Positions 1 to 64,000 of a stretch of DNA of 64,000 nucleotides are shown one piece after another. Within the stretch, counting starts at the first letter, position 1. Every line of letters starts with the position of its first letter. The position numbers and the translations under genes are program-made. Source of the stretch: Deltaproteobacteria bacterium (GTDB taxonomy: Bacteria > Myxococcota_A > UBA9160 > UBA4427); contig JAJDAN010000032.1 of the NCBI GenBank assembly GCA_029261855.1, forward strand, positions 248,001 through 312,000. The letters run 5' to 3'. The notes under the pieces are model-generated. The model worked only from the letters and a program-made list of their open reading frames with translations, searched no databases and had not been told where the DNA came from.

Positions 1-57
1 GGGACCTACGCGGTCGAGATGTTGATCACCGCCTTCGAACGGATGACCGACGCGTAG
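1..57 (+). CDS. C-terminal end of an unidentified protein (partial)
   Basis: Reading from the first base gives 18 codons and a TAG at 55-57, with an end that reads like a real protein helix (AVEMLITAFERMTDA). The rest of the gene lies outside the window, so the family cannot be named. It is convergent with the aspartate kinase gene, 41 bases away. The short GC-rich gap holds imperfect inverted GGCC/CCGG segments but no clear terminator. Confidence 0.45.
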   Translation, partial: GTYAVEMLITAFERMTDA

Positions 58-98
58 GAGGCAAACCGCGCGAGCCGAACCGGCCCTGGCCCGGTCTG

Positions 99-1517
99 CT
101 AGGCCGCGCCGGACCGGGGGTCACGCAGCTCCCGGAGGTCGTCATGAAGGGTCTGTACGACCTGGTGCGCCCGGTCATCGTTCACCACGAAGGTCAAGCT
201 GTGGTCGTGGGCCGCGTGCGAGATGAGGTGCACCTCTTCGTTCTCGAGCGCCCGGAACAGGGACGGCATGTCGTGGAGGACGCAGCGGAGATGAGTGCCG
301 ACGACGCTGATCGACGCGGCGGGGGAGATCAGACTGGGTCGGCAGAACTCGCGAAGGTCCGCCAGCAACGCCAGCAAGATGTCGTCGTTTAGTGGGTGGG
401 CGGCCGGATCGAGAGACACCGTGACCCGGGTCTGGGACGAGGCGATCGAGTCGATCGAAAGCCGATGGCGTGCGAAGCAGGCGGTCAGCTCCGCGATCAC
501 ACCGACCTGCTGCCACGTACCCTCCACGTCCATCGAGATCACGGTCATCCCCGTGCGCGACGAGATGGCCAGTACGGAGGGGACGCCTCCCCCGGCCGCG
601 TCGATGACGGTGCCTGCGTCCGTCGGATCGGCGGTGTTGCGCACGTGGATCGGGATCCGCGCCTCGCGGGCCGGTGCGAGACTGCGCGGGTGGAGCACCT
701 TCGCGCCACGCGTGGTCAGCTCGCTCGCCTCCTCGTAGCCGACACGCTCCAGCTTGACGGCGTCCTCGACGCGTCGCGGGTCTGCGGAGAACAGGCCCGG
801 AACGTCGGTCCAGATCTCGACGTGCTTGGCTCCGATCTTGGCACCGAGACTGGTCGCCGAGGTGTCGGATCCGCCTCGCCCGAGCAGCGCGGTCTCTCCG
901 TCCGGGGCCCTCGCCACGAAGCCCTGCGTCAGGAGGACGGCCTCGGGGAAGGCCTGCAGGCGATCGCTCAGCTCCGGGTCGGGGGTGTGGTCACAGCTGG
1001 CAGAGAGATACTGGTGATGATCGCTGTCGTGAACCGGCACGGCCTCGAGCAGGTCGAGGACATCCAGCCAGCGGGTTGGCAGCCCCTGGCCGCTCACCCA
1101 GGCGGCGCCGATGCGGGTGGAGAGAAGCTCTCCGACCGCGAGCACCTGCGCCTGCAGCCGGGGGCTCGCCTCGCGCACCAGTGAGATCCCGACGAGCTTC
1201 TCTCGCAGGAGCTCGAACTCTCGCCGCACCGCCTCGGGCAGCTCGATCCCGAGCTCGCGGCACAGGGCGAGGTGACGCTCTTCGAGTGCGGCCACGCCCG
1301 CCGACGGATCCTTGCCTGCCAGGGACCGGTCCAGAAGCTCCTCGAGTCGGTTCGAAACCTGGGAGACTGCGGAGCAGACCACGAGCGGCCGCAGTCCCTC
1401 GGAGATCCGTTGCCGGAGCACCTTGGCGATGGCCTCCCAGCGGTCCGCGCTCGAGACACTCGTCCCGCCGAACTTCAGAACCACCAGACCCGAGGGGAAT
1501 TCACCTACATTTTGCAT
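99..1517 (-). CDS. ask_ect: Aspartate kinase (ectoine-associated type by context)
   Basis: Phosphorylates L-aspartate to aspartyl phosphate, the first step towards aspartate semialdehyde, the precursor of diaminobutyrate and ectoine; cytosolic. The N-terminus carries the family signature KFGGTSV, followed by an amino-acid-kinase domain with GRGGSDTSA and FSADPR, and two ACT-like regulatory segments (after TVISMDVEG and SISVVGTHL). At about 472 residues the length is normal for a monofunctional enzyme. ATG at 1517 is preferred because GGTGA lies five bases upstream; GTG at 1526 is an alternative. It is transcribed away from ectABCD across a 131-bp AT-rich gap. Ectoine operons often carry a dedicated aspartokinase downstream of ectABCD, so the divergent placement is less usual. 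Assignment to the Ask_Ect subgroup is inferred from context only. Confidence 0.93.
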   Translation of the reverse strand: MQNVGEFPSGLVVLKFGGTSVSSADRWEAIAKVLRQRISEGLRPLVVCSAVSQVSNRLEELLDRSLAGKDPSAGVAALEERHLALCRELGIELPEAVRREFELLREKLVGISLVREASPRLQAQVLAVGELLSTRIGAAWVSGQGLPTRWLDVLDLLEAVPVHDSDHHQYLSASCDHTPDPELSDRLQAFPEAVLLTQGFVARAPDGETALLGRGGSDTSATSLGAKIGAKHVEIWTDVPGLFSADPRRVEDAVKLERVGYEEASELTTRGAKVLHPRSLAPAREARIPIHVRNTADPTDAGTVIDAAGGGVPSVLAISSRTGMTVISMDVEGTWQQVGVIAELTACFARHRLSIDSIASSQTRVTVSLDPAAHPLNDDILLALLADLREFCRPSLISPAASISVVGTHLRCVLHDMPSLFRALENEEVHLISHAAHDHSLTFVVNDDRAHQVVQTLHDDLRELRDPRSGAA

Positions 1518-1525
1518 AGAATTCA

Positions 1526-1539
1526 CCGATATAATTCGG
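1526..1539. promoter_or_regulatory. Near-palindrome in the ask-ectA intergenic region (possible operator)
   Basis: The 14-mer CCGATATAATTCGG is nearly its own reverse complement, with perfect CCGA/TCGG ends and an AT core that contains TATAAT on one strand and TTATAT on the other. It lies just upstream of the aspartate kinase start in the only AT-rich stretch of this locus. It could be an operator for a regulator of both divergent transcripts or simply a -10 region. No regulator gene of the EctR/MarR type is next to it. Confidence 0.3.
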
Positions 1540-1609
1540 CGTCGGTAGATAGCCTAGAATGGACCTATTTCAACGATTTTCTCAACAAGTAGGAACTTAT
1601 GACCATTTC

Positions 1610-1637
1610 TTGCGGATATTCTTCATTCCTCTAGATT
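1610..1637 (+). promoter_or_regulatory. Candidate sigma-70-type promoter for ectABCD
   Basis: TTGCGG (1610-1615) and TAGATT (1632-1637) are separated by 16 bases, a fair match to -35/-10 boxes. A transcript would begin near 1644, leaving almost no leader for an ATG at 1649 but about 23 bases for the in-frame ATG at 1667. Ectoine operons are typically osmotically induced; nothing here shows how. Confidence 0.35.
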
Positions 1638-1648
1638 GATTCCATCCG

Positions 1649-2212
1649 ATGGATACAGTCGAAGCTATGCATATTCCGGATCCCTTGGGGGATTTCGAGA
1701 TCCGTCCGCCGGCCCCTTCGGACGCCGAGGCAATCTGGCGCATGGTCGACGGCACCCCTGACCTCGACTCGAACTCGCCGTACGCCTACCTGCTGCTGTG
1801 CAGCCACTTCGCGTCCACCGGACTCGTCGCCCATGCGGGAGACGGTCTCGCGGGTTTCGTGCTGGGCTACGTGCGCCCGGACGACGTTTCGACCGCCTTC
1901 GTGTGGCAGGTGGCCGTAGCGGAGACGGCGCGGGGCCAGGGACTCGCGCGGCGGCTTCTCGACCAGTGGTTCGCCCGCTGCGTCCGGGGATCACAAGTCC
2001 GCTTCATGGAGGCCACGGTGACTCCGTCGAACCGCGCTTCGCGGGCGCTCTTCACCTCGTTCGCGAAGCAGCGGCGCGTGCCCCTGGAGGAGCACGTCGG
2101 CTTTCCCCGCTTGCTCTTTCCCGAGTCTCTCGATCACCAGGACGAGATCATCCTGCGTATCGGTCCCGTCATTCCTTCCCGCACCGTCTGCCAACCAGAG
2201 GAGAGATCCTGA
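1649..2212 (+). CDS. ectA: L-2,4-diaminobutyrate N-acetyltransferase
   Basis: Acetylates the gamma-amino group of diaminobutyrate with acetyl-CoA, the second dedicated step of ectoine synthesis. The protein is a single GNAT domain: EIRPPAPSDAEAIWRMV at the start, the EctA-typical DSNSPYAYLLLCSHF, then the acetyl-CoA loop VAETARGQGLARRLL and EATVTPSNRASR. Length (187 aa) is normal. Start is uncertain: ATG 1649 or ATG 1667 (MHIPDPLG); neither has a good ribosome binding site, and the promoter candidate favours 1667. It is the first gene of ectABCD-symporter. Confidence 0.95.
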   Translation: MDTVEAMHIPDPLGDFEIRPPAPSDAEAIWRMVDGTPDLDSNSPYAYLLLCSHFASTGLVAHAGDGLAGFVLGYVRPDDVSTAFVWQVAVAETARGQGLARRLLDQWFARCVRGSQVRFMEATVTPSNRASRALFTSFAKQRRVPLEEHVGFPRLLFPESLDHQDEIILRIGPVIPSRTVCQPEERS

Positions 2213-2215
2213 ACC

Positions 2216-3475
2216 ATGGAAGTCATCAACAGCCTCGAGTCGGAGGTCCGCAGCTACTGCCGCAGCTTTCCCACCGTCTTCGACACGGCGCGCGGAGCGC
2301 GCCTCTTCGACCAGGAGGGTCGGAGCTACGTCGACTTCTTCGCCGGTGCAGGCGCGCTCAACTACGGGCACAACGACCCCGCGCTGAAGCGGCGACTCCT
2401 CGCCTACATCGAGAGCGACGGCATCACCCACGGACTCGACATGGCGACGACGGCCAAGGAGGACTTCCTCGCGTGCTTCGCCGAGCGGATTCTCGAGCCG
2501 CGCGAGCTCCAGTACAAGACCCAGTTCCCCGGGCCGACCGGGACCAACGCGGTCGAGGCCGCCCTCAAGCTGGCTCGCAAGGTCACGGGTCGCGAGGGGG
2601 TGGTCAGCTTCAGCAACGCCTTTCACGGCATGACCCTGGGCTCTCTCGCCGTGACGGGCAACGGCTTCAAACGAAGAGGTGCCGGCGTGCCGCTCCATTT
2701 CGGTGATGCGGTCCCGTTCGACGGCTTCCTCGGAGAGGAGATCGACACGCTCGACGTGCTCGAAGCCATGCTCGACGGCGGTAGCAGCGGCATGGATCCG
2801 CCGGCCGCGGTCATCGTCGAGACGACCCAGGCGGAAGGCGGCCTGAACGTGGCCTCGGATGCTTGGCTGCGGCGGCTACAGACCCTCTGCCGCCGGTTCG
2901 GGTCGCTGTTGATCGTGGACGACATCCAGGTTGGCATCGGACGAACAGGCCCCTTCTTCAGCTTCGAGCGGGCGGGTCTCGATCCCGATCTCGTCTGTCT
3001 CTCGAAGTCGTTGTCGGGCTACGGACTGCCGATGGCCATCGTGCTGATCCGTCCGGACCTCGACGCCTGGGAGCCTGGGGAACACAACGGCACGTTTCGC
3101 GGCAACAATCCGGCGTTCGTGACAGCCACGGCCGCGCTGGACTACTGGCAGGACGACCGGCTGGAGCGCGAGGTCGGTGAGAAGGCGATCGTGCTCCGGA
3201 GCGCGCTCGAGTCGATCGCGAGAGCTCATCCCTCGCTGAAGGCGACGGTCAAGGGGATCGGGCTGATCCAGGGGTTGTCGTTCGAGGATGCCCGTATCGC
3301 CGGTCGCGTGAGCCGGCTCGCGTTCGAACGGGGGCTCTTGCTCGAGACCGCGGGCCCGGACGGAGGTGTGGCGAAGGTGATGCCGCCGCTCAACATCGAC
3401 GAGGTCGCCTTCAAGGACGGCCTGCGAATCCTGTCGGCGGTCGTCGACGAGGTGGTGGAGGACCCGAAGCAATGA
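2216..3475 (+). CDS. ectB: Diaminobutyrate-2-oxoglutarate transaminase
   Basis: PLP enzyme that transfers an amino group from glutamate to aspartate semialdehyde, giving L-2,4-diaminobutyrate. The 419-residue class III aminotransferase fold is intact: FFAGAGALNYGHN near the start, QFPGPTGTNAVEAALKLAR, DDIQVGIGRTG, and the PLP lysine in LSKSLSGYGLPMA. An AGAGGAGAG ribosome binding site precedes ATG 2216, three bases after the ectA stop. Its last codons overlap the ectC start (ATGA). Confidence 0.97.
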   Translation: MEVINSLESEVRSYCRSFPTVFDTARGARLFDQEGRSYVDFFAGAGALNYGHNDPALKRRLLAYIESDGITHGLDMATTAKEDFLACFAERILEPRELQYKTQFPGPTGTNAVEAALKLARKVTGREGVVSFSNAFHGMTLGSLAVTGNGFKRRGAGVPLHFGDAVPFDGFLGEEIDTLDVLEAMLDGGSSGMDPPAAVIVETTQAEGGLNVASDAWLRRLQTLCRRFGSLLIVDDIQVGIGRTGPFFSFERAGLDPDLVCLSKSLSGYGLPMAIVLIRPDLDAWEPGEHNGTFRGNNPAFVTATAALDYWQDDRLEREVGEKAIVLRSALESIARAHPSLKATVKGIGLIQGLSFEDARIAGRVSRLAFERGLLLETAGPDGGVAKVMPPLNIDEVAFKDGLRILSAVVDEVVEDPKQ

Positions 3476-3882
3476 TCGTGCGCACCCTGGACGAGATCTG
3501 CGACACCGACTCCGACGTGTCGGCAGCCACCTGGCGGAGCCGTCGGCTGTTGCTCGCGCGCGACGGCATGGGCTTCTCGCTGCACGATACGATCCTGCAC
3601 GCCGGCGGTCAGACGGAGATGCAGTACCTCCACCATCTCGAGGCGGTCTACTGTGTCGCGGGCGAAGGAGAGCTGCGACTACTTCCCGACGGGCCGGTCT
3701 GGCCCATCTCTCCTGGCACGATGTACGCCCTCGACAGTCACGAGCACCATGTGCTGCACGCGAAGACCGAGCTGCGCATGGTGTGCGTCTTCAATCCGCC
3801 TGTGACCGGTCGAGAGGTGCACGGGCCCGACGGTGCCTATCCTGCTCCCGACGAGCCCTGCGACCGGACTGATCGCGCATGA
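3472..3882 (+). CDS. ectC: L-ectoine synthase
   Basis: Cyclises N-gamma-acetyl-diaminobutyrate to ectoine with loss of water; cytosolic, cupin fold, iron-dependent. The 136 residues align without gaps to the family, and the three iron ligands known from structural work on EctC are present at the expected numbers: Glu57 (HHLEAVYC), Tyr85 (GTMYALD) and His93 (HEHHVLH). ATG overlaps the ectB stop, and the stop overlaps the ectD ATG, indicating translational coupling. Confidence 0.97.
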   Translation: MIVRTLDEICDTDSDVSAATWRSRRLLLARDGMGFSLHDTILHAGGQTEMQYLHHLEAVYCVAGEGELRLLPDGPVWPISPGTMYALDSHEHHVLHAKTELRMVCVFNPPVTGREVHGPDGAYPAPDEPCDRTDRA

Positions 3883-4772
3883 GCGCCTCCGATCCCTATC
3901 CGTCGCGCATCGGTGCAGATCCGCAGGTCCTGCCGCGCAAGGACCCGGTGGTGCATGCCGGGGAGCGCAAGCGGCTGGACGGCCCTCTGTCGTCTGATGC
4001 GCTCGGCGACTACGAACGCAGGGGTTTCTGTGTCTTCGATGCGCTCCTCGGGCCGGACGAGGTCGACTCCCTTGCGTTCGAAGCCCGCCAGCTGGCAAGG
4101 GTGCGGCGGGACGATGCGTCGCCCAAGGTGATCCGGGAGCCCGGCGACGACGAGGTCAGATCGATCTTCGAGGTCCACGAAGATGAAGAACTCTTCCGCG
4201 CCGTCGTTCGGAGCCCGCGCGTGATCGCGCTGGTCGACCAGCTGCTGGGCGCACCCGCCTACGTCCACCAGTCGCGGATCAACTTCAAGCCGGCGTTTCG
4301 TGGGCGCCCCTTCTTCTGGCACTCGGACTTCGAGACCTGGCATGTCGAAGACGGTATGCCCCGCATGCGCGCCTTCAGCCTGTCGATCAACCTCACCGAG
4401 AACCGGCCGGACAACGGCCCGTTGATGCTGATTCCGGAGTCGCATCGCTATTACATCTCCTGCGCCGGGCGAACACCCGAAGCCCACTACGAGCGGTCAC
4501 TGCGCCGCCAGGAGGCGGGTCTGCCAGCCGACTCCCTGCTCGAGGCGATGGTGTTGGATCACGGCCTCGAGACACCCACGGGCGGCCCGGGCTCGGCGGT
4601 CCTGTTCGACTGCAACACGATGCACGGATCGAACGGCAACATCACGCCGTTCCCGCGCATCAACCTGTTCGTGGTGTTCAATCGCCTCGACAATGCGCTG
4701 TCGCCCCCGTACTCGGGCCAGCCGCCCCGGCCCACCCACATCGCGAGCCGATCTCCGACGCCGCTCTCGTGA
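3879..4772 (+). CDS. ectD: Ectoine hydroxylase (5-hydroxyectoine forming)
   Basis: Fe(II)/2-oxoglutarate dioxygenase converting ectoine to 5-hydroxyectoine. The facial triad is visible as His and Asp in FFWHSDFETWH (near residue 150) and a distal His in DCNTMHGSN. QSRINFKPAF and FSLSINLTENRPDNGPL are EctD-specific stretches, and the length (297 aa) is typical. ATGA overlap with ectC; its stop overlaps the GTG of the symporter gene. Presence of ectD means the product is likely an ectoine/hydroxyectoine mixture. Confidence 0.96.
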   Translation: MSASDPYPSRIGADPQVLPRKDPVVHAGERKRLDGPLSSDALGDYERRGFCVFDALLGPDEVDSLAFEARQLARVRRDDASPKVIREPGDDEVRSIFEVHEDEELFRAVVRSPRVIALVDQLLGAPAYVHQSRINFKPAFRGRPFFWHSDFETWHVEDGMPRMRAFSLSINLTENRPDNGPLMLIPESHRYYISCAGRTPEAHYERSLRRQEAGLPADSLLEAMVLDHGLETPTGGPGSAVLFDCNTMHGSNGNITPFPRINLFVVFNRLDNALSPPYSGQPPRPTHIASRSPTPLS

Positions 4773-6196
4773 TCGCCGCGACCTTCCTTCTCTTTCTCGC
4801 CCTGTTCGCGGGCATCGGCATCGTGTCCCACGTGCGGGCGAGGCGAGACACACGGGACTACCTGCTGGCGAGCCAGGAGACTCCGGCATGGCTCGTCGGT
4901 CTATCCGCGATCGCGACGAACAACAGCGGCTACATGTTCATCGGGGTCATCGGGTACACCTACGCGGTCGGCCTGCCCTCGGTCTGGTTGATGGTCGGGT
5001 GGATCGTCGGCGACTTCGCGGCCTCGAGCCTGATCCACCGCCGCCTGCGCGAAGCCACGACGGTCGGCAAGGGCGAGACCTTCGCGGGAATCCTGAGCCG
5101 CTGGCATGGATCGGACTTCCGCGTCTACCGCCGCCTCGCGGCCCTGGTCTCGCTGATCTTCCTGGGGATCTATGCAGCGGCGCAGCTGACGGCGGGCAGC
5201 AAGGCGCTCTCCGCGCTGTTCGGATGGGATGCGTCGGCCGGTGCGCTCATCGGTGCCGGCATCGTCGTCGCCTACTGCTGGGCAGGAGGCATTCGCGCGT
5301 CGATCTGGACGGACGCCGCACAGTCTATCGTCATGCTGGCTGCGATGAGCCTGCTCTTCGCCGTCTCGATCGCGTCTCTCGGTGGACTGGCCGGCGCCTG
5401 GGAAGCGCTGACGCAGGTATCTCCGAGCTACATGCAGCTGCTCCCGTCGGGGCTCGGGCTGGCGCAGCCCTGGGGGCCCCTGCTCTTCATCGCCGGTTGG
5501 CTGTTCGCGGGCTTCAGTGTCGCTGGCCAACCGCACATCATGATCCGCTTCATGTCCCTCGATCGTCCGGACAACATGAACCGCGCGCGGGTCTACTACT
5601 ACGCATGGTTCGTCGTCTTCTACTTCCTCGCGAACGGCGTCGGCCTGCTTTCTCGCGTCCTCTTGCCCGCGGATGCTCCCTTCGACGCGGAGCTCGCTTT
5701 GCCCCTGATGGCCGTCGCGCAGCTTCCGGAGCCGCTGGTCGGTCTGATACTCGCCGGTGTCTTCGCCGCCAGCATGTCGACCGCCGATTCACTCGTTCTC
5801 AGCTGCGCGGCGAACTTGAGCGAGGACTTCGTTTCGCGCGAACGACTACCGCTCGCCGTCGTGAAGGGAGCGACGCTAGGAGTCGCGGGGCTCGCCCTGG
5901 GGATCGCTCTGTTCGGCGATCAGAGCGTCTTCTCGTTGGTGATCGGAGCGTGGGCGGTGATGGCGGCAGCCTTCGTCCCACTGCTTACCGTCTATGCCCT
6001 GGGTGGTCGCGTGTCGGAGTCCCTTGCCATCGCCATGCTGGTGGCCGGTGTGGTCGCCGTCTACGCGTGGCGCCAGATCGGGAGCCTCGCGGACTACTAC
6101 GAGGGCATGCTGCCGATCCTGATCGGCTTCGGAGTCTACGGCGTTGGTCGCGCTCTCGGTCTCGCCCGTGGTCCAAAGACATCCGGCGCGAAGTGA
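4769..6196 (+). CDS. Sodium:solute symporter (PutP family), probable osmolyte uptake
   Basis: Inner-membrane transporter of the SSS/LeuT-fold family, about 475 residues with around 12-13 hydrophobic segments. The first helix is followed by RDYLLASQETPAWLVGLS and NNSGYMFIG, and a later segment has GVFAASMSTADSLVLS, the conserved sodium-site helix of PutP-like carriers. GTG at 4769 overlaps the ectD stop (GTGA), so it is translated with the ectoine genes. That coupling suggests it imports or recaptures ectoine, hydroxyectoine or a similar osmolyte; proline is the main alternative. The substrate cannot be read from the sequence. Confidence 0.9.
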   Translation: MIAATFLLFLALFAGIGIVSHVRARRDTRDYLLASQETPAWLVGLSAIATNNSGYMFIGVIGYTYAVGLPSVWLMVGWIVGDFAASSLIHRRLREATTVGKGETFAGILSRWHGSDFRVYRRLAALVSLIFLGIYAAAQLTAGSKALSALFGWDASAGALIGAGIVVAYCWAGGIRASIWTDAAQSIVMLAAMSLLFAVSIASLGGLAGAWEALTQVSPSYMQLLPSGLGLAQPWGPLLFIAGWLFAGFSVAGQPHIMIRFMSLDRPDNMNRARVYYYAWFVVFYFLANGVGLLSRVLLPADAPFDAELALPLMAVAQLPEPLVGLILAGVFAASMSTADSLVLSCAANLSEDFVSRERLPLAVVKGATLGVAGLALGIALFGDQSVFSLVIGAWAVMAAAFVPLLTVYALGGRVSESLAIAMLVAGVVAVYAWRQIGSLADYYEGMLPILIGFGVYGVGRALGLARGPKTSGAK

Positions 6197-6459
6197 CTAT
6201 TCGAGAGTCGCGTAGCTGGTGCTGCGGTCGTCTGCGCGCGCGCCGCGCACCTGGTCGACGCATTCCACCAGCGCCTCCAGGTACTCCTCGGCAGGCGCGC
6301 CGCGCGTTCGGCCACCTCGTGCACCGTCGGACCGCCGTCGTAGACCATTCCGAAGGCGCGTCCGTCCGCCCAGCGGACGTCATTGACACGCTTCGCCTCG
6401 AGGTCGGCGATCACGTCGTCGACCGGTCGTCCCTTCTGCCAAAGCTGCAGGGTCTCCAT
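6197..6459 (-). pseudogene. Remnant of a PLP-dependent decarboxylase / sphingosine-1-phosphate lyase-like gene
   Basis: From ATG 6459 the frame reads METLQLWQKGRPVDDV and NDVRWADGRAFGMVY, which resembles the N-terminus of bacterial sphingosine-1-phosphate lyase-like group II decarboxylases. After about 60 codons this frame turns arginine/serine-rich. In another frame of the same strand (about 6295 down to a TAG at 6197) a sensible segment appears, AEEYLEALVECVDQV, ending SYATLE, which resembles a C-terminus of that family. The catalytic middle of roughly 350-400 residues is missing. I read this as an internal deletion that joined the two ends out of frame. It abuts the symporter stop with no gap. 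Family assignment is from memory of the N-terminal pattern. Confidence 0.55.
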
Positions 6460-6500
6460 TCAACCACAGAACGCTTACGCGCAGCAGCCCCGCCGCGCGG

Positions 6501-7049
6501 CTAGGGCAGCTGCGGGAGCGCCGGGTCGGTCGGTACGTCGGTCGTGTTCGCGAGCATGGACAGCATCGTGTACTGCCCGACGACGAGCGGGATCTCCACC
6601 AGCTGCGCCGCGTCGAAGCGCGATGCGAGCCGCGACCAGGTGGCATCGGACACGTCCTTCTCCGCGTGGAGCTCGTCGGCCGCCGCGATCAGGTCGAGGT
6701 CCTGGTCCGGCCAGGCCCAGGCCGCGTCGTGCCCCCCGACGGGCTGGGCGAGGGCCGCAATTTCGTCGTCCGTCAGTCCGGCGGCCCGGCCGTAGAGGAC
6801 GTGATGGGCCCACTCGAAGTTCGATCGGCAGTTCCAGGCGGTGCGCAGGGCAAGCAGCTCCGAGTCTCGTCGCGTGAGCACCCCCTGGGCGGCGAGCACC
6901 GCCGCGAAGCCCAGGAAGGGCTCGAGCAGGCGAGGGTGGTGGGCGATGGTGCGCAGGATCTCGAGCGGGGTTTCGCCCAGCAGCTGCCGGGTCCGCTCGT
7001 CCCAGGATTCGGGTCGGCTGGGCTCCAGGCGATTGCGGGGATCGGCCAC
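6501..7049 (-). CDS. Carboxymuconolactone decarboxylase-family protein
   Basis: Alpha-helical AhpD/CMD-like protein. LTRRDSELLALRTAWNC followed by FEWAHHVLYGRAAGLTD is the typical core, with the histidine pair in the position where AhpD proteins carry CxxCH; the cysteine pair is absent, so peroxidase activity of the AhpD type is unlikely. GTG at 7049 gives 182 residues (MADPRNRLEPS) and avoids overlap with the divergent acyl-CoA ligase gene; a longer reading to 7163 would run into that gene and looks non-native. The true substrate is unknown. Confidence 0.8.
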   Translation of the reverse strand: MADPRNRLEPSRPESWDERTRQLLGETPLEILRTIAHHPRLLEPFLGFAAVLAAQGVLTRRDSELLALRTAWNCRSNFEWAHHVLYGRAAGLTDDEIAALAQPVGGHDAAWAWPDQDLDLIAAADELHAEKDVSDATWSRLASRFDAAQLVEIPLVVGQYTMLSMLANTTDVPTDPALPQLP

Positions 7050-7106
7050 GGCGTCACGGTAGCAGCCGGCGCGCGGTAGAATCGGGGCCCGATCAGAGGA
7101 GACCCC

Positions 7107-8606
7107 ATGCAGCTCAACCTCGGCACCATCCTTCAGGCCAGCGCCCTCGAGAAGCCGGACCACACGGCCATCATCTTCGACGACCGCAAGATCTCGTACG
7201 CGGAACTCGACCGCGCCGTCCGCGGCGTCACCACGAGCCTGAAGGCTCGCGGCATCGGGCCTGGCGACAAGGTCGCGCTACTCGTCCCCAACGTTCCGGA
7301 GTTCACGATCGCCTACTTCGGGATCCTCTATGCCGGCGCGGCGGTGGTCCCGATCAACGTGCTCGCGGCCGCGCCCGAGGTCGCGTACTTCCTCGAAGAC
7401 TCGGACGCGAAGCTGCTGATCGTCCATCCGCTGTTCGAGAAGCCCGGTCGCGCGGGCGCGGCGGAGCGAGGCGTTCCCGTGGTCATGGCCGGGGGCGGCA
7501 GTGGCGCCGATTCCCTCGAAGACATGACCACCGCCGAAGCCAGCGGGTTCGTGCAGCCGACGGCGCCCGACGACACCGCGGTGATCCTCTACACGTCGGG
7601 AACGACGGGCAAGCCGAAGGGTGCCGAGCTGACCCACAGCAACCTCTTCCTGAACTGTGCGTTCGTGGTGCCGAAGTTGATGGCCGCCGGGACGGGGGAC
7701 GACCATGTCGCCATGGCGGTGCTGCCGCTCTTCCATTCCTTCGGACAGACCTGCGTGCAGAACGCCAGCATCGCCCTCGGCGGTTCCTTCACGGTGGTCG
7801 CGCGCTTCGACCCCGCCAAGGCCCTCGAGGTGATCACCCGAGACCGCGTGACCTTCTTCGCGGGCGTTCCGACCATGTACTTCGCGTTGCTCCATCACGA
7901 GGGGGCGGAAGCCAGCCACTTCGCGAACGTGCGGCAGGCCTTCACCGGCGGCGCCCCCATGCCCGTCGAAGTGATGAGCGCGTTCGAGAAGAAGTTCGAT
8001 GTGAAGATCCAGGAAGGCTTCGGGCTTTCCGAGACGTCGCCGGTCGCGAGCTTCGGCACCCTCGACAAGCCGCGCAAGGCGGGCTCCATCGGCTATCCGG
8101 TCTGGGGCGTCGAGATGTGCATCATGGACGATCAGGACAACCCGCAGCCCGACGGCGAGCGCGGCGAGATCTGCATCCGGGGTCACAACATCATGAAGGG
8201 CTATCTCGGCCGGCCCGACGCGACCAAGGAAGCGCTGAAGGGTGGCTGGTTCCATTCCGGGGACATCGGCCTCCGGGACGAGGACGGCTGCTATTGGATC
8301 GTCGATCGCAAGAAGGACATGATCCTGCGCGGCGGCTTCAACGTGTATCCGCGCGAGGTGGAAGAGGTGCTCTACGCCCACCCGGCGGTGGTCGAGGCCG
8401 CCGTGATCGGCGTTCCCCACGATAGTCACGGGGAGGAGGTCAAGGCCGTGGTTGCCCTCAAGGAGGGGGCCGAGGCCACCGCCGATGAGATGATCGCGTT
8501 CTGCAAGGAACGCCTGGCGGCCTACAAGTACCCGCGGATCGTGGAATTCCTGGAGACCCTGCCGAAGGGGCCGACTGGAAAGATCCTCAAGCGCGAGCTT
8601 CGCTGA
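7107..8606 (+). CDS. Long-chain fatty acid--CoA ligase / AMP-dependent synthetase
   Basis: Activates a carboxylic acid to its acyl-CoA through an acyl-adenylate. The ANL-superfamily motifs are complete: phosphate-binding loop YTSGTTGKPKGAELTH, EGFGLSETSP, GWFHSGDIG, the hinge DRKKDMILRGGFNVYP and the C-terminal catalytic lysine in PTGKILKREL. At 499 residues it is a compact FadD-like enzyme without membrane segments. ATG 7107 has AGAGGAG upstream. Chain-length preference cannot be judged. It is divergent from the CMD-family gene, with 57 bases between starts. Confidence 0.92.
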   Translation: MQLNLGTILQASALEKPDHTAIIFDDRKISYAELDRAVRGVTTSLKARGIGPGDKVALLVPNVPEFTIAYFGILYAGAAVVPINVLAAAPEVAYFLEDSDAKLLIVHPLFEKPGRAGAAERGVPVVMAGGGSGADSLEDMTTAEASGFVQPTAPDDTAVILYTSGTTGKPKGAELTHSNLFLNCAFVVPKLMAAGTGDDHVAMAVLPLFHSFGQTCVQNASIALGGSFTVVARFDPAKALEVITRDRVTFFAGVPTMYFALLHHEGAEASHFANVRQAFTGGAPMPVEVMSAFEKKFDVKIQEGFGLSETSPVASFGTLDKPRKAGSIGYPVWGVEMCIMDDQDNPQPDGERGEICIRGHNIMKGYLGRPDATKEALKGGWFHSGDIGLRDEDGCYWIVDRKKDMILRGGFNVYPREVEEVLYAHPAVVEAAVIGVPHDSHGEEVKAVVALKEGAEATADEMIAFCKERLAAYKYPRIVEFLETLPKGPTGKILKRELR

Positions 8607-8725
8607 GGAACCTCTCTCCGCGTAGGTGTCACTGACCTGCGTGACCGGATTTGTCACGAGGCCCGGCTTCCATGGGGGACGTACCGGGCATCCACCCCTC
8701 GTGACCCGGCAGTCTTTCCGGGGGT

Positions 8726-8755
8726 GCCCCGACCTGCCAACCAGGCAGGCGGGGC
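8726..8755 (+). promoter_or_regulatory. Strong RNA hairpin upstream of the small zinc-ribbon gene
   Basis: GCCCCGACCTGCC (8726-8738) pairs with GGCAGGCGGGGC (8744-8755) around a five-base loop AACCA, with one bulged base; GGG at 8722-8724 can extend the stem with CCC at 8756-8758. No U-run follows, so a classical intrinsic terminator for the ligase gene 120 bases upstream is doubtful. The hairpin ends about 30 bases before ATG 8787 and could instead shape the leader of that gene. Confidence 0.45.
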
Positions 8756-8786
8756 CCCTCGGAGAGCACTCCGACCGGAGACCCTC

Positions 8787-8996
8787 ATGACCTTTCCCAC
8801 TCCTTGCCGTGTCTGTGGTTGTCGGGACGTCGTCGTCGATGCCGTCCAGAACGGCGCGACCGCGCTCGCCCTGGGCGAGTGCCCGCGCTGCGACGATCGC
8901 TGGATCCAACCGATCGATCGCCTCGCACGTCGCACGCTGGCCGCAAGGCCTCTTTCCCCTCGAGCTCACCACGAGGCGGTCTCGAACGCAGCCTGA
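8787..8996 (+). CDS. Small zinc-ribbon protein of unknown function
   Basis: A 69-residue protein with two metal-binding knuckles, CRVCGC near the start and CPRCDDRW about 25 residues later, a treble-clef or zinc-ribbon arrangement. GGAG lies six bases before ATG 8787. It sits 36 bases upstream of the paired ArsA ATPase genes on the same strand and could be cotranscribed. No function can be assigned. Confidence 0.6.
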   Translation: MTFPTPCRVCGCRDVVVDAVQNGATALALGECPRCDDRWIQPIDRLARRTLAARPLSPRAHHEAVSNAA

Positions 8997-9032
8997 CGAG
9001 GGACCGCCCGGCGCGAGAGCTATCGTGGCCGT

Positions 9033-10247
9033 GTGAGGTTGGTTCTCTATACGGGCAAGGGCGGGGTCGGCAAGACGACCACGGCTGCAGCGACGGCAGT
9101 CGCGGCCGCGGATCGCGGCGTCCGCACCCTGATCCTGTCGTCAGACATGGCTCATAGCCTGGGCGACGTGATGGACGCGAGCCTGACCTCTGTCCCGGTC
9201 TCCCTCGGTCCGAAGCTCGACGCCATGGAGATCGACGCCCGATCGGAGATCGGCAACCATTACGGGACGATTCGCGACTATCTCGTCGAGCTGTTTCGCT
9301 ACCAGGGCATCGACGACGTGGTCGCCGAAGAGCTGGCGCTGTTTCCGGGGGCCGAAGAGGTGGCCGCCCTGCTGGCCGTCGAGCAGCTTTCCCGCAGCGA
9401 CGACTACGACTTCGTGGTCGTCGACTGCGCGCCCACCGGATCGACCCTGCGACTCCTGAGCCTGCCGGACATGCTGACCGGCGCACTGCGGGTGGTCCCG
9501 TCCCTCGCGCGCATGCTGTCGACGGTGGTGTCACCGGTGGTACAGCTGGCGGTTCGGGCGCCGATCCCCAGCTCGCCGGTCTTCCGGCAACTCGAGCACC
9601 TGATCGAGGAGCGCGCCGTCCAGCTGCGGAACCGGCTCTCGTCCCGCGACACCAGCGTCCGCATCGTCGCGACCCCGGAAAGAATGGTCATCGACGAGGC
9701 GCGCCGGGCCTTCATGGAGCTGTCGCTCTTCGACCTGCCGTGCGATGCCGTCGTCATGAACCGGTTGTTGCCCGAGGCGGCGGCGAGGGAGGACTTCTTC
9801 CGGGGTTCGTGGGAACGCCAGAGCGAGCGACGGCAGGAGCTCGAAGAGCTGTTCGCACCTGTCGCTGTCCTCGATGCACCCCTGCAACGCGACGAGGTGA
9901 TCGGGCTCGAGGCATTGTCGGCCCACGGTGCCGAGATCTTCTCCGCCTGCGAGCCTCACGCGCTGGTCTCGGAGGCGCCCCGCATCCGGTTCACGCGCAC
10001 ACGCGGCGGGCATCGGGTGCACCTGCCCCTGCCCGGTGCGTCCGCCGACGCCCTCGAAGTTGCCGTGGTCGAAGACGAGCTGATCGTGCGAGCGGGCTCT
10101 CGCCGCCGGGCGATTCCCCTGCCGCCGCGCATCGCCCGGCTGCCCCTCGAGTCCGCGCGACTCCACAAGGGAGCGCTGGTGGTGTCGTTCTCCGGGGCAA
10201 AAGGGGCGAAAGGGGCGAAGCCAGCCGCCGAGCGGGATTCCGCCTGA
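9033..10247 (+). CDS. ArsA/Get3-family ATPase (first of a pair)
   Basis: SIMIBI-class ATPase with one nucleotide-binding domain. The deviant Walker A KGGVGKTTT is at residues 9-17, followed by the switch region SSDMAHSLGDV and DCAPTGSTLRLLSLPD. Unlike arsenite-pump ArsA there is only one such domain, and no metal-binding cysteines are evident. The last 90 residues (IRFTRTRGGHRVHLPLPG onward) match the small HSP20-like beta-domain found in many bacterial ArsA homologues. It ends in a GAKGAKGAK stretch encoded by 9-base repeats. Its TGA overlaps the ATG of the next ArsA gene. Membrane-protein targeting as in Get3 or a chaperone role is possible; arsenite export is unlikely because no arsB is present. 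Confidence 0.88.
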   Translation: MRLVLYTGKGGVGKTTTAAATAVAAADRGVRTLILSSDMAHSLGDVMDASLTSVPVSLGPKLDAMEIDARSEIGNHYGTIRDYLVELFRYQGIDDVVAEELALFPGAEEVAALLAVEQLSRSDDYDFVVVDCAPTGSTLRLLSLPDMLTGALRVVPSLARMLSTVVSPVVQLAVRAPIPSSPVFRQLEHLIEERAVQLRNRLSSRDTSVRIVATPERMVIDEARRAFMELSLFDLPCDAVVMNRLLPEAAAREDFFRGSWERQSERRQELEELFAPVAVLDAPLQRDEVIGLEALSAHGAEIFSACEPHALVSEAPRIRFTRTRGGHRVHLPLPGASADALEVAVVEDELIVRAGSRRRAIPLPPRIARLPLESARLHKGALVVSFSGAKGAKGAKPAAERDSA

Positions 10248-11446
10248 TGCGCGTCCTGCTCCACACCGGCAAGGGCGGGGTCGGCAAGACCACCATGGCC
10301 CTCACCACGGCGTTCGGTGCCGCGCTGCACGGTCACCGGGTCTTCGTTCTTTCCACCGACGCGGCGCACAGCCTGGGAGACGCGCTGGGGATGCAGCTCG
10401 GTTCGGGGCCCAAGGAGGTCGCACCGGGTGTCACGGTGCAGGAGCTGTCGGTGCTCGACGAGCTCGACGACGCCTGGTCGGTCATCCAGCAGTGGCTCGA
10501 CGCCTTCCTGCGCGGCGAGCGCGCGTCGCGCTCCGCGTCGGGGGACGCCCCGGAAGGCGAGGAAGAGATGGTGGCGGAAGAGCTGCTCGCCTTCCCGGGC
10601 CTCGAGGAGCTGATCTCCCTGCGCGCCATCCGCCGGGTCGAACAGACCGGCGACTACGACGTGTGCGTGGTCGATTGCGCGCCGACGGGCGCGACCCTGC
10701 GCCTGCTGCGTTTTCCGGACGTGCTGCACTTCTTCATGGAGAACGTCTTCGAGTGGAAGCGGCGCACCATGCGCATGGTGCGCCCCTTCGCGAAGGCCGT
10801 GCACGCCGACCGCTTCCTGCCCAGCGACGAGGTCTTTGCGGCGATCGAGCGGCTCTACCAGGACATCGCGGACGTGCGTCAGATCCTGCTGGACGCCGAC
10901 CGCACCAGCGCACGCCTGGTGGTGAACCCCGCGCGCGTGGTGGTCGACGAGACCCGGCGCTCGTTCGCGTACCTGAGCCTCTACGGGGTCGCCACGGACG
11001 CCGTGCTGGTGAACCGGGTGCTGCCCGACGCTGCGTCCTCGGGCTACTTCTCGCGCTGGGCCGAGCGCCAGCGCGAAGAGCTCGGCGAGATCGAGCGGTC
11101 CTTTCCGGTGCCTCGGTACGTGATGCCCCTCAAGCAGGGCGAGCCCATCGGTCCCGACGCGCTCACGGCGCTCTCGCGCGAGCTCTTCGGTGACGCGGAT
11201 CCGGCGGGCTTCTTCAGCCGTAGTCGGCCCATCCGCTTGCGCAAGGACGCGGCCGCAACGGTGCTCGAGATCGACCTTCCCAATGTCCGCGAGGACGAAG
11301 TGCGTGTCGTGTCGGCTGGACGCGATCTGGTCGTCCACGTGCGCGACGCCCAGCGCCTGATCTCCTTGCCGGACTCGATTACCGGCCGGCCACTCGAGGA
11401 CGTCGCGCTGCGCGATGGCGTGCTCGAGGTCTCGTTCGCTCCGTGA
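10247..11446 (+). CDS. ArsA/Get3-family ATPase (second of a pair)
   Basis: Paralogue of the preceding protein, 399 residues, starting at the ATG that overlaps its stop. It has KGGVGKTTM, the switch STDAAHSLGDALG, DCAPTGATLRLLRFPD and a C-terminal HSP20-like beta-domain (IRLRKDAAATVLEIDLPN onward). An acidic insert (DAPEGEEEMVAEELL) follows the helical region, longer than in the first copy. Tight coupling of two single-domain homologues suggests an obligate heterodimer replacing the two halves of classical ArsA or the Get3 homodimer. That is inference. Confidence 0.88.
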   Translation: MRVLLHTGKGGVGKTTMALTTAFGAALHGHRVFVLSTDAAHSLGDALGMQLGSGPKEVAPGVTVQELSVLDELDDAWSVIQQWLDAFLRGERASRSASGDAPEGEEEMVAEELLAFPGLEELISLRAIRRVEQTGDYDVCVVDCAPTGATLRLLRFPDVLHFFMENVFEWKRRTMRMVRPFAKAVHADRFLPSDEVFAAIERLYQDIADVRQILLDADRTSARLVVNPARVVVDETRRSFAYLSLYGVATDAVLVNRVLPDAASSGYFSRWAERQREELGEIERSFPVPRYVMPLKQGEPIGPDALTALSRELFGDADPAGFFSRSRPIRLRKDAAATVLEIDLPNVREDEVRVVSAGRDLVVHVRDAQRLISLPDSITGRPLEDVALRDGVLEVSFAP

Positions 11447-11453
11447 GCCCTTC

Positions 11454-12305
11454 ATGAGCCCGATCCTGCAGTCGGCGCCCGAACGCCCGCCCGAACGGAT
11501 CGTGTCGTTGGTGCCGAGCATCACCGAGTCGCTCTTCGCCCTGGGATTGGGGACGCGCGTCGTCGGGGTGACCGACTGGTGCGTGCATCCGGCGGACGCC
11601 GTGGCACGGCTTCCGAAGGTGGGAGGCACCAAGGACGCCGATCCGGATGCCATCGCGCGTCTTTCGCCGGACCTCGTCCTCGCGAACCACGAGGAGAACA
11701 CCCGGCGGGTAGTCGACGCCCTGGACGCCCAGGGTCTCTCCGTCTGGGTCACCTATCCGCGCACGGTGCGCGCGGGCGCCGAGCTGCTCGAAGCCCTGGC
11801 CGGGCTCGGGGCCGACGCGTCTGCGAGAAGCGACGTGGTCGCACCCGTGCTCGAGTCGGTCGCGGAGGCCGAACGGTCGCTCGCCGACTCGAGTCGGCCG
11901 GTGCCGCGTGTCTTCTGTCCCATCTGGCGTGACCCGTGGATGGCTCCTTCGGGGGATACCTACATCCACGACATGATCACGCTATGCGGTGGACACAATG
12001 TCACCGCGGAGCCGCTGCCCGCGAGCCCGCGCCGCAAGCTCCGCAGGAGCGGGGCGCCGGACCGCTATCCCCAGCTCAGCCTCGATGAGATCGTCGCCCT
12101 GGCACCCGACGTGATCTGGCTGCCCGACGAGCCGTATGCGTTCGCGGCCCCGGACGTGCGCGAGCTCGCGGCGCTCGACCTGCCCGCCGCCGCCTCCGAC
12201 CGCATCCACCTGATCGACGGTACCTGGGTGTCGTGGTACGGTCCCCGCATCCGGCAGGCGATCCAGGTGCTTCGCGATCTGCTGACCCCCCGACAGAACT
12301 TGTAG
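11454..12305 (+). CDS. BtuF-like cobalamin/metal-chelate-binding protein
   Basis: Bilobed periplasmic-binding-protein fold of the BtuF/FhuD class: RIVSLVPSITESLFALGLG and VVGVTDWC at the start, PDLVLANHEEN in the first lobe, PDVIWLPDEPY in the second. The region DPWMAPSGDTYIHDMITLCGG is typical of cobalamin-binding family proteins. No signal peptide is visible with ATG 11454, and no permease or ATPase gene is adjacent, so this may be a cytoplasmic relative rather than a transport component. It starts seven bases after the second ArsA gene. Confidence 0.8.
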   Translation: MSPILQSAPERPPERIVSLVPSITESLFALGLGTRVVGVTDWCVHPADAVARLPKVGGTKDADPDAIARLSPDLVLANHEENTRRVVDALDAQGLSVWVTYPRTVRAGAELLEALAGLGADASARSDVVAPVLESVAEAERSLADSSRPVPRVFCPIWRDPWMAPSGDTYIHDMITLCGGHNVTAEPLPASPRRKLRRSGAPDRYPQLSLDEIVALAPDVIWLPDEPYAFAAPDVRELAALDLPAAASDRIHLIDGTWVSWYGPRIRQAIQVLRDLLTPRQNL

Positions 12306-12310
12306 GTATT

Positions 12311-12331
12311 CGCACCCGGATTCGGGTTGCG
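12311..12331 (+). terminator. Hairpin after the ArsA/BtuF-like operon
   Basis: CGCACCCGGATTCGGGTTGCG folds into a stem of about eight pairs (CGCA/TGCG and CCCG/CGGG) around GATT with one bulge, six bases after the stop of the BtuF-like gene. No U-tract follows, so it may act only as a weak or Rho-assisted terminator. Confidence 0.4.
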
Positions 12332-12376
12332 CTTCGAGGCTGGCTTCGGATTCACCCCCGAGATGCCAATCCCCCC

Positions 12377-12403
12377 TAAAGACTGACGGCAACTGCCCGT
12401 TAA
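12377..12403 (+). promoter_or_regulatory. Candidate sigma-28 (FliA)-type promoter
   Basis: TAAA at 12377-12380 is followed after exactly 15 bases by CCCGTTAA (12396-12403), six of eight positions matching the FliA consensus TAAA-N15-GCCGATAA. Transcription would start near 12411, about 30 bases before ATG 12442. If real, it would tie the AMIN-domain membrane protein to flagellar or motility regulation. No flagellar gene is in the window. Confidence 0.4.
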
Positions 12404-12441
12404 GGGATGTGCAAGTTCTTCGTCAGGGGACGGATTCAGAC

Positions 12442-14067
12442 ATGGGAAAGAGCCGTAACAGCGAGACGCACCGGGGAGTGGCGCAAGGGCTGCGCTGCCT
12501 GCTCCTGGGTGTCGTGGCCTTGCTGCTGGCCGCTCCGGCCTGGGCCGCGACCGTCGTCAACGTGCGGGTTGGACAGCACGCCGGCTACTCGCGCCTGGTC
12601 TTCGAGCTCGACGCGCCGGTCGGCTACAAGGTCGAGCGCCACGCGCCGTCCGCAGGGACCCAGGAACTCGTCGTGTCCCTCGACGCCGCCGCGAAGTCCC
12701 AGACCGTGCGCGGCAAGCTCGACTTCATCGAGTCGGTGGAGATCACGTCCGAATCGAGTCGCCGTTCGACGGTTCGGGTCCGCCTCAAGGGCGATGATCT
12801 GAAGCTCAAGGAAATGATCCTCGCGAACCCGCCGCGCATCGTTCTCGACGTGCTGAACGAAGGGGCGATCGCGAAGGCGAAGCAGGCGGAGAAGGACCGT
12901 GCTCGGGCAGCCCTGGCCAAGAAGAAGGCCGCCGCCAAGTCCGTGGCGAAGGTCGAACCCAAGCCCGCGCCGAAAACCGAACCGACGCCGGTCGCGAAGG
13001 CGCCCGCCCCGAAGCCCGCGGAGCGATTCGTCCCCGCGAGCAAGTCGAAACCGGCCCCGCCTTCTCCGGGAGAGACTGCGCGAGCCGGGGACATGGGAGC
13101 CGCTACGCCGCAGCCGCCCGCGTCCCTGCCGGGCAACGCTCGCGCGGCGGGCGCCCCGCAGCAGCTGGCTCTCGCACCGAACGCAGCGCCGACCGCGCGG
13201 TCCAATCGGAACACCGGCGCGAACGCCATGCCGCCGAGTGCCGTACAGCCTCGGGCAACGTATCCCACACCGAATCCGGCAGCTAGTCCGGTACCGAGGC
13301 CCGCAGCGACTGCGCGACCCCAGGCGCTGCCGACTCAGCCGACGGCGACGCCGCGACCGAAGGCGGCTCTGCCCGCGTCGGCGACGCCGCCGGATGGCGA
13401 AGGCTTCTTCAACATCACGAACATCACGGTCGGGGCTCTCGGGCTCGTGCTGCTGGTGGGCGCCGGCTTCATCTTCATGCGCCGCCGCATCGCCGCCGAG
13501 GTCGTCGACGCCAGCGCTTTCGAGAACCCCCTGGGCGACGACAACCCCTTTGCGGGGCTCGATCCCGAGACCAACGCAACGGACGCTGAAGCCGACCCCT
13601 TCGCCACCGGGCCTGTCGGCGACGCAGACACGGAAGAGATCGCGATCCCCGAGGCCACGCTGGCAGAGGCCGGCATCGAGATCCCCGAACCCATCACTAC
13701 TGAAGCCCAGGCCGCCGGCGAAGCGCCGGTTCAGGAAGGAAATGACATGGACATGGTTTCCGACAACGCCCAGACCACGATCATGGACAGCCCGCACATG
13801 CCCGCGGCCGGCGGCGACGACGTGTCCCGCATGGTTGCCGAGTTCGAGCGCCGCATGAAGGCGATGGAGACGCGCATGGACGAGCTCGTCGACGCCAAGG
13901 AACGCCTCGAGCGACAGGTCGCCGCACAGACCGAAGAGCTGCGTGTGCAGCGGGCCGCCATCGCGCGCACCCAGCGCGCCGTGCGCAACCTGAGCCGACC
14001 GGGCGAAGACTCGCCCACCGAGCCGGCACTGCGCGATCCGTCGCGACCCGAGGGTCCGCGCCAGTAG
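12442..14067 (+). CDS. AMIN-domain membrane protein with proline-rich linker
   Basis: Modular envelope protein of about 541 residues: signal-like hydrophobic segment ending AAPAWAA; an AMIN domain (VVNVRVGQHAGYSRLVFELD through PRIVLDVL), a fold used by AmiC and PilQ to bind peptidoglycan; a lysine/alanine then proline/alanine-rich linker of about 170 residues; a transmembrane helix (GALGLVLLVGAGFIFM) followed by RRR; an acidic segment; and a C-terminal coiled coil (MVAEFERRMKAMETRM onward). The topology suggests a link between periplasmic cell wall and a cytoplasmic coiled coil, as in polar or pilus-related hub proteins. ATG 12442 is preferred over an upstream GTG because it precedes the hydrophobic segment more sensibly. 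Exact role unknown. Confidence 0.75.
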   Translation: MGKSRNSETHRGVAQGLRCLLLGVVALLLAAPAWAATVVNVRVGQHAGYSRLVFELDAPVGYKVERHAPSAGTQELVVSLDAAAKSQTVRGKLDFIESVEITSESSRRSTVRVRLKGDDLKLKEMILANPPRIVLDVLNEGAIAKAKQAEKDRARAALAKKKAAAKSVAKVEPKPAPKTEPTPVAKAPAPKPAERFVPASKSKPAPPSPGETARAGDMGAATPQPPASLPGNARAAGAPQQLALAPNAAPTARSNRNTGANAMPPSAVQPRATYPTPNPAASPVPRPAATARPQALPTQPTATPRPKAALPASATPPDGEGFFNITNITVGALGLVLLVGAGFIFMRRRIAAEVVDASAFENPLGDDNPFAGLDPETNATDAEADPFATGPVGDADTEEIAIPEATLAEAGIEIPEPITTEAQAAGEAPVQEGNDMDMVSDNAQTTIMDSPHMPAAGGDDVSRMVAEFERRMKAMETRMDELVDAKERLERQVAAQTEELRVQRAAIARTQRAVRNLSRPGEDSPTEPALRDPSRPEGPRQ

Positions 14068-14068
14068 T

Positions 14069-14093
14069 CGAGTCGCGCGACGCGCGCGACTCG
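14069..14093. terminator. Perfect hairpin immediately after the AMIN-domain gene
   Basis: CGAGTCGCGCG and CGCGCGACTCG are perfect 11-base reverse complements separated by ACG, beginning one base after the TAG. Together with the second hairpin at 14114-14152 it forms a tandem structure between two convergent genes. Confidence 0.5.
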
Positions 14094-14113
14094 CGCGACG
14101 TGAGAAGAGACAC

Positions 14114-14152
14114 CGAGAGCGTCCCGCCCCCAAGTCAGGCGGGGCGCTCTCG
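14114..14152. terminator. Bidirectional terminator-like hairpin between convergent genes
   Basis: CGAGAGCG-TCCCGCC (14114-14128) pairs with GGCGGGGCGCTCTCG (14138-14152) around a nine-base loop. It lies between the AMIN-domain gene and the pantothenate kinase gene, which converge. The stem is long and GC-rich but has no U-tract on either side. Confidence 0.6.
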
Positions 14153-14156
14153 TCGT

Positions 14157-15026
14157 TCAGATACCGGGTCGGGATTCGGCCCGCTCGGCCAGCTCGAGGG
14201 CGCCGATCGCCCCGGCGAAGCCGCCGTGAGGGAGGAAGCAGGCTTGCAGGCCGCACAGCGTCGTCACTTCCTCGAGCACTTCGACGAGCCGGTCGTTGCC
14301 CCGGCAGGTCGATCCGCCGTACACCACGTGACGGGCACCCGTGGCAGCCGCCAACCCCGCGCAGATGAGCGCGACGTTCTCCCCGACGAGACGCATGACT
14401 CCCGCCGCGCGATGCGCCTTCTCGGTCTCGTCCGGGTCCGTCACCGGACCCTCGCTGTATTCCCGCGCCAGCTTGCCGAAGTTCGCGGCCGTCAGGTCGC
14501 CGGCCAGGGGGATCTGGTCCGGACCGTAGATGTCCGACACGCGCAGATCGACGACGGCGGCGTTCCCCCGGCTGGCCAGCTCACTGAGACGCTTGAAGCC
14601 TGCACCCGTGAGCGCACCGCCCAACCCGACGATGGCGCCGCCACCGAGTGCCGTGCCGCCGACCCGGGTCGCCTGGTCGCCGTCCACCAGCAGGATCGAT
14701 GTCCCGGTTCCGAGAGACACGAGCAGGAACTTCGTGTCGGGCGGGGGAGCGCAATCCGCTCCTTCGAGCAGCTCGGTTGCGCCCGCGCCCCACGCATCGA
14801 ACTCGCCGAAGGGCAGGACAGCGCATCCGAGCAGCGGTATCAGGCCGGCCGCGCCGCCGCCCGTGACACCCGCCAGCGAGGGCGAGAGCGCTGTCACGTG
14901 AGCCGCCACTGTCGCCAGATCTGCCGACGGAAGCTGCTCGAAGCTGGCCGCCTCTCCGGGCCGGCGGAGGGCGATCTTGGCAAGGGTGGCCCCGACATCG
15001 AGGCCTACGGTGAACTCTCCAGCCAT
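14157..15026 (-). CDS. coaW: Type II pantothenate kinase
   Basis: Phosphorylates pantothenate, the first step of coenzyme A synthesis. The actin-like ATPase fold of eukaryotic/staphylococcal PanK-II is evident: GLDVGATLAKIAL at the start, LVSLGTGTSILLVDG for phosphate binding, the family-typical VGGTALGGGAIVGLGGALTG, and VVYGGSTCRGND near the end. At 289 residues it is close to bacterial type II enzymes. It stands alone on the minus strand between plus-strand genes. Confidence 0.9.
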   Translation of the reverse strand: MAGEFTVGLDVGATLAKIALRRPGEAASFEQLPSADLATVAAHVTALSPSLAGVTGGGAAGLIPLLGCAVLPFGEFDAWGAGATELLEGADCAPPPDTKFLLVSLGTGTSILLVDGDQATRVGGTALGGGAIVGLGGALTGAGFKRLSELASRGNAAVVDLRVSDIYGPDQIPLAGDLTAANFGKLAREYSEGPVTDPDETEKAHRAAGVMRLVGENVALICAGLAAATGARHVVYGGSTCRGNDRLVEVLEEVTTLCGLQACFLPHGGFAGAIGALELAERAESRPGI

Positions 15027-15074
15027 TCCCGGAACCGTTCGCGAACCCGCGACCTCTGTTTGAACGCTCGGAAC

Positions 15075-15098
15075 GTCTTTTGAATCGTCTTTTGAATC
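15075..15098 (+). repeat. Tandem 12-bp direct repeat upstream of gspA
   Basis: GTCTTTTGAATC occurs twice back to back, 35 bases before ATG 15133. Each copy carries TTGAAT, and TACACT follows at 15106-15111, but the spacings (20 and 8 bases) do not suit a standard promoter. It could be a regulator-binding repeat or a replication-slippage duplication. Confidence 0.6.
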
Positions 15099-15132
15099 AG
15101 TGAGTTACACTACCGCGCCAGGTAGCCCCGAC

Positions 15133-17013
15133 ATGTATACCGCGTTCTACGGGCTTCGCGAGAAGCCTTTCACACTCCTCCCCGACCCCCGATACCTGTT
15201 CCTCGCCGATTCCCATCGCGAGGCGCTCGCGCATCTGCTGTACGGGATCGATCAAGCCGAGGGCTTCATCTGCATCACCGGCGAGGTCGGTACGGGCAAG
15301 ACCACCTTGTGCCGCACGCTTCTCGACCGCCTGGGCGGCGAAACCGAGGTCGCCTTCCTCTTCAATCCCAGCCAGTCGGGTATCGAGCTGCTGCAAGACA
15401 TCCACGCGGAGTTCGGTCTCGAATCGATCGGCCGCTCGCGCAGCGATCTCACCGGCGAGCTGAACCACTTCCTGCTCCAGAAGAAGCACGAGCAGCGACG
15501 CGTGCTGCTGATCCTCGACGAGGCGCAGAACCTCTCCGCGAGCACACTCGAGCAGGTGCGTCTGCTGTCGAACCTCGAGACCCAGTCCTCGAAGCTGATC
15601 CAGATCCTGCTGCTCGGGCAGCCCGAGCTCGACCGCAAGCTCAATTCGTCCGAGCTGCGGCAGCTGCGACAGCGCATCAGCGTGCGCTGGCAGCTGCATC
15701 CATTGACCACGAAGGAGACCCGCGCGTACGTGCGTCACCGCCTGCACGTGGCGGCGGGCGCCGAGCGCGATCTCTTCACGGACGCCGCATTGCGCGAGAT
15801 CCACCGACGCACGGGGGGAGTCCCGCGCTTGATCAACGTGCTCTGCGACCGCGTTCTGCTTGCGGGCTACGTGGCACGCACGCCGCAGATCGGCGTCGGC
15901 ATCGTGCGGCAGGCCGCGAAGGAGATCCCGGACGCCGGTCGACGTCCGGTTCGCAGCCCGGCGGGGGACCGCGGGCCGCGTGCCCGGCGCCTGGCTATGG
16001 CGGGGGTTCGCAAGCTCGGCGCAGGCGCGGTGTTCGCCGCGGGCCTGGTGCTGGGTCTCGTCGTTGCCGGGGGCTTGTTGATGGGATCGGGCGACCGGAT
16101 TCGGGGACACGTCCGGCCGTGGCTGGCTTCTCTGGGTGTGACCCTGGAAGGGTCTGCCGAGCCGCCGGTCGGTGCGCCGCCGCCGCTGCTGGCCGACCTG
16201 CCCGAATCCGTCGAGGCTTCCGACTTCGAGGCATCGCTCGCGGGGAGCGCGACCTTGCGTGTCACCAACGCGGCCGCCTTCGAGACGCAGACCCTCGCAT
16301 CCGTCGATCCGGCTCGGATCGAGGAGATGTCGCAGGTGGCGCATGACGGCCTGGTGGCCGGCGCGTTCCTGGGCGCGGTCCTCGACAGCGAAGACGAAGA
16401 CCTGATGCGAAAGTCCGCGCTCAACGCGATCCTCGACGTGTACGCGCTGGAGCCCGTCACGGGCTTTCCGGTCACGGACGAGCTGGCCCTCGCCTGGGCG
16501 GAGGAACGCGGCCTTTCGGTGCTACCGCTACAGGACGCCGGGCTCGACCGACTGAGCGAGCTGAACCACCCCTCGCTGTTGCGACTCCGGGCAGGCGATG
16601 ACGCAGAGACGCGTCTGGTGGCGCTGGTCCAGATCGACGGTGATCTCGCTGCCCTGCACGGTGTGGCCGAGGCGGGCCCCTTGTGGGTGCCTCTGGACGA
16701 GTTGCTCCAACAGTGGGACGGTGAGGCCTGGGTGCTGTGGCGTGACTTCGAAGCGATCCGCCCGGTGCTGGCCTTCGGCGAACAGGGCCACTCGGTCAGC
16801 TGGCTCCAGACGGCGCTGTCGGAGCTCGGCTACTACGCGGGCGAGCCGTCGGGTCTGTTCGATCGCGCCACCCGCGAAGGACTCCGCAGCTTCCAGCGCG
16901 AGCAGAATCTGCTGCCCGATGGCATGGCCGGCCCGCGCACGCGCATGGTTCTCTACGACCGTTTGCACCGATACGACGTGCCGCGTCTCGTCGGCGAAGG
17001 GGACGCGGGATGA
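15133..17013 (+). CDS. gspA: GspA/ExeA-like AAA+ ATPase with peptidoglycan-binding domain
   Basis: Inner-membrane ATPase that with GspB helps insert the type II secretion secretin through peptidoglycan. The sequence opens with the family hallmark MYTAFYGLREKPFTLLPDP, then Walker A GEVGTGKTT and Walker B LLILDEAQNLS, a single transmembrane helix near residue 300 (FAAGLVLGLVVAGGLLMG), a degenerate periplasmic middle domain, and a C-terminal PG_binding_1 domain (HSVSWLQTALSELGYY, DRATREGLRSFQREQNL). ATG 15133 is preferred over GTG 15100 because homologues begin at this motif. Length about 626 residues. ATGA overlap with gspB. The secretin and the rest of the secretion system are not in the window. 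Confidence 0.88.
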   Translation: MYTAFYGLREKPFTLLPDPRYLFLADSHREALAHLLYGIDQAEGFICITGEVGTGKTTLCRTLLDRLGGETEVAFLFNPSQSGIELLQDIHAEFGLESIGRSRSDLTGELNHFLLQKKHEQRRVLLILDEAQNLSASTLEQVRLLSNLETQSSKLIQILLLGQPELDRKLNSSELRQLRQRISVRWQLHPLTTKETRAYVRHRLHVAAGAERDLFTDAALREIHRRTGGVPRLINVLCDRVLLAGYVARTPQIGVGIVRQAAKEIPDAGRRPVRSPAGDRGPRARRLAMAGVRKLGAGAVFAAGLVLGLVVAGGLLMGSGDRIRGHVRPWLASLGVTLEGSAEPPVGAPPPLLADLPESVEASDFEASLAGSATLRVTNAAAFETQTLASVDPARIEEMSQVAHDGLVAGAFLGAVLDSEDEDLMRKSALNAILDVYALEPVTGFPVTDELALAWAEERGLSVLPLQDAGLDRLSELNHPSLLRLRAGDDAETRLVALVQIDGDLAALHGVAEAGPLWVPLDELLQQWDGEAWVLWRDFEAIRPVLAFGEQGHSVSWLQTALSELGYYAGEPSGLFDRATREGLRSFQREQNLLPDGMAGPRTRMVLYDRLHRYDVPRLVGEGDAG

Positions 17014-18044
17014 GCACGATCCTGAAGGCCCTGCGCCGCCTCGAGGAAGACAAGCAGGCGCAGGCCGCTCGGAGTCTCGAGCAGGCCGTCGTCGAGCCCG
17101 CGGCCGCGCGCCGTCGGTTGGGGCTCGGACCGAGCATCACCGCCGGCATCGCGGCGGCCCTCGGTGTGATCGCGATCGCCTGGTCGCTGCGCCCCTTGTG
17201 GCTGCCGGTCGCGGAACCGGTTCCGGCCGTAGCGGCGCGTCCCGCGGACGCTGTGCCGTCCGAGTCGTTGGTGGCCATCGAGGACGCACCGAGGCCGCCG
17301 CCGAGCACGCCCGTGGCGCTGGCACCGACGACCGCGCGCAGTCGCATCGCGGCGGTCCGACCGCCGTCTGGCGGTTCCGAGGCTGAGACCCCGGCCACGG
17401 TGCGCCCGGATCCCGAAGCCCTGGCCCGCGCCGAGGCCGCCGTCGCCGCGAGGGCCGAACGCCGGGCCCGCCTCGCAGCGAGAACCGCGACCCCGGAACG
17501 AAGCCCGGCTCCTATGCAAGCCCCGGTACCGCAGCAAGCCCAGGCACCGACTCGAGCCCCGGCCCCGCGGCAGGGCTTGCCGACTCAAGCCCCGGTGCCG
17601 CGCCAGCAAGCAGCGAAGCCCGCGCCCGTCGTGGCCGAGCGAACGGCTCCGGCGCCCGAAGCGGCGCGATCTCTGTCGCCGTCTCGGGAGCCGTCTCCCG
17701 CGCCCGTCGTCGCAACCGCGCCGGAACGGACTCCCCAGCCAGTGCCCCAGGCGCTGCCGCCCCAGGTGCTGCCGGCGGTGGCGGCGAAGCCTGCGAAGTC
17801 GAACCTGGCGCGCGCGGCCGCCCAGGAGACACCGTCCGCGGTGGGGTTGGCCGTGCAGCAGATCATCTGGCACCCGCGCGCGGAACGGAGGGTGGCCGTC
17901 GTGGCGGTTGACGGCGAGAGCATTCCCCGCCGGCTCGGAGAGGGTGCGGTGGTCGCCGGCTACACGGTGGCCCGGATCGGCATCTCCGACATCGAGCTCG
18001 AGCGCGACGGGGTCTCGACCAAACGACGGGTCGGATCGAACTGA
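17010..18044 (+). CDS. gspB: GspB/ExeB-like type II secretion assembly protein
   Basis: Partner of GspA. It starts MSTILKALRRLEEDK, the cytoplasmic signature of this family, then has one transmembrane helix (ITAGIAAALGVIAIAW), a long alanine/proline-rich periplasmic linker with repeats of the APVPRQ kind, and a compact C-terminal GspB domain (LAVQQIIWHPRAERRVAVV to SDIELERDGV) with the typical pattern of beta-strands. Start codon overlaps the gspA stop. Length 344 residues; most of the variation from relatives is in the low-complexity linker. Confidence 0.85.
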   Translation: MSTILKALRRLEEDKQAQAARSLEQAVVEPAAARRRLGLGPSITAGIAAALGVIAIAWSLRPLWLPVAEPVPAVAARPADAVPSESLVAIEDAPRPPPSTPVALAPTTARSRIAAVRPPSGGSEAETPATVRPDPEALARAEAAVAARAERRARLAARTATPERSPAPMQAPVPQQAQAPTRAPAPRQGLPTQAPVPRQQAAKPAPVVAERTAPAPEAARSLSPSREPSPAPVVATAPERTPQPVPQALPPQVLPAVAAKPAKSNLARAAAQETPSAVGLAVQQIIWHPRAERRVAVVAVDGESIPRRLGEGAVVAGYTVARIGISDIELERDGVSTKRRVGSN

Positions 18045-18063
18045 CTGCAATGACGGATTGGGG

Positions 18064-18966
18064 CTAGGAGGGTGACCCGGTCGCCGCGGGCACGACGACC
18101 ACCGGTCGGTCGGTCGCCTTCAAGACCCGGTCGGTGGTACTGCCGACGAGCAGCGCCTCGATCGCCGTGCGACCGCGCACGCCGATCACCAGCCAGTCGC
18201 AGGCCTCGTCGCGCGCGACGATCTGCAGGCTCTGCTCCGGCCGGCCCTCCACCACGCGCACCTTGATGGCCAGGGATCCCTCTTCCGGAATCTCCGCCCA
18301 GGCTTCGAGACCATCGCGGTCGTGGGGGTAGCGCTTCGGGTGCGCGAGCTCGCTCCAGCCTTCGAGTACGCGCTCGTGCTCGCTCGGACGGGCGTGCAGC
18401 AGAAGCAGGCCCCGTGCCGGGCGCACACGTTCGGCCAGTGCGAGGGCAGCCCGGTAGGCATCCCGCGCGCCGTTCGAGAAATCGATCCCGACGAGCAGGC
18501 GTTCCGGGGGCGAGACCGACCGGGTCTTCTCCCGGTTCGGGACCACGACTACCGGGCAACGGACCAGGTGCATGATGCGCTCGCTCACGCTGCCGAGGAG
18601 TACGTGGGCGAGGTTGGCGGAGCCCCGCCGCCCGACGACCAGCAAGCCCGCGCCCGCGCTCGCGTCGGCGAGCCCGCGAGAAGGGCCGCCCTCGACAACG
18701 CGACAGAGGACCTCGGGGATCGCACCGGATGCCGCGGCAGAAGCCTGACCCGCCCATTCCTCGAGCTTGGCAGCGAGACGTTCGCGTTGCTCGTCGGCCC
18801 AGGACTGTGGCAGGACCGTGTGGGAGCCGAGGGCGGCGGTGTTCCAGACATGCACCAGCTCGAGAGGAACGCTGGCCCGGGCGCAGACCGCGGCCGCCAG
18901 CTCGAGGGCGCGCCTCGACGAGTCGGAGAAGTCGATCCCCACCACCACCGGCCAACGTTCGTTCAT
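18064..18966 (-). CDS. Universal stress protein with two UspA domains
   Basis: Tandem Usp protein of 300 residues. Domain one begins PVVVGIDFSDSSRRALELA and ends with the nucleotide-binding pattern VVGRRGSANLAHVLLGSVSERIMHLVRCPVVVV, given here in parts: GxxGS near SANLAH and CPVVVVP. Domain two begins LLVGIDFSNGARDAYRAA and ends VIGVRGRTAIE with STTDRVLKATDRPVVVV. Both keep the ATP-binding glycine motif (GRRGS and GVRGR), so ATP-binding type is likely. Convergent with gspB and 31 bases downstream of the antiporter start region on the same strand, with which it may be cotranscribed. Confidence 0.9.
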   Translation of the reverse strand: MNERWPVVVGIDFSDSSRRALELAAAVCARASVPLELVHVWNTAALGSHTVLPQSWADEQRERLAAKLEEWAGQASAAASGAIPEVLCRVVEGGPSRGLADASAGAGLLVVGRRGSANLAHVLLGSVSERIMHLVRCPVVVVPNREKTRSVSPPERLLVGIDFSNGARDAYRAALALAERVRPARGLLLLHARPSEHERVLEGWSELAHPKRYPHDRDGLEAWAEIPEEGSLAIKVRVVEGRPEQSLQIVARDEACDWLVIGVRGRTAIEALLVGSTTDRVLKATDRPVVVVPAATGSPS

Positions 18967-18997
18967 GGCGACCTCTTCGGCGGTGCTGCCGTTCCAG

Positions 18998-19972
18998 TCA
19001 AGTCTGGAAACGCGAGATTACGTAGCCCAGGTAGGACGCGATGAGGATCCAACCCGTGGCGCGACCGATACGCGGCTTCCGCGTCCGCGACAGCAATAGC
19101 AGGACCGCCGAGAAGGCCGCCATGGCGGCCAGGTCGAAGCCGCCGCTTGCCGGTACCTCGACAGGCCGGATGATCACCGTCGACCCGAGGATGAACAGCA
19201 GGTTGAAGATGTTCGAGCCGACCACGTTGCCCACCGCCATGCTCGCCATTCCGCGTGACGCGGCAACGACGCTGGTCGTGAGCTCGGGCAGGCTCGTCCC
19301 CAGAGCGACGACGGTCAGCGCGATCACGACCTGCGGAATCTCGAGCGCCTCCGCCAGGGACACCGCGTAGGTGACCGTCAGCTGGGCGCCCACCACCAGC
19401 CCGACGAGGCCGCCCCCCGTCAACCACAAGGCGCGACCGCGCTGCTCCTCGCCGTGGGTCGGCGCGCGCGCGACGGCGCCCACTGCCATCGGGTCCTCCC
19501 GGCGCTGCCCGACGACTTCGGAGATCGAGTAATAGAGGAAGACCGAGAACAGCAGCAGCAGCATCAGGCCGTCCGCCCGGTCGTAGCCTTCGGCGCTCCC
19601 GCGGATCCGGTCGAGTCCGAGGATGAGTGCGGCGGCGGTGGCCAGCATCATCATCGGGATCTCCCGGGACACGATCACGCTCTCCATCAGGATGGGACGC
19701 ATCACTGCCGCAACCCCGATGACGAGGGCGGCGTTCGTGATGTTCGAGCCGATGATGTTGCCGAAGGCGATCGTCGTATCGCCCTCGATCGCGGCGAGGG
19801 TGTTCACCGCCAGCTCCGGTGCGCTGGTCCCGAAAGCCACCACCGTCATGCCGATCGTCAGCTCGGAGACGCCGAGCGTGCCCGCAAGCTCCGAAGCGCC
19901 TCCGACAAGGGCCTTTCCACCGGCGAGCAGAACGGCCAGTCCCAGTCCGAGCAGGGCGACGTCGATGATCAT
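18998..19972 (-). CDS. Calcium/sodium antiporter (CaCA family, YrbG-like)
   Basis: Inner-membrane cation exchanger of 324 residues with two homologous halves of about five helices. The duplicated alpha-repeat motifs are clear: VVAFGTSAPELAVNTLAA with GNIIGSNITN in the first half, VVALGTSLPELTTSVVAA with GNVVGSNIFN in the second. A charged cytoplasmic loop separates the halves. ATG 19972 (MIIDVALLG) is preceded by TGGGGG; longer readings upstream are arginine-rich and unlike the family. Confidence 0.92.
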   Translation of the reverse strand: MIIDVALLGLGLAVLLAGGKALVGGASELAGTLGVSELTIGMTVVAFGTSAPELAVNTLAAIEGDTTIAFGNIIGSNITNAALVIGVAAVMRPILMESVIVSREIPMMMLATAAALILGLDRIRGSAEGYDRADGLMLLLLFSVFLYYSISEVVGQRREDPMAVGAVARAPTHGEEQRGRALWLTGGGLVGLVVGAQLTVTYAVSLAEALEIPQVVIALTVVALGTSLPELTTSVVAASRGMASMAVGNVVGSNIFNLLFILGSTVIIRPVEVPASGGFDLAAMAAFSAVLLLLSRTRKPRIGRATGWILIASYLGYVISRFQT

Positions 19973-20135
19973 CGGTGCACCCCCATCCAGGTCCGGCGAG
20001 ACTAGCGGCTTCTCGAACAGCCGTGCCCCCGTCCACACCACAGCCTCAGAGGCACCTGTTTGCCAGCTGACGCGGTAAGGTCCCGGGTCTGAGTGGCCAC
20101 CGCCGCAGGCCGGGGCCCGAGGAGAACGACCCGAG

Positions 20136-21521
20136 ATGGAAGCCCACGCACCGTTGGACATGTTTGGCGTCAGCTGGCGGCTGGGGCTGACGCTGCTCTT
20201 CGTCCTCCTGAACGGCTTCTTCGTGGCAGCCGAGTTCGCGCTCGTGAAGGTGCGCGAGTCGCGCATCACCCAGATGGTCAAGGCCGGGACGCGGGGTGCG
20301 CCGACGGTGCAGCACATCATCGGGCACCTCGACCTCTACCTTTCTTCCTGTCAGCTCGGGATCACGCTGGCGAGCCTCATCCTCGGCGCGCTCGGAGAGC
20401 CGGCGGTCTCGGTCCTCATCATCGCCGCCGCCGGATCGGTGGGGCTCGACGTCCCGACGAATGCGGGCTGGCTGCCCATCGTGTCCATTGGCCTCGCCTT
20501 CGCGGTGATCACCATCTTGCACATGACCGTCGGCGAGCAGGCCCCCAAGATGTGGGCGCTGCGCCGGGCCGAGGGAACGGCGGTCGTGACCGGTCCGATC
20601 CTGCGCGTCTTCACCTGGGTCTTCGTACCCTTCATCGCAGCCATCAACTGGATCTCGAACACGATGCTGCGGATGGTGGGTCTGCCAGCCGACCTCGGGC
20701 ACGAATCCAGTCTCAGCACCGAGGAGATCCGGAGCGTCTTGTCGCTGTCCGCCCGGGCGGGTCATCTTTCGGATCAGCAGTTCGAGATCACCGAGAACGT
20801 CTTCCGGATGATGGAGCTCGAGGTGCGGCACATCGTCGTGCCGCGGGTCGAGATCGAATTCCTGACCCTCGGCAACAGCCTCGAGGACAACCTCGAGCGC
20901 ATGCGGAATAGCGGGCACTCGCGTTTCGCCCTGTGCGAGGTGGGCCTCGACACCATCGTAGGAATCGTGCACGCGAAGGACGTCCTGGACGCGACCCTGG
21001 CCGAGGGTCCGACCGACCTGGCGACCCTGGCGCGCGAGCCGCTCTTCGTGCCGGACACCATGGCGTTGTCCCAGTTCCTGCGCGAGCTGCAGAGCAGCCG
21101 TCAGCACTGCGCGGTCGTCGTCGACGAGCACGGCACCGCGGTCGGACTGGCCTTCCGGGAGGACGCCCTGGAGGAGATCGTCGGCCCGTTGGGCGACGAG
21201 TTCGACGACGAGGTGCAGACCATCGCCGAGCTCGACGACGGGGGCTACGAGCTACCCGGCCGCACCTCGCTACCGGAGGTGGAAGGCCGTCTCGAGCTGG
21301 ATCTGCCGGACGACGAACGCGAGGAAGAGGACACCATCGGCGGACACGTCACCGCCCGCCTCGGTCGTCTACCCCACAAGGGAGACCGCGTGCGCGTCGG
21401 TCGCTACGTGGCGACGGTGCTCGATGCGTCGCGTCGTCGCGTGAACCGGTTGCGGATGCACCTCGCACCCGAAGAGGACGAAGACGCGGAGGCAGCCGCC
21501 ACGGCGGATGTCGATGGCTGA
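20136..21521 (+). CDS. CNNM/CorC-type membrane protein (DUF21-CBS-CorC_C)
   Basis: Hemolysin-family (UPF0053) protein related to eukaryotic CNNM magnesium transporters. Domains in order: DUF21 transmembrane region with LNGFFVAAEFALVKVRESR and LGITLASLILGALGEP, helices to about residue 190; paired CBS domains beginning ENVFRMMELEVRHIVVPR; and a CorC_HlyC C-terminal domain (YELPGRTSLPEVEGRLEL, ETDDEREEEDTIGG region). Length 461 residues, normal. Probable role in magnesium or other divalent cation efflux. The 3' end overlaps the cyclase gene by 14 bases. Confidence 0.9.
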   Translation: MEAHAPLDMFGVSWRLGLTLLFVLLNGFFVAAEFALVKVRESRITQMVKAGTRGAPTVQHIIGHLDLYLSSCQLGITLASLILGALGEPAVSVLIIAAAGSVGLDVPTNAGWLPIVSIGLAFAVITILHMTVGEQAPKMWALRRAEGTAVVTGPILRVFTWVFVPFIAAINWISNTMLRMVGLPADLGHESSLSTEEIRSVLSLSARAGHLSDQQFEITENVFRMMELEVRHIVVPRVEIEFLTLGNSLEDNLERMRNSGHSRFALCEVGLDTIVGIVHAKDVLDATLAEGPTDLATLAREPLFVPDTMALSQFLRELQSSRQHCAVVVDEHGTAVGLAFREDALEEIVGPLGDEFDDEVQTIAELDDGGYELPGRTSLPEVEGRLELDLPDDEREEEDTIGGHVTARLGRLPHKGDRVRVGRYVATVLDASRRRVNRLRMHLAPEEDEDAEAAATADVDG

Positions 21522-22668
21522 TTGGATTCCCATCAGCGGCTGGCGAGACATCGTCGACATCAGTCTCGTGGCGGTGTTCTGCTGGGCCACCCTCGGGTAC
21601 TTCCGCCGCACCCGGGCGCGCCGCGCCCTCGGCGGCCTCGCCATCCTGGGGGTCATCTACTTCCTCACCCGGGCTCTCGAGCTCCGGCTCAGTGCCGCGC
21701 TGTTCCAGGCCTTCTTCGCAGTCGTCGTCCTGATCCTGGTCGTCGTCTTCCAGGAAGACCTGCGGCGACTCTTCGAGCAGCTGGGAAGCTGGCGCCCCGG
21801 GCGCGACAAGGTGCGGGAAGAGGGCAGTGTCCCGGGCCTGATCGTGCGCGCCGTGACGCGCATGGCGACCGCGCGAACGGGCGCGCTGATCGTCCTCCCC
21901 GGTCGCGAGCCCCTCGACCGACACCTCGAAGGCGGCATCGCGATGGGGGGCCGCGTCAGCGAGCCGCTGCTGCTTTCGCTCTTCGATTCGAGCTCACCGG
22001 GTCACGACGGCGCGGTCCTGCTGCGGGGCGGGGTCATCGAGCGTTTCGCGGTGCATCTGCCCCTGTCGGTGCACGCGACGGGCGCGGGCGGGACGCGGCA
22101 CGCGGCGGCCCTGGGTCTCGCCGAGCGCTGCGACGCCCTCTGCGTCGTCGTCTCCGAAGAGCGGGGAACGGTCTCAGTCGCCCGCAACGGCGAGATCCGC
22201 GCGCTCGCGCGCCCGGAAGACCTGGCGGCTGAGCTGCGCGACGTCTACGTGGGAGGCAAGGAGCCGGAGGCCTGGTGGCGGGGTCGGGTTGCCATCGACG
22301 CCGCCGTGGCCGCGGCCGCGGCAGTCGTGTTGTGGATGGTGTTCGTGCCCGGGTCGGACATCAGCGAAAGCGTCGTCCAAGCGCCGGTGCAGGTGACGAA
22401 CCTGCCGTCGGACGTCGAGCTCGAGTACGTCGAGCCGAGCACCGTGGACGTGACGGTTCGCGGACTTCGTCGCAATCTCCTGCTCGGCGGCAGCACCGAG
22501 GTCTTCGTGCGGGTCGACGCCTACCTCGCCCGTTTCGGTCGCCGCACTTTCGAGATCTCGACCCAGGACGTCCACAAGCCCGAGCCGCTCTCGGTCGTCG
22601 GAATGGACCCGGACAAGATCCGGATCTCCCTGCGAAACGTGCCGACGGCAACCAAGGACCGCCCGTGA
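21508..22668 (+). CDS. cdaA: Diadenylate cyclase fused to a YbbR-like domain
   Basis: Makes c-di-AMP from ATP at the inner membrane. Residues 1-90 contain three transmembrane helices and FQEDLRRLFEQLG as in CdaA; the DAC domain follows, with the catalytic GHDGA at 165-169. The second motif, usually RHR, reads R197-H198-A199 (GTRHAAALG). A further transmembrane helix (about 262-281) leads into a periplasmic YbbR-type domain (VVQAPVQVTNLPSDVELEY onward). In most genomes CdaA and its YbbR-domain partner CdaR are separate genes, so this is a fusion. ATG 21514 is an alternative start. Overlap with the CNNM-type gene suggests one operon linking c-di-AMP to ion transport. Confidence 0.88.
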   Translation: MSMADWIPISGWRDIVDISLVAVFCWATLGYFRRTRARRALGGLAILGVIYFLTRALELRLSAALFQAFFAVVVLILVVVFQEDLRRLFEQLGSWRPGRDKVREEGSVPGLIVRAVTRMATARTGALIVLPGREPLDRHLEGGIAMGGRVSEPLLLSLFDSSSPGHDGAVLLRGGVIERFAVHLPLSVHATGAGGTRHAAALGLAERCDALCVVVSEERGTVSVARNGEIRALARPEDLAAELRDVYVGGKEPEAWWRGRVAIDAAVAAAAAVVLWMVFVPGSDISESVVQAPVQVTNLPSDVELEYVEPSTVDVTVRGLRRNLLLGGSTEVFVRVDAYLARFGRRTFEISTQDVHKPEPLSVVGMDPDKIRISLRNVPTATKDRP

Positions 22669-22695
22669 CGCGGTTGCTTCCCGACGGAGACTGCC

Positions 22696-23040
22696 ATGCA
22701 GCTGATCGAGCCCGGTGAGATCGTTCACGTCATAGAGCGGCGCATCTTCCAGGGTGACGTCCGGCGTCACTTCGTCGGCGCGGTGCAGGCTTCAACCGAC
22801 CGCGCCCTGCGCGTCCGCGGCTATCTCTTCGTATACGACTCCAGCGCCAGCCAGTTCCAGCGCAAGCCCGAGCTGCGCGTGCGACTCATCCCGCTCGACA
22901 ACCGCGTCATCCTCAACGTGCTGCCGAGGGGCGTGGAGGTCGAGGCCGTCGCCTACATGCGGGACACCGAGGGCAACCTCAGCTTGACCGATGGCGCCGA
23001 GTTCGAGCTGGACATCAGCGAGTTCAGCGCGCGCGAGTAG
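22696..23040 (+). CDS. Conserved-looking hypothetical protein, beta-rich
   Basis: A 114-residue soluble protein rich in alternating hydrophobic strands (VRRHFVGAVQAS, ALRVRGYLFVYD, LRVRLIPLDNRVILNVLP). It has no signal peptide and no motif I recognise. ATG 22696 lies 28 bases after the cyclase gene on the same strand, so it is probably the last gene of that operon. Function unknown. Confidence 0.65.
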   Translation: MQLIEPGEIVHVIERRIFQGDVRRHFVGAVQASTDRALRVRGYLFVYDSSASQFQRKPELRVRLIPLDNRVILNVLPRGVEVEAVAYMRDTEGNLSLTDGAEFELDISEFSARE

Positions 23041-23042
23041 CG

Positions 23043-23059
23043 GTCCCGCGCAGCGGGAC
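23043..23059. terminator. Perfect hairpin between convergent genes
   Basis: GTCCCGC-GCA-GCGGGAC, a seven-pair stem with a three-base loop, sits directly after the TAG at 23040 and 13 bases before the end of the convergent DUF4097 gene. Symmetric position suggests a bidirectional terminator, though no U-run is present. Confidence 0.5.
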
Positions 23060-23072
23060 TAGGGACGAGACC

Positions 23073-23963
23073 TCAGCGAAGCGACACGGTCCCGTTCGAA
23101 GTCCGCAGCTTGATGAGGCAGCCGCCTCGCCCCAGTCGGCCGCGCAGTCGGCCGGTGCGCTCGTCGTTGGCTCCCTCTTCGATGTCGAGGGAGTTGCGGA
23201 TGACCCCGTTGTCGACGCGGACATCGACGTCGGCGTCCACCGCCTCGGGTAGCTCGAGCATGATGCGGCCGTTGCTGGTGGCGAGCAGGATACCCTCGGG
23301 GCCGAGGGCGGTGAGCACCGCGTGGATGACGCCGTTCGACGTGGAGGCGTCCACGGATCCGCTGTGGTCGTCGAGCTGGATCTTGCTGTTGCTCGACCTG
23401 GCCTTGAGACGTCCGCAGGTACAGCTGCAGGTTACCTTGGCGTTGGAGGTGTAGACCTCGACATCGCCCACGACGTCCGTGATCGTCACCGGACCGTTGC
23501 TCGACCTCGCATGGACGGAGCCGCGCAGGCCTTCCATGCACACGCGCCCGTTGGCTGCGATGACCGCCACCTCGAGGTCCCGGGGCACATGCACAGACAG
23601 GTTGGCGCTGCCGTGTCGCTTCCAGCGGGACGGGGCCACGACCTCGACCTCGAGCCCGTCGGTGATCTCGTCGGGGAGGACTTCGATCTCGTCGAGCAGG
23701 GTCTCCGCGGCGGCGGTCGACTCGGCCCGGGCGTGCTTCTCGACCCGGATCTCGATGTCGGTCCGATCCTCGCCGTAGACCCGGGTCTTGCCGTTCGCGT
23801 TGTGGATCGACATGTGCCGACCCTCGGGCGGGTCGAGGACGAGGGTCTCTTCCGCGTGCGCGGACTCACTCCACGGAATGCCGGTCAGCAGGCTTCGGAT
23901 GAAGCCGCCGAAGCCGCGCCCGTCGTCCGTGCAGTCGCGTTCGTCTTCGAATCGCGAACTCAT
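23073..23963 (-). CDS. DUF4097-like repeat protein (putative adhesin fold)
   Basis: A 296-residue protein whose central and C-terminal parts are a repeating beta-solenoid of the DUF4097 type, with recurrent units such as VIAANGRVCMEG, ARSSNGPVTITD, TSNAKVTCSC, RSSNSKIQLDD, TSNGVIHAVL and ATSNGRIMLEL: SN-G turns spaced by about 20-24 residues. It lacks a signal peptide or membrane helix, so it is predicted cytoplasmic, unusual for a protein labelled as an adhesin. AGGAG precedes ATG 23963. It lies 32 bases downstream of the rhomboid gene. Confidence 0.75.
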   Translation of the reverse strand: MSSRFEDERDCTDDGRGFGGFIRSLLTGIPWSESAHAEETLVLDPPEGRHMSIHNANGKTRVYGEDRTDIEIRVEKHARAESTAAAETLLDEIEVLPDEITDGLEVEVVAPSRWKRHGSANLSVHVPRDLEVAVIAANGRVCMEGLRGSVHARSSNGPVTITDVVGDVEVYTSNAKVTCSCTCGRLKARSSNSKIQLDDHSGSVDASTSNGVIHAVLTALGPEGILLATSNGRIMLELPEAVDADVDVRVDNGVIRNSLDIEEGANDERTGRLRGRLGRGGCLIKLRTSNGTVSLR

Positions 23964-23995
23964 GTGATGACTCCTGCGGGCGCGCTGGAGCAGGG

Positions 23996-24757
23996 CTAGT
24001 GAAACGTCCTGTCGTTCGGGTCCCTCTTCTGCTCGCGGTCCCGGCGCGCTTCGTCGTGCACCGCACGAAGCTTCTTGCGCATCTGGTAACGCTGGTAGCG
24101 GAGCTTGAGGGCCTTGAGGTTCGGTGCGCCGGGAGTCCGGCCTTCCTGCACGAGATAGATCCAGCCGACCACGACACCCCCCAGGTGTCCCAGGTGACTG
24201 ACGTTCGACGGTCCGCCGAACATCTCGAAGAAGAGGATGAGGGGGATCAGCCAGATCGCCTTCAAGGGAATCGGCGGGAACAGCAGCTGGATGGTTCGGT
24301 CCGGCCAGGTGAACGAGAAGCCGAGCAGCACGCCCATCACCGCGCCCGAGGCGCCGAGGGTGGGAATGCCCGTGGGGCCGAAGATGGGTCCCCAGCCTGC
24401 GATCACCGGCAGCAGCGGGACGCTGGCGATCAATACGCCCGCACCCACGCCGCAAACCAGGTAGTACTTGAGGAAGCGCTCGTCTCCCCAGTACAGCGCC
24501 AGGGTCGAGCCGAACATCCACAGGGCGAACATGTTGAACGCCAGGTGCATGGGACCGCTGTGGAGCCACATGTAGGTGAACGGCCGCCACAGCTCGAACT
24601 CGTACCAGGTGTCGTACGGGATCACGACGCCGTACTGGTAGACGCCCTGCACCATGTACTGGGCGATGAACACCACCACGTTCGCAATCATCAGGTTCTT
24701 GATGACTTGCGGGGTGACCGGCGGTCCGAATTGGAACTGTTGTCCGCGTCCATTCAC
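23996..24757 (-). CDS. Rhomboid-family intramembrane serine protease
   Basis: Six-helix membrane protease of 253 residues. The catalytic serine is in GASGAVMGVLLG, the partner histidine in NVSHLGHLGGVVVG, and the L1-loop WR pattern occurs as ELWRPFTYMWLHSGPMHLAFNM. A basic cytoplasmic tail (RYQRYQMRKKLRAVHDEARR) follows the last helix. Substrates are unknown; the adjacent DUF4097 gene has no membrane anchor and is not an obvious one. Confidence 0.92.
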   Translation of the reverse strand: MNGRGQQFQFGPPVTPQVIKNLMIANVVVFIAQYMVQGVYQYGVVIPYDTWYEFELWRPFTYMWLHSGPMHLAFNMFALWMFGSTLALYWGDERFLKYYLVCGVGAGVLIASVPLLPVIAGWGPIFGPTGIPTLGASGAVMGVLLGFSFTWPDRTIQLLFPPIPLKAIWLIPLILFFEMFGGPSNVSHLGHLGGVVVGWIYLVQEGRTPGAPNLKALKLRYQRYQMRKKLRAVHDEARRDREQKRDPNDRTFH

Positions 24758-24929
24758 GCGCAGGGACTCCTTGGTTTCTCTTCGGTCGAACGTGTCAGTT
24801 GGATGTCCTGCGGGCGCGATTCGTTCGCGTCGGCCGGGCGCGGGCCGGGTGAAGCGTCGAAAAGCCTAGGCATCCCAACCACCTACGTCAACGCAGCCCG
24901 CGGGAGGCACGGCCCGGTCGGCGACCGGA

Positions 24930-25442
24930 TCAGCCGGAGAGCAGGTGAGAGGCCTTGAGGAGGGCCAGCTGGCTCTTGGCGTCGGTCAGCTCACCGGACC
25001 AGATCAGGTCGAGTGCCCGGGCGAAGGGCATGCGTTCGAGCTCGATGACCTCGTCCGCCTCCAGTCGCTGGGGCACCTCGGTGAGATCGAAGGCGGCATA
25101 GAGATGGATCTTCTCGTCGGTGAAGCCCGGGCTCGCCCACATGGCGCCGAGGGGTTCCAGGCGTCCTGCGCGGCAGCCCGCTTCTTCCTCGAGCTCGCGG
25201 TGAGCGCAGCGTTCCGGCGTCTCGCCCGGGTCGAGCTTGCCGGCGGGAACCTCCCACAAGGTGCCGCCCGTCGCGAAGCGATACTGCCGGATGAGCACGA
25301 CTTCGTCGTCGGAAACGAAGGGCACCACCGCCGACGCGCCGGGATGACGCACGATGTCGAGATCGATGACGTTGCCGTTCGGAAGCGCAACCTCTTCGGT
25401 CACCACCTCGAGGAACGCGCCCTTCCAGCGTCGCTCGCCCAT
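24930..25442 (-). CDS. Nudix hydrolase (ADP-ribose pyrophosphatase-like)
   Basis: Hydrolyses a nucleoside diphosphate linked to a second moiety, most likely ADP-ribose. The Nudix box is complete (GKLDPGETPERCAHRELEEEAG, given as GKLDPGET then RELEEEAG), preceded by VVLIRQYRFATGGTLWEVPAG as in ADPRase-type members, and followed by a proline region WASPGFTDEKIHLY. Length 170 residues. Divergent from the alpha/beta hydrolase gene. Confidence 0.88.
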   Translation of the reverse strand: MGERRWKGAFLEVVTEEVALPNGNVIDLDIVRHPGASAVVPFVSDDEVVLIRQYRFATGGTLWEVPAGKLDPGETPERCAHRELEEEAGCRAGRLEPLGAMWASPGFTDEKIHLYAAFDLTEVPQRLEADEVIELERMPFARALDLIWSGELTDAKSQLALLKASHLLSG

Positions 25443-25531
25443 GTCGCCGTGCCTCCGCGGTCCCCGTCTTCCGGGGAAGAAGCTCTTCCGGGACCGGGGC
25501 GGGCGAACCGTAGCAGGCTACCGTTCGCCCC

Positions 25532-26212
25532 ATGGCGCCCCGAGCCTTCGAGCGACCCGCCACCATCGCGGTCCCGGAAGACGGACCCGTCCTGGAGGGC
25601 CTGCACGTTCCCTTTTCTGGCGACGCGCCACGCTCGGGGGCCGAGGTCGCGGGTGCCGGGGTTGCGGGGCGCGGTGCGGTGATCGCGCCGCCGCACCCGC
25701 AGTATGGCGGCAGCATGGACTCGCCGGTGGTCACCGAGCTGGCTCACGCTTGCGAGCACGCCGGCCTCGAATCCCTGCGCTTCAACTGGCGGGGAGTCGG
25801 CGCCAGTCAGGGTACCGTCACAGGCGACTTCGGCCCGGCGGTGGCCGACTACGCGGCGTCCCTCGACTGGATCGAGGACAGCGTCGACGGTCCCATCGTC
25901 GCCTGCGGCTATTCGTTCGGGGCGGCGACGGCGGTGCGCGCCGCCATGGGCCGACCCCGGGTGCGCCAACTGCTGCTGGTTGCGCCGCCGCCCGTGATGC
26001 TCGAGCCGAGCCTGCTTGGCGACTTCCCGGGCGCCGTCTTCGTCATCGTCGGAGACCGCGACGAGTTCGCGCCGGCCGCCGAGCTCGAGGCCCTGGTGAA
26101 GGCACTGCCGCGGTCGGGCTTCGAGGTCGTCCCGGAAACGGACCACTTCTTCATGAACACGCTGCGGGACGTCGGGCAGCTTGCGCGCGGCTTCCTGGCG
26201 CGCGGGGGATGA
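25532..26212 (+). CDS. Alpha/beta hydrolase (YcjX/COG2945-like)
   Basis: Soluble hydrolase of 226 residues. The nucleophile elbow is GYSFGAATA, the oxyanion region HPQYGGSMDSPVV, the acidic residue probably in VGDRDEFAP and the catalytic histidine in ETDHFFMN. The pattern SLRFNWRGVGASQG is characteristic of small COG2945-type hydrolases. The substrate is unknown. Its stop overlaps the start of the DUF1329 gene (ATGA). Confidence 0.8.
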   Translation: MAPRAFERPATIAVPEDGPVLEGLHVPFSGDAPRSGAEVAGAGVAGRGAVIAPPHPQYGGSMDSPVVTELAHACEHAGLESLRFNWRGVGASQGTVTGDFGPAVADYAASLDWIEDSVDGPIVACGYSFGAATAVRAAMGRPRVRQLLLVAPPPVMLEPSLLGDFPGAVFVIVGDRDEFAPAAELEALVKALPRSGFEVVPETDHFFMNTLRDVGQLARGFLARGG

Positions 26213-27654
26213 GACGGATGGCACGCCCGGGGTTGACGGCGTTGACCGTGTTGCTGGCCTGGACGGCAGCCCCTGCCGGAGCGGGTCCCTGGGACGTACC
26301 AGAGCCGGGCACCTGCGCGGCGGCGCCCGAGGCATCGACTCCGACCCTCGTCGACGCGCCGCCCTTTCCCTTCAAGACCGGCGACGTCATCGGCGCCGAG
26401 CAGCTGGCCCTGCTGCGTGAGTTCATCCCCCAGCTCTTGTGGGAGAACCGCGAGCAGTTCTTCTTCGAGGGCATGCGGCTCGAAATCGGGGGATGCTTCG
26501 CCGACTACGCGCCGCCCGACTTCTACCGGGCCGCCAGCGAGAAGTTCGCGGGCGAGCCCCGGCTCGAAGATGGCGGCGGCCTGACGGACTACACGGCCGG
26601 TCAACCCTTCCCGGCGGCGACGATTGCGAAGGACGATCCCGAGGCCGGGCTCAAGTGGGCCTGGAATTACGAGATGCGCTACCGCGCCGCGGGCTTCGAC
26701 GCCGAGTTCCGGATCTCGGACATCGTCGGAGCCTACGGTCGCGCCGAGCCCTTCGTCGGCCACATGTACCAGGCGGAAGTGGCGTTCCGCGCCGATCGGT
26801 CCGACGACGACTACCGGGCCAAGGGCAACAAGAAGCTGTGGTGGGTGGCGGGGGGCGCCATGACCGAGCCCTTCAACGCGAGGGGCCACGCCTGGCGTCA
26901 GATCCGCGACACGAAGAGCGCCACCGACCCCGACCGCACGGACGATCTCCACGCCTATATCGCCGCGGCCCGGCGGGTGCGCCGACTGAGCGCGGCCTAC
27001 ATCCAGGGTCTGTACCTGCCTTCCTTCAGCGTCGGGATCACGGCCCTGCCGGACATGGACGGAGCCGACGCGGGCGGTGCGTCGTCCGCCCCCGACGCGG
27101 TCACCCCCAAGCGAAGCGGTTGGGAGGGCCTCGAGATCCGCCCGCTGCGCGCGAAGTGGAAGGTGCTCGGGGTGCAGGACGTGCTGACGCCCATCAATGC
27201 CACCACCCCCATGTATCCGGAAGAGAAGGCCCGGGACTTCGGCGTCTGGGGCTTGTCGTTTGCGAGCGATCGTTGGGACCTGCGCCGGGCCATCGTGCTC
27301 GAGGCGCGTTTCGAAAAGCCCGACGAAGAGCAGGAGAGCCTGGCGCGCATGGTGATGCACTTCGACCTGCAGACCCTGGCGCCGCTCTACTACCAATCGT
27401 GGGACCAGCGCGGCGAGAGCATCGACGTCGGGATGTACGTCGGGCGCTTCAGCGAGGACCGCAAGGACTATCCGCGCTGGCCCGACGACCCGGAGCGGCC
27501 GGTGCGGGTCGTCGACCCGGCGGGCGCAGCGTTTGCCAACGTGTCCCAGCGCGTCGGCTGGCGGCGCGAGTCCTGGAACGTCACATCGACCCCCTCGGAC
27601 GCGAAAGAGGAGCGCAACAAGATCTCGGTGCAGGGTCTGACGAAGGGCCACTGA
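26209..27654 (+). CDS. Exported DUF1329 protein
   Basis: A 481-residue protein with an N-terminal signal peptide (TALTVLLAWTAAPAGAGPWD) and the DUF1329 fold, related to LolB/RND-associated lipid-binding outer-membrane proteins. Recognisable pieces are the N-terminal FKTGDVIGAEQLALLREFIP, the mid-protein GLEIRPLRAKWKVLG, and MYPEEKARDFGVWGLSFASDRWDLRRA. ATG 26209 overlaps the hydrolase stop. DUF1329 genes often accompany RND transporters and hydrophobic-compound metabolism; no RND gene is present here. Role inferred as envelope lipid or sterol-like handling, weakly. Confidence 0.8.
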   Translation: MRRMARPGLTALTVLLAWTAAPAGAGPWDVPEPGTCAAAPEASTPTLVDAPPFPFKTGDVIGAEQLALLREFIPQLLWENREQFFFEGMRLEIGGCFADYAPPDFYRAASEKFAGEPRLEDGGGLTDYTAGQPFPAATIAKDDPEAGLKWAWNYEMRYRAAGFDAEFRISDIVGAYGRAEPFVGHMYQAEVAFRADRSDDDYRAKGNKKLWWVAGGAMTEPFNARGHAWRQIRDTKSATDPDRTDDLHAYIAAARRVRRLSAAYIQGLYLPSFSVGITALPDMDGADAGGASSAPDAVTPKRSGWEGLEIRPLRAKWKVLGVQDVLTPINATTPMYPEEKARDFGVWGLSFASDRWDLRRAIVLEARFEKPDEEQESLARMVMHFDLQTLAPLYYQSWDQRGESIDVGMYVGRFSEDRKDYPRWPDDPERPVRVVDPAGAAFANVSQRVGWRRESWNVTSTPSDAKEERNKISVQGLTKGH

Positions 27655-27717
27655 CAGGGGTCGACTGACTCGCGTTCCAGCTTTCGCCCGCCGCCCGCTG
27701 CTACGCTTCCGGGCCCC

Positions 27718-28296
27718 ATGTCTGAGAACCCGTCGGACCACATCACCCGCTACTCGGTCATGCCCATCCCGCCCGTGGACGCGCAGACCGAGCTCTTCGA
27801 CGCGGGCGCCGTGCGCTTCGGCGTCGAGTACCGCCTGCTCGACGACGCCATCGCGGCGGCGAATCAGCTGGCCGCCGCATCCGGCGAGCGCGAAGCCGGT
27901 GCAGGCTTCGACGATCGGGGGGTCTCCCTGCACGTGTTCGGCCGCGCCCGGGACGGCGACGAATTTCTCGAGTACCTGCGCTTCGACTGCTTCGACGAAG
28001 ACCCGCACTACCACTACGTGTCCTGGCGCGATCACGCGAACGAGATGCTGCACCTCGACCCGGTCGCCGACGGCGATCCGCTCAGCTGGGCGCTCGACCG
28101 CATTCGCACGCGCCTGCCCCAGATGCTCGCCCGGGCTGGTGCGCCGGAGGTCGCGGCGCGAGTGGACGCTCGTCAGGTCGAGGCCGTGCTGCCGAAGGTC
28201 TCCGAGGCCGCCTGGCGGGCGCGCTACCACCACGACGATCGCGCCGTCCGCGAGCAGGCACTCGGGAAGGAAGCCGGGGAGGGTCGAAGGCGATGA
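27718..28296 (+). CDS. Hypothetical protein upstream of amidohydrolase
   Basis: A 192-residue acidic soluble protein with a recognisable core VSLHVFGRARDGDEFLEYL, DCFDEDPHYHYVSW and EMLHLDPVADGDPLSWAL. It resembles an uncharacterised family found beside amidohydrolase_2 genes, but I cannot name it. The histidine cluster PHYHYV could bind metal. ATGA overlap with the amidohydrolase implies a functional pair. Confidence 0.7.
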   Translation: MSENPSDHITRYSVMPIPPVDAQTELFDAGAVRFGVEYRLLDDAIAAANQLAAASGEREAGAGFDDRGVSLHVFGRARDGDEFLEYLRFDCFDEDPHYHYVSWRDHANEMLHLDPVADGDPLSWALDRIRTRLPQMLARAGAPEVAARVDARQVEAVLPKVSEAAWRARYHHDDRAVREQALGKEAGEGRRR

Positions 28297-29795
28297 GCGA
28301 CCGCATCGGCGCCGGCGACACGTCCGCGGCCCGGCTGCGCGCGAAGCTCGAGCACCCCGTCGTCGATGCCGACGGCCACCTGATCGAGACGGCCCCCGTC
28401 TTCAAGCCGTGGCTGCTCGATTTCGTGAAGGACATCGGCGGCGGTGACATGGCGGCTCGCTTCGAAGCCGCCGGTGGCATGGACTACGACGAGACGGTGC
28501 TGCGGCCCTGGGGTGCGCTCAGCGACGAGCAAAGACGCGCGAACTGGACGACGCGTCCGCCCTGGTGGACCCTGCCCGCCGCCAGCAGTCTCGACCGCGC
28601 CACCGCCCACCTGCCGAAACTGATGTACGAACGCCTCGATGATCTCGGCATCGATTTCGCGGTGATCTACGGCTCGCGCACCTTGACCACGACGGCCATC
28701 AAGGACGACGAGGTGCGGCAGGTGGCGTGCCGGGCGCTCAACGCATTCAACGCCGAGGTCTACGCCCCCTATGCAGACCGCATGACGGTGGCGGCGCAGA
28801 TTCCCATGCACACCCCGGAAGAGGCCATCGCAGAGCTCGAGCATGCGGTGGGCGAGCGCGGGGCGAAGGCCATCATGATCAACGGTCTGGTGCATCGTCC
28901 GATCGCTGCGGGCGGGGGCGCCGAAGGCGCGCGCAACGGCTTGCCGAACTGGGGAGCCGGCAGCGGCGAGCGGATCGACGCACTGGGGCTCGACAGCGCC
29001 TACGACTACGACCCGTTCTGGCGACGCTGCGCCGAGCTGCGCGTCGCGCCCGCTTCCCACACACCGGGGATGGGCTGGGGCAGCCGGCGTTCTCCTTCGA
29101 GCTACGTGTACAACCACATCGGCTCGTTCGGCGCGAGCATGGAAGCCCTGTGCAAGTCACTGTTCCTGGGTGGCGTGACGCGCCGCTTCCCGGAGCTGTC
29201 CTTCGGCCTGCTCGAAGGCGGCGTCGGCTGGGCGTGCACGCTGCTCGGCGATCTCATCTCGCACTGGGAAAAGCGCAACGCCAGCACCATCCTCGACCTC
29301 GATCCGGCACGAATCGACACCCAGCTCATCCTCAAGCTCTTCGGCGAGTACGCGGACGGTCACTTCCGGCCGGACCTCGCCGGGCTCGAGGAGTCGTTCA
29401 CGAAGCTCGAGCCCGAGCCGCCGGTGCTCGACGAGTGGGCGGCCTGCGCCATCGAGCGGGTCGAGGACATCCGCGACCTGTTCGTGCCGCGCTTCTACTT
29501 CGGCTGCGAGGCCGACGACCCCGCCGTCGCCTGGGCGTTCAATCGCAAGACGAATCCGCTCGGTGTCCAGCTGCGAGCCATGTTCAGCAGTGACATGGGG
29601 CACTGGGACGTGCCCGACATGACCGAGGTGCTGTGCGAGGCGCACGAGCTCGTCGAGAAAGATCTGATCGACGCCGACGACTTCCGAGACTTCGTCTTCA
29701 CGAACCCCGTTCGCTTCTACACCAGCGTCAACCCGGACTTCTTCCTGGGCACCCGCGTCGAGCAGCAGGCGGCTGCCTTGGCGCGGGGCGAATAG
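28293..29795 (+). CDS. Amidohydrolase_2-family metal-dependent hydrolase
   Basis: TIM-barrel enzyme of 500 residues related to decarboxylating or hydrolytic members (ACMSD/gamma-resorcylate group). The N-terminal metal ligand region is VVDADGHLIET, a variant of the D-x-H motif; later expected ligands lie in ASHTPGMGW and the C-terminal aspartate in MFSSDMGHWDVPDM. Substrate unknown. Overlaps the start of the preceding gene product by four bases, and its stop lies inside the first of three 14-bp repeats that lead to the next gene. Confidence 0.85.
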   Translation: MSDRIGAGDTSAARLRAKLEHPVVDADGHLIETAPVFKPWLLDFVKDIGGGDMAARFEAAGGMDYDETVLRPWGALSDEQRRANWTTRPPWWTLPAASSLDRATAHLPKLMYERLDDLGIDFAVIYGSRTLTTTAIKDDEVRQVACRALNAFNAEVYAPYADRMTVAAQIPMHTPEEAIAELEHAVGERGAKAIMINGLVHRPIAAGGGAEGARNGLPNWGAGSGERIDALGLDSAYDYDPFWRRCAELRVAPASHTPGMGWGSRRSPSSYVYNHIGSFGASMEALCKSLFLGGVTRRFPELSFGLLEGGVGWACTLLGDLISHWEKRNASTILDLDPARIDTQLILKLFGEYADGHFRPDLAGLEESFTKLEPEPPVLDEWAACAIERVEDIRDLFVPRFYFGCEADDPAVAWAFNRKTNPLGVQLRAMFSSDMGHWDVPDMTEVLCEAHELVEKDLIDADDFRDFVFTNPVRFYTSVNPDFFLGTRVEQQAAALARGE

Positions 29796-29825
29796 TGCGG
29801 GGCGAATAGTGCGGGGCGAATCGTG
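29784..29825 (+). repeat. Triplicated 14-bp unit spanning a stop and a start codon
   Basis: CGGGGCGAATAGTG occurs at 29784-29797 and 29798-29811, and a third copy with one change (CGGGGCGAATCGTG) at 29812-29825. The first copy contains the TAG stop of the amidohydrolase gene; the third supplies the GTG start of the SDR gene. Replication slippage that spread the two genes apart by 28 bases is the simplest explanation. Confidence 0.9.
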
Positions 29826-30677
29826 ACACGACCGCTCGCGGGCCAGGTCGCGGTGGTGACCGGCGGAAGCCGCGGCATCGGCAAGGGTTGCGCGCTCGAG
29901 CTGGGTGCGGCGGGTGCCACCGTCTACGTCACCGGCCGCACTCTCGAAGAGGGCACGGCGCCGCTTCCGGGCACCATCGGCGCCACCGCCGACGAGGTGA
30001 CAGAGCTGGGCGGGCAGGGCGTGGCGGTGTGCTGCGACCATCGGGACGATGCCGCAGTCGAAGCCGTGTTCGAGCGCGTGCGCGACGAAGCGGGCCGGCT
30101 CGACGTGCTCGTCAACAACGCCTTTCTCATCCCCAAGGAGCTGACTTCGGGCTTGCCCTTCTGGGAGGTGCCGATTTCCAACTGGGACGACATGATCGAC
30201 GTCGGCACGCGTTCGGCGTTCGTGGCCAGCCGCTTCGCGGCGCGCATCATGGTGCCGGCCAGGCGCGGGCTGATCGCCAACGTCAGCTCGTCGGGTGCCC
30301 GCGAGTACGCGTGGCACGTGGCCTACGGGGTTGGCAAGGCGGCGCTCGACAAGCTGACGGCAGATACCGCCCACGAGCTGGCGCCCCACGGCGTCAGTGT
30401 CGTTTCCCTGTGGCCGGGGCTCGTGAAGACCGAGCGCATCGCGATGGTGGGCGAGCGGATGCCGGGGCTCGATACGTCCCACGCCGAGTCCCAGCGCTTC
30501 ACCGGCCGCGCGGTGGTGGCCTTGGCCAGTGACCCGGAGGTCGCCCGCAGGACCGGTCGGGCGATGCCGTCGCGCGACCTGGCGGACGCCTACGGGTTCA
30601 CCGACATCGACGGCAGTCTCCCGGATGGCCCCATGCACGAACGACCCGAGGGCGTCCCGGACTCGCAGCCCTCCTGA
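29823..30677 (+). CDS. Short-chain dehydrogenase/reductase
   Basis: NAD(P)-dependent oxidoreductase of 284 residues. Cofactor motif TGGSRGIGKG, NNAF, the catalytic serine in NVSSSGARE and the Tyr-x-x-x-Lys pair in AYGVGKAAL are present. LWPGLVKTERI in the C-terminal half resembles SDRs near DHRS1. GTG 29823 is the only plausible start and has no clear ribosome binding site, lying in the end of the 14-bp repeat; the original coupling to the amidohydrolase may have been altered by that expansion. Confidence 0.88.
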   Translation: MTRPLAGQVAVVTGGSRGIGKGCALELGAAGATVYVTGRTLEEGTAPLPGTIGATADEVTELGGQGVAVCCDHRDDAAVEAVFERVRDEAGRLDVLVNNAFLIPKELTSGLPFWEVPISNWDDMIDVGTRSAFVASRFAARIMVPARRGLIANVSSSGAREYAWHVAYGVGKAALDKLTADTAHELAPHGVSVVSLWPGLVKTERIAMVGERMPGLDTSHAESQRFTGRAVVALASDPEVARRTGRAMPSRDLADAYGFTDIDGSLPDGPMHERPEGVPDSQPS

Positions 30678-30709
30678 AACCCGAACTGGAAACGGAAAGA
30701 GAGCAGGCA

Positions 30710-31483
30710 ATGACGAGCAACGACGGCCGGCTGGCCGGCAAGGTGGCGATCATCACGGGTGCCGCGCGCGGGCAAGGCGCGGCGGAGGCGCGGCTGTTCG
30801 CCGCCCAGGGCGCCAAGGTAGTGCTCGGCGACGTGCTCGAAGCCGACGTGAAGGCCGTGGCCGAGGAGATCGGCGCCGCCGCGACGTCTCTCAGGATGGA
30901 CATCCGCAAGCCGGAAGACTGGGCGGAGGCCGTGGCCGCCGCCGAGGCCTTCGGGCCGTTGAACGTGCTCGTCAACAACGCCGCGGTCGTCCACTTCGCG
31001 TCCATCGTGGACACCACCGTCGAGGACTACGAGCGCGTCGTCGACATCAACCAGAAGGGCACCTTTCTGGGGATCCAGGCGGCGATCGCGCCGATGAAGC
31101 GCGCCGGCGGCGGCTCGATCATCAACGTCTCGTCCATCGACGGGCTGCAGGCCAAGAACGGCATCATCGCCTACGCGGCCAGCAAGTGGGCGATCCGCGG
31201 CATGACGAAGGTCGCCGCCCTCGAGCTCGGCCACCACGGCATCCGCGTCAACTCGCTGCACCCGGGTGGCATCGACACCGTGATGGGCAACCCGACGGGG
31301 ATGGACAACATCGACGACTTCTATCGCCGCTATCCGATTCCGCGTGCGGGCAGGTCCGAGGAGATCGCACAGCTCGCGCTCTTCCTGGCGTCGGACGAGA
31401 GCTCGTACTCGACGGGGTCCGAGTTCGTGGCGGACGGCGGCTGGGGTTGTGGCGAGTTCCAGAAGTTCCTGCCGACGTCCTAG
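30710..31483 (+). CDS. Short-chain dehydrogenase/reductase (20-beta-HSD-like)
   Basis: Classical SDR of 257 residues: TGAARGQGAAEARLF for the cofactor, LVNNAAVV, serine in INVSSIDG, active-site YAASKWAIRG and C-terminal SEFVADGGWGCG. The GQG variant in the glycine motif and HPGGIDTVM resemble 3-alpha/20-beta-hydroxysteroid dehydrogenase-like enzymes, mostly NAD-dependent. AAAGAGAG precedes ATG 30710. It sits 30 bases before the alkyl-DHAP synthase gene. Confidence 0.88.
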   Translation: MTSNDGRLAGKVAIITGAARGQGAAEARLFAAQGAKVVLGDVLEADVKAVAEEIGAAATSLRMDIRKPEDWAEAVAAAEAFGPLNVLVNNAAVVHFASIVDTTVEDYERVVDINQKGTFLGIQAAIAPMKRAGGGSIINVSSIDGLQAKNGIIAYAASKWAIRGMTKVAALELGHHGIRVNSLHPGGIDTVMGNPTGMDNIDDFYRRYPIPRAGRSEEIAQLALFLASDESSYSTGSEFVADGGWGCGEFQKFLPTS

Positions 31484-31513
31484 CGGCGGATTCGGTTCGA
31501 GGAGGGATACGCG

Positions 31514-33136
31514 ATGGCGCAGCGTCGACTCAAGTTCTGGGGATGGGGCTTCGAGGGGGAGGGCCCGGACCCTGCGGCCACGAAGAAGATCGCGGCGTCC
31601 CTGGCGCGTCGCTTCGAGCTGAACGACGCACCCGTCATCGCGCCTCCGACCCTGGACGAGCTCGACCTGCCGGCGCCGCGGGTGCAGCGGCCGGGCGCGC
31701 TGGAAAAGATCCTGAGCGACGACCCGCACGAGCGCGCTCGCCACAGCTTCGGCCGTTCGTACCGGGACATCGTGCGGGCGTTCCGCCGGGACTTCGCGCG
31801 CGCACCCGACTGGGTGGCCTTCCCGCAAGACGAAGGCGAGGTCAGCGCCGTGCTCGATTGGGCGGGATCGAACGACGTGGCGGTGATCCCGTTCGGCGGC
31901 GGGTCGAGCGTGGTGGGCGGTGTCGAGAGCGCCGTCGCGGGCGGCTACGCGGGGGTCGTGTCCCTGGACGTCACGCGTCTCGATCGGGTGCTCGAGGTCG
32001 ACCGCACGTCCCGCGCCGCGCGCATCCAGGCCGGCATGTACGGGCCCGCGCTCGAAGACGCCCTGCGCCCCCACGGACTGACCTTGCGACACTTCCCCCA
32101 GTCCTTCGAGTTCTCGACCCTGGGCGGCTGGCTGGCGACCCGGGCGGGGGGGCACTTCGCGACCCGCTACACGCACATCGACGACTTCTGCGAGTCCATG
32201 CGAGTCGTCACGCCCCAGGGCGTCAGCGAATCCCGGCGTCTGCCCGGTTCCGGGGCTGGCCCGAGCCACGACCGGCTCTTCCTCGGGTCCGAGGGCGCCT
32301 TCGGGGTCATCACCGAAGCCTGGATGAGGCTGCAGGACCGCCCGACTTATCGGAGCAATGCGAGCGTCGTGTTCCCCGGCTTCGAGCAGGCCGTCGAGGC
32401 GACGCGCGCGCTTTCCCAGAGCGGGCTCGAGCCGTCGAACTGTCGCTTGCTCGACCCGGGCGAAGCCGCATCGTCCGCGGGTGGCGACGGCAAGTCGGCG
32501 CTGCTGGTGCTCGCCTTCGAGTCCGCCGACCACGCGCTCGACGCCTGGATGCAGCGGGCGGTGGAGATCTGCCGCGCCCACGGCGCTGACGTCCCCGACG
32601 ACGCGGTGCGCACGCGCACGGACGCCGGCGCCTCGCGCGAAGGTGCCGCCGGCGCCTGGCGCAACAGCTTCGTGGGCGCCCCCTATGCGCGGGATGCGCT
32701 GGTTGCGGCGAGCTTCATCTCCGAGACCTTCGAGACCGCGATTCCCTGGGACCGCTTCCCGGACTTCCACGCGAACGTCACAGCCGCGGTGCGCGCGGCG
32801 ATCGATCGGGTGTGCGGCCAAGGCACCCTCACCTGTCGCTTCACCCACGTCTACCCGGACGGCCCCGCGCCCTACTACACCATCATCGCGCCCAGCCGCG
32901 CGGGGGCCGAACTCGAGCACTGGGACGAGATCAAGCAGGCGGCTGGAGACGCGGTGATCGAGAACGGCGGCACCATCACGCACCATCATGCGGTTGGACG
33001 CGACCACCGGCCCTGGTACGACCGTCAGCGCACGGACGTGTTCGCCAAAGCCATCCGCGGCGTGAAGCGGCAGCTCGACCCGGCGGGCATCCTCAACCCC
33101 GGGGTACTGGTGGATCCGGAGCGGGGCGGGAAGTAG
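31514..33136 (+). CDS. agpS: Alkylglycerone-phosphate (alkyl-DHAP) synthase-like flavoenzyme
   Basis: FAD-dependent enzyme that exchanges the acyl chain of acyl-DHAP for a fatty alcohol to form an ether bond, the committed step of ether lipid synthesis. The N-terminal KFWGWGFEG and GRSYRDIVRAFR are typical, followed by the PCMH-type FAD domain (PFGGGSSVVGGVES, STLGGWLATRAGGH, LFLGSEGAFGVITEA) and the C-terminal active-site TITHHHAVGRDHRPWY. At 540 residues it matches bacterial homologues. GAGGAGG precedes ATG 31514. Two SDR genes immediately upstream could supply reductase steps such as alkyl-DHAP reduction; a nearby fatty acyl-CoA reductase is not evident. Confidence 0.85.
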   Translation: MAQRRLKFWGWGFEGEGPDPAATKKIAASLARRFELNDAPVIAPPTLDELDLPAPRVQRPGALEKILSDDPHERARHSFGRSYRDIVRAFRRDFARAPDWVAFPQDEGEVSAVLDWAGSNDVAVIPFGGGSSVVGGVESAVAGGYAGVVSLDVTRLDRVLEVDRTSRAARIQAGMYGPALEDALRPHGLTLRHFPQSFEFSTLGGWLATRAGGHFATRYTHIDDFCESMRVVTPQGVSESRRLPGSGAGPSHDRLFLGSEGAFGVITEAWMRLQDRPTYRSNASVVFPGFEQAVEATRALSQSGLEPSNCRLLDPGEAASSAGGDGKSALLVLAFESADHALDAWMQRAVEICRAHGADVPDDAVRTRTDAGASREGAAGAWRNSFVGAPYARDALVAASFISETFETAIPWDRFPDFHANVTAAVRAAIDRVCGQGTLTCRFTHVYPDGPAPYYTIIAPSRAGAELEHWDEIKQAAGDAVIENGGTITHHHAVGRDHRPWYDRQRTDVFAKAIRGVKRQLDPAGILNPGVLVDPERGGK

Positions 33137-33163
33137 GCCGCCCGGTCTATAGGTACCTGCGCG

Positions 33164-34552
33164 CTACAGATAGCCCAGGGCCTCGAGGGCCCGGCGCACG
33201 GGTCGGTCCAGCTCGTACCGCTGGGCGGGCAGGGGCGCTTCCCGGTAGTCGTCCTCGATCTGGTCGAGCAGTGCGCGCAGCTGGGCGACGCGCTCGGGAA
33301 GCTGCGACGAAAGGTCGCGCTGCTGGCCGGGGTCTTCGGCGAGGTCGTAGAGGCGGACCGCTTCGGCGGCGACTTCCGCGTCGTAGCTGGCTTCGGTGAC
33401 GATCAGCTCGTCGTCACCCACGCGTACGGACCTTCCGACGAAGCGCTTCTCGTTGCCGGCCTGGGCGACGAAGGCGCGATCGCGAAGCTCGGCGGGGACC
33501 GCGGCGGCCGACCCGGCGAGCAGCGGCACGAGGGAACGACCGTCGCCCTGCGCCGAGTCGAGCGCCAGCAGCTCGCCGAAGGTCGCCCGCAGGTCGACGA
33601 GAGAGACCGGCTCGTCGACGACACGTGCCGTCGTCTGGCCGGGCAGCTTCACGAAGAGCGGGACGCGCAGGACTTCCCGGTGCAGCGAGTAGCGGTGCGC
33701 GAAGCCGCCGTGGTCGAACAGCTCTTCGCCGTGGTCGGCGGTCAGGACGACGAGGCTGTCCTGCCAGAGGCCGCGGGCGTCGAGAGCGTCGAAGAAGGCG
33801 CCGAGCTCGACGGCCGTGTGGTGAACGGCCGTATCGTACTGCTCGCCCAGACTCTCGAGCATGGCCCTCCCGACGTCTTGCCGCCGCTCGATCTTCCCCT
33901 CGTTCATCAGCTGCTCCATGAGCGGGCCGAAGAACGCGAAACCCTCGCGCGGGGGGCGGCCCAGCAGCAGGGCTTCGGCGTCGCTGGGCACCCGGTAGGG
34001 GCCGTGGACGTTCATCGGTTGCATGTAAAGGAAGAAGGCGCCGTCGGGCCGCACGTCGTCGATCCAGTCGAGGGCCGCGGCGGTCCCGGCCCGGACGTCT
34101 GGCACGCGCTTCATTTCGCCGCGATAGCTGAGGAATTCATCGAAGCCCTGGTCGAAGCCGGCGGCCCGGGTGATGTGTGGGTTGAAGCTGACGGCGCCGG
34201 TCTGCCAGCCCGCGCGGCGCAGGCTCCGGGCCAGGGTGGGGGTGCCTTCCGGAAGGGCCGCACCGACGTCATCGATCCCGTGTCGTCCGGGAGCGAGTCC
34301 CGTGAACAGCGACGCCACGGCAGGCGCCGTCCAGGGGGCCGGGCTGTAGCACTCGTCGAAGCGGGTGGCGGCATCGGTCAGCCGCGCCAGCGCGCTGCTG
34401 GTGTCGCGGTCGTGTCCGTACTGGGTGAGGCGGTCGGCGCGCAGGGTGTCGACGACGATCAGCACGACGTTCGGACCGGGATGTGGTGCAGGCGGTGACG
34501 CGTCGCACGCAACGAGGGCCACAGCGGCCAGCGCGAGCGCTCGCCGCTTCAA
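33164..34552 (-). CDS. Sulfatase-superfamily lipoprotein
   Basis: A 462-residue alkaline-phosphatase-superfamily hydrolase. Starting at TTG 34552, a basic-hydrophobic signal ends LVACDAS, a lipobox, so it is probably anchored in the envelope. VVLIVVDTLRADRLTQYG gives the metal aspartates, and VVLTADHGEELFDHGG the second metal site. The nucleophile region reads APWTAPAVASLFTG, with threonine where FGly-type sulfatases have C/S-x-P-x-R. It may therefore be a phosphotransferase or phosphodiesterase-type member rather than a true sulfatase. The TTG start overlaps the histidine kinase stop (TTGA). Confidence 0.82.
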   Translation of the reverse strand: MKRRALALAAVALVACDASPPAPHPGPNVVLIVVDTLRADRLTQYGHDRDTSSALARLTDAATRFDECYSPAPWTAPAVASLFTGLAPGRHGIDDVGAALPEGTPTLARSLRRAGWQTGAVSFNPHITRAAGFDQGFDEFLSYRGEMKRVPDVRAGTAAALDWIDDVRPDGAFFLYMQPMNVHGPYRVPSDAEALLLGRPPREGFAFFGPLMEQLMNEGKIERRQDVGRAMLESLGEQYDTAVHHTAVELGAFFDALDARGLWQDSLVVLTADHGEELFDHGGFAHRYSLHREVLRVPLFVKLPGQTTARVVDEPVSLVDLRATFGELLALDSAQGDGRSLVPLLAGSAAAVPAELRDRAFVAQAGNEKRFVGRSVRVGDDELIVTEASYDAEVAAEAVRLYDLAEDPGQQRDLSSQLPERVAQLRALLDQIEDDYREAPLPAQRYELDRPVRRALEALGYL

Positions 34553-35808
34553 GCGGCGGGGATGCAAACCGAAAAGCGCGCGCCACCCGCGTCGCCCGGG
34601 GCCGCGTCGACTTGAACGGACCCGCTCGCCCGCTCGACGAGGCGCCGGCACACGGCCAGCCCGAGCCCGACGGGACGGTCCGCACGCGTGGAGAAGAACG
34701 CCTCGAAGACACCGCCCCGTTCTTCTTCCGGGATGCCGGGTCCCTCGTCGTCGATCGTGAGCCGAAGCCCGTCGTTTTCGTGGCGGGCGGTCAGCCGGAC
34801 GCGGCCGCCTTCGGGGCTGGCCTCGAAGGCGTTGAGGGTGAGATTCAGGATCACCTGCCGCAGCGGGTCTTCGTCGATTGCCGCCTCGGGCAGGTCGGCG
34901 CCGACGTCGACCACCAGCTTCAGTTGCTTTTCCTGGGCGCGCTTCTCGAGCAGCCGTCCGACGGACTCGAGCACGGTTCCGACGGAGGTACGGGACTCGC
35001 CGTCCGCCGCCTGTTCGCCGGGACGGGCCTGTTCGAGCACGCCGTCGAGCAGGCGTTCCATGCGGCGAACTTCGTCGACGACCTGCTCGCGAAAGTTGGT
35101 GTGGAAGTCCGGGTCGTCGAGGTTGTCCGGCAGCAACTGCAGGAAGGTCTTGACCGAAACCAGCGGATTGCGGATCTCGTGAACGGTCTCCGCCAGCAGG
35201 TCGCCGAGGTTCGCGAGCCGGGTCATGCGGGCCAGCTCGTCCTCCACGCGTGCGAGGTTCTCGATGGCGATAGCCGTGGCGGCGGGATCGCGAAGGCGAT
35301 CGGTGGTCTTGCCGAGACTGGCGAGGGTGCGCGGCCGGACGGGGCTGCGCAGGAAGATCGCGCCCAGGGGTGCGTCGGCGACGAGGGGTGCCGCGGCCTC
35401 GAAGCCGCACTTGCGGCCGTATTCGGCCAGCGCCGCCGGGACGTCGGGCTCGCGCAGGTCCGTTGCTTCGCCGCGCTCGAACAGCGCCGCCATTGCGGCA
35501 CGGGCGGGCGGGTCTTCGGGTGACTCGCCGTGGGCGATGCGCGTGGCCGGTCCGCCGCCAACCAGCAGCCAGGCCGTGGCGGACTCGGCGCCGGTCTCTT
35601 CCGCCAGGCGCCGCAGCGCCGGCGCGAACAGCGCGGTCAGCCCCGAAGCCTGGGGTTCGGCTGTCGATTCGCCGGAATCGCCGTGCGCCCTGGCACGCCC
35701 TGCCTTCGTCGTGCCCTCGAGCCTGGTTCCGACCACCGATACCACCCCTTCAGGTGCGATCCGAAATGCGCGCGTCCTGCGGCGCGACATGATCTTACTC
35801 GAAGGCAT
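34549..35808 (-). CDS. GAF-type sensor histidine kinase (NtrB-like)
   Basis: Soluble two-component kinase of about 419 residues. An N-terminal GAF-like domain (TALFAPALRRLAEETGAESATAW region) is followed by the H-box VHEIRNPLVSVKTFLQLLP and HATPase motifs: N-box NLTLNAFEAS, DEGPGIPEEE and GLGLAVCRRLVE. No transmembrane helix is seen, so it reads an internal signal. The start is uncertain: ATG 35808 overlaps the PBP1A gene; ATG 35790 lies just past its stop. The sigma-54 regulator at 39728 is a plausible partner, being the only response regulator nearby. Confidence 0.88.
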   Translation of the reverse strand: MPSSKIMSRRRTRAFRIAPEGVVSVVGTRLEGTTKAGRARAHGDSGESTAEPQASGLTALFAPALRRLAEETGAESATAWLLVGGGPATRIAHGESPEDPPARAAMAALFERGEATDLREPDVPAALAEYGRKCGFEAAAPLVADAPLGAIFLRSPVRPRTLASLGKTTDRLRDPAATAIAIENLARVEDELARMTRLANLGDLLAETVHEIRNPLVSVKTFLQLLPDNLDDPDFHTNFREQVVDEVRRMERLLDGVLEQARPGEQAADGESRTSVGTVLESVGRLLEKRAQEKQLKLVVDVGADLPEAAIDEDPLRQVILNLTLNAFEASPEGGRVRLTARHENDGLRLTIDDEGPGIPEEERGGVFEAFFSTRADRPVGLGLAVCRRLVERASGSVQVDAAPGDAGGARFSVCIPAA

Positions 35809-38545
35809 CCTCTCGAAGCGAGCGCCGGCTGTCGGTCACCCGCGACTGCCTGGCGCTGGTCTCGGTCGGCGCCGATCCATCGAGGAACGGCTGGAAGTAC
35901 GCGCCGACGGTGCTTGCGTCGGCGAGCAGGCCGGTTTCCGGGTCGACCCGCTGGTAGACGATGTTGTCGGGCGGGTCGTAGTCGCGGATGGGCCGACTGG
36001 CCAGCGCGGCCTGCATGTAGTCTCGCCAGATGGGAAGTGCGGCCTTGGCGCCGGTCTCGCCCCAGCCCAGACGTTTGACCGAGTCGTATCCGACCCACAC
36101 GCCGGTCGTGATGTCCGGGGAGAAGCCCATGAACCAGGCGTCCGCCTGGTCGTTGGTGGTGCCGGTCTTGCCGCCGAGGTTGCCGCCCAGTCGCTTCACG
36201 CCGCGCCCGGTGCCCTCGTTGACGACGGCCTTCATCATGTCGCACATCAGGAAGGCTTCGGCTTCGGAAACGATCTGGTCCGTGGGCAGGATCTCGCCGT
36301 CGGGGTAGCCGTCGCTGTCGTCGGCCCCTTCGTCCGCGTCGTTCGAGTTGTCGAGCGGCTTCAGCACGGGCGGGGGCGGGTTGCCGAGGGCCACGTCTTC
36401 GAGCAGCACGTTGCCGTCCCGGTCGGTCACCTTGGTGATGAAGCGCGGTACCACCCGGCGGCCGCCGTTCGGGAAGACCGCATAGGCGCTGGTCAGCTCC
36501 ATCAGGTTCACGCCACTCGAGCCGAGCGCCAGGGTCAGGTCACGGGTCAGCGGGCTCTGGATGCCGATGCGGCGCGCGTAGTCGATCACGTAGTCGACGC
36601 CCACGTCCCGGAAGAGGTGAACGGTGGCGTTGTTGACGGACTTGGCGAGGGCGCGGCGCATGGGCATCGGGCCGAAGAAGTGGCGGCTGTAGTTGCGCGG
36701 GCGCCACACGAAGCCCGAATCCGAATCCTCGACGACGATCGGCCGGTCGTAGATGATCGAGACCGGGGTGTAGCCGCGCGACAGCGCGGCGCCGTAGATG
36801 AAGGGCTTGAAGGACGAGCCGGGCTGTCGCTGGGCCTGGGTGGCGCGGTTGAATTCGCTGTGGACCGGGTCGCGCCCGCCCACCATGGCCAACACGTCAC
36901 CGGTCTTGGATTCGAGGGAGAGCAGCGCGCCTTCGACTTCCGGCACCTGGTAGAGGGCCACGCGCGGAGTCGGCTGGTCGGGCTCGGCGTCCGGTTCCTC
37001 TTCGGCATTCTTCGATTCTATGGGCTTCGGCTCTTCGGGATACGGCGCTTTCGACTCGCCTCCGGCCAGCAGGGTGAACTTCGCGACGTCGCCCTTCACG
37101 AAGATGTCGCGAATGTGCGAGACCGCCCACGGGCGCCTTTCCGGTGCCGGCTTGCGGGCCCAGTCGACGTCGGCGAGGTAGACCTCGGCTTCGAGGCCCG
37201 GTGCGAACGCGACACGGGCCGTCTCGGCCTTTCGATCGACGGAGATCACGACCCCGGTCACGGGCTCGTCGGCGGGGATCTGGGGGAGTTCGGGCTCGAG
37301 GTCTTCTCCCTCTACTCCTTCCTCTGTTCCGCCCTCTAGCTCGTCTTCCGCGTCGACGGCGAGGTCGAGCCCTTCTTCTTCTTCCAGCTCTTCCTCGGCG
37401 CTCACGCCCTCGTCGGTGTCGGCCGCAGTGGCGGCCAGCAGCGCCTCCTCTTCGAGGGGTTCGAGCGGCTCTCCGTCGCGGGGCTCCTCGTCCTTGGGCA
37501 GCAGGTCGTTCTCGGCCGCCAGCTTCAGGATCTCGGCCTCGATGTCCTTGGCCGCCACGCGACGCAGGTGCCCGCGGTAGCCGTAGCGATGGTCGTGGGC
37601 GATGAGTCCGGCCTCGATGGCGTCGACCGCGGCGTGTTGCAGGGCGAGGTCGATCGTGGTCTCGACAACCAGTCCGCCTTCGAGCACCACGTCGCCGCCG
37701 AGCTGGTCGTACAGATAGCGCCGCACCTCTTCGGTGAAGTAGCGGGACGCCTGGTAGTCGGGGTTCGGCTCGTCGGGCGCTAGCACGGGGACGTCCGCCA
37801 TCGCCTCGGCGAAGCCCTCGTCGTCGATGGCGCCCATGGAATGCATGCGGCGGATCACGGACCGTCGGCGCTTTTCCGCCGCCACCGGGTCGCGGAACGG
37901 CGAGTATTCCGAGGGCCGCTGGGGCAGGCCGGCGAGCATGGCCGATTCGGATACGGACAGCTCGCGCACGTGCTTACCGAAGTACGACCGCGCCGCTTCG
38001 CCGATCCCCCAGGCGCCGTGCCCGAAGTAGATCTGGTTCAGATAGAGGTAGAGGATCTCGTCCTTGCTGAAGCGGCCTTCGATCTGCTTCGCGAGGATCA
38101 TCTCGCGGATCTTGCGGCGGAACTTGCGCTCCGGATTCAGCAGCATCTGCTTCACGAGCTGCATCGTGATGGTGCTGGCGCCTTCCTTGATCTCGCCGGC
38201 GCGCACGTCGACCCAGGCGGCGCGCACGATGGCCACGTAGTCGATGCCCGCGTGCTCGAAGAAATTCTGGTCCTCGGCGGCGACGAAGGCCAGCCGGGTG
38301 TGCTCGGGGATGTCGGGCAGGTCGGCGATGTAGCGGCGCTCGTTGAAGTACTCGCCGATGGGCACGCCGTGCCGGTCCAGCACCTGCGAGGCAAGTGCCG
38401 GTCGGAAGTCTCTTACGCTCTTCAGATCGGGGAGGTCGCGAAGGAAGGTCGTGTAGAACCAGAACCCTCCGACCGCCGCACCGAGGCTCAGCAGTACGCT
38501 GCCCCAGAGCAGGATCCGGAACCCCCCGGGCCGGATGAAAGCCAT
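35795..38545 (-). CDS. mrcA: Penicillin-binding protein 1A (bifunctional transglycosylase/transpeptidase)
   Basis: Class A PBP of 916 residues. Short cytoplasmic tail, one transmembrane helix (LLWGSVLLSLGAAVGGFWFY), GT51 domain with EDQNFFEHAGIDY and GASTITMQLVKQMLL, an OB-type insert, and a transpeptidase with GSSFKPFIYG (catalytic Ser near 578), SVNNAT and KTGTTND. Unusual is an acidic, low-complexity stretch of about 65 residues (E/D/L-rich, around residues 355-420) in the OB region, and another acidic PEEP/EEEPD segment. First gene of a minus-strand unit with the histidine kinase and the sulfatase-like gene. Confidence 0.95.
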   Translation of the reverse strand: MAFIRPGGFRILLWGSVLLSLGAAVGGFWFYTTFLRDLPDLKSVRDFRPALASQVLDRHGVPIGEYFNERRYIADLPDIPEHTRLAFVAAEDQNFFEHAGIDYVAIVRAAWVDVRAGEIKEGASTITMQLVKQMLLNPERKFRRKIREMILAKQIEGRFSKDEILYLYLNQIYFGHGAWGIGEAARSYFGKHVRELSVSESAMLAGLPQRPSEYSPFRDPVAAEKRRRSVIRRMHSMGAIDDEGFAEAMADVPVLAPDEPNPDYQASRYFTEEVRRYLYDQLGGDVVLEGGLVVETTIDLALQHAAVDAIEAGLIAHDHRYGYRGHLRRVAAKDIEAEILKLAAENDLLPKDEEPRDGEPLEPLEEEALLAATAADTDEGVSAEEELEEEEGLDLAVDAEDELEGGTEEGVEGEDLEPELPQIPADEPVTGVVISVDRKAETARVAFAPGLEAEVYLADVDWARKPAPERRPWAVSHIRDIFVKGDVAKFTLLAGGESKAPYPEEPKPIESKNAEEEPDAEPDQPTPRVALYQVPEVEGALLSLESKTGDVLAMVGGRDPVHSEFNRATQAQRQPGSSFKPFIYGAALSRGYTPVSIIYDRPIVVEDSDSGFVWRPRNYSRHFFGPMPMRRALAKSVNNATVHLFRDVGVDYVIDYARRIGIQSPLTRDLTLALGSSGVNLMELTSAYAVFPNGGRRVVPRFITKVTDRDGNVLLEDVALGNPPPPVLKPLDNSNDADEGADDSDGYPDGEILPTDQIVSEAEAFLMCDMMKAVVNEGTGRGVKRLGGNLGGKTGTTNDQADAWFMGFSPDITTGVWVGYDSVKRLGWGETGAKAALPIWRDYMQAALASRPIRDYDPPDNIVYQRVDPETGLLADASTVGAYFQPFLDGSAPTETSARQSRVTDSRRSLREDAFE

Positions 38546-38765
38546 GCGAACTCCAGTAGTTATCGGACCCTAGCCGAGCCCGTGCGCCTCTCGCTACCGC
38601 TTCCGTATCGGCAACTCAGCGAGTTGGCTGGCATCCCATCCCAGAACGTCCCACGCGGGGCCGGCGAAGGGAGCCCGGTGGCAGCCTCCGCGGCGAGGTC
38701 GCACACTTGCGCCGGCGTGTGTTCGTCCCCGCAATCTCCGACGAAGTTCCCCGAGGTACCCGAGA

Positions 38766-39727
38766 GTGAGTGAGTCGCAGACGCGGACCCTCGCCTTCGT
38801 CATGGATCCGATCGATTCCGTATCCATCGACGAGGACACCACCTTCTGCCTGATGCTCGAGGCCCAGAACCGGGGCCACGAGGTGCTGTACGTCGACCCG
38901 GCCGACCTCTCGGTCTCGGAGGGACGCACCCTGGCCCGGGTGACTCCCGTCACCCTGCGGCGCGAGCACGGCAACCACGTCGAGAAGGGCGCGACCCGGA
39001 CGGTGGTCCTCGACGAGGAGGTGGACGTCGCCTTCCAGCGGGTCGACCCGCCCGTCGACAGCGCCTACATCACGGCCACCCAGCTGCTCGAGCTGTGCAA
39101 GCGCACCCTCATCCTCAACGAGCCCCGGTCGATCCTCGCCTTCAACGAGAAGATCTGGACCATCCGCTACGCGGAGCTGATGCCCGAGACCATCATCACG
39201 CGGCACGCCTCGGACCTGCGCGAGTTCCAGGCCAAGATGGGTGGTCGCATCATCGTGAAACCCCTGGACGGCAAGGGCGGTGAGGGCATCTTCCAGCTGC
39301 TCGACGGCGACCCGAACATCGGGTCGATCCTCGAACAGGCGACGGCCTTCGACAGCAAGTGGGCCATGGGCCAGCAGTTCGTTCCCGAAGTGAGCGAGGG
39401 CGACAAGCGCATCCTGCTGCTCGAGGGAGAGGTGCTGGGCGCCGTGCTGCGGGTGCCGCCCGCGGGCAACGTGCGCGCGAATCTTCACGTGGGCGGGAAG
39501 GCCGTCCGCACCGCCATCAGCGAGGCCGACCAGCGCATCGTCGCGCGCGTGGGCCCGGACCTGCGCGACGCCGGCCTCTTCCTGGTGGGCATCGACGTCA
39601 TCGGAGGCAAGCTCACCGAGATCAACGTGACGAGTCCGACGGGCATGCAGGAAATCGACCGCCTCGACGACGCGAAGCTCGAGACCACGGTGCTCGAACG
39701 TCTCGAGGAGAAGCTGCGGGAGCGCGG

Positions 39728-39731
<4 letters not shown>
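38766..39731 (+). CDS. gshB: Glutathione synthetase
   Basis: ATP-grasp ligase joining gamma-glutamylcysteine and glycine. It begins TLAFVMDPIDSVSIDEDTT, the N-terminal hallmark of GshB, and has FNEKIWTIRYAELMPETI, the ATP-grasp loop PLDGKGGEGIF and INVTSPTGMQEIDRL with the metal-binding asparagine. GTG at 38766 is the most upstream start that includes the first strand; 321 residues is normal. The product supports the GST-like and GFA-like proteins seen later. Its stop overlaps the GTG of the response regulator gene. The 220-bp gap to pbp1A (divergent) shows nothing notable. Confidence 0.93.
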
Positions 39732-41218
<1,487 letters not shown>

Positions 41219-41633
41219 GGCGCGGGTTGAGTCGGTAGGGGCGCGGGTCCGGGGGGAGGGCCTGCTCCTCCCTGGGCGGCGCTGTTTTCCCCTTGCCGGG
41301 TCTTCGTTATGCCATACGTCGTTCGCAGGCCCTCCCCCCGGCCCAGCGCCGTCGCGGCTGGATTACTTCGCGGTCGGGTTGCTGTTCGCTATAAGAGGAC
41401 GGGGGAGCTTGATTTGGTGAGGGGGTGGCCCCGAAGGGGTCGACAGCAGGCTTCCCTGCCTTTCCATCTGCAGCGGAACCTGCCAGCCCCAGCGGCCTTC
41501 CAACAGCTTGCAGCCAGATTCGAACCCGGTTGTGATGGCTGGCACAAACTGGTCACACCGCCCTCCCGAACAGCACGGAGCCGGTCGAAATAGAACCGCC
41601 GGTGTTCTCTCGAACTCCCTGGAGTCCTCAGTC
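41219..41633. other. Noncoding structured region between response regulator and exported protein gene
   Basis: A 415-base stretch without a convincing gene. It carries a perfect 17-bp inverted repeat (41249-41265 with 41325-41341), a second interleaved complementary pair (41275-41284 with 41344-41353), and small hairpins such as CCCCGAAGGGG near 41430 and GCAGGCTTCCCTGC near 41449. No tRNA, known riboswitch or sigma-54 box could be identified. It is likely 3' structure of the regulator transcript plus the leader of the gene at 41634. Confidence 0.5.
41249..41341. repeat. Long perfect inverted repeat with interleaved second stem
   Basis: Left arm CCGGGGGGAGGGCCTGC (41249-41265) is exactly complementary to GCAGGCCCTCCCCCCGG (41325-41341), loop 59 bases. 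Inside the loop GGCGGCGCTG (41275-41284) can pair with CAGCGCCGTC (41344-41353) just outside the right arm, with one G-U pair. The order A-B-A'-B' would give a pseudoknot or two alternative folds. Confidence 0.75.
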
Positions 41634-43871
41634 GTGATCAGATTGCTACCTCTCCTCGCTGGCGCGCTCTTGTTTGCGTTGCCCGCCCAGGCCCAATGGG
41701 TGTCCTTCGATGAATCGGAGTGGGGCGCGGGGCAGCCTTATGACCTCACGAGTCGCGTGCCGCGGCCGGTGCCGCTGGATTCGTATCTGCCGCTCGACAC
41801 GGGGACGTGGACCACAGACAACATCACGTGTACCCGGTCCGCGCTGACCTACGCGATCTCCCAGGCGGCGCCTCGCACGGTGATCCAGCTTCCTTCGAAC
41901 TGCACGATCACCCTCACGTCGGGCTCGACGATCTGGTCGATCAGCAACTCCCGCGACGAGCTCGTGATCCGCGGCAACGCCGACGGTCGTTCGCGCATCG
42001 TGTTCGATCCCGAAGGCACGCCTCCCGACGACGGCTGGCCCCACATGCTCTTCAACATCGGGTCCGACAACCCCGCCACCATCGCCTCCTGGTCCTGGGA
42101 CGGCGGCTACGCGATGGGCAGCGACATCGCCCGGTCCAACCAGCCGATCAGCGAGGTCTACCCCGGCGACATCGTGCGGCTCGAGATGGACCAGTGGTCG
42201 AGCACCGTCGACCGCGACTACCGCGAGTACTACAGGGTGAAGTGCGCGCGCTGGAGCAACGGCAGCGTGCACGGCACCACGGCCGACTGCGCGGGCGTCA
42301 CCGGCAACAACCAGATCAAGCTCGACCGCAAGTTCCAGTTCCCGATGGACGGCGCCGGCCTGCAGGCCGGACCGTTCGCCGGCCACACCATCGTCCACGT
42401 CGAACGCAAGGGCGGTGGCTCGCGCACCACGAACATGACCGAGAACTTCGGCATCGAGAACATCACCGTCCATCACACCAAGCCCGCCGCAGTGAAGGGC
42501 TACTTCGCGATGATGGAGTTCCACGGCTGCATGGAATGCTGGGTCTCGAACGTCACCGCCGAGACGGGCTGGGGCAACAGCTGGGGCGAGCTCAAGAACA
42601 GCGCCTCCCGGGTGCTCATCGAGGACAGCGGCTTCCAGGGCCCGCTCTGGCGCCCGCGCTGCCGCATGGACGTCGAGGAGATCAACCCGAACACGTCTCC
42701 CGTGCAGGTGCGCTTCCGGGTCAACAGCGAGTGCCGCGAGATGTGCACCGGCCTCGAGCGGGTCATGTCGTTCCCGGACGACTTCCCCGAGCCCCGGCTG
42801 GCGGGCAAGTACGCCCAGTGCTCGTGCGTCGAATGCGACCGCAGCGACGGTCAGGTCACCGTCGCCCTGACGGACACCGCGAACGGAAATCCCATCAACG
42901 GCGCGGGCATGAACCGCACCCCGGGCGGCTGGGTGACCCAGCTCAACACCTACAACATCGGGGGCTTCTACCTGACGAGTCAGTCGAGCGGCATCCAGAT
43001 GGTCAACAACTGGTTCCGCAACGCCCGCGTGGGCGTGATCCAGCAGCAGGGCGCCTTCTCGTCGGTGCTCGCCTACAACTACTTCAAGACGGATCCCGAG
43101 TTCCACTGCTCGCGCTTCCTGTTCATCCACGGCGGCAACGGCACGGCGTCCCTGTGGGAAGGCAACCACGGCGACTGCGGCTACGTGACTACCGCGACCG
43201 CCGAGCAGGGTCTGGGACTCGGGCCCTTCTTCACGATGCTCTACAACCGCGGGATTCCGCGAACGGACAAGACCTACTCGCTGGGCGACCAGTGCGGCAG
43301 GGCGGACATCTGCAACGAGGCCGAAGAGCAGGAAGGCAACGCTTCGGACTCGCACAACTACCTGGGCAACTTCCTGCCCGGCTACAGCAACCTGCTCGGC
43401 GACCACAAGCTGGGCGACTGCCGCAACAGCAACAAGCGGGGGTCCAAGCCCGGGGGTTGCGACGCGCCATACCAGCTCTACGCGCCCCATCTGCACAAGA
43501 ACATCTGGTACGCCGAAGAGATGGAAGACGACATCGAGTCCGTTCAGTACAACCCGACGATTGTCAGCCCGGACATCGCTGCGGACCTGAACGACAACGT
43601 CGACAGGAAGCCGGCGGCCTGGGCGAGTGTCCGCTGGCCCACCAGCCTGCTCTACGACACCGTCCAGCAGACACCGTCCTGGTGGTGCGAGGAAAGTGGT
43701 CCCTTCCCGAACATCGGAGCACCCGTCGACGACAACAACGGCGGCGCACCCATCGTGAGCAAGCTGCCCGCGCAGCTGCGCATGGAAGGCCGCACCTGCA
43801 CCCGGGTCGACGGACAAGAGCCCCCGCCGGAGCCCGTGCCCGTGCTGCCCGCCCCGGTGCTCTTCGAGTGA
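41634..43871 (+). CDS. Large exported beta-helix-like protein of unknown function
   Basis: Secreted or periplasmic protein of 745 residues. GTG 41634, preceded by GGAG at 41621-41624, starts a clean signal peptide (RLLPLLAGALLFALPAQAQ). The body has features of a right-handed parallel beta-helix of the pectate-lyase-like class: TRSALTYAISQAAPRTVIQLP at the start of the coil region, then ITVHHTK, SNVTAETGWGNSWGELKNS, VLIEDSGFQG, VNNWFRNARVGVIQQQGAF and LAYNYFKT. Multiple cysteine pairs (RMDV..RC, SCVECD, DCGY) suggest disulfides. It ends in a proline-rich tail PPPEPVPVLPAPV. Enzyme activity unproven; adhesin or polysaccharide-binding role possible. Confidence 0.75.
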   Translation: MIRLLPLLAGALLFALPAQAQWVSFDESEWGAGQPYDLTSRVPRPVPLDSYLPLDTGTWTTDNITCTRSALTYAISQAAPRTVIQLPSNCTITLTSGSTIWSISNSRDELVIRGNADGRSRIVFDPEGTPPDDGWPHMLFNIGSDNPATIASWSWDGGYAMGSDIARSNQPISEVYPGDIVRLEMDQWSSTVDRDYREYYRVKCARWSNGSVHGTTADCAGVTGNNQIKLDRKFQFPMDGAGLQAGPFAGHTIVHVERKGGGSRTTNMTENFGIENITVHHTKPAAVKGYFAMMEFHGCMECWVSNVTAETGWGNSWGELKNSASRVLIEDSGFQGPLWRPRCRMDVEEINPNTSPVQVRFRVNSECREMCTGLERVMSFPDDFPEPRLAGKYAQCSCVECDRSDGQVTVALTDTANGNPINGAGMNRTPGGWVTQLNTYNIGGFYLTSQSSGIQMVNNWFRNARVGVIQQQGAFSSVLAYNYFKTDPEFHCSRFLFIHGGNGTASLWEGNHGDCGYVTTATAEQGLGLGPFFTMLYNRGIPRTDKTYSLGDQCGRADICNEAEEQEGNASDSHNYLGNFLPGYSNLLGDHKLGDCRNSNKRGSKPGGCDAPYQLYAPHLHKNIWYAEEMEDDIESVQYNPTIVSPDIAADLNDNVDRKPAAWASVRWPTSLLYDTVQQTPSWWCEESGPFPNIGAPVDDNNGGAPIVSKLPAQLRMEGRTCTRVDGQEPPPEPVPVLPAPVLFE

Positions 43872-43959
43872 TCTAGCCGCGGGTTTGAGACGCGGGTTTG
43901 CCGCGTGCGGGGGAAGTTCGCTCGACGGACCTCGGTCGCGAGTGTTACGCTCCTGCCCG

Positions 43960-44487
43960 ATGGACGTGATGCATACGGCTGATTTCGAGACACCCGTCGG
44001 GTCGATTCGAATCGCCAGCACCGAAAAGGGCCTCGCCTACGTCCAGCTGCCCCACGCGAACGGTCGCGGCTTCGACGGCTGGCGGGTCCGCCACGCACCG
44101 GACGTCAAGGTGAAGCGCGGCTTCGAGCCCAATCGCCGCACGATCGCCCAGATCGTCGAATTCCTCGAAGGCAAGCGAGATGTCTTCGACATCCCCGTCG
44201 ACCTGCGCGGCACGCCGTTCCAGCTCGCCGTCCTCGAAGAGGTCGCCCGCATCCCCTTCGGCGAAACCCGCACCTACGGCGAAGTCGCCGAGGCCGTCGG
44301 CCGCCCCACCGCCAGTCGAGCCGTCGGCGCCGCCAACGGCGCCAACCCGGTCTCACTCGTGGTGCCGTGTCACCGCGTCATCGCCAGCAGCGGCCACCTG
44401 CAAGGCTACGGCGGAGGCCTCGAGCTCAAGGCCCGCCTCCTCGCCATGGAACGAAGCCACACCGCCCGCCAGGGCAGGTTGCTGTAG
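43960..44487 (+). CDS. ogt: Methylated-DNA--protein-cysteine methyltransferase
   Basis: Suicide repair protein that removes alkyl groups from O6-alkylguanine. The active-site motif VVPCHRVIAS, the helix-turn-helix GTPFQLAVLEEVARIPFGETRTYGEVAEAV (in parts), and NGANPVSLVVPC are intact; 175 residues with an N-terminal domain from MDVMHTADF. ATG 43960 is supported by this N-terminus. Convergent with the cytochrome c gene, leaving three bases between stops. Confidence 0.94.
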   Translation: MDVMHTADFETPVGSIRIASTEKGLAYVQLPHANGRGFDGWRVRHAPDVKVKRGFEPNRRTIAQIVEFLEGKRDVFDIPVDLRGTPFQLAVLEEVARIPFGETRTYGEVAEAVGRPTASRAVGAANGANPVSLVVPCHRVIASSGHLQGYGGGLELKARLLAMERSHTARQGRLL

Positions 44488-44490
44488 CGA

Positions 44491-44892
44491 CTACCGGGTG
44501 GTCTGGTTCGAAGGCCTGGCAGCGATCGGATCTCGCAAGGGGTCTTCGCGCAGCCGGCCCACTTCCCGCGCCGTGTATCGCGGGGAGACCTCCACCTGGG
44601 AGAACTCGCGGAGCACCCAGGTGAGCAGCTCGGCCAGGGCGGCGTCGTCGATGGGGGCCTGGGCGACGCCTGGTACGCGGGCGAGGTAGGCGCGGCCTTC
44701 GGGGGTCTTCGCGAGGGGCGCGAGATCGTGAAGGCTCGGGGTCGTTCCGGGTATGCCGCGGCCGTTCGGGCCGTGGCAGCCGGCGCAGTGCAGCTGGTAC
44801 TGCTCGGCGGCGGGGCGGTCGGCGCTTGCGGGTGCGGCGAGTGCGAGCCCGAGCAGGCCGCTGGCCAGGGCCGCTCGCGCGCGGGGGCTCAC
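44491..44892 (-). CDS. Exported c-type cytochrome, probable electron acceptor
   Basis: A 133-residue mono-heme cytochrome: signal peptide (RAALASGLLGLALAAPASAD), heme motif CAGCH in QYQLHCAGCHGPNGRG, and GTTPSLHDLAPLAKTPEGRAYL; a distal axial methionine is not obvious, so the sixth ligand is unclear. GTG 44892 overlaps the light-chain gene stop (GTGA), so it is the last gene of the amine dehydrogenase operon and may carry electrons away from the TTQ enzyme. Confidence 0.82.
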   Translation of the reverse strand: MSPRARAALASGLLGLALAAPASADRPAAEQYQLHCAGCHGPNGRGIPGTTPSLHDLAPLAKTPEGRAYLARVPGVAQAPIDDAALAELLTWVLREFSQVEVSPRYTAREVGRLREDPLRDPIAARPSNQTTR

Positions 44893-45452
44893 TTTTCGGG
44901 TTGGCCTTCGGTGGCCTGGCCGAGGACGACGGCGATCGAGCAGTTGTAGACCTGGCTCTTGGCTCCCGCACACCAGTTGATGTCGTTGTTGCGGTACCAG
45001 TGGTATTCCGGGCGCTCGCCTTCGTTGCGGTTGCACATGCAGCGGCCGCAGAAGGTCCTGCCGCAACAGTCGTTGTACGAGATGAGATAGTCCTTGCCGT
45101 CGCCGGGGTTGCGGCAGGTGCCCACCCAGGTGACGGGGCTGACCTCGGTGCCCGGCGGGCACTGGCTGGGGCCGCCGCCGCAGCACGCGCACGCCGAGCC
45201 GTCGATCGCGCAGTGGCGCCAGTAGTCGCACTGCTTGGGGTCGCCTTCGGGCCCCTCGATCTTCTCGTCGGGGGTGGGGACGCGCGCGCCCGTCCCGTTG
45301 CCGGAGTTCGCGGCCGCCCTTGCGATGGGCAGCAGCGGGACGGCACTGGCGCCGACGAGCAGCGCGCCCGTGCGCCCCAGGAAGCTGCGTCGGCCGCTGC
45401 GTCTCGCGCTCTGTCGCGACACGCCTTCGAACCAGGTGTCGAGCCAGCTCAT
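44889..45452 (-). CDS. aauA: Aromatic amine dehydrogenase light chain (TTQ subunit)
   Basis: Beta subunit carrying the tryptophan tryptophylquinone cofactor for oxidising primary amines in the periplasm. Trp109 (SPVTWVGTC) and Trp160 (NDINWCAG) are 51 residues apart, as needed for TTQ, and Asp128 and Asp84 fall where the known crosslink/catalytic aspartates lie. As I recall, these are the very numbers used for Alcaligenes faecalis aromatic amine dehydrogenase; its Thr172 is serine here. Fourteen cysteines serve the disulfide network. A twin-arginine signal (GRRSFLG) gives folded export. ATG overlaps the MauD-like gene stop. Confidence 0.93.
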   Translation of the reverse strand: MSWLDTWFEGVSRQSARRSGRRSFLGRTGALLVGASAVPLLPIARAAANSGNGTGARVPTPDEKIEGPEGDPKQCDYWRHCAIDGSACACCGGGPSQCPPGTEVSPVTWVGTCRNPGDGKDYLISYNDCCGRTFCGRCMCNRNEGERPEYHWYRNNDINWCAGAKSQVYNCSIAVVLGQATEGQPEK

Positions 45453-46111
45453 CGGGATGCGCCTCCGTTCACGACTTCGAGCGCTGTCTTCCGGTCCGTC
45501 TCTCGTTCTGCTTCTCGTTCAGAATAGTCCTGGAGCGATCCAACCTGCAGACGCTCGGCTTCGAACAGGCTCTCGACGTGCTCTCGCGTGTTGACGATGC
45601 CCTTCGCGCGGACGATGCCGTCGCGATCGATCAGCACCGCATAGGGCAGCTTCGAGACTTCGAAACGCAGGCCCAGGTCCTGGGAGAGCACGTACGCGTC
45701 GGTGGGGAGCCCGTGCGCGCGCACGAACGACTCGTGCTCGCCGGGCGGGCCGTCGCTCGCGTAGACGATCCGGAGGTCGTCCCCTTCGGCTCGCCCGATG
45801 CGGTCGAGTGTGGGGAGCAGGGTCTTGCAGACCGGGCAGGTCGGCGAGAGGAAGAACAGCAGGGTGCGCGCCGTCGCGGCGCCGCCAGTCGCGGTGCCAC
45901 CAAGGGAAAGTGAGCCGCCGGCGAGGGTGTCGGCCTCGAGCATCGGCGCGGCTTCGCCCACCGCCGGGCCGTGCGCGACGGCCAGGGCGCCGACGGGCGC
46001 GATGCGCTCGTGCAGGATGCCGACCTGTCGCGTGAGCGCGACGACGACGCCTGCGAGCACGACGACCAGCAGCCACAGGATCCCGTTCGACACCATCAGG
46101 GCTTCGATCAT
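45449..46111 (-). CDS. aauD: MauD-like thioredoxin-fold maturation protein
   Basis: Membrane-anchored thiol-disulfide protein needed for correct disulfides in the light chain. One N-terminal helix (GILWLLVVVLAGVVVALT) is followed by a thioredoxin-like fold with the redox pair in FFLSPTCPVCKTLLP and the cis-proline region SKLPYAVLIDRDGIVRAKG. Length 220 residues. ATG 46111 overlaps the stop of the MauE-like gene. Order heavy chain-E-D-light chain is canonical. Confidence 0.9.
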   Translation of the reverse strand: MIEALMVSNGILWLLVVVLAGVVVALTRQVGILHERIAPVGALAVAHGPAVGEAAPMLEADTLAGGSLSLGGTATGGAATARTLLFFLSPTCPVCKTLLPTLDRIGRAEGDDLRIVYASDGPPGEHESFVRAHGLPTDAYVLSQDLGLRFEVSKLPYAVLIDRDGIVRAKGIVNTREHVESLFEAERLQVGSLQDYSEREAERETDRKTALEVVNGGASR

Positions 46112-46635
46112 GCGGTACTCCGGATGCGGCGCGCGTTGTTCGCGAGCGCCGGGACCCCTTGATAGAGAAGACATGCGACCGCGAGTCCGCCCGCGATCGA
46201 GACGCCGTCGACCCAGTGGAGGGCGCGGCCGGAAACCGGCAGCGCGGCGAGCGCGCACGCGAAGACGAGCCCCGCGTTGCGGATCAGCAGCCAGCCCGAG
46301 ATCGGTTGTCTGGCGCGCGGCCCGAGACAGCCGCAGTCGATGTGCCGTCGCCCGCGCGCGAGATTCACTCCGATGGCGCTGGAATAGAGCAGCAGCAGTG
46401 CCGCGCACGCGAACGCCGCACTCTCGGCAAGGCCCGGAAGCAGCAGGCCGATCGCGATGCCGATTTCTGCGAAGACGAGGCCTCCTGCAGCGAAGGGCGC
46501 CAGGACCCCGGGCGCGATGCGGTAGTCGCGCACGCTCGCGATGAAGGTCCCGAGGTCCGACAGCTTGTGGAACGCCGCCGTCGCCATGAGGAGCGCGAGT
46601 CCGCCGCGCACGATCCAGTGCAGTGCCGGGTCCAC
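46108..46635 (-). CDS. aauE: MauE-like integral membrane protein
   Basis: A 175-residue DoxX/MauE-family protein with four to five helices (GGLALLMATAAFHKLSD, LVFAEIGIAIGLLLPGL, AAFACAALLLLYSSAIGVNL) and the conserved cysteine motif HIDCGCLGPRA, as in MauE partners that pass electrons to MauD. Required in related systems for the small subunit. One base separates it from the heavy-chain gene stop. Confidence 0.9.
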   Translation of the reverse strand: MDPALHWIVRGGLALLMATAAFHKLSDLGTFIASVRDYRIAPGVLAPFAAGGLVFAEIGIAIGLLLPGLAESAAFACAALLLLYSSAIGVNLARGRRHIDCGCLGPRARQPISGWLLIRNAGLVFACALAALPVSGRALHWVDGVSIAGGLAVACLLYQGVPALANNARRIRSTA

Positions 46636-46636
46636 G

Positions 46637-47863
46637 TCAAGGCACCCGCAAGGTCGGGCCGGCGAGACCCGTCTCGGTGAGGAAGCGGTTTACGGCGCCG
46701 GTGCGGGCGTCGAGCACGGCGACGGCACCCATGATGGCGCTGCGAACGAAGAGCACGGGCTCGTCGTCGTGGCTGACGGCGATGCTGTGTGCGCCGTCCG
46801 AAGGCACGAACCAGAACAGCAGATCGGCCAGGAAGCCGTCCGGGTCGACGCCCATCTGGTCGATCAGGAAGGCGGCGGTCAGGTTCGGAACGCCGAAGCG
46901 CGCGACGCGTTCCTTCTTTGCGAGATCGAAGACCCAGATCTCGTGACCCGCCTGCTTGTGACTGCCTGCTTTGCCCTGGTGCATCACGACGAAGAGCCGG
47001 TCGCTGGGGCCGTGGACGTCCACGAGCTGCAGGCCGCCGGGGCGCCAGCCCTCGTCGCGTTCTCCCTCGTCGGTGAGCGACCAGCTTTCGCCGAGGGTGG
47101 GGATTCTCGTCCCGAGATCGACGCTGCGCGCGTCGCCGGCGAAGGTCACGAAGGTCCAGGTCGTGTCGTTGCGCCCTGCGGACATGAAGGCCGGGTCCTG
47201 GGCGGCGTCGAAGAAGGGTGCGCTCGACGTCAGCGCCGTCTTGTGACCGTCGGCGTCGAGGGTCACCCGCGCCACGGTGCCGTCGCCGCACAGGGTGGCG
47301 AACTGGAGCGCATCGACCGGGTAGATGCCCGCGCAGCCCGCGATGCCGATCTCTTCGACGAAGCGGCGCTTCTCGAGATCGACGATCGACACCGACACGT
47401 TCGGGAACTGGTTGAAGACGCCGAGGAAGCGGTCGCCGATGAGCTCGACGTAGGCGAGGGACGCATTGCTCTGTCCCTGGCGGGTGGGCAGCATGATCTC
47501 ATCCACGTAGGCGAGGGTCCCGGCGTCGTAGATGGAGACGAAGTCGATGCGGTCCCCGCGCAGGCCGCGCGAGTAGGCGATGTCCGACGAATGGAAGTGG
47601 CCCCGAGCCAGCACTGGTGGCTTCGGGGTGAGCGAAGCGGCGGAGTCGATCATGCCCAGTACTTCGCCGCTATCGCCGTCGAACAGGATGCTGTGCTGGA
47701 GCAGCCGGTCCGGGATCCACACCCAGTGCGGGCCCACGGGCGGCAGCGTCGCGACGCTCGCGTATTCGAGGGGGACGGTCGGTGACGTCGCCGAAACCGG
47801 GAGAGCCGTCGAGACGACTGAGCCAAGCAAGGCGACGAGGATCCCGACCTGGAACGATCTCAC
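46637..47863 (-). CDS. aauB: Amine dehydrogenase heavy chain (beta-propeller)
   Basis: Alpha subunit of the TTQ amine dehydrogenase: 408 residues with a signal peptide (VGILVALLGSVVSTALPVSA) and a seven-bladed propeller. Diagnostic stretches are HWVWIPDRLLQHSILFDGDSG, LPTRQGQSNASL, QLVDVHGPSDRLFVVMHQG and HEIWVFDLAKKERVARF. First gene of aauBEDA-cytochrome c. Lack of mauF and mauG-like genes favours the aromatic amine (aau) rather than methylamine (mau) system, as does light-chain numbering; substrate not provable from sequence. Confidence 0.9.
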   Translation of the reverse strand: MRSFQVGILVALLGSVVSTALPVSATSPTVPLEYASVATLPPVGPHWVWIPDRLLQHSILFDGDSGEVLGMIDSAASLTPKPPVLARGHFHSSDIAYSRGLRGDRIDFVSIYDAGTLAYVDEIMLPTRQGQSNASLAYVELIGDRFLGVFNQFPNVSVSIVDLEKRRFVEEIGIAGCAGIYPVDALQFATLCGDGTVARVTLDADGHKTALTSSAPFFDAAQDPAFMSAGRNDTTWTFVTFAGDARSVDLGTRIPTLGESWSLTDEGERDEGWRPGGLQLVDVHGPSDRLFVVMHQGKAGSHKQAGHEIWVFDLAKKERVARFGVPNLTAAFLIDQMGVDPDGFLADLLFWFVPSDGAHSIAVSHDDEPVLFVRSAIMGAVAVLDARTGAVNRFLTETGLAGPTLRVP

Positions 47864-47890
47864 GCGTCGTCCTCCTCCTGCAGGTGTCGT

Positions 47891-48712
47891 TCAGCTGGTC
47901 TCGCGTTCCGAACGAGCGTAGCAATACAACAGCCACACGGACCCGGCGCACAGCAGGTGCCAGATGGCGTGTCCCTGCACGAGCGAGTCCGGGGCGCACA
48001 GCGGGCCGCCCGTGCGGCTCGGGATCCAGATGCCGAACGCCAGCAGGAAACAGGCGGCGCCCCCCAGCAGGTAGCCCCGCTTCGCCTGACGTTCCGGGTG
48101 CGCGCGGCGGACGGCGACCTCGAGCGCCCCGGCGGTCACGATCAACCCGGCGAAGAGGAGGTCTGACGAGAACGGGATCCAGCCCGCCAGGTGCGGGAGG
48201 CCGAGGAGCAGTGTGGCAGGCACGTACAGCCGCAGGAAGTCGCGCTCGCTGCCGTCCCGCAGCCGCACCCACGCGAACGCGATCACCCACAAGATGAAGA
48301 GGTACATGGAGAGCACGTCGACCCGGCCGCTCCAGCGCGTGGTCGCCGCGTGCATGGCGGCGCTGCCCGGCCCGAGGAACGCCGCCACCCCGGCGTAGAA
48401 GGCGGGGTAGAAGACGGTGGTCGTCATGCGGTTGCGCGCTGGGCTCCCGCTTCCTGCGAGATCGCGCGCCGCCCGCCAGCCGATTCCCAGCGCGACAGCG
48501 ACGAAGCCGAGGTTCGAGAACGTATTCGCGGGCTGGGCGACGAGCCCTGGACGGAAGCGTTCGCAGAAGGGCACCGCCGAGGCGCCTGCCGTGCCGGGCC
48601 AGCCGCCGAAAGACACGGCGACGGCCGCGAGCACAGCGGTCGCCCCCAGCGCGACGAGGGCCGGCACGACCAGGGGAAGCGCGCGGGAGCCCGAGGCCGC
48701 GCGTCTATCCAA
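47891..48712 (-). CDS. Ceramidase/CREST-family membrane hydrolase-like protein
   Basis: Seven-helix membrane protein of about 273 residues of the alkaline-ceramidase superfamily. The metal-site pattern is present: QPANTFSNLGFVAVALG with its serine, GPGSAAMHAATTRWSGRVDVLSMY with histidine and aspartate, and a C-terminal QGHAIWHLL histidine pair. Substrate could be ceramide or another amide lipid; the decayed sphingosine-phosphate-lyase-like gene at 6197 hints at past sphingolipid metabolism. TTG 48712 overlaps the DUF1330 gene stop. Confidence 0.78.
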   Translation of the reverse strand: MDRRAASGSRALPLVVPALVALGATAVLAAVAVSFGGWPGTAGASAVPFCERFRPGLVAQPANTFSNLGFVAVALGIGWRAARDLAGSGSPARNRMTTTVFYPAFYAGVAAFLGPGSAAMHAATTRWSGRVDVLSMYLFILWVIAFAWVRLRDGSERDFLRLYVPATLLLGLPHLAGWIPFSSDLLFAGLIVTAGALEVAVRRAHPERQAKRGYLLGGAACFLLAFGIWIPSRTGGPLCAPDSLVQGHAIWHLLCAGSVWLLYCYARSERETS

Positions 48713-49010
48713 GGGCCGCGGGGTCGAAGCCGTTCACCACCAGGATCGGGCCTTCGGCCGCGGCGAGCCGGTGCCCGACGATCGCCTGATAGCCGTCGGA
48801 CTGGTACCAGGCGGTCGCGGCCTCGCGGTCCGGGAAGCGCAGGATCACCATGCGCGTGTACGGCCATTCGCCCTCGGCGATCACCGGCGACTCGTCCACC
48901 GCCAGGATCTCGCCGTCGAATTCCTGGAAGACGGGCAGAAAGCCGGACTCGTAGAGGTTGTATCGCTCGCGATCGTTGATCTTCAGCTGTGCGACGAGAT
49001 AGACGGACAT
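48705..49010 (-). CDS. DUF1330-family protein
   Basis: A 101-residue ferredoxin-like alpha/beta-barrel protein: SVYLVAQLKINDRERYNLYE, GEILAVDESPVIAEGEWPYTRMVIL, FPDREAATAWYQSDGYQAIVGHR match DUF1330. Function is unknown in the family. It lies two bases after the cystathionine gamma-synthase stop. Confidence 0.88.
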   Translation of the reverse strand: MSVYLVAQLKINDRERYNLYESGFLPVFQEFDGEILAVDESPVIAEGEWPYTRMVILRFPDREAATAWYQSDGYQAIVGHRLAAAEGPILVVNGFDPAALG

Positions 49011-49012
49011 GG

Positions 49013-50200
49013 CTAGACCTGCTCCAGTGCCTGATCGAGGTCGGCGATCAGGTCTTCGGTGCTCTCGATCCCGCAGGCCAGGCGGCACAGCGAATCCGAG
49101 ATGCCGATCTCCGCGCGCTTCTCCTTGGGCATGTCCCAGAAGGACATGGTGACGGGAAGCTCGATCAGGGTCTCGACTCCGCCCAGGCTCGGGGCCTGGT
49201 ACGGGATGCGCGTGGCATCGATGAAGCGGAAGGCGCCCTGCATGTCGGACTCGATCTCGAAGGTCACCACGCCGCCGAACCCGCGCATCTGGTCCTTCGC
49301 GATCAGGTGGTCCGGGTGGCTCTCGAGCCCCGGGTACCAGACCTTGCGGATCTTCGGGTGCTTCTCGAGGTGCTCGGCGACGGCGATGCCGTTCTTGTTG
49401 TGTCGGTCCATGCGCACCGCGAGGGTCTTGATGCCGCGCAGCAGCAACCAGGCAGCGTGGCTGTCGATGATGCCGCCCAGGATGCCGAGGGCCTTGCGGA
49501 TGGGTTGGATGAGCTCGGTGCTGCCCGTGACGGTTCCCGCCAGCAGGTCGTTGTGCCCGCCCAGATACTTGGTGGCGCTGTGGACGACGAGGTCCGCACC
49601 GAAGTCCAGCGCCCGCTGGTTGTAGGGGCTCGCGAAGGTCGAGTCGATGATCACCTTCACGCCCCGGGCGTGAGCGGCTTCCGTGATGGCCGGGATGTCG
49701 GCCACGCGCAAGAACGGGTTCGTGGGCGACTCCGTGAAGAACAAAGCCGTGTTCTCGCGGATGGCCGCCTCGAACTTCCCGGTGTCGCCCGGGTCGATCA
49801 CGGTGGTCTCGACGCCGAATCGTCCCAGATATTCGTTGATGAACTGCCGGGTGCGCCGGTAGCAGTCGCTCGTCACGATGAGGTGACTGTTTTCGGGAAG
49901 CATCGCCAGGAAGGTGGTGGTGGCGGCGCACATGCCCGACGCGAACAGGATCGTCTCTTCGCCGCCTTCGAGCTCGGACAGCTTGCGCTCCACCGAACGC
50001 CAGGTCGGGTTGCCGTAGCGCCCGTACTCCTCCCGAGCGAGGCGGCCCTCGTTGTAGTCGATGACCTCTTGCGAGTCCTTGAACCAGAACGTCGAAGTCT
50101 GGTAGATGGGGGTGGTGATCGCGTTGGCTTCCTGCTGGCGCAGCTCGCCCGCATGCACGGAATCCGTCGCCTGGCCTCGTCGCGGCGGCCGGTCACTCAT
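49013..50200 (-). CDS. metB: Cystathionine gamma-synthase / O-succinylhomoserine lyase-type PLP enzyme
   Basis: Transsulfuration enzyme of 395 residues. The PLP lysine is in VVHSATKYLGGHNDLL, with the cofactor-binding EYGRYGNPTWRSVERKL and ASGMCAATTTFLAMLPE at the N-terminal half and GGVVTFEIESD near the end. It probably joins O-succinyl- or O-acetylhomoserine with cysteine or sulfide; gamma-lyase activity is an alternative in this family. ATG 50200 fits family N-termini; a longer arginine-rich reading upstream is not coding. Preceded by a 306-bp divergent region with hairpins. Confidence 0.9.
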   Translation of the reverse strand: MSDRPPRRGQATDSVHAGELRQQEANAITTPIYQTSTFWFKDSQEVIDYNEGRLAREEYGRYGNPTWRSVERKLSELEGGEETILFASGMCAATTTFLAMLPENSHLIVTSDCYRRTRQFINEYLGRFGVETTVIDPGDTGKFEAAIRENTALFFTESPTNPFLRVADIPAITEAAHARGVKVIIDSTFASPYNQRALDFGADLVVHSATKYLGGHNDLLAGTVTGSTELIQPIRKALGILGGIIDSHAAWLLLRGIKTLAVRMDRHNKNGIAVAEHLEKHPKIRKVWYPGLESHPDHLIAKDQMRGFGGVVTFEIESDMQGAFRFIDATRIPYQAPSLGGVETLIELPVTMSFWDMPKEKRAEIGISDSLCRLACGIESTEDLIADLDQALEQV

Positions 50201-50506
50201 GGCTTTTCTCCGGTTGCACCCACTCGAAGGCCCCCCTTTCGAAGGAGGCGGCCGGGTGCGGCTGGGGCACTTAGCAGTTCGGGCGGGCGCCCTCGGCTCG
50301 TCGTGTGAGCCGTTAGCCCTCTCGCCCAGACCGAAACGCGTCACGAGGATGAGAGGACAGGACCTGCAAGTGCCGGAAATCGTCCCTGTCGAGCCATCCA
50401 GGGTAGGGAGGCGCCCGGCCAAGGTCAAACCAAGCGGTGAAGGTTGCAAACCATGCGCTGTCGGCCCGGTTGCAGGGCCGCAAGATCAGGGTGGTAGGAT
50501 GCCGTC
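50201..50506. other. Divergent intergenic region with leader hairpins
   Basis: Between metB (minus) and the LOG gene (plus), with no coding sequence. Hairpins: CGGCTC-gtcgtgt-GAGCCG at 50294-50312 and CGGCCC-ggttgca-GGGCCG at 50462-50480. GGTTGCA occurs twice, at 50442-50448 and in the loop at 50468-50474. These would sit in a metB leader RNA. The core sequences of SAM-I, SAM-II and SAH riboswitches were not found. Confidence 0.45.
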
Positions 50507-51097
50507 ATGAGCGAAACGGCGACCCGGGTCCTGGTTTTCTGCGCGTCCAGTGAGAGCTGCGACGGGCGCTACCACGACGCTGGCACCCGCCTGGGCGAGG
50601 TGCTGGCGCGAGCCGGCATGACCGTGATCTACGGCGGTGGCGCTCTCGGCACCATGGGCCGTCTCTCCAAGGGCGCCCTGGCCGCGGGCGGCCAGGTGCG
50701 GGGCATCCAGCCGCGCTTCATGAACGAGCTGGGCTGGGCCCAGGAAGGCCTGCACGACCTCGAGCTCGTCGAGGACATGCAGGAACGCATGCGACGCATG
50801 CTGGCGGTGGCCGACGCCATCGTCGCCTTGCCCGGTGGGTCCGGCACCCTGGAAGAACTGCTCGACGCCATCACCGCCAAACGCCTGGGCGAGATCGTCG
50901 TGCCCATCATCATCGTCAACCAGGACGGCTTCTTCGACCCGCTGATCGAGCAGCTGGCCCGCTGCGTGGACGAGCGCTTCATGGACGAGCGACACCGCGC
51001 CATGTGGCAAGTGGTCGCGAAGCCCGACGAAGTGCCGGACGCGCTGCGTGCCGCGCCCGCCTGGTCGAAGGACGCCGTCGCGTTCGCCAGTGTCTGA
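50507..51097 (+). CDS. LOG-family (TIGR00730) nucleotide-binding protein
   Basis: Rossmann-fold protein of 196 residues. The PGGxGTxxE motif appears as LPGGSGTLEELLDAITAKRLG, with VFCASSESCDGRYHDAG and VIYGGGALGTMG upstream. Family members hydrolyse nucleoside monophosphates, including cytokinin riboside phosphate, or act in pyrimidine-nucleotide turnover. Followed closely by aat. Confidence 0.9.
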   Translation: MSETATRVLVFCASSESCDGRYHDAGTRLGEVLARAGMTVIYGGGALGTMGRLSKGALAAGGQVRGIQPRFMNELGWAQEGLHDLELVEDMQERMRRMLAVADAIVALPGGSGTLEELLDAITAKRLGEIVVPIIIVNQDGFFDPLIEQLARCVDERFMDERHRAMWQVVAKPDEVPDALRAAPAWSKDAVAFASV

Positions 51098-51116
51098 TCC
51101 GGAAGCTCGGCGAGAA

Positions 51117-51839
51117 ATGCGCTCGATGGACCCGGCCGATCTGCAGCGCATCGTGGCCGCGGTGCCGTTTCCCAGCCCGGCCGACGCCGACGAGCACGGG
51201 TTGCTGGCCTACGGCGGCGATCTGCTGCCCCAGCGCCTGATCGCCGCCTACGCCCAGGGCATCTTCCCGTGGTACGAAGAGGACCCGATCTTGTGGTTCT
51301 CGCCGGACCCGCGCGCCTTGCTGCTGCCCGGCGAGCTGGCCGTGAACCGCACCCTCGCCAAGAACCTGCGCCGGGGCCGCTACGAGGTGCGGGTCGACAG
51401 CGCGTTCGAGCAGGTGATCGCGCATTGCCGCGCCGCGCCGCGCAAGGGACAGGACGGCACCTGGATCACCGACGACCTGATGGCCGCGTTCATCCAGCTG
51501 CACGAGCTGGGATTCGCTCACAGCTTCGAGGCGTGGAAGGACGACGCGCTCGTGGGTGGCGTCTACGGCATGTCGCTCGGGGCAGCGTTCTTCGGCGAGT
51601 CCATGTTCGCGACCGAGAGCGACGCGTCGAAGGTGGCGCTCGTCGCGCTCGTGCGGCAGATCGACGCCTGGGGGTTCCACTTCCTCGACTGCCAGGTGCA
51701 CAACGACCACACGGGCTCGCTCGGTGCGGTCGAGTGGCCGCGGGAGGACTTCCTCGAAGCCCTGGGTCGCGCCCTCGAGGTGCCCACCCGGCGCGGGCGT
51801 TGGCCGCTGCTGCAAGGCGCCGCGGGCGTCAGTCCCTGA
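51117..51839 (+). CDS. aat: Leucyl/phenylalanyl-tRNA--protein transferase
   Basis: Adds Leu or Phe to N-terminal Lys/Arg of proteins, marking them for ClpAP. The family core is GLLAYGGDLLPQRLIAAYAQGIFPWY, ILWFSPDPRALL, then TWITDDLMAAFIQLHELGFAHSFEAW and FFGESMFATESDASKVAL, all intact. About 240 residues. ATG 51117 is chosen; GTG 51090 inside the LOG gene or ATG 51126 are possible. Convergent with the acetyltransferase gene, overlapping its end by 11 bases. Confidence 0.94.
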   Translation: MRSMDPADLQRIVAAVPFPSPADADEHGLLAYGGDLLPQRLIAAYAQGIFPWYEEDPILWFSPDPRALLLPGELAVNRTLAKNLRRGRYEVRVDSAFEQVIAHCRAAPRKGQDGTWITDDLMAAFIQLHELGFAHSFEAWKDDALVGGVYGMSLGAAFFGESMFATESDASKVALVALVRQIDAWGFHFLDCQVHNDHTGSLGAVEWPREDFLEALGRALEVPTRRGRWPLLQGAAGVSP

Positions 51840-52344
51840 GGCGCTTCTCGAACCACTGCACGTCCCAGTAGCGGTCCTGCTTCCAGCCGACCTCGCGGTA
51901 CACGCCGACGCTGCGGAAGCCGAAGCGTTCGTGCAGCGCCAGGCTCGCCGGGTTGGGCAGGGTCACACCGCCGACGGCCATGTGGACGTCGGTCTCGGCG
52001 AGGCCGTCGAAGAGCTTCCGGTAGAGCTGGGCGCCGAGACCTCTTCCGGTCATGCGCGGGTCGAGGTAGATGCTCGTTTCGATGGTGGAGTCGTAAGCGG
52101 CCTTGGGGCGGAACTGCAGGCTGCACGCCCAGCCCACGGCCTGGCCGTCGACTTCGGCCACGTAGCAGCGGTGCCGACCCTTCGGGTCGAATCCGTCGTA
52201 CCACTTGTTGCGGCGCTGCTCGACGCTGTACGGCTCGATGTCGAAGGTGATCGACGTCTCGGCCACGTAGTAGTTGTAGATGCGAGTCAGCTCGGGCAGG
52301 TCGCCTTCTTCGATGCCGCGAAGTCGCGTCGTCATGGCGTTCAA
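51829..52344 (-). CDS. GNAT N-acetyltransferase (phosphinothricin acetyltransferase-like)
   Basis: Acetyl-CoA-dependent transferase of 171 residues: DLPELTRIYNYYVAETSITFD is the N-terminal pattern of the PAT/MnaT group, acetyl-CoA loop LDPRMTGRGLGAQLYRKL, and PNPASLALHERFGFRSVG. The methionine-sulfone/phosphinothricin-type substrate is only suggested by family. ATG 52335 (MTTRLRG) is a possible shorter start. Confidence 0.88.
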   Translation of the reverse strand: MNAMTTRLRGIEEGDLPELTRIYNYYVAETSITFDIEPYSVEQRRNKWYDGFDPKGRHRCYVAEVDGQAVGWACSLQFRPKAAYDSTIETSIYLDPRMTGRGLGAQLYRKLFDGLAETDVHMAVGGVTLPNPASLALHERFGFRSVGVYREVGWKQDRYWDVQWFEKRLRD

Positions 52345-52358
52345 GTTAGCGTCGGGCT

Positions 52359-52742
52359 GTGTCCGACACCGTGACTCATACAGGGGGTTGCCACTGCGGA
52401 GCCGTGCGTTTCGAGGTCGAAGCGCCCGCCGAGATCGTCGTTCTCGCCTGCAACTGTTCGATGTGTGCCCGGTTGGGCGGATTCCTGCACCTGGTCGTGG
52501 ACCGTGACCGCTTCCGGCTGCTTCAGGGCGAGGACGCGATCACCACCTATACGTTCAATACCGGAGTGGCGAAGCACACCTTCTGCAAGGTGTGTGGCAT
52601 CAAGCCCTTCTATACGCCGCGCTCGCATCCGGACGGGGTCAGTGTCAGCGCTCGTTGTCTCGACCCGGGCACGGTCGCGGAGATGCGGGTCGAGGTCTTC
52701 GACGGCGAACACTGGGAAGAGCACATCGATTCGATCCGCTAG
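52359..52742 (+). CDS. GFA/CENP-V-family zinc-binding protein
   Basis: A 127-residue single-domain protein with the GFA zinc sites: GGCHCGAVRFEV, CNCSMCARLGG and HTFCKVCGIKPFY. Members include glutathione-dependent formaldehyde-activating enzyme, but most are uncharacterised and do not use formaldehyde. GTG 52359 is the only start giving the first CxC motif. It is divergent from the acetyltransferase, with 14 bases between starts. Confidence 0.9.
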   Translation: MSDTVTHTGGCHCGAVRFEVEAPAEIVVLACNCSMCARLGGFLHLVVDRDRFRLLQGEDAITTYTFNTGVAKHTFCKVCGIKPFYTPRSHPDGVSVSARCLDPGTVAEMRVEVFDGEHWEEHIDSIR

Positions 52743-52775
52743 CGGCCGAAACCGCAGCAAGCCGCGCTCTGGGAG

Positions 52776-53753
52776 TCAGTCGACGGGGGTGAGGGGGGAG
52801 CGGCTCTTGACCAGCTCGAGGGGTTTGCCGGCGGGGATCGGCACCCAGCCGACCGAGAAGCCGGCCTCTTCGGCGATGCGCCGCGCCTCGAGGTAGACCT
52901 CGAAGCTGTCGCCCCAGACGTAGAAGTAGATGAAGTGCTTCTGGGGGTCGATCTCGGCGAGACGCGCGCGAAGTGCGGCGCGGGGCGACTGCAGTTCCTC
53001 GGGGGTCTCGCCGATGTCGAGGCGCCGCCAGTCCAGGCGGTGGACGAGCCCGTCGGCGCTCTCGGACACCCGCCAACGCAAGAGCTCGTTGCCCACGTCG
53101 TACGATGAGAAGTAGCGGTCGAGGGGGCGCGGCGCGCTGCGAACCACCGTGTCGAGCTCGCGGCTCAGCTCTGCGAAGCGCGGGTCGAAGGCGCGGCCGT
53201 AGCGGCTGAACCAGACGAGCTGCTGCGCGGCCAGGGGCGCGGGGCGCGGGTCGGGTAGGCGCACGGCGATGCTCTCCTGCTCGGCGCGAGCTTCGCTCTC
53301 GGCCAGCAGGATCCGCAGGTTCACCAACTTCTGCTGGCCGTCGTCGAGTGAGGCCTCGAGGTCGCGTAGCTGCATGCGCTGGCGGGCGACGTCGGCCGCG
53401 ACCGATGCGGTGCTCGACGCGCTCGCGGTCGTGATCGACAAGGCGCGCAATTCGCGCAGGTGTTCGCGCAGGCGTGCCAACTCGAGGCTGCGCTCGAGAT
53501 CCACGCCCGCGGCGGCGGCCAGGCGGCTGTCGGCTTCGCTTCGCTCGGCGCGCAGCTGCACGGCCTCGTCGCTTTCCCAGATCTGGATCCGCTTCATGGC
53601 GTCGTTCACGGTCAGCTGGATCACCGCCATCAACACCACGAGGATGCCCACCACGTTGGCCATGGTGTCGAGCAGGGAGTCGACGTTCTGGCCGGTCGCA
53701 CCCGCCGAACCTCTCCCGCCGCCGCGAGCGCCTATGGGGACGCGCCTTCTCAC
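52776..53753 (-). CDS. TolR/ExbD-like single-pass coiled-coil protein C (novel stator system)
   Basis: A 325-residue inner-membrane protein. Basic/glycine N-terminus, then DSLLDTMANVVGILVVLMAV (helix at about 30-49) with two aspartates (26, 29) at its edge, like the proton-site aspartate of TolR/ExbD/MotB. A coiled coil spans about 65-150; a C-terminal alpha/beta end reads HFIYFYVWGDSFEVYLEARR and WVPIPAGKPLEL, similar in pattern to the end of the preceding protein B. No OmpA-type peptidoglycan domain. GTG 53753 overlaps the stop of gene B. Function unknown; see the neighbouring TolQ-like gene. Confidence 0.7.
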   Translation of the reverse strand: MRRRVPIGARGGGRGSAGATGQNVDSLLDTMANVVGILVVLMAVIQLTVNDAMKRIQIWESDEAVQLRAERSEADSRLAAAAGVDLERSLELARLREHLRELRALSITTASASSTASVAADVARQRMQLRDLEASLDDGQQKLVNLRILLAESEARAEQESIAVRLPDPRPAPLAAQQLVWFSRYGRAFDPRFAELSRELDTVVRSAPRPLDRYFSSYDVGNELLRWRVSESADGLVHRLDWRRLDIGETPEELQSPRAALRARLAEIDPQKHFIYFYVWGDSFEVYLEARRIAEEAGFSVGWVPIPAGKPLELVKSRSPLTPVD

Positions 53754-54508
53754 AGCAGGAACTCCAGGGTGCCCTGGCTCGGCAGCGGAAGCTTCGCGTG
53801 GCGGACATAGAGTCGCTCGCTGCGTCTGACCGCCCACATGTAGGTGTCGACGCCGTCCGGGCGGATCAGGTAGACGACGGTGCCGTCGCGGACGGTGCGC
53901 ACCTGCTGCAGGAAGGCGGTGAAGCGCGCGACGTCATCCAGGTCTCCCCGGGCCAGGTAGTAGGAATCCTGCAGGTCCTCGCGCCAGACGCGAACGCCTT
54001 CGGGCCGGCACTCGACGAAGAAGGGCTGCAGCGGGCGCGAGCTGCCGTGGGGCAGGATGCGTATCGGGCGGCTCTCGTCGTCGGGCCGGTCCCGCACCAG
54101 GCGTGCCTCCACGCCGAGGATCGAGCCGCTGACCTGGTCGCGTTCGGCTTCGAGCTGTGCGATGCGCCGCGCCAGCTGCGAAGCGCTGCGACGGGTGTCG
54201 ACGGCGCGCCTGCGTTCGGGCTCGCTCTGGTCGGGCGCGACGCCGAGGGCGCGCAGCGCCGCCTGGGCGGCGACGAGCTCTTCTCCGAGATTCTCCGTGT
54301 CTTCGAGGCTCGCCTCCGCTGCCCGCAGCTCGGCGCGTTCGGCCTCGAGCCGCGCGAGCTGCGCGGGATCGACGTCCCCTTCGAGCAGGCTCTCGGCAAC
54401 CTGGCTGAGGGCAAGCGCGGCGATCAGCAGGGTGAGGGTGCCGATCACGCAGGCCAGGACGCTGAGGAACGGAAACAGCGAAGAGTCGGAATCGCGCCGA
54501 CGGCTCAT
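53750..54508 (-). CDS. TolR/ExbD-like single-pass coiled-coil protein B (novel stator system)
   Basis: A 252-residue protein: cytoplasmic RRRDSDSS, one helix (LFPFLSVLACVIGTLTLLIA, about 11-35) without an internal aspartate, a coiled coil of about 100 residues rich in Glu/Ala/Arg (ARLEAERAELRAAEASL onward), and a C-terminal domain ending TVVYLIRPDGVDTYMWAVRR then HAKLPLPSQGTLEFL. That ending parallels protein C residue for residue in pattern (Y/D..YL..R...P.P.G..L), suggesting duplication. ATGA overlap with the TolQ-like gene and GTGA overlap with gene C. Confidence 0.7.
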   Translation of the reverse strand: MSRRRDSDSSLFPFLSVLACVIGTLTLLIAALALSQVAESLLEGDVDPAQLARLEAERAELRAAEASLEDTENLGEELVAAQAALRALGVAPDQSEPERRRAVDTRRSASQLARRIAQLEAERDQVSGSILGVEARLVRDRPDDESRPIRILPHGSSRPLQPFFVECRPEGVRVWREDLQDSYYLARGDLDDVARFTAFLQQVRTVRDGTVVYLIRPDGVDTYMWAVRRSERLYVRHAKLPLPSQGTLEFLL

Positions 54509-55653
54509 CTCTTCGCGCCGAGCTTCGCCCCCAGGGCTTCGATGCTGTGGGCGAGCTTCGCGATCTGGTCGTGAAGCGCGCGGGCGGAGGACGCATCGAG
54601 GCCGTTCCCGGGCCCTGCACCCGAGGCGGCATCCTGCAGCCGCCGGCCCAGGTGCTCGTCGCAGTAGGCGTCGACCCGGGTCAGGAAGTCTTCCTCCGCC
54701 TTCTGCAGCGAGCTGGTCGGGAACATGATGAGGATGCTCATGACGAGCGCGAGCAAGGTGGTGTCGAAGGCGACGCCGAGACCCGTGGTCACGGTTCCGA
54801 TCGATTGCTTCATGACTTCGAGGTCGACCGCCTGGGCGACCGAATCGGAGAAGCCCGCGACCGCGGCGCTGATGCCGACCACGGTGCCGATGAAGCCCAG
54901 CAAGGGGATCGCCCAGATGAAGACCCGGATCATCGTGTAGCTCGACTCGACTGCCTGGGCGTCGAGCTGCGACTGACCCACCAGCTGGTCGACGGCGTCC
55001 TGGCTGTCACCGCGCATGCGGAAGCGTTCGAGAGCGCGGTCGATCCGCTCGACGAGGAAGCTGCGCGAGGCGGCGAGTGCAATGCCCCCGGCCGTCGGAA
55101 GCCCGGCCCGCGGCAGCTCGCGCGAAGCGACCTCGTGCAGATGCTGCTGGAAGACTGCGGCGTTCTCCGGCGTGATGCGCGCGTCGATGGCTTCGGGCAG
55201 CAGCTCGAGAGCGAGCGCGCGCCGCTGGGACGACAACAGCCAGGCCTTCACGCCGAGCAGGAGTGCCGCCCAGAAGGACAGCCAGGTGATGACGTACGGC
55301 ACCCAGCCCCGCGACCCGAACAAGTCGCCGAAGTAGCTGCCCGCCAGGGGCTGCACGACGACCAGGTAGAAGAAGACCGTGAGGACGACCGCGCCAGCAC
55401 CGGTGACGCGCATGCCCACGTCCGCCGGCGAGCGGGCGAGTACGGTCTCCGCACCTGCCGTGCGTGCGCCACTGCCTGTCAACGACGGCGGCTTCGGGCT
55501 GGCGAAGGAACGGTCGCAGTGCGCGCAGTCGACGATGGTCCCGGCACCGCCCGGTCCTTGGCGCTTCGGGTTCGATCGCCCGCAGTGGGGGCAGTTGACT
55601 TCTCCGGCGCTGCTGGATGCGTCGCGGGGCAGCGTCGTCGCTCCGTCGGTCAT
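54505..55653 (-). CDS. MotA/TolQ/ExbB-like proton channel protein with N-terminal zinc ribbon
   Basis: A 382-residue inner-membrane protein. Cysteines 21/24 (CPHCGR) and 43/46 (CAHCDR) form a zinc ribbon; helices lie near 81-101, 118-140, 244-268 and 290-311. The last two carry the MotA_ExbB signature, AIPLLGFIGTVVGISAAV and SIGTVTTGLGVAFDTTLLAL. A coiled tail follows. It heads a three-gene unit with two single-pass partners, an arrangement like stator or Tol/Exb motors, but the zinc ribbon, the two dissimilar partners and absence of any TonB, TolA or OmpA module set it apart. Confidence 0.85.
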   Translation of the reverse strand: MTDGATTLPRDASSSAGEVNCPHCGRSNPKRQGPGGAGTIVDCAHCDRSFASPKPPSLTGSGARTAGAETVLARSPADVGMRVTGAGAVVLTVFFYLVVVQPLAGSYFGDLFGSRGWVPYVITWLSFWAALLLGVKAWLLSSQRRALALELLPEAIDARITPENAAVFQQHLHEVASRELPRAGLPTAGGIALAASRSFLVERIDRALERFRMRGDSQDAVDQLVGQSQLDAQAVESSYTMIRVFIWAIPLLGFIGTVVGISAAVAGFSDSVAQAVDLEVMKQSIGTVTTGLGVAFDTTLLALVMSILIMFPTSSLQKAEEDFLTRVDAYCDEHLGRRLQDAASGAGPGNGLDASSARALHDQIAKLAHSIEALGAKLGAKR

Positions 55654-55760
55654 CCGGGGAGTATGTCACAGCCCACTCGGACGCTTGGCCGTCCGGAGCC
55701 GGCCTGCGCGCGCGGCTGCTACCGTGACTGACCCCGCCCGCCTGGCCAGGAGGTTGCAGC

Positions 55761-57083
55761 TTGCTGGATCGCAGTCGCGCGCTCCAGATCCTCGGGCTTT
55801 CCGAGAGCGCCGACGAAGCCGAGATGCGCATTGCGTATCGCGCGCTGCGCGCGCATGTCGAGGTGCGTGCGAACCGCGTCGAGGGCGACGCTCGGGACGC
55901 GCGCCTGGACGAGCTGCGCGACCTCGAGCGCGCCTGGCGGGCCCTGTCCTCGCTGCCGGTTCCGACAGGGGTCATCCAACCCTTGCGCCCTCCACGCGCG
56001 TTCGGACTGACGCCGCGTTGGCTGCTCGCGTGGGCGCTGCTGGCGACGGTGGTCGCAGCGGGGCTCACCGTACAGCTGTTGCAGGGTGCGCTGGGAGCGG
56101 GACCGCGAGTGTTGGTGGAGGGATCCGGAGGTGGAGGCGAGGGCGGTTCCGGCGGCTTTGCGGTCGCGGGTGCGGGCGAGGACGACGCGGACGCCGCCGG
56201 CGGGGCGGCCGACGTCGAAGACGCGGGTCCCCGCGCCCGGCTCGTCGCCCCGGCGAACGTCGAGGGCGCCACCCTGGTCGTGCGCAGCCGCGACGAGAAC
56301 GCCGGGGAAGCGGACGCCGCCGCGATGATCGAGGGGGCCGCGGACGACACAGTCTACTGGCTGGCACCCGGCGACTACAGGCTTGCGGTCCGACACCCCG
56401 ACTGTCGCGACGTCTGGGAAGAACGGCTCTCGCTGGTCGGCAACGAAGACCTGAAGCTCGCACCTGAGGTATGCAAGGAGACCGGCTGGATGGTGGTCCA
56501 GTCGAACGTCGCCCCGGACGCGCTCAGCATCGACGGCCGGGCCGTCGGCTCGACGGGCGAACGCAAACATCCGGTGCCGTCCGGCGAGCACACCGTGCGG
56601 GTGGAGAAGCCGGGCTTCCTGGCCTGGGAGGGCATCGTCGCCGTCGATGCCGGTCAGGTGCTCGGCATCCGACCCCGACTCGAGCCCGCCGAGAAGGCGC
56701 AGGCCGCGAAGCCGCCGGCTCCTCCGCCCGCGACGGGCGCATCCCCCAGACCCGTCCAGGTCGCAGCGGCGCGGCCGAAGTCCACCCAGCGCGACGGGCT
56801 CGACCGTGAGGACACCGAGTGGCACGAGGAGGCCCAGCGTTGGCTGCTGTCTCGCTACGACTTCGACCGGTCCGGCGCGCTCGACTCCCGCGACGAAGTG
56901 GACGCGGTGCCTTGCGAGCATTGGCTGGGGCTCGAGCAGTCGTACGATCAGAGCCGGCTCGGCCTGCCGCTGACCCGCTTCTACGGCTTCGACGGCAGCG
57001 GTTGGAGGTCGGGTGCGCTCGGCGTTTCCGACGACGCGCGCGATCTGGCGTACCAGCGCATGCAGTCCTGCGGCCTCCGCTAG
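55761..57083 (+). CDS. J-like/PEGA/EF-hand membrane protein
   Basis: A 440-residue protein. TTG 55761 is chosen because AGGAGG lies seven bases upstream. Residues 4-64 look like a J-domain (SRALQILGLSESADEAEMRIAYRAL) but lack HPD. A transmembrane helix spans about 87-108, then a glycine-rich segment, a PEGA-like pair (LAPGDYRLAVRHPDC and ALSIDGRAVGSTGERKHPVPSGEHTVRVEKPG), a proline-rich linker and a C-terminal region with an EF-hand-type loop DFDRSGALDSRDE. It ends DLAYQRMQSCGLR. It is divergent from the TolQ-like operon by 107 bases and probably belongs with it. Confidence 0.75.
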   Translation: MLDRSRALQILGLSESADEAEMRIAYRALRAHVEVRANRVEGDARDARLDELRDLERAWRALSSLPVPTGVIQPLRPPRAFGLTPRWLLAWALLATVVAAGLTVQLLQGALGAGPRVLVEGSGGGGEGGSGGFAVAGAGEDDADAAGGAADVEDAGPRARLVAPANVEGATLVVRSRDENAGEADAAAMIEGAADDTVYWLAPGDYRLAVRHPDCRDVWEERLSLVGNEDLKLAPEVCKETGWMVVQSNVAPDALSIDGRAVGSTGERKHPVPSGEHTVRVEKPGFLAWEGIVAVDAGQVLGIRPRLEPAEKAQAAKPPAPPPATGASPRPVQVAAARPKSTQRDGLDREDTEWHEEAQRWLLSRYDFDRSGALDSRDEVDAVPCEHWLGLEQSYDQSRLGLPLTRFYGFDGSGWRSGALGVSDDARDLAYQRMQSCGLR

Positions 57084-57117
57084 AGTCCCGGTTCCAGAAG
57101 CGGCAAGGAGGAAGGTC

Positions 57118-57381
57118 ATGGCGGGCGCAGACGAAGGGGCACAGGCGCGGGTTACGGCGCTGCTGAAGGAGCTGCGTCAGGTGCTCGAGTCGGCGGACGA
57201 TCTCGACGAGACCTCGAAGGAGGCGCTGCGCGACGCCGCCGAACAGATCGAAGAGACCCTCGAAGGCGAGACGACCCTCGACGCCCTGCGCGAGCGCATC
57301 GCGCGCTTCGAAGGCTCGCACCCGACCCTCACCGAAGCCGTGCGCCGCGTCGTGGATCAGCTGGCCGACATGGGGATCTGA
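57118..57381 (+). CDS. DUF4404-family small helical protein
   Basis: An 87-residue helical protein: ALLKELRQVLESADDLDETSKEALRDA and RERIARFEGSHPTLTEAVRRVVDQLADMGI fit DUF4404, of unknown function. AAGGAGGAAGG sits just before ATG 57118. It starts 34 bases after the PEGA gene, same strand. Confidence 0.85.
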   Translation: MAGADEGAQARVTALLKELRQVLESADDLDETSKEALRDAAEQIEETLEGETTLDALRERIARFEGSHPTLTEAVRRVVDQLADMGI

Positions 57382-57391
57382 TCCGCTGGCG

Positions 57392-58996
57392 GTGACCGGC
57401 GGGGAAGCACCGGTTCTCGTAGTCGGCGCCGGACCGACGGGCCTCACCCTGGCCTGCGAGCTGGCGCGCCACGGGGCGACGGTGCGGATCATCGACAAGC
57501 TCCCCGGGGTGTTGCCGTGGTGCCGCGCCACCGGGATCCACGCGCGCAGCCTCGAGATCTTCCAGGACCTGGGGATCGTCGACACCTTCGTGGCCGAAGG
57601 CCAGAAGGTCCTCGGCATGAACCAGTTCGCGAACGGCCGGCGCTTCGCGCACGCGCGTGTCAGCGCCGTCGACTCGCCGTACCCGTTCACGCTGGCGCTT
57701 GGACAGAACCGGACGGAAGAGATCCTCGAAGACCTGCTGAACCGCCTCGGGGTCGAGGTCGAGCGCGAGACCGAGCTCGTGGCGATGAGCGAGCGGCTGG
57801 ACGGCCTGGACGTCGTGCTCACGCACGCATCGGGCGACGAAGAGCGGACGTCGGCCCCCTGGTTGATCGGCTGTGACGGCGCCCACAGCACGGTGCGCCA
57901 TCTGAACCGACAGCACTTCCCGGGCGAGATGGACCCGCACGCGTTCGTCATCGCAGACGTCGCGCTCGACGCTGGGATCGAAAACGACGAGTGGTACGCC
58001 TGGCTGAGCGATCGCGGCCTGCTTCTGCGCTTTCCCCTGCCAGAGGGTCGGTCCCTGCTGGGCGGGACCCTGCCCGAGAGCCAGAACGAACGCACCGAAG
58101 CGCCGACCCTCGCCGAGATCCAGACGCTGATCGACGAGCGGGGCCCGGCGGGCGCGCGCGTGAGCGACCCGCGCTGGCTGGCCTGCTTTCACGTCCACTA
58201 CCGGCACACGCGACACTACCGCCACGGCCGCAGCCTGCTCGCCGGCGACGCGGCGCACGTCCACAGCTTCCTGGGCGGCCTCGGCATGAACACCGGCATC
58301 CAGGACGCCTACAACCTCGCCTGGAAGCTGGCCCTGGTGGTGCGCGGTCGCGCGCCCCTCTCGCTCCTGGACAGCTACGAGAAGGAGCGCTGGTCGGTGG
58401 CCGAGGGCGTGGTCTCGCTGACCCGTGCCGCGACCGAGGACCTCGAGGGCTTCGGCCACCTGAGCCCAGCGGAACGCGAGCGACTCTTCCGGCAGAAGCC
58501 GGTTCCCGAAGTCGAGCGCATGGGTCAGGCGCGCCACGCGGAGGAGCTCGATCTGGACTACCGCAAGAGCCCGGTGTGCATGGAGCGCTGGGGCCACGAC
58601 CCCTTCGAAGCGGGGCCGCACGCCGGCGCCGAGGCGGTCGACGTGGCGGACCTGCAGCTCGGGGGCCGGACCTGCACGCTCTTCGACCTGCTCCGGGGGC
58701 CGAAGCACGAGCTCCTGTGCTTCCCGGGCGACGGACCGGACCGGGGGGATCTCGCGGAGCTGGCGCAGTCCGTGAACCGTCTGTTCGGGGACGTCGTGGA
58801 CGTGCACGCCGTGGACTTCGACGCGGGACCGGGAGTCGCCAGCTTGCGGGATCCGCGCCAGAAGCTCCGCCACCGCTACGGCGTCACTTCCGAGAGCGTC
58901 TACCTGATTCGGCCGGACGGCTACGTGGGGTATCGCAGTCGACGCGCTTCGCTACCGGCGCTGCGGGAGTACCTGGACCGGGTCTTTCTGCCCTAG
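57392..58996 (+). CDS. FAD-dependent aromatic-ring monooxygenase (PheA/TfdB-like)
   Basis: Flavin monooxygenase of 534 residues. The FAD-binding GxGxxG is in VLVVGAGPTGLTLACELARHG, DG motif in LIGCDGAHSTVR, and GD motif in SLLAGDAAHVHSFLGGLGMNTGIQDA. The C-terminal thioredoxin-like domain (LGGRTCTLFDLLRGPKHELL to SVYLIRPDGYVGYRS) is typical of phenol-hydroxylase-like members. Likely hydroxylates an aromatic compound; substrate unknown. GTG 57392 is 10 bases after the DUF4404 stop. Convergent with the GST-like gene (4-base overlap). Confidence 0.9.
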   Translation: MTGGEAPVLVVGAGPTGLTLACELARHGATVRIIDKLPGVLPWCRATGIHARSLEIFQDLGIVDTFVAEGQKVLGMNQFANGRRFAHARVSAVDSPYPFTLALGQNRTEEILEDLLNRLGVEVERETELVAMSERLDGLDVVLTHASGDEERTSAPWLIGCDGAHSTVRHLNRQHFPGEMDPHAFVIADVALDAGIENDEWYAWLSDRGLLLRFPLPEGRSLLGGTLPESQNERTEAPTLAEIQTLIDERGPAGARVSDPRWLACFHVHYRHTRHYRHGRSLLAGDAAHVHSFLGGLGMNTGIQDAYNLAWKLALVVRGRAPLSLLDSYEKERWSVAEGVVSLTRAATEDLEGFGHLSPAERERLFRQKPVPEVERMGQARHAEELDLDYRKSPVCMERWGHDPFEAGPHAGAEAVDVADLQLGGRTCTLFDLLRGPKHELLCFPGDGPDRGDLAELAQSVNRLFGDVVDVHAVDFDAGPGVASLRDPRQKLRHRYGVTSESVYLIRPDGYVGYRSRRASLPALREYLDRVFLP

Positions 58997-59763
58997 AAGT
59001 CCAGGGGCAGGGCCAGGTGATCGCGGTAGATGCGGTCCCGGTGCTCGAGCAGGATCGGGTCCGCGGCGGCGAGCCCGGCGTCGTCGGTCAGCGTGTAGCC
59101 GGCGCGCAGGAAGTCGTCCATGGCGCACTGTTCGGCGGGGAGTGGCGCGACCATCGCCGCGAAGGCCGCCCAGTAGATGTCCATGGCGGACAGGGCCGAC
59201 CCCACGAAGAAGTCGCTGCCGCGCTCGCGTTGCTGCTTCAGGGTGTCCGAAAGCAGGGTCAGGATCTCCACGACGCGACGGTCCGCCACGGCGGCCTGCT
59301 CGGCCGAGTAGCCGTACTTGTTCGCGAGTCGCGCGATCGGCGCGGGCGCCGCGTCTCCCGCACGCGCCAGGATGGGGTGCAGCAGCTGCAGGCGGCGGCA
59401 CCAGGCGAAGCCCATCTCGCTGCCGATCTCGTGCAGCAGGCCGAACATGAAGGCGCGCTCGCGCGGGTCGGCGGGGATCAAGGACGGCGTCGGCTCGAGG
59501 CGCTCGGCGAGGAACAGGATGTCCGACCAGCCGATGCGCGCGGGCTCGTCGTCGAAGACCGCCTGGGGGGCGTTGTCGAAGCCCGTCCATTCGAGCAGCG
59601 CCTCGTTGGGCATGCCGCCGGACTGGCGGACCGGCACATACGGGATCTTCTTGACGTGGAAGACGCCCTTGGCCGCCTCGCCCCACGGCCCGGGCACGCC
59701 CGCAGTCAGCACCAGGCGCAGGCCGGACATGCCACGTGCTTCGTCGACTTCCACGTAGGTCAT
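58993..59763 (-). CDS. Glutathione S-transferase-like protein
   Basis: A 256-residue thioredoxin-plus-helical protein. LRLVLTAGVPGPWGEAAKGVFHVKKIPYVPV is the N-terminal thioredoxin-like region, FDDEPARIGWSDILFLAERL sits where the cis-proline/SNAIL motif is usually found, and the helical C-domain includes GSDFFVGSALSAMDIYWAAF. The classical Ser/Cys start is weak, so transferase activity is uncertain. ATG 59763. Confidence 0.78.
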   Translation of the reverse strand: MTYVEVDEARGMSGLRLVLTAGVPGPWGEAAKGVFHVKKIPYVPVRQSGGMPNEALLEWTGFDNAPQAVFDDEPARIGWSDILFLAERLEPTPSLIPADPRERAFMFGLLHEIGSEMGFAWCRRLQLLHPILARAGDAAPAPIARLANKYGYSAEQAAVADRRVVEILTLLSDTLKQQRERGSDFFVGSALSAMDIYWAAFAAMVAPLPAEQCAMDDFLRAGYTLTDDAGLAAADPILLEHRDRIYRDHLALPLDF

Positions 59764-59797
59764 CTGGATTTCCTCTACTCGTCCGAGCTGCCGGGAT

Positions 59798-60055
59798 CTA
59801 CCCCAGGATATCGACGGGATCGCAGTCGAGTCCGGCCGCCACCAGGCACAGGGTGTCGTAGGCGATCGGCTCGTTGCGCTCTTCGATGCAGGACAATTGC
59901 TCGGGGGTGATGGTCTGCCGCAGCCCGGACGAGCGGCGGCTGGCTTCGGCGATGGCCGTGATGAGCTCGCGGGGCGGCCAGCCGCGCTCGTGGCGCATGC
60001 GTCGCACCACCAGGCCGGCTGGCCTCACCTTGCGGGTCTGGTCGTCGTCATCCAC
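59798..60055 (-). CDS. XRE-family helix-turn-helix regulator
   Basis: An 85-residue Cro/CI-type DNA-binding protein: VVRRMRHERGWPPRELITAIAE (helices 1-2) then ITPEQLSCIEERNEPIAYDTLCLVAAGLDCDPVDIL (recognition and last helices). It is divergent from the hypothetical gene at 60079 with only 23 bases between start codons, so it may regulate that pair. Confidence 0.82.
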   Translation of the reverse strand: MDDDDQTRKVRPAGLVVRRMRHERGWPPRELITAIAEASRRSSGLRQTITPEQLSCIEERNEPIAYDTLCLVAAGLDCDPVDILG

Positions 60056-60078
60056 GCGGCGAGTGTAGACTGTCGGCT

Positions 60079-60483
60079 GTGGGGATCGAGCTGTTCGAAA
60101 GGGCCGTCAGTGGTGGCGGCCAGCTGCTGCGCGCCGAGATCGCGCCACTGGGCAGCAATACCGACGTCGTCGCGGCGCTGCTGTTGACCCTCGACCTCGG
60201 TCGCATCGCCGTTACCGCCGAGCCCGCCGAGCAGGCCCTCAAGGTCGAGTATCTCGAGACCGCCGACGCCGCGCCGGGCGGTCTGCAGGACGCCAGCGAG
60301 GAAGAGCCGTGGTGGCGTGTGCTCGGCAGCCCGATCGCCCGGGCCTGGTCCACGGCTTCCGAACGGGGAGGTCCGTCCGGAGTCTGCGTGCAGTTTCGCG
60401 GTGACGACCAGAATCCGCGCGTCGTCAGCCTCGTGCCCCGAGCGGGCGCCATCGCCATCCGTCTCGAAACCCCGCCCGCCTGA
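60079..60483 (+). CDS. Hypothetical protein, divergent from XRE regulator
   Basis: A 134-residue soluble protein (GIELFERAVSGGGQLLRAEIAPLGS, DVVAALLLTLDLGRIAVTAE, CVQFRGDDQNPRVVSLVPRAGAI). No motif recognised. GTG 60079 is the only reasonable start; TAGACT lies ten bases upstream and might be a -10 box, which would make the message nearly leaderless. Followed after 31 bases by the amidase gene. Confidence 0.65.
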   Translation: MGIELFERAVSGGGQLLRAEIAPLGSNTDVVAALLLTLDLGRIAVTAEPAEQALKVEYLETADAAPGGLQDASEEEPWWRVLGSPIARAWSTASERGGPSGVCVQFRGDDQNPRVVSLVPRAGAIAIRLETPPA

Positions 60484-60514
60484 AGGACCGCGCAAGCGCG
60501 CACTGGAGATCCGC

Positions 60515-61969
60515 ATGTCCGACACCTCGTTTCATGAGCTGACTTCCCTCGATGCCACCGACCAGGCCGCGCTCGTGCAGCGCGGAGACATCACGCCTCT
60601 CGAGCTGGTCGAAGCGGCCATCGGCCGGGCGGAACGGCTCGGCAAGGATCTCAACGCGATCATCCACCCGTCCTTCGAACGCGCTCGCGAGCGCGCGGCG
60701 TCCGGCGACCTGCCGGAAGGCCCTTTCCGCGGCGTGCCGTTCGCGATGAAGGACATCGGCGGAGAGGAGGCGGGCGAGCCGATGCACGCTGGCCTGCGCT
60801 GCGCGAAGGAAGCGGGTTGGAAGTCGAGCTTCGACGCGGGCTTTACCCAGAAGACCCGCGCGGCCGGGCTCGTATCGATCGGTCGCACGAACACCCCCGA
60901 GCTGGCATTGCTTCCCACGAGTGAGCCCGACGCGTATGGACCGACCCGCAATCCGTGGAACACGGCGTACAGCTCGGGGGGCTCTAGCGGCGGTGCATCT
61001 GCGGCGGTCGCCGCCGGGATCGTTCCCGCCGCCCACGCGAGCGACGGCGGTGGCTCGATTCGCGGGCCCGCCAGCATGTGCGGCCTGGTGGGGCTCAAGC
61101 CCACCCGCGGTCGCAATTCTTTCGGGCCGGGTCTCGGCGAACGCTGGTCCGGCTTCTCGTGCGAGTTCGTCGTCAGCCGCAGCGTGCGGGACAGCGCCGC
61201 GCTACTCGACGTCACCAGCGGTCCGCTGCCCGGCGATCCCTACTACGCACCGCCGCCGGAGCGTCGTTATGCGGATTCCTTCCGCGACGATCCCGGCGCG
61301 TTGCGGGTGGGGCTCATGACCGCGGGCCCGCGCGGCTCCGACGTCGCGCCCGATGCCGTGGCCGCCGCGGAGAAGACGGCCCGGGCGCTCGAAGCCATGG
61401 GCCATCACGTGGAAGAGTCGCATCCTCCGGCCCTCGACGATCCGCAGGTGGTCGCCACCTATGTGGGCATCGTGAGTGCCAACGTTGCACGCGCGCTCGA
61501 CGCCTGGGGGGAGAAGCTCGGCCGCGACCTGACGACCGACGACGTGGAGCCCCTGACCTGGGCCCTCGCCGAAGCGGGTCGCAGTATTGCGGCGCCCCAG
61601 CATCTGGCGAGCCTCGAGTTCGTGCACGCGCTCGGACGCCGCTTCGCCGAGTGGTGGGACAGTGGCTACGACATCCTGCTGACACCCACCCAGGCGGCTC
61701 CGCCGCCGAAGATCGGGACGATCGCGTCCACCGCGGCCGAGCCGTTGCGCGCGTTCTTCCTGGCGGCGCCATACGGCGTCTACACGTTGCCGTTCAATCT
61801 TTCCGGACAGCCGGCCATCTCCGTGCCTTCGCATTGGACCGACGAGAACCTTCCCGTGGGCGCCCAGCTCGTGGCGGCGTACGGCCGGGAAGACCTGCTG
61901 CTCCAGGTGGCTTCCCGGCTGGAGGACGCGGTAGGCTGGCTCGACCGCAGACCCGCCTGCTTCGAATGA
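60515..61969 (+). CDS. Amidase signature-family hydrolase
   Basis: Ser-cisSer-Lys amidase of 484 residues. The lysine is in [11 protein letters not shown], the cis-serine in [17 protein letters not shown], and the nucleophile region in [23 protein letters not shown]. It most resembles 6-aminohexanoate-cyclic-dimer hydrolase-type members; a GatA role is unlikely because gatB/gatC are absent. CTGGAGATC precedes ATG 60515. Substrate unknown. Confidence 0.9.
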
Positions 61970-62004
61970 AGGACGGATGGGTCGGATGAGCGAGAGGTCG
62001 TACG

Positions 62005-62409
62005 ATGAGTGACAAGGTGAACAAGAGCGACTCGGAATGGAAGGCGCAGCTCACCCCGGAACAATTCCAGGTGGCGCGCCAGGCGGGCACCGAACGCGCC
62101 TTCTCGGGCAAGTTCTGGGACTGCAAGGACGACGGCGTCTACACCTGCATCTGCTGCAACGCAGAGCTGTTCACTTCCGACACGAAGTACGATTCCGGAA
62201 GTGGTTGGCCGAGCTTCTTTCAGCCGATCTCCGACGAGGTCGTCATCACCGAGACGGACGACACGCTGGGTATGCGCCGCATCGAGGTGAAGTGTGCGCG
62301 CTGCGACGCCCATCTGGGGCACGTCTTCCCGGACGGGCCTGCTCCCACCGGTCAGCGCTACTGCATGAACTCCGCGTCCCTCGACCTGAAGCGGGGTTCC
62401 GATTCCTGA
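62005..62409 (+). CDS. msrB: Peptide-methionine (R)-S-oxide reductase
   Basis: Reduces methionine R-sulfoxide. The fold has [19 protein letters not shown], zinc cysteines in CICCNAELF and [28 protein letters not shown], and catalytic Cys in RYCMNSASL. Length 134. It ends GGT TCC GAT TCC TGA C; this stop context matters for the next gene, whose frame is +1 with respect to msrB. Confidence 0.96.
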
Positions 62410-63091
62410 CTCCGGGCCCCAGTCCAGGCCGCAATCCAAGCCCCAGTCCAAGCTCAAGGCGGTCTTCTGGGACAACGACGGGGTGCTGGTCGACACCGAG
62501 CCCCTGTTCCTGCTGGCGACGCGCGAACACCTCGAGCCCTACGGCATCGACGTCAGCGAAGCGCTCTACGTCGACTACTGCATGCGCCGGGGCCACAGCC
62601 TGTTCGACCTGGTCGCCGAGCAGGGCGTCGGCGACGACGAGGTACGCCGGGTGCGCGATGCCCGCGACGCTCGCTACATGGACCTGCTGCGGGACGGCGT
62701 GCGCGTGATCGACGGCGTTCGCGATGCGTTGGCGGCCCTCGCCGGCCGTCTCCCCATGGCGATCGTGACCGCCTCGGGTCGCGAGCACTTCGAGATGATC
62801 CACCGGCCCCTCGGCCTGCTCGGGCACTTCGACTTCGTGCTCGCCCAGGGCGACTACGAAAATCACAAGCCGCATCCGGACCCGTATCTCGCCGCCGCCC
62901 GGCGCCTGGGCTTCGACCCTTCCGAGTGCCTCGCGGTGGAGGATTCCGAACGCGGCCTGCAGGCGGCGGTGGCGGCGGGCATGCCGTGCGTGGTCATTCC
63001 CAGCGGCCTGAGTCGGGGCGGCGACTTCGCCGGCGCGCGCCGGGTGCTCGCGAGCGCCGCGGAAGTCCCGGGTCTCGCACTGGGGCGCTGA
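62402..63091 (+). CDS. HAD-superfamily phosphatase lacking a normal start codon
   Basis: Beta-phosphoglucomutase-like HAD hydrolase: nucleophile motif [12 protein letters not shown], motif II VTASGRE, lysine in [11 protein letters not shown], and motif [14 protein letters not shown]. The open frame follows TGA 62387-62389, yet the first usual start is GTG 62483, after the catalytic aspartates. Possibilities: ATT 62402 start, +1 frameshift from msrB at TCC-TGA-C (62404-62410), or a one-base assembly error. The pre-domain segment repeats [12 protein letters not shown]. Confidence 0.7.
62418..62453 (+). repeat. Three imperfect 12-bp units between msrB and the HAD domain
   Basis: CCCAGTCCAGGC, CGCAATCCAAGC and CCCAGTCCAAGC lie end to end. 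In the HAD frame they encode [12 protein letters not shown], a four-residue repeat that would form a flexible linker. The repeat may have arisen by slippage and could be the site of an indel. Confidence 0.8.
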
Positions 63092-63095
63092 CTCC

Positions 63096-63536
63096 CTAGC
63101 GTGCCAGCGGCGAGTCGCTCGGGTGTAGCTGAACCGCGTGTGAACGCGAGGCGTCCACCAGCAGTCCGACCCAGCGGTCGCGCAGGCCGTACTTCTCGCG
63201 CAGGTCGGCGCGCAGACGCGGCGCCGCTCCGGGATCGCCGTCGACCCGCGCGCGGTAGCTGCCCGAGAGGGCGCCCGAAAGCTCGTCGGTGCGGAACTCG
63301 AGAACCGGGTCTTGCTGTACGTCCAGGAACCAGCCGTTCTCGGGCGCGCCGGCCTCGACCCACAGCTCGCCGTCGCGCACCACGTACCAGACATGGGTCT
63401 CGCGAGGTTCTCCGTCGGGCTGCCGGGTCTCGAGCACGGCGACACCACCGGACTCGAGCGCCCACCAGGTGAGGGCGACGAAGGCGACCATCCCAACGGC
63501 GAGAGTTGCGAGAACGGCGAAGACCTTCCGGATCAC
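63096..63536 (-). CDS. DUF385/nitroreductase-like split-barrel protein with membrane anchor
   Basis: A 146-residue protein: one N-terminal helix (VFAVLATLAVGMVAFVALTWW), then a split-barrel domain (VLETRQPDGEPRETHVWYVVRDGELWVEAG, NGWFLDVQQDPVLEFR) resembling deazaflavin/F420-type nitroreductase-fold proteins. Cofactor unknown. GTG 63536 overlaps the stop of the upstream zinc-ribbon gene (GTGA). Confidence 0.75.
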   Translation of the reverse strand: MIRKVFAVLATLAVGMVAFVALTWWALESGGVAVLETRQPDGEPRETHVWYVVRDGELWVEAGAPENGWFLDVQQDPVLEFRTDELSGALSGSYRARVDGDPGAAPRLRADLREKYGLRDRWVGLLVDASRSHAVQLHPSDSPLAR

Positions 63537-63829
63537 GACTCGGAAGAGTCCTTTCCAGGCCCCGCGTGTGCCGCGGACGCCGGCACCACCAGGCTCAGCG
63601 CGACCCACCACGCGATGGAGAGTACGAGTGGTCCGGGAACCGCCAGCTGGATCGACGTCACGAAGCCCGCGACGACGGACAGATCAGCCACGACGGTGTG
63701 CAGGATGCGGGGCCAGAAGGAGAGTCGCACCTGCACGCCGCACGCCGGGCAACGCACCTGCGCGCGAAGCGCGATCCGCAGACGCGCGGCCGGTGTGATG
63801 ACGTTGGCGTGGCATCCGGGGCACTGCAC
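63533..63829 (-). CDS. Zinc-ribbon membrane protein
   Basis: A 98-residue protein with CPGCHANV and, about 25 residues on, CPACGVQV as a zinc ribbon, then two hydrophobic helices (TVVADLSVVAGFVTSIQLAV and PLVLSIAWWVALSLVVP). Unknown function. Coupled to the DUF385-like gene by a stop/start overlap and three bases after the TM2 gene stop. Confidence 0.65.
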   Translation of the reverse strand: MQCPGCHANVITPAARLRIALRAQVRCPACGVQVRLSFWPRILHTVVADLSVVAGFVTSIQLAVPGPLVLSIAWWVALSLVVPASAAHAGPGKDSSES

Positions 63830-63832
63830 GTT

Positions 63833-64000
63833 TCAAGCATTCGCCTCGTCGACCTGCTCGTTGAGGGTCCAGAAGTCGTACAGGATGCCGAGCCCGAAGA
63901 AGCCGAGGGTCAGAAAGTACAGGATCGCCGAGATCCACTTGTTGATGTACAGCCGGTGGATGCCGAACACACCGAGGAAGGTCAGCAGGATCCAGGCGAC
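63833..64000 (-). CDS. TM2-domain protein (partial, cut at window end)
   Basis: Reading the minus strand from the window edge to TGA at 63833-63835 gives 55 residues: AWILLTFLGVFGIHRLYINK, then ILYFLTLGFFGLGILYDFWTL and NEQVDEANA. This is the TM2 domain (two helices joined by a short loop, G-x-H-R/D-x-Y signature) found in small membrane proteins. The N-terminus lies outside the window. Confidence 0.82.
   Translation of the reverse strand, partial: VAWILLTFLGVFGIHRLYINKWISAILYFLTLGFFGLGILYDFWTLNEQVDEANA

Follow-up and report, generated by a model that had tools for sequence, protein, structure and literature searches.

Motor models of the 5:2 type assume a pair of identical B subunits, which alternate as proton carriers. 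The locus analysed here, in a window of 64,000 nucleotides from a member of the Myxococcota, places two different B-like genes behind a single gene for a MotA/TolQ/ExbB-type channel subunit. Do these three genes encode a motor, and what part would two unlike B subunits play in it? An initial annotation, made from the sequence alone, had read the locus as a stator with a split B subunit.

A channel gene and two partner genes in one cluster

The three genes, which we call A, B1 and B2, are joined by 4-nt stop/start overlaps (ATGA between A and B1, GTGA between B1 and B2). The coupled start of B2 is the GTG at 53753, while the mechanical open reading frame begins further upstream, at 53837. Three overlapping minus-strand genes had been annotated at this place, and both their coordinates and their strand were correct (Table 1).

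Table 1. Positions of the triad, its notable sites and the divergent neighbouring gene, in window coordinates.
Feature	Position	Strand	Description
A	54505..55653	-	MotA/TolQ/ExbB-type channel subunit, 382 aa; PF01618, 1.1e-8
Zinc-ribbon-like CxxC..CxxC, A N-terminus (C21, C24, C43, C46)	55516..55593	-	four Cys kept in ~70/81 homologues
A D297-T298-T299, last TM helix	54757..54765	-	T299 falls in the pore-Thr column of ExbB-type proteins
B1	53750..54508	-	single-pass partner, 252 aa; predicted TM helix, helical hairpin and TolR/ExbD-like C-terminal domain
B1 Ser16 in SLFPFLSVL	54461..54463	-	proton-carrier position; 59/59 Ser
B1 C-terminal domain, residues 156-252	53753..54043	-	top PDB match TolR 5by4
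B2	52776..53753	-	single-pass partner, 325 aa; GTG start overlaps B1 stop; B1 paralogue
B2 Asp29 in NVDSLLDTMANVVGIL	53667..53669	-	predicted proton carrier; 58/58 Asp; aligns with the ExbD Asp, weakly, above shuffles
B2 C-terminal domain, residues 222-325	52779..53090	-	homologous to the B1 C-terminal domain by hhalign
PEGA neighbour	55761..57083	+	divergent gene, 440 aa; PF08308, 8.6e-12; candidate fourth component in the window's clade

Hydropathy indicates four hydrophobic segments in A, as in MotA, with transmembrane (TM) helices predicted near residues 79-108, 117-140, 239-270 and 290-314. The match of A to the Pfam model PF01618 scored 35.3 bits (cut-off 22.9), the second weakest among the 13 MotA_ExbB proteins of its own genome. 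The annotated combination of a MotA_ExbB channel with a CxxC..CxxC ribbon is borne out by this match and by the retention of the ribbon in homologues, and those homologues that do not have all four cysteines are mostly cut or gapped at that place. A contains the pore signatures of MotA/ExbB proteins (P250, G253, G256, T257 and T298/T299), and the pore threonines T257 and T298/T299, positioned by alignment with ExbB-like proteins of the same genome, are conserved. Two residues ahead of the pore threonine T299 is D297, an acid that is special to the triad family and was unseen in the genome's own ExbB proteins. In our set of 80 loci (see below), the search pattern itself accounts for part of the conservation of D297/T298/T299. 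Alignment A1 is free of this bias, as its 19 sequences were retrieved without searching for D297-T298-T299, and D297 is invariant in them.

Predicted fold and paralogy of B1 and B2

Hydropathy shows a single hydrophobic segment in each of B1 and B2. AlphaFold2 models of B1 (mean pLDDT 88, alignment of 59 sequences) and B2 (mean pLDDT 82, 58 sequences) predict a common plan in which a TM helix is followed by a long helical hairpin and then by an alpha/beta domain at the C-terminus, in agreement with the annotation of both as single-helix coiled-coil proteins. The C-terminal domains of the two proteins gave an hhalign score of 46.0, the highest score among 60 block-shuffled controls being 17.2. 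The similar C-terminal stretches that had been pointed out in the two partners fall in the same register of this alignment. On the strength of this profile comparison, the C-terminal domains are homologous and B1 and B2 are paralogues.

The initial annotation had also singled out these domains for comparison with ExbD/TolR. For the C-terminal domain of the B1 model, Escherichia coli TolR (5by4) ranked first in Foldseek (probability 1.00, E 8e-3) and gave a Z score of 8.2 in VIA, with 2.3 A across 81 residues. ExbD was the next closest, and ExbD 8pek reached Z 6.2, to be read against Z 7.1 for the best unrelated match. The modelled B1 domain is thus TolR/ExbD-like. The match list for B2 was filled by its helical hairpin, and its C-terminal domain consequently had no independent structural match.

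Neither partner matched Pfam ExbD (PF02472) up to E=1, and ExbD was absent among the families listed for 58 relatives of B2. Searches of Pfam, NCBIfam, PADLOC and PHROGs returned no meaningful family match for B1 or B2, with coiled-coil noise at most, and coiled-coil noise was all that a sequence search of the PDB gave for them. The two proteins therefore belong to no named Pfam or NCBIfam family. The TM helix of B2 compared with that of ExbD scored slightly above shuffled controls (24.0 and 23.1, respectively) and the TM helix of B1 did not exceed its controls, which leaves descent from ExbD proper likely, if unproven by sequence.

Among named subfamilies, A scored best against ZorA (PADLOC ZorA2, 5.9e-5; NCBIfam ZorA, 9.3e-5 and 21.6 bits, far under the 100-bit cut-off; ExbB2, 0.014), and a weak match to ZorA was also its sole relative by sequence in the PDB. 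The triad shares with ZorAB and MotAB a PF01618 channel beside a single-pass partner, and these scores would fit a Zorya-like anti-phage stator. However, the B subunits of ZorAB and MotAB end in an OmpA-type domain, which had been reported as missing here and for which neither B1 nor B2 gave a Pfam match up to E=1. Proteins of the TolR/ExbD type normally lack an OmpA domain. B1 and B2 also have no ZorB match and no noteworthy PADLOC match, the neighbouring genes are housekeeping-like by inspection, and the triad is broadly inherited within families. We set aside a role in Zorya-like defence on these grounds as extremely improbable.

The triad is a conserved unit across several phyla

When GTDB species genomes were scanned with the alignment of A, 406 relatives were obtained, of which the best 80 were retained. 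In 73 of these 80 loci A, B1 and B2 are contiguous, in the same order and on one strand, and B1 adjoins A in 76. The loci belong to Myxococcota, Planctomycetota, Verrucomicrobiota, Kiritimatiellota and Lentisphaerota, together with a few otherwise labelled MAGs. The planctomycetes Rhodopirellula rubra and Neorhodopirellula pilleata are carriers of the triad. Five of the seven non-contiguous loci (L041, L057, L058, L060 and L114) run into the end of a contig or of the stored stretch, and L109 and L117 are orphan copies of A that have no adjacent B1 or B2, the genome of L117 carrying a full triad elsewhere. The co-occurrence of the three genes, for which the initial annotation had proposed a search, is therefore that of a real conserved unit.

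Among 61 related genomes, B1 was found in 26 and B2 in 26, with the three genes adjacent and their order kept wherever the contig permits. Convincing B2 matches inside the window's phylum are confined to two families. Matches to the B2 profile in many Myxococcota (E ~1e-4) reflected the coiled coil only and were discarded. A tree of A splits a Myxococcota clade, which includes the window, from a PVC clade. Horizontal transfer was weighed, and no direction is claimed because root support in this tree is modest to low and its branches are long. PVC genomes also contain sister subfamilies of the A-B1-B2 triad (L175-L184), in which the acid site of B1 is occupied by Ala or Asp. Four of these sister triads (L180, L181, L183 and L184) have a B1 open frame of 626-968 aa, and low-complexity stretches were noticed in L181.

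An invariant Ser/Asp asymmetry at the proton-carrier position

At the helix edge of B2, D25 and D29 in NVDSLLDTMANVVGIL are both invariant (58/58). B1 has the stretch SLFPFLSVLAC, of which P13, F14 and S16 are invariant in all 59 sequences, and an alignment of the B1 and B2 profiles places S16 opposite D29. The annotated restriction of helix-edge aspartates to one partner is thus a fixed difference, with D25 and D29 in B2 whereas B1 has an invariant Ser16. In the column of B1 S16, the sister triads L180, L181, L183 and L184 have Ala (FPFLAV), while L175, L176, L178 and L182 have Asp (FSFQDI, FAFQDI). As these PVC triads align with the B1 HMM ungapped at this point, the position of the column is settled. 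Asp is kept in all of the B2 partners inspected in sister triads.

A pair of B subunits with one acid between them is not special to the triad. The window's own genome has 13 MotA_ExbB genes and 10 ExbD genes and contains three more A...B-B sets (C31, C70 and C4). Asp in one ExbD is paired with Asn at the same place in the other in the C31 and C70 types (IDVV/INVV and MDVF/LNLM, respectively), and in the C4 set both ExbD proteins have Asp. Asp/Asn pairs of this kind, in this genome and its relatives, show that a one-acid heterologous B pair recurs. In loci L164-L171, which comprise C31, C70, C4 and their relatives, an ordinary ExbB-type gene has two ExbD genes next to it, one of which often has Asn for Asp. 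These sets resemble the triad in their A-B-B layout, and differ from it in that their B subunits are short PF02472 proteins whereas B1 and B2 are longer and fall outside PF02472.

Two B subunits are also found in AglRQS, the gliding motor of Myxococcus xanthus, in which one MotA/TolQ-like and two different TolR/ExbD-like subunits are encoded in one cluster, as in the triad (PMC3169522, PMC9389320). A match to PF02472 is recorded for both AglQ and AglS (PMC3169522), and the two are said to keep the aspartate (PMC9389320). B1 and B2, by contrast, match neither PF02472 nor any other family, have long helical hairpins, and include a Ser in B1. Heterologous tolR-like pairs have further been reported from the PVC group (PMC12204202). 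The premise of the initial annotation, a single B type in every known system, was thus too strong, as it is contradicted by AglRQS, by the PVC pairs and by the three further sets in the same genome. Its reading of the locus as a split-B stator stands insofar as a TolQ/ExbB-like channel is accompanied by two paralogous B types with the acid in B2 only.

The asymmetry admits a main rival reading in which the axles are homodimeric. A5(B2)2 would then be the motor, and B1 would either join A in a complex that is separate or regulatory, or act as a brake by competing for the pore. As B1 has no acid, A5(B1)2 could be non-conducting, and for AglQ and AglS a recent review openly calls the choice between hetero- and homodimer unknown (PMC9389320). 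The fixed gene order, the 4-nt overlaps at this locus and the presence of B1 and B2 together in every complete locus nevertheless suggest equal production and joint use of the two proteins, and we consider homodimeric axles with a non-conducting or regulatory B1 unlikely.

Genes adjoining the triad

A divergent gene for a PEGA-domain protein is separated from A by a 107-nt gap. Its product has an N-terminus that looks J-domain-like by eye, one TM helix near residues 85-106, the PEGA domain and an EF-hand-like loop (DFDRSGALDSRDE). Within the window's family, the gene matches the triad exactly in distribution, both being present in 24 of 30 genomes and missing from the other six, and it lies divergently beside A wherever the contig permits. 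It is absent from G053 and G057, the triad carriers of other families in the sample, and no copy was found next to the PVC triads. The co-occurrence could be due in part to shared ancestry. The PEGA protein would be the best candidate for output or load sensing in this Myxococcota clade.

No fourth gene is common to triads across phyla. The other neighbours vary by group (UvrD-like, AMP-binding, sulfatase, NuoF and AI-2E), which suggests that the triad is self-contained. A gene of ~700 aa lies downstream of B2 at about a dozen Myxococcota loci (L045, L047, L048, L049, L051-L055, L084 and L088) and not in the window; in the one scanned, L047, it encodes a UvrD-like helicase. Behind one sister triad lies a gene for a 701-aa protein that has ankyrin repeats and, at its N-terminus, a zinc ribbon (L175:6682-8784). 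The 106 ORFs neighbouring triads contained 110 families, and neither vWA nor TPR ranked among the 25 commonest. In this the triad would differ from the vWA transducer class of the PVC group, in which vWA/TPR genes lie beside the motor. The two have in common that they occur in the PVC group and that a TolQ-like gene is accompanied by two heterologous TolR-like genes (PMC12204202).

No conserved outer-membrane or TonB/TolA-like transducer adjoins the triad, as would be the case if it were an ion-gated sensor or regulated channel, its ribbon and periplasmic domains signalling the state of the envelope while protons pass A with no mechanical output. The cytoplasmic ribbon of A and the EF-hand-like loop of its clade partner fit such a sensor. 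We nonetheless judge it quite improbable, given that the pore signatures are kept, that B2 has an acid, and that the long stalks and TolR-like domains match known mechanical systems.

A proposed motor with a heterodimeric axle

The reading that we favour, and think probable, is that A, B1 and B2 form a motor of the 5:2 type, driven by the proton motive force in the manner of ExbBD, TolQR and MotAB, with a B1:B2 heterodimer as its axle and a single proton carrier. The complex would have a 5:1:1 stoichiometry, with five A subunits forming a wheel and one helix each of B1 and B2 forming the axle inside the pore. Protons would be moved past the threonine ring of A by Asp29 of B2, causing rotation, and B1, as the paralogue that has lost the acid (Ser16), would be the passive half of the axle. 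The two helical hairpins would space the paired TolR-like domains off the membrane, at peptidoglycan depth, where these domains would take hold of peptidoglycan or of an output protein. A candidate for that output, or for load sensing, in this Myxococcota clade is the divergent PEGA/EF-hand-like protein, and the zinc ribbon of A may have a role as well.

This motor is supported by the PF01618 match and pore signatures of A, the persistence of the triad in 73 of 80 loci, the homology of B1 and B2, the TolR-like C-terminal domain of the B1 model and the invariance of D29 and S16. The Ala or Asp in B1 that accompanies Asp in B2 of sister triads, and the Asp/Asn ExbD pairs beside ExbB in this genome and its relatives, also count in its favour. 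Counted against it are the position of B1 and B2 outside the Pfam ExbD model and the comparisons with the ExbD helix, in which the B1 helix did not rise above shuffles and the B2 helix barely did. The triad has in common with TolQR and ExbBD a PF01618 channel, a TolR/ExbD-like C-terminal fold (B1) and a helix-edge acid (B2), and differs from them in that they have one B type, a short linker and no zinc ribbon.

Systems with two B types are already known, namely AglRQS and other ExbD pairs. What is new here is a B1/B2 family that has no name and is widely spread, together with its invariant Ser/Asp asymmetry and a PEGA/EF-hand-like neighbour that co-occurs with the triad in 24 of 30 family genomes. 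We found no paper on the A-B1-B2 triad in the literature searched, in which subscription journals and preprints are thinly covered. Tentatively, such triads may be widespread rotary stators with an obligate B1:B2 axle and a single Asp, the acid having been lost repeatedly in one partner, and with a calcium-binding PEGA protein as the output in Myxococcota.

If the proposed motor is correct, it would give a class of function to a B1/B2 family of Planctomycetes, Verrucomicrobia and Myxococcota that is unnamed in Pfam and NCBIfam. The triad bears on the same heterodimer question that a recent review calls open for AglRQS (PMC9389320). With a single proton carrier instead of two, a turn would take, for example, 5 rather than 10 protons. 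A deeply conserved natural motor in which one B subunit always has Asp and the other always Ser would put the need for two carriers to the test.
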